Source of the DNA: Saxidomus purpurata | Lineage: Eukaryota; Mollusca; Bivalvia; Venerida; Veneridae | Direction of reading: 5' to 3' | Assembly (NCBI GenBank): GCA_022818135.1 | Contig: JAFMSR010000003.1 | Location: forward strand, 38,135,333-38,199,332 | DNA: 64,000 nt | In this document: positions 1-64,000 of the stretch, piece after piece | Numbering within the stretch: position 1 is the stretch's first letter | Layout: the number at the start of each line of letters is the position of its first letter | Program-made: the position numbers and the translations under genes | The notes under the pieces: generated by a model | Databases searched by the model: none | What the model saw: the letters and a program-made list of their open reading frames with translations, nothing else | Told to the model about the DNA's origin: nothing

Positions 1-81
1 CCAGGTTAGCTAAAAACTAAAGCATTCATAAATTAGCCTCATATTACAATTTATCCTGAATTATGAAATTTGGTTTCTTAC

Positions 82-3000
82 CTGAAGTTCATTTTTAAAT
101 TTTTCTAGCTCTTTTGTTTTCACATCTAAATCTCTCTGGGTTTGAGCAAGTTCTTTCTGAGAAGCCTTCATTTCTGCCTGTGTCTTGCTGTGATTGATCC
201 TGAATTACAAAGTTAACATTGTTTTAATGACACTTTCTAATATTTTCTCTTGTAGCCAAGTAAGATGATCAAACTTAAGTTTCTGTTTAACTGTTTGTTC
301 AACAAAAAGTATCTAAGAGTTTGTTCAAAAGGCAGTTTTTAAGCAAGACAAGGCTCATGTAACACCTAGAATTTCATGTTGACACATAGAGATGAAACAA
401 TTCACTAAACAGAAGTTATCTAGCACACCAATATATTTAAACAATTGACCACTTGGTTACTTACTGTTCCGCTTTTAGATTTTCCTGAAGTTGTTCTATT
501 TGTTGAGACAGGCTTACTACTAACTCGGTCTTCTCCACTAGTTCTCTTTGTATATCTGTCAAAGTTGTCTGGAATATTTAACATGTCATTATTTCCGAGC
601 AGCAACAAAAAAAACATTCAAGGGTTAATGACTGTTGGAATATGATAAAAATTGCGTTAGCTCAGACACTCAAAAATACCAGTAACTTCTGCCAGCATCT
701 GTTTAAAGTCCACCTCCTAAAGGTCTTAAAAGATAAAAAACAGATTTTGCACTATAGGATTGTACCAAACAAAACAATGTGTCACAACCTTCTGACCTGT
801 TGTACAGTAAAGGAGCACTGAAGACAAATCAATGTCTCCAAAAAACTTCATCTCATTCAGCATATTAAAAGTGCCAGAAGCAAGAAACAATAAATTTCTA
901 CATCAGGGCATTATCATCATCAGGAAAACAGAAATAAAATGTCTGCAGTAATATTTAACTATGCTAAAGCCCAGATCATACCAGGTATATTACTAGAACT
1001 GGAGAAGTAGTTTACCTTTTTACAGACCATGTCTGATTCAATGACTCTGATTTTTTCATCTAGCTGTAACTTTTCTGTTTCAACTGTAGATAGATGAGCT
1101 CTGATCTCATTTAACTGTAGCTGTGGGAAAGAAGGCAAAAGAACTAACCATAAAACAAAAACTTCCACTAAAATGTGACATATGTCCCAAGAGAGCATCT
1201 TTGATTGAAAATAGCAATGTTACACTTTTTAATGCTTTTGAGCTACGCTCCACAAAGGGCAAGAGCTGTCCCACATAAGTGACAAATGCCCCTGAAAGAG
1301 GTGTCTCACAGTCTGTGTCCTCTCCATGTGCTCAACAATTGTGCCCTGTAATTTTAAAATCCATGCATACAGTATTCCATTACCTTTAAACACTGAGTGT
1401 GAGCTTGAACTTTGAGGTAGGGACGTGGTTCTTGCAAGCAACATATGACAAAGTTGCAGTCCAGACAAGAATGTGTGCATATATACAGGATTCTATTACT
1501 TACTACGCTTAGTATGACCTTGACCTTTGAGGTAGGTATGTTGGTCTTGCATGTGCCAGGTTGTCTTGATGTGCTGAACATTTGTGTCAAGTTCTTTTTA
1601 TTTTAAAATCCTTCAATGCATGACAAAGTTACAGTCAAGACACCAATGTATGTATATTTATACAGGATTCCATTACCTATAAACACTAAGTGTGACCTTG
1701 ACCTTTAAGGTATGGACGTGGGTCTTGATGTGCTGAATATTTGTGCCAAGTTATTTCAAAATCCTTCAATGCATGACAAAGTCGCAGGCTGGACATGAAA
1801 AAATGTAAGGGCACAGGGACAGACAGTGAAATTCAAATATGCCACCCTGTGGGGGGCATAAAAAAATAACAAAATCTAAATCAATACAAATACTGACGCA
1901 AAAGTTCCAATCCTTGGACATTTACATAAGATATTTACGAAAATTGTAAATGAAGGGAATAGTTCTCCTCAGTGCTCAGTAATCATTTATCACATCACTT
2001 AGATGCTGTTTAAAGCAGATAACCATTTTCTACATTATCTAAACAAAAGCCTTTTCCATTATCCAAGTTGACTTCTCACAACAGGACCAGTTCAATAAGA
2101 AGGAAACTTCATGGCACTTACTAAAAGATTAGTTCCTTCTTGCTGACTGTTAAACAGCTGACCTTGTAGTTCTTGAACTGTTTCTGTCATCTGGGTCATA
2201 GTTAAACAATCATGTTCATGCTTGGCAAGTAACTCCATCTATAAATGTAACAAGAATTCTACAAGAATGACAAACAACAGTACACAGAGTAGTTTGCTAT
2301 ATACTAAAGCTCTCATCTCAGATGCTTTCCATTTTCTAAAAACAAGTAAAAGTACAGAACAAAGTCAAATGCAAGACAAAACTTGCTGTTTATCTGAAGT
2401 TTATTACAATGGGAATGATATAAGAATTTCAAAAATTTCATTTGATAAATGGAAATTAAAGTCATTAAGATTTAATTACTTAAAGTCCAATAACAAAATA
2501 AAAGATTCTTGTGACATTAGTGGCAATTTTTCAAATGTGACAAGATTCAAAGACTTGGAACAAGTTTTTGTTTATCACTATTTATGACGCTACAAAACAA
2601 CAATGACTTTAACAAACAGCCACCACTAACACCCAATAAAAAACTTGTATCTACATACATTTTGCTTTTCAAGTTCAACAAGTCTGTTCTGTAGCTCAGC
2701 TTTCTCCATTATCAACATGTCTAAAAGATACATATTTTTAGTGTGTTTAACTAATTAATCATTCCTCCACTATATCAAATCTAAACTCATACCTATTTAT
2801 TTTACAACACATATAGAATTACAATTGTTAAATCCATCTTTTCGCAATGATATTGTAACATGTTTATATGAAAAGGCAATTTATGAACATGTGTTAAATC
2901 ACTGTACTTCACAGTCTATGTCACAGTAACTGTGGTGTCTGGTGAAACCAATTAGTCTCAGTATTAAAATGATATCTATAAACCTGTCTGATACAAGTTA

Positions 3001-6000
3001 AATCCACAGTTTTGAAAAGGTAACATTTCATATCCTATTATTTATAAAGCCTTTTGGAATCTAAAACATAAAGCTAGATGGGTTTTCAGTAGAACACTTG
3101 TGTCACCGTCCAACACTTTGTCAGAATAACTAATGATTTCGTGATAAAATTTAAGTACAAAAAGGGACATAACTCTGTCAAATATGACCTTGACCTACAA
3201 AATTTGGCAGCATCATGTTGTGCATTGACCCTTCTGTCATAGGCAATTCAATTTGAAAGTCTGAAGAAGAAACTTTAAAAAATGGCAAAGTTTTAGCCAA
3301 CGTTAATTTTTTGTGACGGACCGACGGACAAAGCAACCCCTATGTAATGCCTTTTCTCAAAAAGAGCGACACAAAAATGAAATTGTAATAAAGCTTAAGT
3401 CACAAGTCATACTTCCAACCTTTTGAACTTTTCACATCTTCAAGCAGGGTATTTGCACGGTCAAGATCATTTTCCAAGAACTGTAACCTGAAGTAAAAAT
3501 GGGTACGGTCACAATATAAGTAGAACAACCATCTGAAAATCTGACACTAAAAGGAGATTTATAACAAACTACAGACAGCAGCCGATTGCATTTTCATGCA
3601 GAGTCAACAATGCTCAAATGTTATTTCTTTCTGTCCATCTTTTGTTAAAATCTAATACCACAAAGTGTCATACCTTCTTTTTTAATTTTCACAATGGCAA
3701 TGCAAAAATATATAATCTCATTTTCAATATACATACTTTTTATGTTTCTGATCTAACTGCATTTTATGTTGTTCTAGTTCTGACTGTAAGTCTTGTAACT
3801 GTTGTGTATATTCCTGTTGTACCCTGTCTTGATCAGTCTGAAGATCTGTGAAGTTTTTTGTTAACTGTTGAACATTACTTTCACTTTCACAAAATTTCTG
3901 CTCAAACCTTTCTTTATCCACCTACAATAGAACGAAAACAGCAAACAATGCTCCAATTTTTAAGTAAAGATTGTAGCAAAACTGCATAAAAATGAAAATC
4001 AATCAAAGTCACTTCCTCAGAACTGTTAAATAGAATGATATTTAGAAACCGGAATTGTGTTCAACTGCTATATTTAATGATACTGAGCTTGGTCAACTTG
4101 AAATAAGCAAATTTTGGATACATTTTTCTGCTTTCACAAATGCAATACAGAGTATGGGTTTTTAGCTGACATTTGTTAACTTAAGTGTACCCTTTGTGAT
4201 ATACAAATTAGAATAACCTTTTGATAAATGATAATACTTATACCGAATGTTTGTCTTCAGTTAAATGAAAATAATGTGAACTGAAAGTAAATGTCCCTCT
4301 TTATATGTTTATAATGTCCATTTGCAGGTGAAAATTACGCCATTTTGTGTACTGATCTGAGAACATTCTGTGCTAAACAAAATGCTGATATGTCTATGCC
4401 ATACTAAAAAATAATTGTTTCAATGCATTGCTTGAGCCTCAAACGCTTAGTAAATCAATTCAAAGATGCATGCAAAATTTTAAGCAAGAACGACAAGAGC
4501 TGTCCCTCATAAGTGTCAAATGCACCCAAAGAGGTGTGTCTCAGTCTGTTACTTTGACTTTCAAAATTTGTTTTAATTCATTTTAAAATCATTCAATGTA
4601 TAACAGAGTTACAAACCAGACATTAACTTGTGCATATGTACAGGATTCAAAAATGTCAGACCTCTAAATTTGACCTTGACCTTCAAAGGAAGAACATGGA
4701 ACTTGCACATGACATCAATGTCATTTCCATGTGCTTAACAAGGATTCAAAAATGTCAGACCTCTAAATTTGACCTTGACCTTCAAAGGAAGAACATGGAA
4801 CTTGCACATGACATCAATGTCATTTCCATGTGCTTAACAATTGTGCCATGTAATTTTAAATCCTTTCATGCATGATAGAGTCACCATATACACAGAATTC
4901 CACAACCCTTTAACTGTAAGTGTCGCCTTGACCTTCAAGTTTGGGACCTGGATTTTGTATTCAAGTCATTGTCTTCATGTGCTGAACATTTGTGCCAAGT
5001 TATTTTAAAATCCTTCAATGCATGATAAAGTTACAGTCCAGACTCGATTGTGTGCATCACAATTACGGATTCCATTACCATTAAACTCTAAGTGTGAACT
5101 TGACATTTGTGCTACATGATTTGAAAAATTTGAAAATCCCTTAATGCAATACAAAGTTACAGCCCAGACACACAATAAAAAGAGAAGGGCAGAAGGACAG
5201 TATGATTTTTAGGGATGCAACGATACAGAGAATATCGGTACAATATCGATACGGACTGCTACCGATACGTATCGATACACAAGCCGAGTGTATCGATACA
5301 ACGCACTAATTCGAACATACTTTTTCCTGTGCCCAAAGTTTCTTTTACCAAAATGTAAAACGTAATTTCATTGGTCGCTTTTAATAAGACAGCCAATCAG
5401 CTTTCCCGGTACAACATAACGTTCGTTGAGAGATCCAAGATGGCGGACGAAACAACGTTAGTTGATCTCGCAAAACCAAATAAAGTGACATCAATAATTT
5501 GGAAATCCGGTTTATATTGTCGATGATAAAAGTACCGTCAGTCGTGGTAATATTGTGTGTAGATTGTGTCATAAACTCGTTAAGAATTGTAGAGGCACGA
5601 AAATATGTGGTTTCATCTTGAACGTCACCACAAGAAAGAGTACATGATACCAGGATTTATTATATTAATAACTTTTATGTATATACAATCCCTGATGATA
5701 CTCACCAACTCAAATGATCCTCAAAGCTTGCAGTGCAAGTTTCAGTCTTAGTTAATGTATTTATCATTTTCGATAATTTTGTTGATATCTTAGTGGAAGA
5801 GACAATGTTTTGATAAATGCCGAAAAGTAATCACTTATTCTTGAATTCTATATTATTAGTTATTTAGTATTGTGTATTTCTAGTCAGAGACAATGCAACA
5901 CATGACAGATGGTTCTTTAGTTCAACTGAAAACATGTTCTTGTTTAACAAGAATAAATAATAAAAATAACAAATATCTTTAAAATAACTGTTTAACTGAT

Positions 6001-9000
6001 ATATTGATTAGTCTTAAATATTGACACTGCGTATCTGTATCGTATCGGAAAATATCGTATCGGAGCATGTTCGTATCGATACGTATCGTATCGCATGATG
6101 AGCGTATCGTTGCATCCCTAATGATTTTATCATGTCCACATTATGGGGCATAAAAAATTTGACAAGGGCCATAATTTGTGATAAATTCAGCAGTTATCTG
6201 ACTTCATTGCTTGGTAGCCGTGAAGACACTAAGAAAGTGTCAAATATTATTCCCATAAGTGGTTTTCATAGTAGTTGTACTGAAAATTTAATAGTATTTA
6301 TCATAATTTGTGATAAATTAAACAGAGTTATCTGTCAGACTTCATTGCTTGGACTAAGAAAGTTTCAAATATTTTTCCCATAAGTCATAGTAGTTGTACT
6401 GAAAACTTACAGTAGTTGCATGTAAAACTTTAACCAGAATGCTATGTTTCTAAGTAAATAAAGGGCTGTAACTTGCAACAAATGCCATTCAAAGTGATCA
6501 AACCTGTGTTTTTTAGTAGCTTTAGTGAATGGGAAGCCTTCTGTGAAGTTTCAACCCAATCCATTGTATGATTATTGAGATATGGCCTTAATAGTAAACT
6601 TTAACCAAAAGTGTGACACAGAAGCAGGTCACAAAGTGATCCCCGTGTCAACTGAGCTACGCAGGAGACACAAAAATTACACTTCAAGCTCACTGATTTG
6701 TTTAGGTTGTCAATATTATTATTAAACAGGCTAAAATCTTAGATTTTGCCTTGTAATAAATTTATTCACAAAAGATCGTAACTGCCTTAAAATCACAGAA
6801 TAAAGTCTTATTACTCAAACAAAATCTACAACAGATGTCAAAATATACATGTAATCTGAATATCAAACTTTTTCTGCAGTCTTTGTAAAAGTGATCTCAA
6901 TTAAAACTTTCTAATTTGTTTGAAACTTTACAAAAGGCAACCAGCTCATTGTTCAGTTTGCAAAACATTCCAACAGACACAAATATAATGTTCACATGTA
7001 CATGTAGGGATGATGGGACGATATTAACAGTTTAGTATGTACCTGTGTAACCTGTAGTTGTTTGTTCAACTCAACAAGTGTTGTTCTAGAATTTTCCAGT
7101 TCATCTTTAGAACATTTAAGTTCCTGCTTCAAGGAGTCTGAAATCAAACAAAAGGGCCAAGATGCCCCAATATCACTCACCTGACTACCACTGGCTATAA
7201 TACAGCCTGGGTCAACAGCAGAAAGGGTCAATTTTGACTTGGGGGTCCAGATATAAACACTCTTCTTAGAGGTCCACTACATAATGCTAAATTCCAAATA
7301 TCTAATCTCCAAGCCTTGCAGTTTTAGACAAGAGGCTTTGAAGTTTTGCCTACATAAGCCTATGGTAAATCAAGTGAGCACCTGACAGGGGTCAATTTTG
7401 ACCTGGGGATCATGATTTGAACAATCTTGTAGAAATCCACTAGGTTATGCTACAAACTAAATATCTAGGCTCTAGGCCTTGTGGTTTCAGAGACTTTTAA
7501 TTTTTCCTATTTTTTGCCACAGCAACAAGAGTTCTGCATGGAATGGAATTCTTTAAACAAGTTTGGTAGAGCTTTATGTAAGGAATATCTCTGCCAAGTT
7601 ACATCAACACTGGCCCAGTGGTTTCAATGAAGATGTCATTTGAAGGAAATAGGACAGACACAGAGTGACCCTTATGGCCCACCCTGGCTCTCTTTGCCAG
7701 ATGAGCTAAAAAGAGATATCTATTTAAAATAGATTGATATTTCTTATACCTAGATAGAAACCTCTGCAACCTTGAGAGATAGCTCTCAAAACTAGAAAGA
7801 TATCACTCAAAAATGTTAAAAAGATACCTCTGTAAGTAAGAGGTGTCTTTTTAAAGGTCAGGAGATATCATTTTATGATACAAAGATACCTCTGAGTCTG
7901 AAAAAGATATGTCTATGTAAATGAAAGATATAGATATCTCTTTTTGGAATAAAAGCCTATGTAAAATCAACATTGGCACAGTGGTTTCAGTAGAAATGTT
8001 GTTTGAAGGTAATGGTGGACAGACGTAATGGCTTACAATGAGTGGTCCTAATAGTTAACCCTTGCACATTGTGCAAGGTGAGCTAAAAACAAAAACAGCA
8101 TTAAAATGCAGCATTACAATAAATTTAGAGAGAGCAGTGACAATTTCTACCTTTTTTATTGGCCAAAAGAGCTTTAAAGACATTGTTTTCTTTATTTGCC
8201 AAAGTGTACCTATTTAAACTTACGACTAGGATGCAAAAGACACAAAATAATTGTTGACTAAATAAAACATTACTTTAGCAATTTTGCACATAACTCACAT
8301 TTTTCATCCACATATATTAAGGTACAAGCACCAACAACATTATGCAGAAACAGAAGTTGTCATTGTGACAAATGCACCAAAAGTGGGCTTTGACAGACCT
8401 CGACTTGGGAGCTTAGTGTTGTGCACAATACATCTCATAGTGTTCCACAATTTATTTTAGTTTTTATTGTGACACCAATATATATGATGCTTACAAAAAA
8501 CAGAGGCAACTTAACAGACAGTGCAATAACTAAATCTCTCTCTTTATGATCATGCATTGCAGACTTACCTATATTTTTCTCCAGATCATGTATTTTGTCA
8601 TTATTTTTCTCGACTTGTGCTCTAATGTCTCGAATCTCAATATTCTTCTCATCTAGTTGCTGGTTTAGGAGTTTTAACTGGGAAGTTTATTGTAACAATT
8701 GTATTAAATTCTTTAAAACACATCACATGAATATTGTTAATATTGTTACTAAAATCCGTTTAGTATTGGAATGAAATATGTGTATTTGTGAAACCCTAGT
8801 AATCACAATAATCCTTATGAATCATATTGTTTATTTGTTTCTATTAAAAATTTCAAAAGTTGTTTATTCAAGCAATTAAACACTAAAATGTTTTTGTTGA
8901 TGTTTTTTAAATATGAAAAATTCCCAAATATTTACCCCATGCCCCCATCCTTCTTAAATGAAAAACTCACTGGGAAAAAGTTGCACATAATATTATAATA

Positions 9001-12000
9001 TGCACAACTACACTTCCTACTGATGCTTCATGCCATCTTTAATGAAAAATGAACAACCGGTTATGGAGATTAAGAGAGGACAAGATTTTCAAGTTTCAGG
9101 CCCATGCGGCATTGACCTTTCTTTAACTGTATGACCCAAACGTTGTAATATGGACTAATACACTTCATACTCAGATGGTTCCCTCCAATTTTACTAAAAT
9201 CTAGCAGGAGGTTTTGGAGATGATGAGCAGACAAGATTTTCAAGTTTCAGGCCCCTGTGACCTTGACCTTTAGGGGCTTTGGGAATGAACAGCTTACATT
9301 TTCAAGTTTCAGGTGGGGTTTTAGAGATGGTTAGGGGACAATATTTCAAGTTTCAGTCCCCTGTGACTTGACCTTTGACTATTTGATGCAAATGTTGTAA
9401 TATGCACAAGTACACTTTATACTGATGTTTCTTGAAAAGTTTGATGTAATCCAACAAGGGGATTTGGATAGGAAGAGCAGGACAAGACTTTCTAGTTTCA
9501 GGCCTCTATGATCTTGACCTCCAACTATATGACCCCCAAATTATAATATGCATTACTAAACTTCATACTGGTGCTTCCCATGAAGATAAATGAAAATCCA
9601 AAAAGTAAAAGGTGACTTTCCTAATATGGCCCTTTCACTGACAAAACAGTCTAATTTAAGTAAAATTAGTTATCTGCTAGAAATGTCAAGTGTAGAAACT
9701 GCTCACAAGTTCATATATATACATGTATCATAGAACTAAATAACACACCTCTGACTCAGCTTCTTGGTTCCTCTTTTTCAGCTCTTGATGTAAGCATTCT
9801 TTGTCTTTACTCAGAACAGATACTGAAAATTCATCTCCCATTTATAACATAGTTTTTAATTCTTAATATTTATCAAATATAAACTATAAACCTGAAGTTT
9901 CTAATACAATATTTGATCTGCTGTACAATTCTTTTTTTAAAACTGATTCAAATGTCATCATGGTAATATTTATCAAAAATAAACTATAAACCTGAAGTTT
10001 CCAATACAATTAATGTACAATATTTTATCTATTTTTTTTCAAACTGATTCAAATGTCATCATGGTATCAAAACTCCAATTTGAAACAGATCAGACAGGAC
10101 ATTATCATGTTTCTCAGTGCAGCTGAGTGTGTTCACTTACTCTGGTTAGTTAATTGGTCATGTTCCTTATCTCTTGCTACTTGAAGTTTCTGAAACTTCT
10201 CTGACAAGCCCTGGCAAAAGAATGCATAGAAATGTTGGTAAACACAGCCACATTAAAACAGAATTTGATCAGCAATGCTGGTTACTCATAACCTTTAAAA
10301 ATAATTAAAATGCATGTCTTCAAGTTTGGATATTTATTGCTTTGTGTTATTCTCAGCTGATACATTGTATACAAAAATAAGACTGTGGCAGTTAAACAAA
10401 GTCAACTCCACTGGCAAGTATTGCAACACAAACTTGTGCAAAGAAAGGGCACAACTCCACTCTTGTTTTTAAAATGTTATATTAGACACATGCTGAATGC
10501 TAAAATGATGGTACTCCACATGTGTACAAAACTAGGGATTCAACTTAATATAGTAATAAACATTTCCACAAAGTTTGATTGAAATTGCATTAAGAATGTG
10601 GTTGATATGAACTGCTTGTGGGAGGACTACTAAGTGCCATAACATAATATGTCTGTTTGTGATTATAAATATTAAACAAACAAGTGTTTACCATTATATA
10701 ATAACATTCTGCAGCAAAACTTACTTCAAATTGGCTTTTATGTTCTTGTTCAAGGTATTTTATTTCTGTCTTTTCTGCCTCACCTAGAGCAATATATATA
10801 TATTCTTTGATAAATTAAAATTCTCTTTTTGTCAAGACCGTCCACTAATTGACATATGAGTTTCTAAAATCCTTTTACAGTTTTCATTAATGTTACCAAT
10901 GGCACATTTTAAAGTTTCAGACAAATCCATGATAAAGCCTAAATGCATTAATTAAATAAAGGGTTTGTACCAAAATTTTCAAACCTCAGTACATTAATAT
11001 CTGTATGAGATGTGTCAATTTACCATATACTGGATTCATAGCAGTTCTCGGGCTGTGCCAGATCTTTGTGCTTTTTTATGTTTTATACCTTTGCAGGTTT
11101 ATAAGCCAAATCATTATAGATATTTCAAAACAAAAGAAAATTGGTTAGGTGGTTTCGTTTACATGTTGTCATGCAGGTGGTCAAGGTTAGATTCCTACTT
11201 CGGCCTTTTTTTTCTTTTGTATTGTTTGGTCTTTTTATTTAAATTTATTACTTCTCTACAAGTTCAACAGCTATAAATCATTACTGTTAATATCTTTATC
11301 CATTGATCTATTTGTACAAGTTACCTAAACATGGTTTTAGTGAAAGTTATAGGATGTGAATCCGGATTTGAATTGTATTATTATTTAAAATATTAATGAT
11401 ACTTGATAAAAAGCAATAATACACTGTGCAACTTTTGATTCTGTCTTTGCAAGGTGATCCTTCAGCACTGAACAAAGATTTCTTGTTGCTGAAATTCTGA
11501 AAGAGGTAGAAGAATAAAAATTAAACTGTTATTTGAATTATACAGTTCTAAAAATAAGCAGTGGCCAATGGTCTCTCGCCTTTAAACATTTGTGTTCAGC
11601 CACTGCAAATTGTCTTTGTGTCAGTGGGATTTTATATACATTTTTAAAGCATTATTCATAGTTTCACAGCTCTCAAGTCATTTAAATTCGAATAGAATTT
11701 CATCACTGGCTTTATCATATTCAAATAATTTTCGATAACAAAAATTGCGTTTTAACATTTTAAAATGTGTGCTCCATTCATCTAGTAAGGAGAATTTCTA
11801 AGAGTGTCCGCTTTTTATCAACTTCAGAAGATCAATGTAGTACAGATGTAACATATTAATGTACTTACTTTTGCAGTATGTCTTCTCTGTTACTTATCTC
11901 CTCCTGGAAAGTCATGCTTATACTTTCATTCTGAAGCTGTAAAATGTAAATAACTTAAGTGCACAAGCTAATATAAACACATACTGTGTATGCAAGATTT

Positions 12001-14112
12001 TGAACTTCAACTATGTAAAATAAATAAAAAGAGAGCATCATAAAACAGTGTTGTCACTGTTTATTTTAGTTTTATTCAACAAGAGATGGATAAAAAATGA
12101 TTCTAACACTATTGCCATTTTGTCTCATATAAGCAAAGAAGGCTTTGAGCATCATATATAATACGGTATATCACTCTAGATGACCGGAACTATCTTCAGC
12201 TGTTGGAAATTACATCCGTGTATTCTTACATAGTTAAAAGTGTTCACATATGTTTATCTTGTCAAGTTTTGAGTTTAAATTTCAGTTGAAACAAGCAAAT
12301 TCAGTGAAGTTAGAAAAAAAGCATTACAAGGGATTTTCTAAAATTTGGTATGTGGTCTGAATTTTACCAAAGTCTGAATCAGTAACTTACAAATAATATA
12401 AAACTACATAGACCAAAACATTTGTCTAGATCTTTGAGAATTTGTCATTTTCTGAGAGGTGAATTTGTCAATTTTTGAGAGGTCAATTAAACTATTTACC
12501 TGTAAATCGAGTACAGACTTTCTTAAAGAGTCTATAATATGACTAGACTCCTGTATCTTCCTATCCTGAAATAAAAATGAAGCTTTGAAGGTATAAAATT
12601 TCATATGGTTATATTGTTGTTATTGTTACATAAATGACACAAAATTATACTTTTAGGTTTAAAATAGTTAAAGGTCCACTACCAAATGAAAATTAAGTGA
12701 CAGTTATTTCAATGGCAAGTACATTACCTTATGCAAGACACTAAATAATGAAGATGTTGATTTTGCTCACTTAAGTTTTATATCTGTCCCTTGAAATGTG
12801 GTAAGGAAGCTTGGTACTGGAATGTACTATAGTTTACATGTTCAATTACGATCCCTTCTGTCAATGAAGCCAAGAGTACACTATTTAGGTGCGACTTTTT
12901 GTTTGGTTTTCTGACTTTCTTTGTAAAACAAATGCTTTGCAATATATCACCAATTAATTGTAATATCAAATAAAATATTGCAATATATATAGCAAAATCA
13001 TTTTCAATACCCAGTCCTACTAAAAATGATACATTGTATGTTGAAAACTGATACAGGGAAAATTCAGGCAAGGAAATTATTCTTGTTAATAAAAATGCTA
13101 GCTTTACATATCTACACAGATATAAATTTTAGATGTATTAAATTTAGAGCATTTGTATTTACATAAAAGGACTAAAATGAAATTTGCGCTATCATTTCAG
13201 ACATGTTAAATAAAGACCATATATTTTCATAAGCAGTTATACTGAAATATAAACCAAACCTTGTGTTTGAGCTCTAACTCTGTCTGATTTTTCCATTTTC
13301 TGATTTTATCAGCTTCTTGGTGTAACTTTGCATGTAAAGAATTCAACCTCTCTCCACCAACAGCAAGATCTTGGTCTTGTCTCTTATATTCTAAAAATAA
13401 ACAACTAACTTTAATTAAAGCACCCATCTGCTGCAAACAGGACAATTTGTAACTGCACATTTGTATTCCATTACAGTAACTTAATAGTAGTTAATACAAT
13501 TTCTTTATAAATAAGTAGTTCATCTATAATTTCTAGAGGGAGTTAGAATGATATGGGCAGTGGGTCTGAAATGGCCCAAATCAGTATTCTGTACCCATAA
13601 AGCAACTAAGAATGTGATTCACAAAACATCATGAAAACTGTCGAAGTCCTACATTTCAAGTGCAGTAGAGTGAAAGCGAAACCATCTAAAGAAAACAGAA
13701 GCAGTCCTCCTGTTCCTGCTCAATTCTATAAAGACAGACATTATCAGACTGTTCTCAGTAACATACCATTTGAGCTCTGTATCTGTCTGTTCCTATTCTG
13801 TGATTTTCCAGCAGATATCTACAACAGCAGAAAGCAGACACTGTAAAGCTAAACTCAAACTACTTGTACAGAAGAAAACATTTCATATTTGAAGAGCACT
13901 ACAACTACTACTAGTACATCAAATTTAAAAATGTTTTGGCAAGAAGACAGCAAAGAAAAATGTGTTTAAACAAACCTTGTAAAAGACATTTTATGTTTCT
14001 ATTCTAATATTACTAATTCACACTATTAGAATCTCAACGCACCTCAAAAGTATGATGATCTGTATTGAGAGGTTTGAAGAAAGGTTCTCGCTGGTTCTGC
14101 ATCATACTGTCA
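82..14112 (-). CDS. SYCP1: Synaptonemal complex protein 1 orthologue (N-terminal and central part; 3' end outside window)
   Basis: Transverse-filament protein of the synaptonemal complex, which zips homologous chromosomes in meiosis. Nineteen exons join in one frame with AG/GT borders: 14043-14112, 13767-13818, 13260-13390, 12500-12565, 11869-11936, 11423-11496, 10846-10938, 10725-10783, 10141-10210, 9749-9822, 8569-8677, 7043-7137, 3737-3921, 3420-3487, 2659-2720, 2122-2238, 1016-1120, 465-568, 82-199 (about 573 codons). Identification rests on the N-terminal region: an FFKPLN motif like the vertebrate FFKSFNK, then KLHQEADKIRKWKNQTELEL matching vertebrate KLYKEAEKIKKWK..TEAEL, SATRNLCSVLK matching NATRHLCNLLK, and YLEQEH matching HLEQEY. 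The rest is heptad-like coiled coil. Start is placed at the double ATG in the 14043-14112 exon; that exon has a 3' splice site, so at least one upstream (probably non-coding) exon exists. Exons 11423-11496 and 10846-10938 use weaker donors (GTATTA, GTGGAC) chosen because they keep phase and homology. Confidence 0.9.
1230..1870. repeat. Modular interspersed repeat, family B (intronic copy)
   Basis: Begins with 'aagagctgtcccacataagtg' type sequence and ends in a short 'gggggcataaaaaa' tail. Internally it repeats a module of roughly 175 bp containing 'gaccttgacctttgaggta', 'tgtgctgaacatttgtgcc' and 'tccttcaatgcatgacaaag'. Other copies lie at 4490-5201 (continued at 6121-6160), as a tail fragment at 16195-16268, and reversed at 29091-29616. 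No coding capacity is seen. It lies between SYCP1 exons 1016-1120 and 2122-2238. Confidence 0.8.
3110..3385. repeat. Probable interspersed repeat in SYCP1 intron
   Basis: Contains 'gggacataactctg', 'tgaccttgacct' and ends near 'gacggaccgacggacaaag', the same style of termini as the other families in this window. Only this copy is visible here, so assignment rests on style. The remaining intron sequence between 2721 and 3419 shows nothing recognisable. Confidence 0.4.
4490..5201. repeat. Family B repeat copy, interrupted by a hAT element
   Basis: Same modules as 1230-1870, starting with 'gacaagagctgtccctcataag'. The copy stops at 5201 and resumes after the inserted hAT element: 'tccacattatggggcataaaaa' at about 6133-6155 is the expected family B tail. 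The insertion therefore postdates this copy. Confidence 0.8.
4642..4839. repeat. Perfect 99 bp tandem duplication
   Basis: Positions 4642-4740 and 4741-4839 read identically, both starting 'aggattcaaaaatgtcagac' and ending 'catgtgcttaaca'. It duplicates one family B module. Identity over 99 bp implies a recent event or an assembly artefact. Confidence 0.9.
5210..6120 (+). mobile_element. hAT-family miniature DNA transposon (911 bp) with 8 bp target duplication
   Basis: Terminal inverted repeats begin TAGGGATGCAACGATAC at 5210 and end GTATCGTTGCATCCCTA at 6120. Both flanks carry the same 8 bp ATGATTTT (5202-5209 and 6121-6128), the hAT-type target duplication. Subterminal regions are full of 'atcgata/tatcggt' motifs. 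Inside, plus strand from about 5441, an ATG starts a short reading frame (MADETTLVDLAKPNK...) followed in shifted frames by a piece resembling a BED-type zinc finger (IVCRLCHKLV...). This looks like the 5' end of a lost transposase. The element lacks a catalytic domain and is non-autonomous. Confidence 0.9.
6150..6670. repeat. Internally duplicated intronic repeat
   Basis: A stretch reading 'gacttcattgcttgg...aagaaagt.tcaaatatt.ttcccataagt' occurs twice (about 6200-6262 and 6335-6385) with 'ataatttgtgataaatt' before each. It continues with 'gtttcaacccaatccattg' and 'gagatatggcc', a phrase style common to the other repeats here. No coding sequence is seen. The remainder to 7042 is unannotated intron. 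Confidence 0.5.
7150..8090. repeat. Modular interspersed repeat, family A (copy 1, interrupted)
   Basis: Copy of the family recognised by 'gggtcaattttgacctggggatcatgatttgaacaatctt', 'gtccactaggt.atgctac', 'ctaggccttgtggtttcaga' and 'aacactggcccagtggtttca', ending near 'cagatgagctaaa'. Other copies are at 14650-15955, 41215-41640 and 48310-49310. It is split by a fold-back insertion (7708-7946), after which the 'cattggcacagtggtttcag...gtgagctaaaa' part repeats. Confidence 0.8.
7708..7946. mobile_element. Small fold-back (MITE-like) insertion in family A repeat
   Basis: Starts 'aaaagagatatctat' and ends with the reverse complement 'atagatatctcttttt'. Between them are several 'aaagatacctct' and 'gagatat' motifs in both orientations. 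About 240 bp, non-coding. It interrupts the family A repeat; no clear target duplication was found. Confidence 0.5.
8935..9610. repeat. Tandemly modular repeat, family E
   Basis: Three to four diverged modules of about 150 bp, each with 'gacaagattttcaagtttcaggcc', 'tgaccttgacct', 'tatgacccaaa.gttgtaatatg.ac' and 'acttcatactgatgcttc'. Located in the SYCP1 intron between exons 8569-8677 and 9749-9822. No copies elsewhere in the window were noticed. The piece 8091-8568 on the other side of the exon shows nothing. Confidence 0.7.
9865..10075. repeat. Approximately 100 bp direct duplication in SYCP1 intron
   Basis: 'aaactataaacctgaagttt' occurs at 9881 and again at 9981. The flanks ('taatatttatcaaa' before, 'actgattcaaatgtcatcatggta' after) are also doubled with small indels. 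Confidence 0.8.
10211..14042. other. 5' introns of SYCP1 with no recognisable content
   Basis: Apart from the exons listed under SYCP1, the introns 10211-10724, 10939-11422, 11497-11868, 11937-12499, 12566-13259, 13391-13766 and 13819-14042 are AT-rich and show no repeats, RNA genes or other coding exons that I can support. Confidence 0.5.
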
Positions 14113-14645
14113 CTGAAAATGTAAATAAAATTAAGTGATGACTTTATGATGCACTGCCTAGAGAAATCAGTTGATCAATATATTTGTAATATTATGGTAA
14201 TTATTATCAACAAATTTTAAATAGTATGAGAAGTCTGTCATGTCAGAGAACTAATCCTTAATGACATAAATTCATATTTTGACAGACAGATCTTTTTGCA
14301 GAGCATGATTTTTAAATTCTTGTACAGTAGTGACATGAAGTTGTTTCTTTCAGCTATTTCTAATAAAAATAATAGATATCAAAAACAGCACAGAATTATT
14401 TTTGAAAAATATATTTGACAATACAAAAATAACACAATATCTGGATTCGCACAATAAGTTGGACTAGATCTGGAGTGTCAATCATCACAATGTCATAGAA
14501 GGCAAGCTCACAAATATTGTTAGAAAGTCAAAGTTATGTATCCTCAACATAAGTTCAGTAATCTTTTTTCAGTACTGAATGTCAGACATTGAACATACTT
14601 AGAATATTCATGCAAATCTAGCCCACAAAAAGTAGATTAAACGAG
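14113..14645. other. Upstream intron of SYCP1, nothing recognised
   Basis: The acceptor at 14113-14114 (ATTTTCAG on the minus strand) shows that this is intron, so the SYCP1 promoter and first exon lie further right. I could not place them. Confidence 0.5.
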
Positions 14646-14649
14646 AGGG

Positions 14650-15955
14650 CCATGATGGCTCTATATATCACTCACCTGAATACAAGTCCCCTTGTCTAAT
14701 GGGTGTGGTCAATTTTGATCCAAGAGGCATGATTTGAACAAAGGTGGAAGACCACAAGACAATGTTACAAACCAAATAGGTTTTCTTAAATACATCTTTG
14801 TAAAACAAGTGACCCCCTTTGCAGGGCCAACATTTACCCCAGGGTAATGATTGGAACAAACATTGAAGAAGTCTACTAGGCAATGCTAAATATCTAAGCT
14901 CTAGGCCCTTTCAGAGAAGAAGATTTTTAAAGTTTTTCCTGTATAAGCTTATGTAAAATCAAGTGACCCGGGTCCCCTGGAGGGGTCAGTTTTGACATGG
15001 GGGCCATAATTTGAACAATCTTAGTAGAGGTCCACTAGGAATTTCTACATGCCAAATATCCTTTGAATGTTCATAATGTACTAAACAGATCACTGGATAA
15101 GACAGGTTTGGACTTCCATAGAAGCGACAGTTACCGTATGGAACACGTTTTGTTTGTATGAATATAATGGCTATGCCGAAAGCTTCTGAATGTCAAAAAC
15201 TCAGATGTCCGAGGAAAATGCTGACACTTAAAGACAACCTTGAAAATGACCTTGGACACGATTTTACCAGGTTTGAAAATTTTCATTTCATCAAGGTTTG
15301 CGTACAGGCCCCTGTGGGATTGTTAAGAGCCTGAGCGTGTGCAAATATTTTTTCATACACATAAAGCAGACATGTCGTACTCAAACCCAGGTAATTGACA
15401 TCTTACGAGAACGCTTAAAATCAACCTCTCATTAGCAAAAAAACAAAAGAAGTCCATGCGCAGGTTAGCACAATCTTGGTAGAGGTCCACTAGACAATGC
15501 TACATGCCAATTATATCTAATCTCTAGGTATTGTGGTTTCAGAGAAGAAGACTATTAAAGTTTTTCCTATATAAGCCATGTAAAACCAAGCGACCCCCGG
15601 ACGGGGTCAATTTTGACCCAGGGGTCATAATTTGAACAATCTTGGTAGAGGTCTACTAGACAATGCCACATGCTAAATATCTAAGCTCTAGGCCTTGTGG
15701 TTTTAGCGTAGAAGATTTTTTTAATGTTTTTCCTATTTGTTGCCATAGCAACCAGAGTTCTGCATGGAATGGAATTCTTTGAACAAATTTGATAGAGCTT
15801 TATGCATGGAACATCCCTGCAGAGTTTCATCAACATTGGCCCAGTGGTTTCAGAGGAGATGTTGTTTTAAGAAAATGGTAAACAGACGGACGCCAGAAAG
15901 ATGCGATCCTAACAGCTCACTCTGGCACTTTGTGCCAGGTGAGCTTAAAGAGGAA
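14650..15955. repeat. Family A repeat (long copy, interrupted at about 15062-15466)
   Basis: At least three modules with 'ggtcaattttgac', 'gaacaatcttggtagaggtc', 'cactagacaatgc' and 'ctctaggccttgtggttt'. It ends with 'ctgcagagtttcatcaacat', 'ggcccagtggtttcagagga' and 'aacagacggacgcca...gtgccaggtgagct'. Family sequence breaks at 'catgccaaatat' (about 15060) and resumes at 'caatcttggtagaggtccac' (about 15470), so the 400 bp between is either an insertion or a diverged module. Confidence 0.8.
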
Positions 15956-15999
15956 TAAACATTATTTTAGAGTCTTCTTTATCATGGTTTTCCACAATC

Positions 16000-16860
16000 T
16001 ATCATTGAAGTACCAGTTTCCGTGACCCTAAGAATACTTAAGGCAGAATTGCCAAATCTGTTGGAAAAAACCTATTCTCTTGTGTCATCTTTCCTCTTTT
16101 TGTGTGATGTATTTAAGTCACAGTTTGGGGAAAACTGCATGATTTTAAAGAAATTTTAGTTGGTGAAGACGCCCTTTACTGGCCTCTGATATTGAAGGTA
16201 AAAATGCCCTGCCCACAGACAGACAGACAATGCGATTTTAATATGCAACCCTTCGAGGGCATAAAAATTGCTTGTATATCATAGCACAGTCCAAGAGAAA
16301 TGATAACACAGTGGCGTACGAAATGAAACGGCACAGGATGAATAGACAGACACGCATTACGAGCATCGGAAAAGCAGGGAAAGGAATTCACACTTTAGAA
16401 AGTAAAAGTTCTTGCAGATTTAAATCAGTTTTGATTCCAAACATGTTCAGGCTAAAATTATGTCGGAAACTGGTACTGTACCTTAACTAATTTACATAAA
16501 TTAGGCTATCATTTCGGAGCCCCAATTTTGGTATGCATGCGCAAATATACTGGTCTTGTTTACATCATTGAAAAGGCGATAAACTTTCATTTGTAAATGT
16601 GTAGATGACTTTTGTTTACAAGACACATTTTCAAAAAATATACAGGAAACCTCGATATTTTGTCGGAAACTGGTCTCATACCAGTAAGCAGATCATGTGC
16701 TTTCAACTTGTCTTTTATAATTCTTATTGGTCAGTTATATATGCATACAAACAGGGAGATCAAGACAACAGTCACATGACGGAAGAAAATTAGTTGAAAG
16801 TATGTTTTTGACTGTAGCCAAATCAATTTGGCATTTAAGTGTGACCCCTTTCACAGATCT
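16000..16860. repeat. Interspersed repeat family C (copy 1)
   Basis: Shares long blocks with 59325-60085: 'accagtttc.gtgaccctaagaa', 'ggcagaatt.ccaaatctgttgg', then 'agcagatca.gtgctttcaacttgtc', 'cttattggtcagtta' and 'gacaacagtcacatg...aaattagttgaaa.tatgtttttgac'. The two copies have the same order and orientation. A family B tail (16195-16268) is embedded. The copy runs into a 'gacccctttcacagatctga' block shared with 18477 and 28257. Confidence 0.7.
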
Positions 16861-17661
16861 GATATTTTATAACTGTCGCACCTGTAGGACTTATTTTAAT
16901 GTGCCCAAGAACAGGCCGAAAGTGTGGTTTAAATATATTAGGTACAACCGGTGCATAATAGACAATTAACCTAGTTCAAATAACAATTTTCCACCCTAAA
17001 AATAAGTCTTTTAAACAGGTGCTTTAAATGAAAACCTAAGATTTTATGAAAAATCTCACCAATTAAGATCTCAATGTAGATCTAGAGTCAGTGTACCCAA
17101 TTTCGCACAGGACACGGTTTGGCACCCCTTCTGGTTCTATGTAAATTCTGAATAAACTGTTGCTGATTTTGGCTTGTTTTTGTTTTATTTTTATGGGATT
17201 TGGGTAGTCTCAGAAGAAAATGACATCGGAATGATCCTGTTTCTGAGCCTTGCTTTGGAAAAAGCAGACGTAAACATAAACAAATCATACCAAGGCCACT
17301 GGTTCAGTTGCAAAAATATAAAAAGATCAATACAAGTGGCAATTTTCACAACTGAAATGCAACAGTCATCTACTTTAATCTATAATCCAGCAAATCTGCA
17401 AGTTTTTTCATGTTTGTTACGTAGAATAATGTGAAAAATCAGTTGTTTTTCTTGTTCTCCCAACGTATAGCTGAACTTGATTTAGCATTTTTCATATTTT
17501 GGGATAGTGAAATATATAATCGAGTAATTTCATTTACAGTGCAGGACAGCCCAGTGACTATGCTAAAGATTTAGCTAAACTTTGTTACAAAATATTGATG
17601 TTTTGAAGTCTCTACAGCATGTTAAAGCCATTGCATACATTTGCAGATGGTGACTATAATA
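16861..17661. other. Intergenic, no gene seen
   Basis: AT-rich. It contains the minus-strand copy (17089-17110) of a short motif, gtgtgcgaaaycgggtmcac, that recurs at 20195 and 20399. No coding exon is supported. Confidence 0.4.
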
Positions 17662-20053
17662 CAACGCGTTGCAGTTGGCTTTGCCCGCTAGCTATTTTAG
17701 CAATCAATAAAATTACAATCTTACGTCACACAAAGGCGAATCTGAAACTATTAATAGAGCATGTAGATATCGGTTAACTCCTCCCCTCCGTTCTTTCATT
17801 GAAAAGGTCAAATAGGGGCGCATACGATCAGTCTTTATTTGATTCTGACGTTACGTTCCGAACGTGGAAAGAAAAATTGAAAGTCATAACAGAAGCAGTA
17901 TCGGATAAAGTATATATTAAAGTGCCATTTGGTAAATCGGAGGAGCCAGGTGTACACTAATTGATGAAACTTTCCCAAAACGTAATGAAATAAACTATGG
18001 AAGTTTTATTGCGTACCTCAACGAATATCCCAACTAATTGCACGCAAGTGCTTTTTGCTACATACGATGGCCGCCCTTCGCAAAGGCAGACTAGATGTAA
18101 TATCAGTTTGTAAAATTGTTCTGTCTTGCAGTCGAAATATTGAGGCTACTCCACGAGGTAATACATGTACATAAAAATAAAAATAAAACACATTAACAGC
18201 GCACTTTTAAAGTAAGCAAGATTAAAATGTTATCGCAATACTGCAAATAGATCTAAAATGTCTGGGCTAGGTAAAACAGGACTTTCAATATTTATTCGTT
18301 CTAATTTTTTTCCCCTCAACATTTCGGCTAGCCTGCGGACAACCTGGACCCGGGACAGAAAAGCCGCTTGTCTGACAGCAGAAAGTCCTGTGCCAGACAT
18401 GTCGGACCCCCTCTGTACTATGGGTTGGACATATACAGCAGCGTCCAATAGTCTAATTAATTTGGTGTTTCAGTGAGACCCCTTTCACAGATCTGTTATT
18501 TATAACTAGAAGGTGAACAACTTGAAAATATCAACCTATAAAATCGGTTTGCCTTTGAAGTCGAAATAGTTAGACTAGCACTCTACCAAGTTCTCATATA
18601 TATGTACAAATGTACATTAAATGTTGACTTTCCGAGAGCTTCTTAATTGTGATTTTACCGATAGCCATTTGAAAAACAATAACACTGAACATAAATTAGT
18701 ACGCATGAGTATATCCAGGATATTATAATATTATTGTGTATATTTTACTTCAGTGACACTGATGACACAGCGGTCAGTGCAAAACAAAATGTTTCACTAA
18801 GACTGTCGTTTCCCGCAGATTCTTTAAATATGTTTTCTTTATCATTCGTCGAATGTTTCTTCTTCAAAATGTGAAAAAAGCCGAAATAAATTTACAAAAG
18901 TTTTGAGTAATCGTGTAACTCTGCAGTCATGTGTCCAACATTTCGCTCATGTATGGCTACGGGCGGTAGACAGGATGCAGTATCTAACACTCATCTACAG
19001 ATTTTTATATTGGTTGGAATAAAAAAGAATTGAAATACATGTAAATATATGAGATAAAGTGAACGTTATTAATCTACTGGTCTGACTGTCATGTCTGCAG
19101 TTTCATTTTTATGGCCGGAGTAACTACGCCCCTGTTCATTGATTTGTATTTTTTTGTTAAACTCAACGCCCGACCGCACGGCTTTTAAAGTAAAAACACT
19201 GTTCACAAGGGAAAATTGTCGAGTTCACTGTCGGCAATAGAGAGGGAACTTGGGTATGATAATACAACGTCCGTACAAGTAAAGATTTTGGCAGATGCAC
19301 TGATTATGTCAGTACGTACAGTACGGCATTAGATACTTAGTATGTCAGCAGACTTCCTTACCATTAGTGGCGACGCTCTGCGAAATAAAGGAGTTCCAGT
19401 ACCGGAGACAAAAATATTTTTCACGCATCGATGTACTCAATTATTGATAATTTCGTCAATTTAATTACTTTCGTTGACATTTTGTTCCACTTTGGCAACA
19501 AAATTGACGAGGCGAGTTGAGAAACAGATTGAAAAACGCATTTTATGAAAAATGCATCACAATATATTTTTTCAACAGACGTCATTATGAATTGTGTAGG
19601 ATAACATGTTACTGCAATGGAATTCCGATGTGTAAAGTTCCGTGAACATAATTTACATGTAAACTTATTCATAAACTTACGGTCTACACTTATAAATGCA
19701 ATGATACCGTAGCTCAATCGCTGTAATTGAAGGAGATCTCTTTTATATATATTAATCAACATTTTAAATAAAACAGAAGTTCGAGTCACTACAAAATACG
19801 CGAAGAAACCTATATTTAACATTATTAAATACTGTTTGTCACTTGCATTAAAATTACCATGCGGGTTTTTGGGCGGAGCAAATTGACGACGTGAGAAAGA
19901 AGCTGGACGCTCGCACCTAAATGTCCTTGAATGGGGAGGAGTTAACCTATAAACTAGCTCTAATAATAGTTTCAAAATTGCGCTATGAGTGACGTAAGAT
20001 TATAACTGTATCGATTAAGATAGCGATCGGGCAAACCCAACTGCAACGCGTTG
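17662..20053. mobile_element. 2.4 kb element with ~130 bp terminal inverted repeats and TA flanks
   Basis: The left end CAACGCGTTGCAGTTGG.. at 17662 matches the reverse complement of the right end at 20053. The match runs through 'ttgcccg.tagctat.tta', 'atcttacgtcac', 'gaaactatta.tagagc' and 'ggttaactcctcccc', so arms extend over about 130 bp with mismatches. Both sides are flanked by TA (17660-17661 and 20054-20055), consistent with a TA target duplication. No transposase motif is recognised; the longest ORF (minus, 19421-19975, 184 codons) starts inside the right arm and resembles nothing I know. The interior carries blocks (18100-18150, 18468-18580) shared with 28240-28440. Confidence 0.75.
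18468..18600. repeat. Family D block (copy 2)
   Basis: 'tttggtgtttcagtgagacc', 'cctttcacagatctg' and 'aatatcaacct.taaaat.ggtttgcctt.gaagt.gaaatagt' match 28230-28350. A truncated copy is at 16845-16880, and only the last part ('atcggtttgccttcgaggtg') appears near 20702. Non-coding. Confidence 0.7.
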
Positions 20054-21063
20054 TAAGGTATTCCTTGTAGTCTATATATACACAAAATAGATAGAAAATG
20101 TGAAATAATATAAATTTTACAAGCTTTAAATTGTTATTCCTTCTTTTTCATCAACTTGTTTTGCTAACTGGTCCGTCGTTATAAAAATAGCAGGGTGTGC
20201 GAAACCGGGTCCACTATTTAAGGTCAACCGGTCACATTTAAGATGTTTATAATCGAGCTGACCAATGGTATGACGTCATTATAAAAGAAAGTGAAAGTAG
20301 AAAAAAATTGTGAAAGAATGTTCATTTTTTATGATCAGTACAGTTAATGTTTTGATTATTGAGCTCTTTTATGTAATTAGATAATTTGTCGTGAAAAGTG
20401 TGCGAAATCGGGTACACTATTAAACTCTAATTGTTAAAACCTAAACATGCAAGTTTACACATACAGCATGGAATGCAGTTTATTTTCGTATTTCACCGAT
20501 TGATGCCGGTGTGTGAATAGGTAAACGTAACTTGGAATTGAGTAACATTTTAAAAATTTATCCTATCATGTTAAATCAAATACATTTAAATATTGGATTT
20601 TATTGCGTTTATAAGTGCCCAACAGAATTTCGCTAGGGATATGTTCCCAGTTACATTGTATTTGCACATCAAAGTGAGACGTAAAAGGCAGACTGCTATA
20701 AGATCGGTTTGCCTTCGAGGTGGAAACAGTGAGACTACTGAAAGGTAATATAGTCTGGGAGGGTATTACCAGTGGTCATATATTACCGGGGCATTCCGAA
20801 AAATGATCCAAACGTGACTTGTGAATGACGTCACAACATAATTTGCATATTGTACATAGACACTGATACATGCTAAATAACATGGTGTGAGATTTTCAAA
20901 TTTTAGGTATACGAACCCTAAATGTTCCAACCCCAACACTCGCTGTATCAATCACTGTTATTTAACAGTGTTTCTTTTAAATGTTTTAACACTTGGCTTG
21001 CTAAAACATATTTTTATTACATTATTTTATATGTCAGTGATTAAAAAATTGCGGAGGATTAAC
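20054..21063. other. Intergenic, repeat fragments only
   Basis: Two copies of the motif gtgtgcgaaaycgggtmcac (20195 and 20399), a family D fragment near 20702, and 'gggagggtattaccagtg' at 20758, which recurs inverted near 22120-22140 ('caccggtattaccctcc'). No gene is supported. Confidence 0.4.
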
Positions 21064-22041
21064 CTAGAGTGGGTGGACCAATGCTCGGCGTAAAAATGTC
21101 ATGTAATAAATCATCAGCAGGAATCTATGTCAACTAACCTCAAATTTTTATGCTCAGTTTGAAGACCAATCTCAACCTTTCAACCGTCGTTGTTTACATA
21201 TTTAAAGTCACATGGTGACGTATTTGGCGGGAGCTAAATATAGGCCTAGTAAAACTGGTGCGGTTCGTCCGAAATTACTTCAGCTGCCATACGCCAGATA
21301 CACTCAAAGGTTTTGTTTTTGAAATATTTCTGTTTTAAACCGATGTTGAAGATGTATTTAACACAATTTAGTAGTAATATGGATTGGAATAATCTGTTAA
21401 GTGCGTTAACATTAAATTGATTTACACTGTCTTTCTCCCAGACTTTTGTTGAGTTTTACGAACCACCTTTGACATGTCTATATACAAACACATTTAACAA
21501 ACATTGTATAGAAAAGTTCATACAATTATAAACTTGATTCATTTACTGATTTAATCATCTATAATGTGGTCTGTATTTTTTTTAAATAACAATAAGTAAT
21601 AAAAAATATACGTAGGAGATTTATGTTTTGAGAATCGTAGGAACAAGACAATATTGCTAGAGGGGTCCGTATAGATTGGCGCTATTTTACTTAATTATAT
21701 ATTATAAAATAAGAAGAATTAGGTAATATTTAAATATAAATGACTTTTCTATAAATTTTACGACTCAATTTCTTAAAAAGTACCTGTATACAGGAGAAAT
21801 CTTGTTTTAATTGAGTATGAAAAGCATTACGGGGACGGGTTTTACTCTAGGTCTGCGGCTCTACTATAGTCACGTGACCATTCCGGAAGTCAACCGCATC
21901 GGATAAAATCACACACGATGTAAACAAATTTAACAGCACCCAAAAGTTAAGACTTTTTAATGATTATTTTCGGAAAATCACAAAGAAACCTCATTTACGC
22001 CGAGCATTAGTATACGCCGAGCGTTGGTCTACCCACTCTAG
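21064..22041. mobile_element. Inverted-repeat element (~978 bp), MITE-like
   Basis: The left end ctagagtgggtggaccaatg...cggcgta (21064-21092) is the reverse complement of the right end 22013-22041 with two mismatches. A second partial copy of the inner part ('tacgccgagcattag') lies just inside the right arm at 21997-22010. No ORF of note lies inside. Target duplication is not evident. Confidence 0.65.
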
Positions 22042-22676
22042 TGACTTACCTGAATAACACTGACTCGATTGTATTAGTTATATTTGACCTGAAGAACGAC
22101 ATGGGATAGAAATTTACCAATACACCGGTATTACCCTCCAAGACTGTTACTAAAAATAGACTAAATGGTGTTTACGTTTGCGTATGTTTTACCTTGAAAT
22201 TCTTAACATGATCTGTCTTTTACATAAATTATCAATAAAAGGTATAGGACAGTAACAAATCAAATATATCAGGTGAATGGTCATAAATCTTTTCAGAATT
22301 TGTTTCTGAATTTTAAATACACCGGTAATACAACCCACCAGGATAATAAAAAGTCCTCAACGGGTCACTGAAACAGGTCCTCCTACGATACAACGCAAAG
22401 CTCCAAGAAAAGTGTATTTCTGACTGATTCAGACTGAGAGTTAATCTCAAAACAATAGGCTGACAGTTCAATTTCGTCAAAGTGTATGGAAATTTGAATG
22501 ATACGCGGGTGTTAACCTGTTTATTCGTCTGCTGCTGGCGTTTCATGTCAAGGTCAGTGTTCTGTTTGATTGACAACCGAACAATATTTGACCTGGCTCC
22601 GTGCTTTGATAATTGACGAAAACATACTCGGGATTTATCGAAAGTGGGCATTTAAACTAGGTTACTGCTTTATATA
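22042..22676. other. Intergenic, no gene supported
   Basis: Contains 'acaccggtattaccctcc' and 'acaccggtaatac' near 22120 and 22318. A 112-codon minus-strand ORF (22313-22651) has no recognisable features and is treated as chance. Confidence 0.4.
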
Positions 22677-22700
22677 TGTCACAGGGTGAGAAAAATGTGC

Positions 22701-22772
22701 AGCCAGACCGGGGCTCGAACCCGGGGCCTTTCGCTTACAGGGCGAATGCTCTACCGACTGAGCTACCGGGCC
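22701..22772 (-). tRNA. tRNA-like sequence (Thr-UGU-like) inside LTR 1
   Basis: A 72 nt cloverleaf fold. Acceptor GGCCCGG pairs with TCTGGCT (one mismatch plus wobbles), D stem GCTC/GAGC, anticodon stem TTCGC/GCGAA with loop CCTGTAA (anticodon TGT), T stem CCGGG/CCCGG with TTCGAGC. The A box TAGCTCAGTCGG fits the Pol III consensus exactly; the B box GGTTCGAGCCC has one mismatch. A T5 run follows at 22691-22695 and would terminate Pol III. Position 33 is C rather than the near-universal U, so it is probably a promoter module and not a working tRNA. Confidence 0.7.
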
Positions 22773-22954
22773 GCTTACACACATTCTCCCCAATTGTGAA
22801 CTAAGTCCGAACCGTGACATTCTCCCCCACCATATTGAAATTCGTCCTCGAATTTCGTACGGGTTAAGAGAACAAGGTAAACATGATCTCGAAGTATATA
22901 TCCAGTCACAGTCCCATGTTGGGCGCCAAATGTCACAGGGTGAGAAAAATGTGC

Positions 22955-23029
22955 AGCCAGACCGGGGCTCGAACCCGGGGCCTTAATTCGCTTACAGAGC
23001 GAATGCTCTACCGACTGAGCTATCCGGTC
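22955..23029 (-). tRNA. tRNA-like sequence inside middle LTR
   Basis: Same layout as in LTR 1 but diverged. The acceptor 5' strand is GACCGGA, the variable loop is three bases longer (75 nt total), and the anticodon loop is TCTGTAA. D and T arms, A and B boxes and the downstream T5 run are kept. Confidence 0.65.
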
Positions 23030-23219
23030 GCCTACACATTTCTCCCCTTTTTCATAATTAAGTCCGTAACCGTGACATACTTCCCCACTATGTTGAAATA
23101 CGTCCTCGAATTTCAGTGAGTACTATCAAATTAGCAATTACAGATGTCGGAGACAGATCTTGTAATGCCGTCACAGTCCCATGTTGGGCGCCAAATGTCA
23201 CAGGGTGAGAAAAATGTGC

Positions 23220-23291
23220 AGCCAGACCGGGGCTCGAACCCGGGGCCTTTCGCTTACAGGGCGAATGCTCTACCGACTGAGCTACCGGGCC
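23220..23291 (-). tRNA. tRNA-like sequence inside LTR 3
   Basis: Identical to the copy in LTR 1, including A box, B box and T5 terminator. Confidence 0.7.
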
Positions 23292-23338
23292 GCTTACACA
23301 CATTCTCCCCAATTGTGAACTAAGTCCGAACCGTGACA

Positions 23339-23831
23339 TATATATATGTAATTAATACAAACAGGGACATATACTATATATACTGTATATAGGTCCGTGA
23401 TACATATATGAATAATTTATTCATAAATAATGATGCTCAAGGCATGTGGTTGCTTCAGACATATGACCACAATTACAGGTTCAACATTATGTTAAACATG
23501 TGGCTGTTAATACGCTTTGAAACAGGTTGGTTAGTTTGTCCTACACATTGTACAACGTTAACATGAAAAAAGATATACTCAGTATAACGTTTCTAATTTT
23601 ACAATTGGTATCATATGACGTATTTATCATTCTTTTCTCCAGTTGCATTACAACTCTGAGAATAATATATATATATAATGTGTACTGTAAGGATGGTAGT
23701 GTTTTCGTTGACTTCCTGTTTGTCACCAAGAGTTTTGTGTATAAAAGAGGTTGTGGTTTCGTCACTCTTATTCAATAATTATCTAAGTCCCTGTAAAGGG
23801 TACGACAGTACAGGAAGATAGATCTATCTAA
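23339..23831. other. AT-rich intergenic segment
   Basis: Contains a run of 'tatata' and palindromic 'ggacatatactatatatact' near 23367. Overlapping ORFs on both strands at 23527-23778 have no protein-like composition. No gene is supported. Confidence 0.4.
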
Positions 23832-23898
23832 GATGGATGGATGGATGGATGGATGGATGGATATCGATCGATCGATCGATCGATCGATCGATAGATAG
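23832..23898. repeat. Microsatellites (GATG)n then (ATCG)n
   Basis: About eight GATG units (23832-23862) run into about seven ATCG units (23863-23892) and two ATAG units. They abut the 3' end of the minus-strand LINE, so they may be its 3' tail repeat. Confidence 0.85.
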
Positions 23899-24163
23899 GT
23901 TAAGGGAGTATTAGTGTCAAATTTTATTCAGAAAATGACAAAAATAACATACTAATCAAACTATACATAAACAAAAAAATATACATTCAAAATATAAAAT
24001 TTTGTTATCTACATCTACATAATACTCCGAGACAATCAATACTGATTATGATACGGAGGCGCAGGTCGTGTGACAGTTGTTAAAAGTGAGATACATCTCA
24101 CGAAGTGCAATGTTAAAAGAATAAAAAGTCTACAGTGCTAAGATTAAAAACAAGAGAGAAAGC

Positions 24164-26008
24164 TTAATTTAAGTGTATAGTGGCCAGCCGCTCAGCAAAT
24201 AGACTAAGGCTGGGGCTGGACTGTACATGGCTTGGGAGGGTGTTCCAGAGGCGAATTGTTCTAGGAAAAAAGGAATTTAAGTGATATTGTGTACGTGACT
24301 GTGGAATTAGGTAGTTCAGGTTCCTGGTAGGGGTGAGGTGCTGGTGGTCTACAAGGACTAGATTGTTTTTGATTTTATATAAAACAAGAAGGGAGGTGTG
24401 TAGACGACGTTGTTCTAAGGTTTGCCAATTTAAGGTGTTAATCATTTGGGAAACACTGCTTGTATAGTCATAGTTATTACAGACATAGCGTGCAGCTGAT
24501 CTATTTATCATTTCAATTTTGCTAGTAAGGGACTTTTGCCATGGATGCCAAACAGTTGAACAATATTAAGTTGGGGGCGGACATAGGTGTTATAAGCCTT
24601 TATTTTGATTTCCTTATTGTTTGTTTTGACATTTCTTCTGATGAAGCGGAGAGTGTTTTTTGCTTTAGATGTTACATTATTTATATGGGCTGACCAATTC
24701 AGATCTTTAGAGATGGTTACCCCAAGATACTTAGCGGCATCGGTGCTTTTTAATTCAGTGCCATGCAGAATGTATGGGAAGATGGTAGGGTTCCTTTTTC
24801 TAGTTATCCGCAACACCTCACACTTATCAGGGTTGAATTCCGTTGACCATAGTTTTTCCCACTATTCAAGAGCAACCAGGTCACTTTGTAGGATTTGGGA
24901 GTCTGATGAAGATTTGACTGTCAGATATACAATGGTATCATCTGCAAACAGTCGGGCTTTGCTTTTTATTGTGTCGGGAATATCATTTATGTAAGAGAGG
25001 AAGAGGCAAGGGCCGAGGACAGAGCCTTGGGGGACCCCAGATAGGACAGGTAGGGTGTCTGAAGTGCAGCCATCTACTACAACTCTTTGGGTGCGGTCCT
25101 TTAAAAATGACTTAATCCACTGTGATGCCATTGGGTGGACTCCCAGCTGTTCGAGTTTGTAAGTAAGTTTATTGTGATCAACCTTGTCAAATGCCTTACT
25201 AAAATCCATAACAATTACATCTGTTTGTTGACCATTTTCAAGGTTGTCAAAGACCTCTTGCGTGAAACTGATGAGTTGGCATTCCCTGTTTGATATTATT
25301 TTTGTTTTTTTGCGTTTCACAGCTATGCTTAGATCGAAAGCCATGCTGGTACTGGCTTAGTAGGTCATTATTATCAAAGTGTGTCATGATATTTGAGACC
25401 AAGATGTGCTCCATGAGTTTGGAGGCTATGCAGGTTAGAGAGATTGGCCTGTAGTTACTGGCCTTGGACTTAGGACCTTTCTTATATACGGGAGCGACGA
25501 CTGCACTTTTCCAATCTGAGGGGACACTACCTGTTTCTAGGGATAGATTGAAAATCTTAGTAAGGATAGGTGCGATTTCGTGGTGGAGCTCTTTAAGTAC
25601 TTTGGGTGATATTTCATCAGGGCCACATGCTTTATTTGGGTTAAGCCCAAGTAGTAATTTGTCAACAACTTCCACAGATATTGAGATCTCTGGCATCTTA
25701 GGTGTTGATGTGGGGCAAGCAATTTTCTTACACAGCTGTTTAAGACCGAGTGGTTGAGGTTTGGAGAATACCGATTCAAATTGCTTGTTCAAAATATTTG
25801 CTTTGTCCACAGGGTCAGTGTAAGTGAGACCCTTGTCCTTCAGAGGCGCTACACCACAGTTTTCTGTTTTATTATGCTTTATGTATGAATAAAACTTTTT
25901 GTTTCCTAACCTGGAGTCGCCATCAAAAATGACAGATTCCAAATATGACCAGTAAGCAAGTCTAATTTGCTTCTGAATATTATACTCAAGGGCCTTGAAT
26001 GATTTTGT
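24164..26008 (-). pseudogene. LINE reverse transcriptase, broken
   Basis: Fragments in order: linker with YWSYLESVIFDGDSRLGNK, RT fingers with VVAPVYKKGPKSKASNYRPI and the HGFRSKHSCET motif, palm with DFSKAFDKVDHNKL, SGVPQGSVLGP and the catalytic FADD box, then YLGVTISKDLNW and the C-terminal LWNTLPSHVQ typical of jockey/CR1 elements; stop at 24164. Defects: a 32 bp insertion at about 25278-25309 shifts the frame within the HSCETQLISF region, an in-frame TAG follows the palm (about 24859), and a single-base loss near 24560 shifts the frame again. It is non-functional. Confidence 0.9.
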
Positions 26009-27033
26009 TTGGTATACATTTCTCAGTTAATTCGGTTTGCCAGAGCGTGTAGTTATGTTGAGGATTTCAATGAACGTAATCAATATATTACAAATAAACT
26101 TCTTCAACAGGGCTACCGTTATTACAAATTGCGTAAATATTTTGCTAAATTTTACTATCGTAATTCTGATTTGGTTTTGAAATTCAATAGTAATCTAAAG
26201 ACTCTTCTGTGAGAAGGTATTTCAAAACCCGATTTTTATGGGGATGTGTTTTACAAACTTCGTAAGATTTTGGGTCATGGCAATTTTCCAACTGTATTTG
26301 CTAAAATTATAAAACGTTTTGTTAAAAGAGGTTACGACCCAACTGTTTTGAGACACACCGCATGTTTGGTGTTCAACCCGTTTACAGTTGGACGCTACAT
26401 GCCTCTTTGATTGTGTCTGACGGAAGAGGGGAGGACTCTGTGATGGGCAGTTTTTAAATCCCACTGGGACGAAACTGTTTTGATTTCTGTCCTCTGGCCT
26501 GTTTCGTCGGGCCCTTAAGGGTGTTTCTCTCTGGTGCTCTGCCTTCTGCAAAGGCATTGAGTACATACGTTTTTTGGTTCTCAAGGTTTGCTTTTTATAT
26601 ATTTATACACGAGCATTTTTGTGTTTTACATACCATGCCTTTTGTTTCCATTGCGTGTGTTAGAGATTCACCTAGCAGGGATTACTTTTATTTACACTGT
26701 CCTGTGACTTTGGAACATGGTGGGGGTAAGAGTGAGGTTGGGTGCGCACCATAAACCGGTTTAAGCTCCCCAGTGGGTTTTTTGCCACTGACCGTTCAAA
26801 GGCGGTTCCCCCACTGTGTTCCTTTAATTGTTCGTTTTGTCCCCGTGTGTTTGCTTTGTATGCTAGTTTGTGTTGGTAGTGTATATGTGTGGTACATGAT
26901 TGTACATTGTCGTGTGTGCGTGTGTGCGTGTGTGTGTGTAGTGTTTACACTTAGGTGCCATGGGTGCCCAATGTGTTGGGTTCGATGGGCTGCGTCGTTT
27001 TGGTACGTGGCATTCCCTGTTTGATTTTATTTT
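26009..27033 (+). mobile_element. 5'-truncated second retroelement nested in the LINE, opposite orientation
   Basis: Starts in a coding tail on the plus strand (VYISQLIRFARACS..., FNERNQYITNKLLQQGYRYY) that I recognise as a C-terminal segment following the RT of a retroelement family common in marine invertebrate genomes. A stop after KTLL and a shifted continuation (PDFYGDVFYKLRK, CLVFNPFTVGRYM) end near 26410. The 3' part (26410-27033) is non-coding with a (GT)n run at 26914-26940. The LINE endonuclease and RT reading resume on either side, with similar 'tgattttgtttgg'/'tgattttatttttg' junctions that could be target duplication. Exact ends are approximate. Confidence 0.7.
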
Positions 27034-27722
27034 TGTTTTTAGGTGTGGGTTCTGTTTAGATCTCTTAAGTTTTGTGTACATTTTGTCACGCTTACGTATT
27101 TGCCTTAGGATTGTTGGGGTTAACCAAGGGAGATCAATTCGTGACTTAGTTAGCTTAGTTGGAATGTGTAAAGAGCTAAGACGGTGAAGTTCTTCTTTGA
27201 ACACATTCCAAGCTGATGTAGGGTTTGGATAGACAGAGTTTCCAAATTTAGTTCCAAACTCTGAGAGGTCCCGCTTAAAGTTGACCCAGTTTGCTTTACT
27301 ATATCTCTTAAGTAACCTTTTGGGCTGGAGGGGTCTGCCTATTTTTATGTCTAATTCATGGAAAACTATATCATGGTCGGAGGTGCCTAGACTTGGGAGA
27401 GTTTTAGTGTTGTGGACTAAAACAGGGGAGTTTGTCAGAAAGAGGTCTAGGATATGCTCGTTCCTGGTTGGGATATTAACCATTTGTTGCAAATTGAGGA
27501 GGTTTATTCTATTAAGGAAGCCTTCATACAGTTCTTTGAACTTGCATTTGGACTTCAAGGACTCAAATGACCAATCTATGTCTGAGAGATTGAAGTCACC
27601 TAATAACCATATAATGCCATTTTTGGTATTTTGGATAAGGACAACCATAACTCTGAAAGGGATTCTTCATCATTTTCATGGGGTTTGTAATAGGTACCTA
27701 CATAGATATCGGTACCTACATA
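27034..27722 (-). pseudogene. LINE endonuclease fragment
   Basis: Minus-strand apurinic-endonuclease-like segment: DIYVGTYYKPHENDE (shifted frame), IIWLLGDFNLSDIDW with the GDFN motif, later SLGTSDHDIVF with the SDH motif, then a linker ending KLKRSKQNPHLKTK where the foreign element interrupts. The catalytic N-terminal residues are missing through 5' truncation. Confidence 0.85.
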
Positions 27723-27727
27723 GATAT

Positions 27728-27781
27728 CCTGATAATACAAGAAAACAGGATATTGCATAGCCCAACTCATTGTGCGCCTGG
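27728..27781 (+). repeat. Left arm of inverted repeat flanking ZC4H2 exon 1
   Basis: Begins cctgataatacaagaaaaca and continues 'atattgcatagcccaactca'. It matches the reverse complement of 28485-28540 over about 54 bp with a few indels. It abuts the truncated 5' end of the LINE. Confidence 0.9.
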
Positions 27782-27824
27782 GTATTATTACTCCCCTAAT
27801 TTTCTAATAGGGACCTAACTCTAT

Positions 27825-27860
27825 GCAGGGTCAGTATATTACGTAATATACGTACCCTGC
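27825..27860. repeat. 36 bp palindrome upstream of ZC4H2
   Basis: Arms 27825-27842 and 27843-27860 (gcagggtcagtatattac and its near reverse complement) leave no loop. Two adjacent mismatches lie in the middle of each arm. It lies about 165 bp before the ZC4H2 ATG and could be promoter-proximal structure or an insertion scar. Confidence 0.7.
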
Positions 27861-28022
27861 TCTATGTAATGGGTCTTTTTGATCCTTAAATAAATCTTTT
27901 AACATAATATACAAAAAAAAAATTTCATCAAATGATTGACCATTTATCACGGTGTAGAATCAAGCATAGCTAGTTTACATATTCGGATTCCTTTGTAGTT
28001 AATGATTGATCACAAGTAAACA

Positions 28023-33045
<5,023 letters not shown>

Positions 33046-34215
33046 TACAGAAATAAGAATAAACAGTCTAATAAATGCAAGATTGAGAAGTGCCAAGAAG
33101 TTTGACCAAAGATTTCTTCACAGCATTATTTAATTAATTTATGGTTGTTACAGAATAGAATGTTAGAGAAAGAAAAGTATAACACCAATAGAGGAGCTGC
33201 TGTTGTACATGTATGACTGTCGTAAAGTATTATCAGAGTACTTAACGTATACAATGTAGTTAGATTATGAATGTTTAAATGAAACTGTTCTTGTATGGCA
33301 ATTTAGGTACTTTTCAGACTTTGTATATTTGCAAACCAAAAGTAACCAGAATGAGATAGATATTACGTATATTTTGGTGTTAGATCTTTTATCTTGACAT
33401 AAAATTTCTTTGGTAATATGACATTTACAAGACTGGTATGTTATTAAAGATGTACATTAGCTTACCATGACAATGATCTTGACATAATTTCAATGGCAGT
33501 ACTCGGGTGCAGCTGCAGTTTATTTAGAAAATTTTCAAAACATTTCAATTCAGAGAATTTGTGCTCGTAACCTTATTTGTTTTTACTGAGAGTCCATATT
33601 TGAAAGTGGTTATAAAAGCTAACTTACTTTGTAAGAAGTAATATGCACTTTCTCAGCTGTGGTTTATATCACTCTCTGAATGTTAAGTAATCGTAAATGT
33701 TTTCACACATCTTGTTATCTTTGCATGTGTAGTTGTCATCTGTTTCAAACTATTGGTAAATTATACTTGCAAACTGACATGAAGCAAATACATGTACAAG
33801 CAATGTATGAAACCATTTTTGAAATGATTAGATGGTTTTATGAGAAACATACATGCATTTAGTATATTTACATGTAATTATTTTGGTCCTCTTAAAGTTG
33901 GTGTTGTGAAGTATTGTCCTCATATTGTTTTAACCTATTTTTAGGGACACTGCTGACCATTCATGTAACAAATAGTTACAACTATCTCAAAAGGCAGCGC
34001 ATCCAACAAACTTACGCAATGTTTACTGTTTTTTTTATTTTAGATTTCATTTTGTAGGGGAGAGTTGTTGTTTTCTACATTCCATTGTCTTCCAGGTGCT
34101 ATGATTTTATAATTTGTGTTCAAGTTTTAATGAAAATTGTTTATTTGACTAAATTGTGTATGTGATAGGCAAACTGCTTTGTCTCCTTTTAGAATGTTAC
34201 ACTGAAATAAATTAT
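33046..34215 (+). other. ZC4H2 3' UTR (inferred) with polyadenylation signal
   Basis: No exon, repeat or ORF of note follows the stop. An AATAAA at 34206-34211, followed by a 'tgctttctctggtt' U/G-rich stretch, is a reasonable polyadenylation signal. The exact 3' end cannot be fixed from sequence alone. Confidence 0.45.
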
Positions 34216-36804
34216 TTGACAGGTGCTTTCTCTGGTTAGGAATGATCTTAATTTACTTCATAGTTGTTTGGATTGTTGGTTATCCATTTATCCATTGAAA
34301 TATGTTCTCTCTCTAGAATAAGGCACATGGCTTAAACATTTTTGACGAAATTGAGGCAGACTGTGTAATAACAAGATCTGGGATAAATTTTGCTATTGGC
34401 TGGATCAGACTAGTGTGTTTTGAGTTATTTTGTCCATGATTTTACAATATTGCTTAATTGGTTAATGTTTACTCTCCAATGGAGACATGTCTTTAGATAA
34501 GCAATAATGAACAAACCAAGATAAAATGTATATGACCACATGGTCTCTGACAAGTTTAATTATGGTCTAGGTCAGACTTGTATATGTACAGATTTGTTTT
34601 TCCCTGAATAACAAAAATGCCACATTTGATTCTGCTTGAACCGTGGAATACGCATCAATAGTTTAAGCTTTCAATAGCTATCTAAGCAAAACTTGAAGAT
34701 AAATAAAACTTGAATAGAATACTTATGATAACAATATCACTTACAAGTGTAGCTATTGACTGAATCAAAATACATGTACAATGTAGTATGCTTGATTTTT
34801 GCTACACAGTAAACATTTACATTTACGCTTTTCACTTTAGTTGCCATGTTTCTTGGCCAGTCATACATGTACTCGAACCTTAATTGGATGTATATGGCCA
34901 TGTGAAAACGGATGCTTTATCTGATCAGTATAAGTATACAAAGTTACTTGCCTGTGATTTTAAATACACTGTTGTATTCCACTTTGCATATACTCTTGTG
35001 ACTAAGTTAACTTTATATTACCATGTTGGCTCTTTTATTTATGGTTTGTGCAATTGACAGGAAATATACATCTTAAACATGAAATATTTCAATCTAGATA
35101 TACATTGTACTAGTGAACAAAATTGAAAAAGCTGTAGTAACTCGTACATGTTTCTGGGTACACGTGTAAATCTTTTTTTGCACATCAAACATAGTCTATG
35201 CAGCTACCAAGCAGGAAATGTTAATGATTAAATTTGTTTCAGGGTCCATGTACCTTTTAATCTTTTAAATTTATGTTTTTGAAGAATTTTTCTGCTTTTC
35301 AGTTTTTCCCCCTTTTCTCAGCTGTATAAGTGTTTTAAACCGTTACTAAAGAATTGATGATAATGGTTTAATAGAATATGATGTCCAAGAATGGTTAATC
35401 TTAAGTTGTAAGAACTTGTTTCGCAATCGAGAATAAATAAATTAGTGTATATAAAAAAAATTGTCTGTTTCTTATGTAGGATAGGGTTTTAGTACTGGTC
35501 CTACGCAGGAATGATGGTAAGGTAAACTGCCTGCATATAAAAACAACTGAAGTATGGTTTAAATGGGTGTTAAAACATGACAAGAGTACAGGGTAATGAT
35601 TGTAAACAGACATCAGTCAAAGTTTATGTTGTGTCAATTGTAAGTTCGCCATTCATATAAATCACATGCAAGTTTCAAGTATTCTTCACCTTTCTGTAAG
35701 TGACAGTGTGTCTACAAAAAAACTAAGAAGGCCAATCATTCATTTTGTTACAAGGAAGTTGTAATGAAAATTTATATTAGTGTTCAAAACATGTATGTTT
35801 AGATATTTTTTATGAATGAATAGATTTTATAGAAACATATTGTTTTGTCATTGTCGGCCCTTATATTTTCCGATGTCTGTATGACCCATGTCGGAAGTAG
35901 AGCTATTCACGCGCACTGAACCATTGAGCCCTTTGACAAGGGTCTGGATAAATGCTCAGACCAACAAACTTACGCAGCATCGCAAAAAAGTAATATAACC
36001 ATTTCTGCTATGTTTGTAATTTAGGGCATTAAAGCATCGTCAGAACCCTCGGGGTCATATCCTGGGTTATCGAGGATGGGCATAAAGAGAAATAGAACAA
36101 ACACCAGTTACTGTTATAAATATATTTGCATGGAATCCAATTTCAGTTAAAAACATCAACAGGGATAACAACATGTCAGTGTGCACTTAAAACAACTCTT
36201 AACAAACAAAATTACACTCGTAGTACCATATAAAACATGATGCTAAAGTACAGGTTTTGTGCAAAACCAGTTTGTTAAGAAGATATTATGGATCCAGATG
36301 AGGCTGTCTTGATGCAAACTCTGATCTCAACCCATAAATGTCACAAGGTCGAGCCTGGTTATCATACAACCGTGCCCATGACTATGCGTTTACAGGTAAC
36401 ACATAGTAAATAAAAACTATCTTTGAATTTATATTCATTATCAAACTGTATGAAATTTCAAGAACTAGAAAAGTAATTGTAATTGTATACATGTATATCA
36501 AAATGTATCCCTTAAAGGTTTAGAATTAACCCTTTTATGCGGAGCCTATATGATGTAATATAACAGAGACTTTGGAATTCATAAATCTTATTGTATTTTC
36601 TTTACTGTTCAAGAAGTAGATGTTCAGGAATCAAATTACATGATTAAAACACGTTCCAAAATGTTCACTTGCGTATGGCTGTTTATGTAATTTGGGGTTA
36701 TTAAACATACCGGACACTTTTTTAAGTATACATGTGTTTGGTGACTGATTTGTTAAGATAAAATGAAAGGTAAAATTTGAACTGGAGGGTTTTACATTTT
36801 GTCG
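34216..36804. other. Intergenic between convergent ZC4H2 and HUNK
   Basis: AT-rich, non-coding. It includes the 3' UTR of the minus-strand HUNK at its right side. I see no repeat family shared with the rest of the window and no RNA gene. Confidence 0.4.
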
Positions 36805-51681
<14,877 letters not shown>

Positions 51682-51735
51682 TTTGTAGAGAAAATATACA
51701 GATGAGATTCACATTCGGTTAGGACAGCTCTGGTC

Positions 51736-54700
51736 CTGGAATACAAAATAGTTTATAAGTAAAACACAGAAACGTAGAAATTCTGCAGTAACCCGGTTAT
51801 ATCGTCCTTAGTTATTCAGTCTTGATTTTTAAATATTTCGGTTACTGCAGTCAGAGATTCATCAATACCATCTTTTATGGACAGTTGCCTTTACCCGGAT
51901 GACATCATAAGCAATTAAAAAATATAGGTTATTTGACTATATCCAAACTGAAAATATATCTAACAGGAAGTATTTTACTTTCTTATCAAATTTATTTAAG
52001 ACTGGTGTCTTTGATCTTGATACAAGAAAAGCTCTGTTAAACAATCTCAAATTATCAAGCTTAATTTAATTAAAAGTAGCGTTTTAGATAAATTCTCATC
52101 GAATAGATGGAAGAAGGTCACTCTCATTTTTCTCACTAAATTTGATGTATGTATATTTGCATATTTTTTTTTATCATTAACAACTGATGGCAAACGAGCT
52201 GGCTGTAGTTCTGCCTCTGTTGTTATATGAATAAGGTAGCTGACTTTAAATCATATTAAGGATCACTGGTTCGAGTCCAGCTACGGATCTGAGGCTTTAT
52301 GTGTTTAACGGAGATCGGAAATCTAGAACTGGTCTTTCTAGCTAACTGAAATAGTATTAAAAATCAAAACGGGCGTTCAACCCCAAGAAAGAAAAAAATA
52401 TGTTATTATGTTGATATGACTATGTAGCACTTTAGTTGGCACTTTTTACGATGTATGTAGTTAATACTGCACATGAATTATTCAGGGTAGTCTTATTGTA
52501 ATTGTTTTATCACTTGTACGTTGGTTAAAGTGGCCAAAGAAACACATTTAGTGTGATATAATAAATTATTCAGTTTCTTAACATCACTGATGATGTACAT
52601 GTAACCACTGTTTCAAAACTAAGCCCCGAATCACCCTGTGAGTCGTTACTGGTAATAAGTTGTGAATCTAGCAAGATCTTAATCTCCACTTATGCATCGA
52701 CGACGAATCAGAAATAGACCGATTTAGAAGAATCTTGATCTATTTTGCAAATTTCAGTCATAAAAAAGCTTGTATTGTCTTTTTTAAATGGTTAAAATTT
52801 CGAAACGTCCTATCATATGGTGGTTGGGGAATGCCCTCCTGCTTATAATTCTAAAACAATAAGGCAGAAACCAGTGTTTTTCATTGCAATAACGCAGAAG
52901 AAAGCAAATATGGCGTCATTTTGATACAAGAGAATTACCTTAGTACCCGCTTTTCAGGGCATATCTTTAAAAGGTTGTTGTTCTTTTCGTTTGATGTATT
53001 AATTTTCATATTTTGAAAAGTACTTGGGCCAATATTAAGGTAAATATAAATGTGCAAATACACAAAGATCCTCTTTCACGAAAATATGTTCAAGGAGTTT
53101 TTTAAAATTGGAGGTAAATGAACGAGGGGTCAATTCCGCTGAAAAATAATGGCTGCAATACATGTTGATAATGGCAAAGGGCATTAGAATGGCTACAGCA
53201 GACCAAACTATGACAAACACTATGGTTCGACCATTGTATAGACATGACAGTTCAAGCATCGGTACATATGGGTTAGGTTGTGTTAAGTTTCATTGCAGAA
53301 CTCTCTTGGAACATCTCTTAAATATATGTGAAAATGAAAACTTTATCAATGTGAGAACGAAGGACAATAAAAACTCACATCGTAATGAAACCTCTTTTTC
53401 GTGAGGATTGAAATAAGCCCATTATCTCATGTGGAAACTAACTGGATTTTTTAATACTTAGCTGCTGCATGTATCTCAAAAATCGTAGGAGACAAAAATG
53501 TGAACATATCATGCAGAAGTAAGCCTATTTACATGAACTTACGAGAGTGTTATAACCTAAATTTTAAGACAAGTTTTATAAAGTTCACTGATCAATCCAA
53601 GACCAAGTCTAAAACAAATCCGATAATTTGATATTTGAGAAAACAGGTCTGCAAGCCACCGGCGGCAGATAAAGACTTCGTCTTATAGTAGCTGCAATGA
53701 TTTTTTGGCCGTCTGCACGTACGGGTTTTAATTGCCGAGTCTCCCATCGGAGGGTGGGACATTTAAGCAGCTTATGATACGACTCAACTTACACCCACCA
53801 CTGGTTTTTCCCAAGTTTCCTTTTTGTTTTCGGGTGATTTATATGCTCAGTTGCAAAAGAAAGTGTGCGCTGAACAATCAAGACTGTATAACTAACGACG
53901 ATAAAAAAGACATTTTTATTTTAAAAGTCTCCATTTTGATAAACGTATCGGTCTCAAATTACGAACACTACATTTATACACTATTTACTGTCAACTGAAT
54001 GTACTATTAATGCAATTAAATATTTCTGTTAGAAATGATGTCATTTGTAATACTAATAATTACTGAGTGCGTACTATAGAATTTATATATCGGAAGCCCT
54101 TAGACAAACGGTAATATTTCATTCCACCCATACAGAGATTTTATCAGACGTAAATGGATGAAACGGCTGCGGGGGTTCATTTCTCAAAACTAACATTTTG
54201 CTGCAAGTATTGTCAAAGTAATGTAAACATAGTTATTAACTTAATGTAGCAAAAAGTCGTGAAGTTGTACACTCATTCAAAAATGGATACTTCATTTGTG
54301 TCCATGATCCCCAGAAATCGGTATCACCAACAATAGAGTAATGTGGGTCCTTTGACGCTAGCCTGATTCAACAGAGAATATTTGCAGGTTTTGGAACATC
54401 CCCTGTGCTAGGTCTAGGAGCATCTTAGTTTCAGAAATTTTGATAAAATTCAAACGAACAGGAAGTTTCTAAATATATTCTACATGTAAAGTGTCATTAA
54501 CCACTCTCCCCACTCCGAATTACAACTTGTATTTATATTAAATCACACTTCGTCCTAAGTAATTTTGGTAGTTCTACTTATATTGTAAAAAATAATTTTA
54601 TTGAACTTATGATAATGTATTACCTATATGGTGTACCAGATATTGTTTTAAGTGTACCAGATATTGTTTTACGTTAATTTTATGTCCGACATGATGATTT

Positions 54701-57700
54701 ATAACTTTATTACTGTATTTAGCACTTGCAATGAATAAAAACCGTTTAACTTAAGGTAGTGCACAACTTAACTTAGATCTACATTAAACAATAATTGAAA
54801 CATCAGAAACTTTCTTGATCATGGCGTGTTAGAAACTTCCTGACAGACTTTGGCTGTAAAAGCTTTCAATCTGATTTCAAGTCAACAAATAGAGGAGACA
54901 ATTAAGCAATTTTACGTAAAAACCTGATCTGCCATTCACACATTAAGATTTCTGATATTTGACAACTTTTTTTTTCAATACAAAAATATTACTCACCTGA
55001 CATTATGCACGCGCTAAGCAATGCCATATCACATTTAGAAATCTTTTTAAATGTCAAAATATACATCCATATTTCATAAAATGGTTTATTGCCACCAATG
55101 CTCATTGAAGTAATTCTGCAATAACGTCGTGATCTGATAACGTCCCATTTCAATCAATAAACCACTAATTAGGTATTAAAAGATGGTTCCGATTATATGT
55201 TTCTATGAAGAACTCTGCTTTACTTTAAAATAAACTGATTAGTGAAATTTAAAATTGAAAGGTATTGGGGCTATTGTTATATGTGTTGCATTAAACTTAG
55301 GCTGAACAAAGTACCTTACTGGTTCCTGTTCCTGTCTTAGAGGGAACCATTATAAGTTACGTTGTAACGTTATCAATTGCGCAAAAAAATACCATTTATA
55401 TTTCGTTTCGGCTAAAAAGCAATAAAATGGCAGAACACTATAAATTAAATTTATTTACGGGTTGCAATAAATCTACCTAAACAGATATTCAGTGTTCACA
55501 TGAACTTTGATAGTTAGGAAAATACACACCTGGTTTAAAGGACCTTTTTATTACTCATTATCGTGACTTTTTTTTTTTTTGGATACAAACATTCACAAAT
55601 CAAACACGACTTCAAGTTTCCGTCTATACATGATTATTTAACTTCCGTCTCAAAAAGTTACATGTCTCAGGAGGCTGTTACAAGAATTTAATGGTGTCCG
55701 ACCCTGTATGGAATATTTATTTCATTGAAATGTAATGTTAACAAACAGTTAAAAGTACCTGCTCTATTCGCTAATTGTTCAAAGTCTCGAGTTTCAATGA
55801 GAAATATCAGTTTCACTTGTATTTAGCCACATTGAGATAAACATCGACATTTATTGCAAAATTCCCTTCGTAGCGACATAGAAATTCATTATTCAAATTT
55901 GACGTATAGAGATGTAAATCTTAAAGTGTTAATGTTGATACGTAAAAAAGAGCTTTGTTATACCTATCCCTCCCTTGAACGTTCAATAAAACAAGAAAGT
56001 TTACCTTCTCCAACAGTATCTGCATTATTATGAAGTTGTATTGTTTTTCACGTAAACGTTGTAAATTCACAGAAACTCAAAACTTGTGCTCGATCACATC
56101 CTTTGTAGTAAAATTACTATATAGACAATAATGGTAGAACTTCAACCCGGTGCTTCACTTTATTTGTTCATCTTTCAGCCACTGTTTCTATAAATATATT
56201 TCAACAGCTTCGTATATCAGGCATCAGTAGCAAATCAGTATGACATTTTACCTATTGATGCACATGGTGCTGAGAGAGAAAGTACTGATGTTTTCACTGA
56301 GAATATAATTGTGTAAATTACGTTCTTAGCAAACTGTTTAAAGATTCAACAAATTGTCACTAACCGCAGACAGTTCGCAGAATATATACGACCGTGAAAT
56401 AAAATGCACTATGGTATAAATGCGGCAGCATTTTTTTCATAATAATCCACTATTTAAAGCAAAATAATACAAGCATTTTACACACGCAACTTCGAGAACG
56501 GGAATTAAAAAAACTAGAACTATGGCACATTACAACGCATACGTAACTGACACCTGTTAGAAAATGTGACTCTTTGCCCGTTCCATTTCCAGAAAAAATC
56601 ACTCTCTGTCGTATAGGGAAATCTTACAATAGATCTATACATGTACGTAAATAGCTTAGCATCTCCAATGAGTTGAATCCAATTTAGTATGTACATTCAT
56701 TAATTAAACATAAAGGCCTACATCACAACCCTTTGTAATGAAGGCACGCCTGATCAAAAGAGAAATCGTCCGTTTCAAGAACTATTTGCTGCTTAATTAC
56801 ATGCATCGATTCATAACAGGTTTTCAATTTAAATGTTAATTTTGTTACTTATAATACTATATGTAAGAAAAACGTGTACTAATTAATCGACAACCTTATC
56901 TTCATGGTAATATATCTAAAAAAATCAGCCACAGGTTCCCTATACAGCCTGGTGTATCGCAAGCTGCAACATAAGCTTCTGAAACTGACAAAGTCGGATC
57001 TTCTTGTTGGAGCAATTATATACAAAAGCAAATAAATTCATTTAACAACAGTCATGAGTGACTCATGACTATGGTCAAAATCTTAAAACTGTTGTTTTTG
57101 TGTGTTATTGGCTTATTGCAGAACGTAACTGAACACTCGATGCTTTAAAAACAAACAAAAAAATACATGTATCCACGAAGCTTTAAGCTTACCTGATTTT
57201 GTAATTCCGAAATTCTTTTGCAATTTGACTTCAACTTTTTAAATGTCCGAATTTTATATACAGTCTGTCTTGCTGAAGGCAGTGCCACTAACATTGCATT
57301 GTTGCATTACACTGTATTTATCGCAGCTCCGCAACCACAGCCATTGTTCACAGTTACCAATATATTACATGAACTATTGCAATAAATCCGATAAATTCCA
57401 ATTTTAATTAAGTTCAAACCCACAGATAATTTTGTCGTTTTCAGTGTTAAATCTTATTTTTACGACTTTTTATAGGTGACAATCAACCAGCACTATATAT
57501 AACAAATTCTTTTTCATGTTTATTTATTAAACTTTATTACCTAACTGTCCAGTCAAATTGTTACGCTTTAAATGCATGCTATTGCATTATCTTTTCAAAG
57601 CTTCACATCACACTTTCTAATATATAGATAAGTTTAAACCTTGCTGTATATTAACTAGTTTACCTTCTAAATGTCAATAGGCTTGCAAACACGAAGATGG

Positions 57701-57889
57701 CTAAGTCAAACAATTTCTGTTTCGTCTGTGTTTACAATGTGATCGGCAAAATTGCTTTGATATTATTTATTTATTCATTTATGGTAGTTTAGACTCATAA
57801 ATCTGTCGCCAGAAATAACTTGGGTTTTGTTTGCAATTTTTATTTTCTGATTTTTAAATTCAGCATGACTTTTTGATGACACTCAGCAG
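51736..57889. other. Upstream region of HUNK (5' introns/promoter), no coding sequence
   Basis: 51736-51737 is the acceptor of the first coding exon, so part of this is intron. A minus-strand donor-like GTAAGC at 57187-57192 could close a 5' non-coding exon. A 22 bp tandem ('gtgtaccagatattgtttta', near 54632-54672) and an isolated B-box-like 'ggttcgagtcc' at 52269 are the only structures noticed. The hydrophobic ORF at 53035-53259 is not supported by anything else. Confidence 0.35.
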
Positions 57890-57990
57890 AAGTTTCGGGG
57901 GTGTGTGGGGAAGCAGTGTGATTGTAAGAGCTACGTTCAAAAGATATGATGGACGTTGCAGGTTCGAATCCCGTGGACAGCAGAATTGAT
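57890..57990 (+). repeat. tRNA-derived SINE-like fragment
   Basis: An exact Pol III B box (GGTTCGAATCC at 57961-57971) sits about 50 bp after an A-box-like segment 'aagcagtgtgattgtaagag'. Stems pair poorly, so it is not a functional tRNA. No second copy is seen in the window. Confidence 0.35.
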
Positions 57991-59324
57991 TTTCAAATAG
58001 AGGTAGGTTAAATAAAAAACTGGTTCTTTTTAACTCTTGTAACAACACCGGGAACAGTATTTCGGGTCATTATTTCGGCCAGGAAATCCGCTGCGTTCTC
58101 CACATCTGTTCAAACCATGGTTTAGGCATCCCTCACTTCGTTCAGATGACACCTACTTTGGTTTTGTGGACAATTTAAAGCAGGTGATAGGATTTGATTT
58201 GGTTTCATTTTTACTGGCAGTGTAGGCCTTACTTTTTATCCACATAATATAACTGTAGACAATAGTATCAGTCTCTACGTTTATGCTCTCTTCCGTCTTA
58301 ATTGTGTCAAGGTACGCGCATCATGAGTAGGCCAATGGCAACCCGTTCAAAGTTGTTGTCTGAAATGCCAAACCTTACGACTGTGGGACGAGCTGTGTCT
58401 AGTTTTCCATGAAGGCTTAAAGTTGTCAAGACTCCAAACACTACGACCAGGCCTGGCCAGCCCTTCATATATATATACACACCGTTTCTTTCACACTCTG
58501 GAGACAACTTCTCGGATTTCACTTTGAAATACCTTGAGTTTTGTTGGCTATATATGAAATAGGGCCCACAGTTTTATAACTTAGTGGGATTTCTCTATGT
58601 ACAGTGGCTGTAACTTATCACATATACTCACTTTAAATGTCCTGAACTTGCAGCAAGTAAAATACCCGTTCAGTGACAAATTCATTATGTTACATTTCTT
58701 TGGCTGATCTATGTAGCTCAATGTGCTCAGTCTAATCTAGATATAGATGGGAAATGCCTCGGTGAGAAATGACTAGGGGGAGAAACGGCTAGGGCGTGAA
58801 AAATCTGGAAACCATCTCACATGTACTAGATATCTATTCTGTTGTTGAAAACCCCAGTCTTCCGAAGCAAGCTATCAAAGGCCTAAGTATGTCAGAAAAC
58901 TTCTGTAGGTCTCTGGTGCCACGGATTTAATCCATCCGAGTAAAATTCATATTGTAAAAGGCGCAAACTATACAGTATCCTATATCTCTTTCAGCAAATG
59001 TAAGAACCGCTATCTATGTACAATAAATAGGTTTCAAATAATCAGTAACTGATGCTGGAGCAATAATATTCGTCCCATGTTGATGCCTGTAAAACTTCGT
59101 AATTGTCATTCACTGTACCATGCAGACGACCGGAAGTAGACCATAACTCCAACAAACAACAAAAAACGCACATTGCATTTTTCGTAATCAGTTGAAAATA
59201 TAAAGTATGCATGTTCGTACACGACTGTTAACAATAAACTGGTCTATATATTCTAACCAGAAATACAGACAAATAGGGTTCAATACAGAACACTAAAGTT
59301 AAGGCTTCCTCAAACGTATCGTAA
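57991..59324. other. Intergenic, nothing recognised
   Basis: No repeats shared with the rest of the window, and no exon with splice sites and protein-like frame. Short ORFs (58307-58522) appear to be chance. Confidence 0.4.
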
Positions 59325-60085
59325 CATATCCTCGATGGACCAGTTTCAGTGACCCTAAGAAACTTCAGGCAGAATTACCAAATCTGTTGGGGAAGACCTA
59401 TTATCTTTATGAATTACTATTGTGTTATTAGTCCTTAACTTGTGTGATGTATAAAAAAGTGGAAAATACTCCAACAAAATTATATTGTGCTGTTTATCAT
59501 AGACACCCATTTTTTGCACTACAGATACTGAGCTGGCCCTATTTCAGTGACCCCTACTTCATTTGTAAACAAGTGTTATTAGCCAGTAATTGGCATTTGC
59601 GCAAAGTTGACTTTCACAAACTGAACAAAAAGATAATAAATATCCAGAGTGAGCCTTGTTTATATTGAGATACAGAGCACATTCATTTTAATGGTTACAC
59701 CATTTATAAATACTATGAAGCACAAGGGGTGGGGTTCAAAGAGTGGGCAAAAGTATGTTTTTTTATATTTAAAATCTAATGGTATTGAGTTGTATTATGC
59801 ACCAAGAATCTGTTTACGGTATCTCATAAAAATATGAGGGTATTTACCACCTTATTAAAAAAATATCAGATTTGAAAGTTAATCACAACTTATCAGATTG
59901 GCCATTTTTTCATGTAAAAGCTATAAGCAGATCACGTGCTTTAAACTTGTCTTTTATCAAGAAGTTCTTATTGGTCAGTTACATCTGCATACAAACAGGT
60001 AGAAAATAAGACAACAGTCATGTGAAGAAAGTAAATTAGTTGAAATTATGTTTTTGACCACAGATCTACATCTCAACTTGAAAGT
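59325..60085. repeat. Interspersed repeat family C (copy 2)
   Basis: Collinear with 16000-16860: 'gtttcagtgaccctaagaaa', 'cttcaggcagaattaccaaa', 'gcagatcacgtgctttaaac', 'cttattggtcagttacatct', 'aaacaggtagaaaataagac' and 'aattagttgaaattatgttt'. An extra partial 'ctatttcagtgacccctact' lies at about 59540. Confidence 0.7.
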
Positions 60086-60339
60086 GTAAAAAAGTATTAA
60101 GAAAAATGCCTCAAAAGTAGGGTTACCCTGGAAATACCAACCACATGATTAAACTGTCGCTGTAAGCAACTTTTCTTCCAATCTGAAGAAAGCTAAAATG
60201 GTATATTTCACAACCCTGGTATAAATAGTTATCCAAAATATTGCACTTAGAAATGACTGCATAATTTCAAAGGGTCACAGAAACAGGGCCATCACTGAAA
60301 CAGGGCCACCTACGATAAAAACAAAACATGAAAATCACA

Positions 60340-60835
60340 CTCTATTGATAAGAAACATTAGTCAGACCACAATTTGAGTATGCACTATGGATCATCTGTA
60401 TGGTCGCCACACACCGAGGCTAATAATCACAAGCTGGAGATGGTCCAGCGACGCAGTCAGATGGGTTAAAAATGATTACACCAGAGATACCAGTGTGACA
60501 GACCTGCAGAACACCCCTGGCTGGAGCACCCTTGAGAATAGGTGTTGAGCCTCCAAATTGGTTATGATTTACAAAACATACTACAATCTTGTAGCAATCT
60601 CCCTAACTGGTTACCTAGAAGTCCCAAACAGGTTAACAAGACATATGTACCCCTTTAGTCTCCGCCAAACCCATGCAAACTCAGACTTTTTTTTTCTTTT
60701 CCCCCCGCCTCCCCCCCCTATACCACAGTCTTGTGGAATAGATTACCCATGCATATTGCAAACTTGCCTGATCTTAAATCATTCAAGCAGGCAGTGGCCC
60801 AACTCAGTTATTAATCGTACAATACAAGTCATGTA
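60340..60835 (+). mobile_element. 3' fragment of a LINE, plus strand, decayed
   Basis: Translated in shifting frames it reads VRPQFEYA, HKLEMVQRRSARWVKNDYT, VMIYKTYYNLVAI and, after a pyrimidine-rich tract (about 60687-60719), TVLWNRLPMHIANLPDLKSF. This is the classic C-terminal region of a jockey/CR1-type RT. It has several frame breaks and is 5'-truncated. Confidence 0.8.
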
Positions 60836-61303
60836 GTTGTTTTTAAACCTTTTATTCTTTTACTATTTTAATGATGCAACAAAAAATTATTATGACAGCT
60901 TAAAAAATTTGTGGAAAAGCATTTCTAAGATTTTAGTGGTAATAATTATTAGAGAGTTAATCAGTCTGGTCAACCTTTTGGTGCACCACTTAATAGATCA
61001 GTGACTCATCTCGGGACATGTATCACCTTAGGACATATATCACCATGCATAAATTATTTCCCAGAGTTCTGATTTCTGCTTTGCAGGCCACTAATTATGC
61101 GTTTTGGTGTAATGCATGCCAAAGTTCTCTGAGCATTGAAAGGGGAAACAAAATTAACTATGTTTCCAACAGATATCCTTGAATAGAAGTTGATTTTCAT
61201 TGAATCTCAGCACTTTGTGAAATTCAATCTTTTATTTAATCCAGAATGTAATGAACAGCATGTAATGAGTCCATTTGCCTTATAATTATGTGTCTGTTTG
61301 CAG

Positions 61304-61975
61304 GTATATCAGGGATGTTTGATGAGCTCCAGAGTGTTCTAGTCCAATTTAAAGGTACATTTCTGTTATTAACAAAGCAAGAATAATGTTTCTATAGGGT
61401 TCAATGACTGGCTTCATTACAGTATTTTTGTTACAGATAAAATGTCATATCAATTTGGTAGTGTGCATGCTGAATCATTTCAGCAGTAAATTAAGATATT
61501 GATGAAATAAGATATTACTGTATCATGAACTGAAAAATAGCCAATTTTGGTTGTGGTGTACACTTACTGTTCAAAGTGGTACTTTGTAACATACCATACT
61601 ATTCGAGGTCTTTGGAAATACAGTTTAACTTCCCCAAAGAAAGACATGTTTTCTTTCCCATACCGTCCATTATATATTAGGAGTAGACCTCTCCAGAAAA
61701 AACACCTCTCTACAACAAACACATTTCTGTGTTTCCACGGATGCTTGCTCCTGAAAGGTTGCACTGTAGTTAAAACATTGTATATTGTAAATTAAGAAGT
61801 ATAGACAATACATGATATAGTAACATTAATTTCAGCTTTTACAACAGAAATTTCCAAAGAGAATGCTTCTTCAAAATCTAGTTGGATAGATTATTTGGAC
61901 AAAGGTGTGAAATTATGTGAAGCATTGCCTACTTTGGAATCTGTCAATCCAGAGCAAGCAAAGCAGTTGTCTGAG
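61304..61975 (+). CDS. Two internal exons of an unrecognised gene
   Basis: Exon 61304-61354 (acceptor TTTGCAG, donor GTACAT) encodes ISGMFDELQSVLVQFK. Exon 61836-61975 (acceptor AATTTCAG, donor GTAATT) encodes FTTEISKENASSKSSWIDYL, then GVKLCEALPTLE and AKQLSE. The two join in phase (2+48+1 nt, then 2+138 nt) with an alanine across the junction, which argues for a real gene. The predicted segment is helical and acidic, without cysteines or membrane spans except one Cys in LCEAL. I do not recognise the family. Upstream and downstream exons must exist; none could be placed with confidence in 60836-61303 or 61976-64000. Confidence 0.6.
61600..61775. repeat. Repeat related to the 38433-38822 element
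   Basis: Contains 'cagtttaacttccccaaaga', 'cacctctctacaacaaacac' and 'gaaaggttgcactgtag'. The 'acctctctacaa' and '...gactgtag' ends echo the interior of the HUNK intron element. It lies in the intron of the unrecognised gene. Confidence 0.4.
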
Positions 61976-62654
61976 GTAATTTAAGTGTTTTAAGTGAGCC
62001 AATTTTTCGAAATATAAATGATAATTTACTTATTACTTATTTACTGTGAAATAAATTGATTCATGCTTGAAGCATTATGTTGAATTTTCAAATTGGAAAC
62101 CTTGACTTTCAACTGCACAAGTACATATACATGTAATTAAAAGTAATACAGTATATATTAATGACTTGATTGAGCATCAAAAGAAATTGGTATGAGTATT
62201 TCAGTTCATTCTTGAAGTTTAGATCCATTTTAGCATTATCTCTTTGACAGTCTTTGTTTCTTTCATGTAAGCATAATTTGGGCATTTAAAAACAATTAGA
62301 ATACAAGTCAAATGTTTGAACGCCACCAAATGTAGTGGGGGTTGCGATAAGTAGTAATGTTGGATTTAATGTATGGTGATTAACCAAACCTAATCTTTTT
62401 GCACTCTAATTTTGTATATGGCTGACCATTTGTTAATGTTTAATGCTAAAAAAGATGATTCTACGTCAAGTCTATAGGCATTGTTTCCTCTGTATGAATT
62501 ATCAAATCATTGAAATAATAATTTTTTATTTATTTTCCTAAGTTTAGAATTCTAACATATAAATTTGCTTCAATTTATATTATTCATGTACGAAAGAAAA
62601 AATATTTCCAAGATATAAAGGAATTTTGTTCCCACTATATAAATAAAGTTAAGT
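61976..62654. other. Non-coding stretch, nothing recognised
   Basis: AT-rich sequence downstream of the second exon of the unrecognised gene, presumably intron. No further exon is supported. Confidence 0.35.
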
Positions 62655-62727
62655 CCACTCCGGCGAGGTTTCGATCTCTGATCTCCCGCGTGCCAAGTGG
62701 GGATACATTACACTGCGCTACCGAGGC
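62655..62727 (-). tRNA. tRNA-derived sequence (pseudo-tRNA or SINE head)
   Basis: 73 nt on the minus strand: GCCTCGGTAGCGCAGTG start, CCCAC/GCGGG anticodon stem with one mismatch around loop TTGGCAC, and a degenerate B box (AGATCGAAACC). Acceptor ends pair partly (GCCTCGG with CCGGAGT). The 'cacgcgggaga' segment suggests descent from an Asp-type tRNA. The damaged D and T arms make a functional gene unlikely. Confidence 0.4.
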
Positions 62728-63062
62728 ATTGTGCTATAGAGCGTATAACTTCGTTATTGACCAATACGTGTACAGACTTTCGTTTCGGAATGGCGGTACA
62801 AATTTATGTAAACAAACAAATTTAACTTCCCAGACACTTTAAATAAGAAGTGGACACATCATAAACTTGGTAGTTTCGTAAAGTATATTCAACTATCTGT
62901 TACTAGTCATTCGTTTAAAATCGGCTATTTACGTAAAATTTAGACTGGTTCGCGATCTCAAATCAAAAGACCGCTTGTCACAAAAGAACACACTGTGAAT
63001 CAGTTTACAGTCTAAAAGGAGTTACGTCACCCTATGGAAATTTTACTTGCTGCATTCCAATA

Positions 63063-63088
63063 TACACGCCACCTTCAGGTGGCGTGTA
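63063..63088. repeat. Perfect 12 bp-arm hairpin
   Basis: tacacgccacct-tc-aggtggcgtgta: 12 perfectly paired bases with a 2-base loop. It precedes a possible tRNA-derived segment ('ggcagtggtcaagtgg', 63103; 'tagttcgaaactc', 63191) that extends to about 63390 and could be a SINE. Confidence 0.6.
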
Positions 63089-63450
63089 ATAATGTTTCAA
63101 AGGCAGTGGTCAAGTGGTTTCAAATCCAAGCTAGGGCACTGGAAATTTCTGAAAGGCTTTTCTGTGCTTCCCACCCATCTAGAGACAAACTAGTTCGAAA
63201 CTCAGAGGTAGTCTTGCATCAATACACTGAGCACATAAAGAACCAAGGGTTCTATTCATAAAGAGCTAGGGTCTGGTACCTGGATTCACTTGTATCTGCA
63301 TCTGTCACTTTAACTAGCGCCTGTCAGGGGTCTAAGCAGTTTCACCTGAGGAGAAATTCTAGGGTCAGACATGACTAAAAATAACAACAACAAAAAAGAA
63401 GATATTTTAATATAAATACACAATTGTTTTTCATGATAATTCATCATTTT

Positions 63451-64000
63451 TAGCTCGACTATTCGGAGAATATGGAGAGCTATTAAGTCACTTGTGCGTC
63501 GGCATTGCAGCTTTGGTTAAAGTTTTGCCTGCCAAGTACTATCATGCACATATTTCAGTAGCCACTTATGATATTGACTTGAAACATCGTTAATGTCTCT
63601 CAAATTATGGCCCTTGTTTGACTTTGAAAATTTGGTTAAAGTTTTGCCTGCTAGGTTCTAAATTTGGTTAAAGTTTTGCCTGCTAGGTACTATCATGCAC
63701 ATATCTCAGTAACCACTTATGCTATTGACTTGAAATTTTATTAATGTTTTTAGGAGTCACACAGTCAAGTCAGATAACTCTTGTATAAATTTAGTACAAA
63801 TTATGGCCCTTGTTTGACTTTGAAAATTTGGTTAAAGTTTTGCATGCTAGGTACTAAATTTGGTTAAAGTTTTGCCTGCTAGGTACTATCATGCACATAT
63901 CTCAGTAACCACTTATGATATTGACTTGAACTTTGTAAATGTCTTAAGGGGTGTCACACAGTCAAGTCAAATAACTATTGTATAAATTTGATACAAATTA
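63451..64000. repeat. Tandemly modular interspersed repeat, runs off window
   Basis: Starts 'tagctcgactattcggagaa'. Modules beginning 'ggttaaagttttgcctgc' followed by 'tactatcatgcacatat.tc' recur at about 63517, 63666 and 63861, with 'tatggcccttgtttgacttt' between. Non-coding; continues beyond 64000. Confidence 0.8.

Follow-up and report, generated by a model that had tools for sequence, protein, structure and literature searches.

Do three tRNA-like units lying in tandem on one strand of a clam genome form a gene cluster, or do they belong to a mobile element that carries a tRNA in its own terminal repeats? The units lie in the window, the 64,000-nucleotide stretch of Saxidomus purpurata DNA analysed here (contig JAFMSR010000003.1, positions 38,135,333 to 38,199,332), within 662 bp of its minus strand (22677-23338). 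An earlier note on this DNA had called the sequence a miniature LTR retrotransposon with a tRNA-type unit in each LTR; its layout, dispersal and target duplications uphold that call. The note had also implied that the element was new in kind, which does not hold: the design is already published as Helenus/TRIMp3 (Kojima 2024, PMC10886601), and the window element is a new member of Helenus. Taken together, the element is very probably a Helenus-type TRIM in the form of an A-B-A heterodimer, with a life cycle that would involve Pol III, a Gypsy element and tRNA-Lys.

Along the minus strand, on which all its parts lie, two outer LTRs of type a (143 bp each) enclose internal domain 2 (118 bp), a middle LTR of 147 bp and internal domain 1 (111 bp), in that order. 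The 5' LTR, of subfamily A (23196-23338), holds a tRNA-Thr(TGT)-like unit at 23218-23291 and a run of five T residues, a possible Pol III terminator, at 23210-23214. Internal domain 2, of subfamily B (23078-23195), begins with TT followed by a primer-binding site (PBS) at 23174-23193, and ends in the polypurine tract (PPT) GTGGGGAAGTA at 23078-23088. In the middle LTR (22931-23077), B-type in its 5' part and A-type in its 3' part, the tRNA-Thr(TGT)-like unit lies at 22953-23029 and the T5 run at 22945-22949. Internal domain 1, of subfamily A (22820-22930), repeats the scheme: TT, a PBS at 22909-22928, identified by a PBS scan and comparison with host tRNA-Lys 3' ends, and the PPT GGTGGGGGAGAA at 22820-22831. 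The 3' LTR, again of subfamily A (22677-22819), has its unit at 22699-22772 and its T5 run at 22691-22695. Every part that the earlier note had listed, from three LTRs of 143-147 bp to two non-coding internal domains with PBS and PPT, was found in place.

The PBS, TGGCGCCCAACATGGGACTG, starts two bases past the LTR in both internal domains, as the note had said, and both PPTs directly adjoin the next LTR. With up to three mismatches allowed, the PBS matched the window twice and none of 100 shuffles. No open reading frame of at least 100 aa lies inside the 662 bp. The element is flanked by the 4-bp repeat TATA, at 23339-23342 on its 5' side and at 22673-22676 on its 3' side; in these TA-rich flanks 4 and 6 bp both match, and the duplication is weak taken alone. 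A second PPT-like motif, GGGGAGAATGTG or similar, sits just upstream of the tRNA unit once per LTR (element positions 29, 292 and 548) and looks like a repeat of the junction between PPT and LTR start. When 44 residues around the open frame KFEDEFQYGGGECHG, at the PPT end, were used for a protein search, nothing matched.

How far have the three LTRs diverged? The outer two are identical (143/143). The middle LTR differs from them by 17 substitutions and 4 gap columns over 147 alignment columns. Thirteen of these substitutions fall in the first 48 columns and four in the tRNA unit (76 columns); the final 34 columns, T run included, have none. The A box TAGCTCAGTCGG and the B box GGTTCGAGCCC do not differ among the three LTRs, and each LTR has a single TTTTT, downstream of its tRNA unit. 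The earlier note had predicted that standard tools would call three tRNAs here, and ARAGORN indeed named all three units tRNA-Thr(TGT). The Rfam tRNA model (RF00005) scored them at 58.7, 49 and 58.7 bits in element order (E values 3.7e-11 to 1.7e-8). In the host genome, ARAGORN made at least one tRNA-Thr call in each of 20 scanned loci, a chosen set that included the PBS-only loci L065 and L070. Tools that name these LTRs tRNA-Thr genes are likely to inflate tRNA counts in such genomes, on a scale indicated by the 256 exact LTR ends that one pattern alone recovers.

The cloverleaf that the note had seen in every LTR fared less evenly. ARAGORN and Rfam call a tRNA in all three LTRs; by minimum-energy folding, the middle unit forms no cloverleaf. 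For the outer units, folding was no better than that of shuffled sequences (z 0.57), of which 144 of 200 were as stable. Over 86 A-type LTRs drawn from 35 loci, the A and B boxes showed no significant conservation: two blocks of this kind reached the same level in 1365 of 7260 placements. The design of the LTR suggests that Pol III starts at the tRNA-like unit. The T5 run lies in the first LTR, so a full-length RNA would require Pol III to read through it, and the element thereby raises a question about Pol III itself. We propose that the polymerase would start at the tRNA-like unit, pass the T5 run of the first LTR and stop in a later one.

Perhaps the layout was a chance arrangement in one window? 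Using the 662 bp as query against the 1.135-Gb host genome, we obtained at least 51 matches, a lower bound in that 40 of 2431 candidates were scored, and retrieved 40 loci for comparison, the window's own among them. Helenus copies were spread over many chromosome-scale contigs. A 34-base LTR-end pattern had 256 exact matches and a pattern of LTR end plus PBS had 69; the reversed control gave 0 for each. Most retrieved loci were LTRa-int1-LTRa units, 391-403 bp long when single and complete, or arrays thereof, and L046 and L048 were arrays of the second subfamily, LTRb-int2-LTRb. Arrays had up to eight LTRs. Because the layout recurs across the host genome, we conclude that the window structure is not due to chance.

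Exact 4-bp target duplications flanked 16 of 28 complete unique insertions (8/16 single units and 8/12 arrays) and were absent from the other 12, compared with 6 of 756 comparisons in which left and right flanks from different loci were mismatched. Before redundant rows were removed, the count was 19/35 and the control 10/1190. Left out were incomplete copies, the inner pieces of longer arrays (L011, L016, L039 and L049), and L015, L021 and L041, whose flanks are the same as those of L013 and L038 and which were also dropped from the LTR-identity and PBS counts. Dispersed copies with duplications of 4-6 bp are what the earlier note had expected of a mobile element, as opposed to one tandem tRNA cluster lacking them, and the duplications adjoin TGTCAC/GTGACA-type ends, where it had placed the boundaries. 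Patterns for the LTR/PBS junction, the PBS, the LTR end and the PPT end, run against collections of genome contigs and viral contigs, had no matches except L001 and L002; within 701 bases of each there was no TRIM-like layout, and we judged both to be chance.

Two further forms were seen among the copies. L052, L055, L073 and L075-L078 carry a form of Helenus whose internal domain is shorter (about 73 matching nt); in L075-L077 this form is repeated in tandem at intervals of about 229 bp. At L051, L053, L059 and L069, pieces of Helenus LTR and internal domain lie back-to-back or inverted, and these are possibly further products of strand transfer.

The window copy is a heterodimer of two subfamilies, and its a-2-b-1-a order is also found at L031 (C13) and at L043 (C6, with a damaged 5' LTR); the flanks of the three loci are unrelated. 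When six LTRs from the two pure B arrays serve as reference, the middle LTR is B-type in its 5' part and A-type in its 3' part both in the window and at L031, and B-type throughout at L043. Since the join from B to A falls at differing points, the comparison suggests that heterodimer middle LTRs arose in at least two events. Either template switching or LTR recombination can yield B/A chimeric LTRs, and both have been proposed for Cassandra arrays (PMC7215508).

The identity of the outer LTRs fits a dimer that moved as one unit, and is weak evidence for it. As sole proof it is weakened by the identical LTRs seen elsewhere, in 3.3% of 3568 inter-locus A-LTR pairs and in 7 of 17 single-unit copies. 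Nor do the arrays support a general movement of whole arrays as units: in a set of 16, the outer LTR pair was the closest, or tied for closest, only five times. This set includes L038 and L041, which share flanks, and excludes L047 (two separate runs); the truncated outermost LTR of L032 was not compared. L031 has no exact target duplication.

Which tRNA would prime such an element? Over 19 nt, the window PBS equals the 3' end of host tRNA-Lys, TTT type, plus CCA. Among 66 PBSs, taken from the retrieved copies minus the three duplicate loci, 43 are exactly equal to a host tRNA-Lys 3' end (33 to the TTT form, 10 to the CTT form) and 23 have at least one mismatch. The LTR's own tRNA was ruled out as primer, matching the PBS at only 10 of 17 positions. 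A tRNA-Lys 3'-end pattern had 56 matches in the host genome, one of them the composite described below, and its control had none. Twelve of the 56 loci were retrieved and ARAGORN was run on eight of the 12: it called tRNA-Lys(CTT) at L083 and L084, tRNAs that it left unnamed, their anticodon being odd, at L090-L094, and no tRNA at L089. We read L090-L094 as intron-bearing tRNA-Lys(TTT) genes, a reading that is ours and not ARAGORN's. We regard tRNA-Lys as the most likely primer. Clusters of tRNA-Lys 3' ends were noted at G000:C6:2254317-2267798, where sampled members resemble intron-bearing tRNA-Lys(TTT) genes, at C16:34177513-34186270, and on C1043, where the CTT type repeats in tandem about every 1760 bp.

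We also asked which elements might supply Helenus with enzymes. The exact 19-nt window PBS had 98 genome matches, 69 of which follow a Helenus LTR end. Seven of the other 29 were examined (L011 and L095-L100): at L096, L098 and L099 the PBS belongs to copies of a second retrotransposon, and Helenus sequence is present at the remaining four. Pfam found RT, CCHC and PNMA-like gag domains in L096, and from its RT and gag domains we take this retrotransposon to be a Gypsy element.

A different Gypsy element emerged at L065, an LTR plus PBS match whose PBS runs on as tRNA. We read 9.8 kb around it (L082, G000:C5:6329000-6338800) and found a composite of Gypsy, half a tRNA-Lys and an inverted Helenus LTR at L082 346-9629 (G000:C5:6329345-6338628). 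The Gypsy 5' LTR lies at 346-892 of L082. Its frames encode gag-like, RT, RNase H and integrase domains, with the RT split over two overlapping frames. The 3' LTR starts at 9196, is 98% identical to the 5' LTR over 256 nt, and is cut near 9447-9449. Directly after the cut come 38 nt of the tRNA-Lys 3' half with CCA at the end; the 35 nt that precede this CCA are identical to sequence in L090-L094, five genes that have no CCA after them. Past the tRNA piece stand AA and then a complete inverted Helenus LTR, which differs from the window LTR at 1 of 143 positions. The outer flanks (..AAGATA / GATAGG..) place a single 4-bp repeat, GATA, around Gypsy and Helenus together. A genome search for one exact form of such an LTR-tRNA junction returned the C5 locus and no second case.

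We read the composite, a single locus in the assembly, as one integration of a Gypsy-Helenus chimeric cDNA, a putative trace of trans-mobilisation and of tRNA-Lys priming. The composite is probably a frozen intermediate of reverse transcription, in which strong-stop DNA switched to Gypsy RNA and integration followed at TGTCAC ends. Copying of a tRNA primer normally stops at position 58. Here Helenus plus-strand strong-stop DNA would have copied the tRNA-Lys primer beyond that point, and beyond the usual 18 nt, to about position 39. Position 37 of tRNA-Lys(UUU) is heavily modified, and the stop presumably lies near it. The strong-stop DNA would then have changed template, to the R region of a Ty3/Gypsy RNA that shared its particle, and primed the minus strand of that element, and integrase would have inserted the chimera through two TGTCAC ends, one from each element. 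If true, C5 would be direct genomic evidence that the machinery of an identifiable Gypsy family integrates a tRNA-bearing TRIM which is packaged with it and primed alongside it, and also that TRIM heterodimers arise by the same template switching.

The composite Gypsy and Helenus have LTR termini in common, and alignment of the Gypsy PPT region with both Helenus PPT regions gave scores matched by 0 of 6133 background pieces; the Gypsy PBS differs from that of Helenus. There are two candidate partners, one by PBS, the other by LTR ends and co-integration. The earlier note had proposed looking for a partner sharing both PBS and LTR ends, and of these two features the L096/L098/L099 element has the PBS and the C5 Gypsy the LTR ends. 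Helenus RNA would enter the particles of a Ty3/Gypsy element and be primed there by tRNA-Lys; template switches between packaged RNAs would give rise to chimeras and dimers, and Gypsy integrase would insert the product through the common TGTCAC/GTGACA ends.

How do other explanations fare? Ordinary tRNA-Thr genes, multiplied by local tandem duplication and owing nothing to a mobile element, might account for three tandem units in the window, for longer arrays elsewhere and for the ARAGORN calls, but single dispersed units with the same ends, PBS and PPT, and exact duplications at more than half of the insertions counted, make this explanation extremely improbable. The heterodimer could instead have formed in place, by LTR recombination between two neighbouring insertions, without ever arriving as a unit. 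Such recombination is a proposed route to TRIM arrays (PMC7215508; PMC6934838), and the small number of arrays with closest outer pairs agrees with it; the a-2-b-1-a order at two further loci with unrelated flanks, and identical outer LTRs inside a single 4-bp duplication, do not. We consider formation in place possible but somewhat doubtful, and prefer a dimer that arrived whole.

The same weighing applies to transcription and to C5. Pol II might transcribe Helenus from an unrecognised LTR promoter, with the tRNA-like unit a passenger or serving some other role; the T5 run inside the first LTR should halt Pol III, and box conservation among copies fell short of significance. However, the boxes are identical between A-type and middle LTRs whose 5' parts have diverged (13 of 48 columns, compared with 4 of 76 for the tRNA unit), and they are retained in the Helenus family as published (PMC10886601). 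We think Pol II transcription rather unlikely, and retain Pol III as the candidate. Nor do we favour an assembly error or a secondary rearrangement as the source of the C5 composite, which is a single locus known from the assembly alone and whose 4-bp match would be expected by chance in about 0.8% of cases (mismatched-flank control). The tRNA piece carries a CCA that the sampled genes do not encode, its two edges coincide with the Helenus LTR end (after AA) and with the cut Gypsy LTR, and both outer boundaries are LTR ends with GATA on each side. Hence an artefact or rearrangement at C5 is unlikely, and the chimeric cDNA remains our preferred reading.

Helenus has been described from six animal phyla, fungi and one plant, as TRIMs of under about 1 kb (published range 311-1263 bp) with two LTRs and no coding capacity (PMC10886601). 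In pteriomorphian bivalves that account lists 51 families, seven with tRNA-Thr-like units and some using tRNA-Lys; animal families make 4-bp duplications, and a Gypsy partner is inferred there from PBS similarity. It gives the boxes as TRGCY..YGG (A) and GGTTC (B), with Pol III transcription expected, not validated. The window family agrees in being short and non-coding, in its tRNA-derived LTR with both boxes, in its tRNA PBS and abutting PPT, and in its 4-bp duplications, and tandem arrays of one family are likewise reported in PMC10886601. Compared by description, not by sequence, our element departs from the published Helenus in being a heterodimer of two subfamilies, in having PBSs that correspond, in a single family, to two types of tRNA-Lys, and in the Gypsy-tRNA-Helenus composite. 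The dependence of small-RNA-promoter TRIMs on a partner is an open point in that paper; here the composite, together with the two forms of tRNA-Lys PBS, points to a primer and to candidate partners, and for mobilisation by Gypsy itself, we observed one composite locus and one retrotransposon with the same PBS. Within the open-licence PMC literature we found no further relevant paper among later Helenus work and, by title and start of abstract, no Gypsy-tRNA-TRIM chimera, which is no proof of absence in either case.

Cassandra, a plant TRIM, also carries a small-RNA gene with a Pol III promoter in its LTRs and forms tandem LTR-internal-LTR arrays, but its gene is a 5S rRNA where ours is a tRNA (PMC7215508, PMC10886601); in window positions 20000-26000, Rfam at gathering thresholds found nothing but tRNA. 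The animal element biv-TRIM resembles ours in its tandem arrays and GGGGAGA polypurine tract and differs in size, with terminal repeats of 202-218 bp and an internal domain of 77-80 bp against 143-147 and 111-118 bp here; it has no unambiguous PBS, and its description notes no tRNA unit in the LTR (PMC6934838). The tRNA-derived SINEs (SINE2) share a tRNA-like internal promoter, short length and lack of coding capacity, whereas they have no LTRs, PBS or PPT and are moved by non-LTR retrotransposons (PMC10886601). The window element has LTRs, a PBS, a PPT and 4-bp duplications, and does not fit a SINE inserted by target-primed reverse transcription.

Three other features of the window were noted. 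A broken non-LTR retrotransposon with RT and endonuclease domains lies near the element, at 24164-27648 on the minus strand. A match to SECIS_1 (26432-26493, plus strand; 38.7 bits, gathering cut-off 35) falls within transposon-like sequence, and positions 4642-4839 hold a perfect 99-bp tandem duplication.
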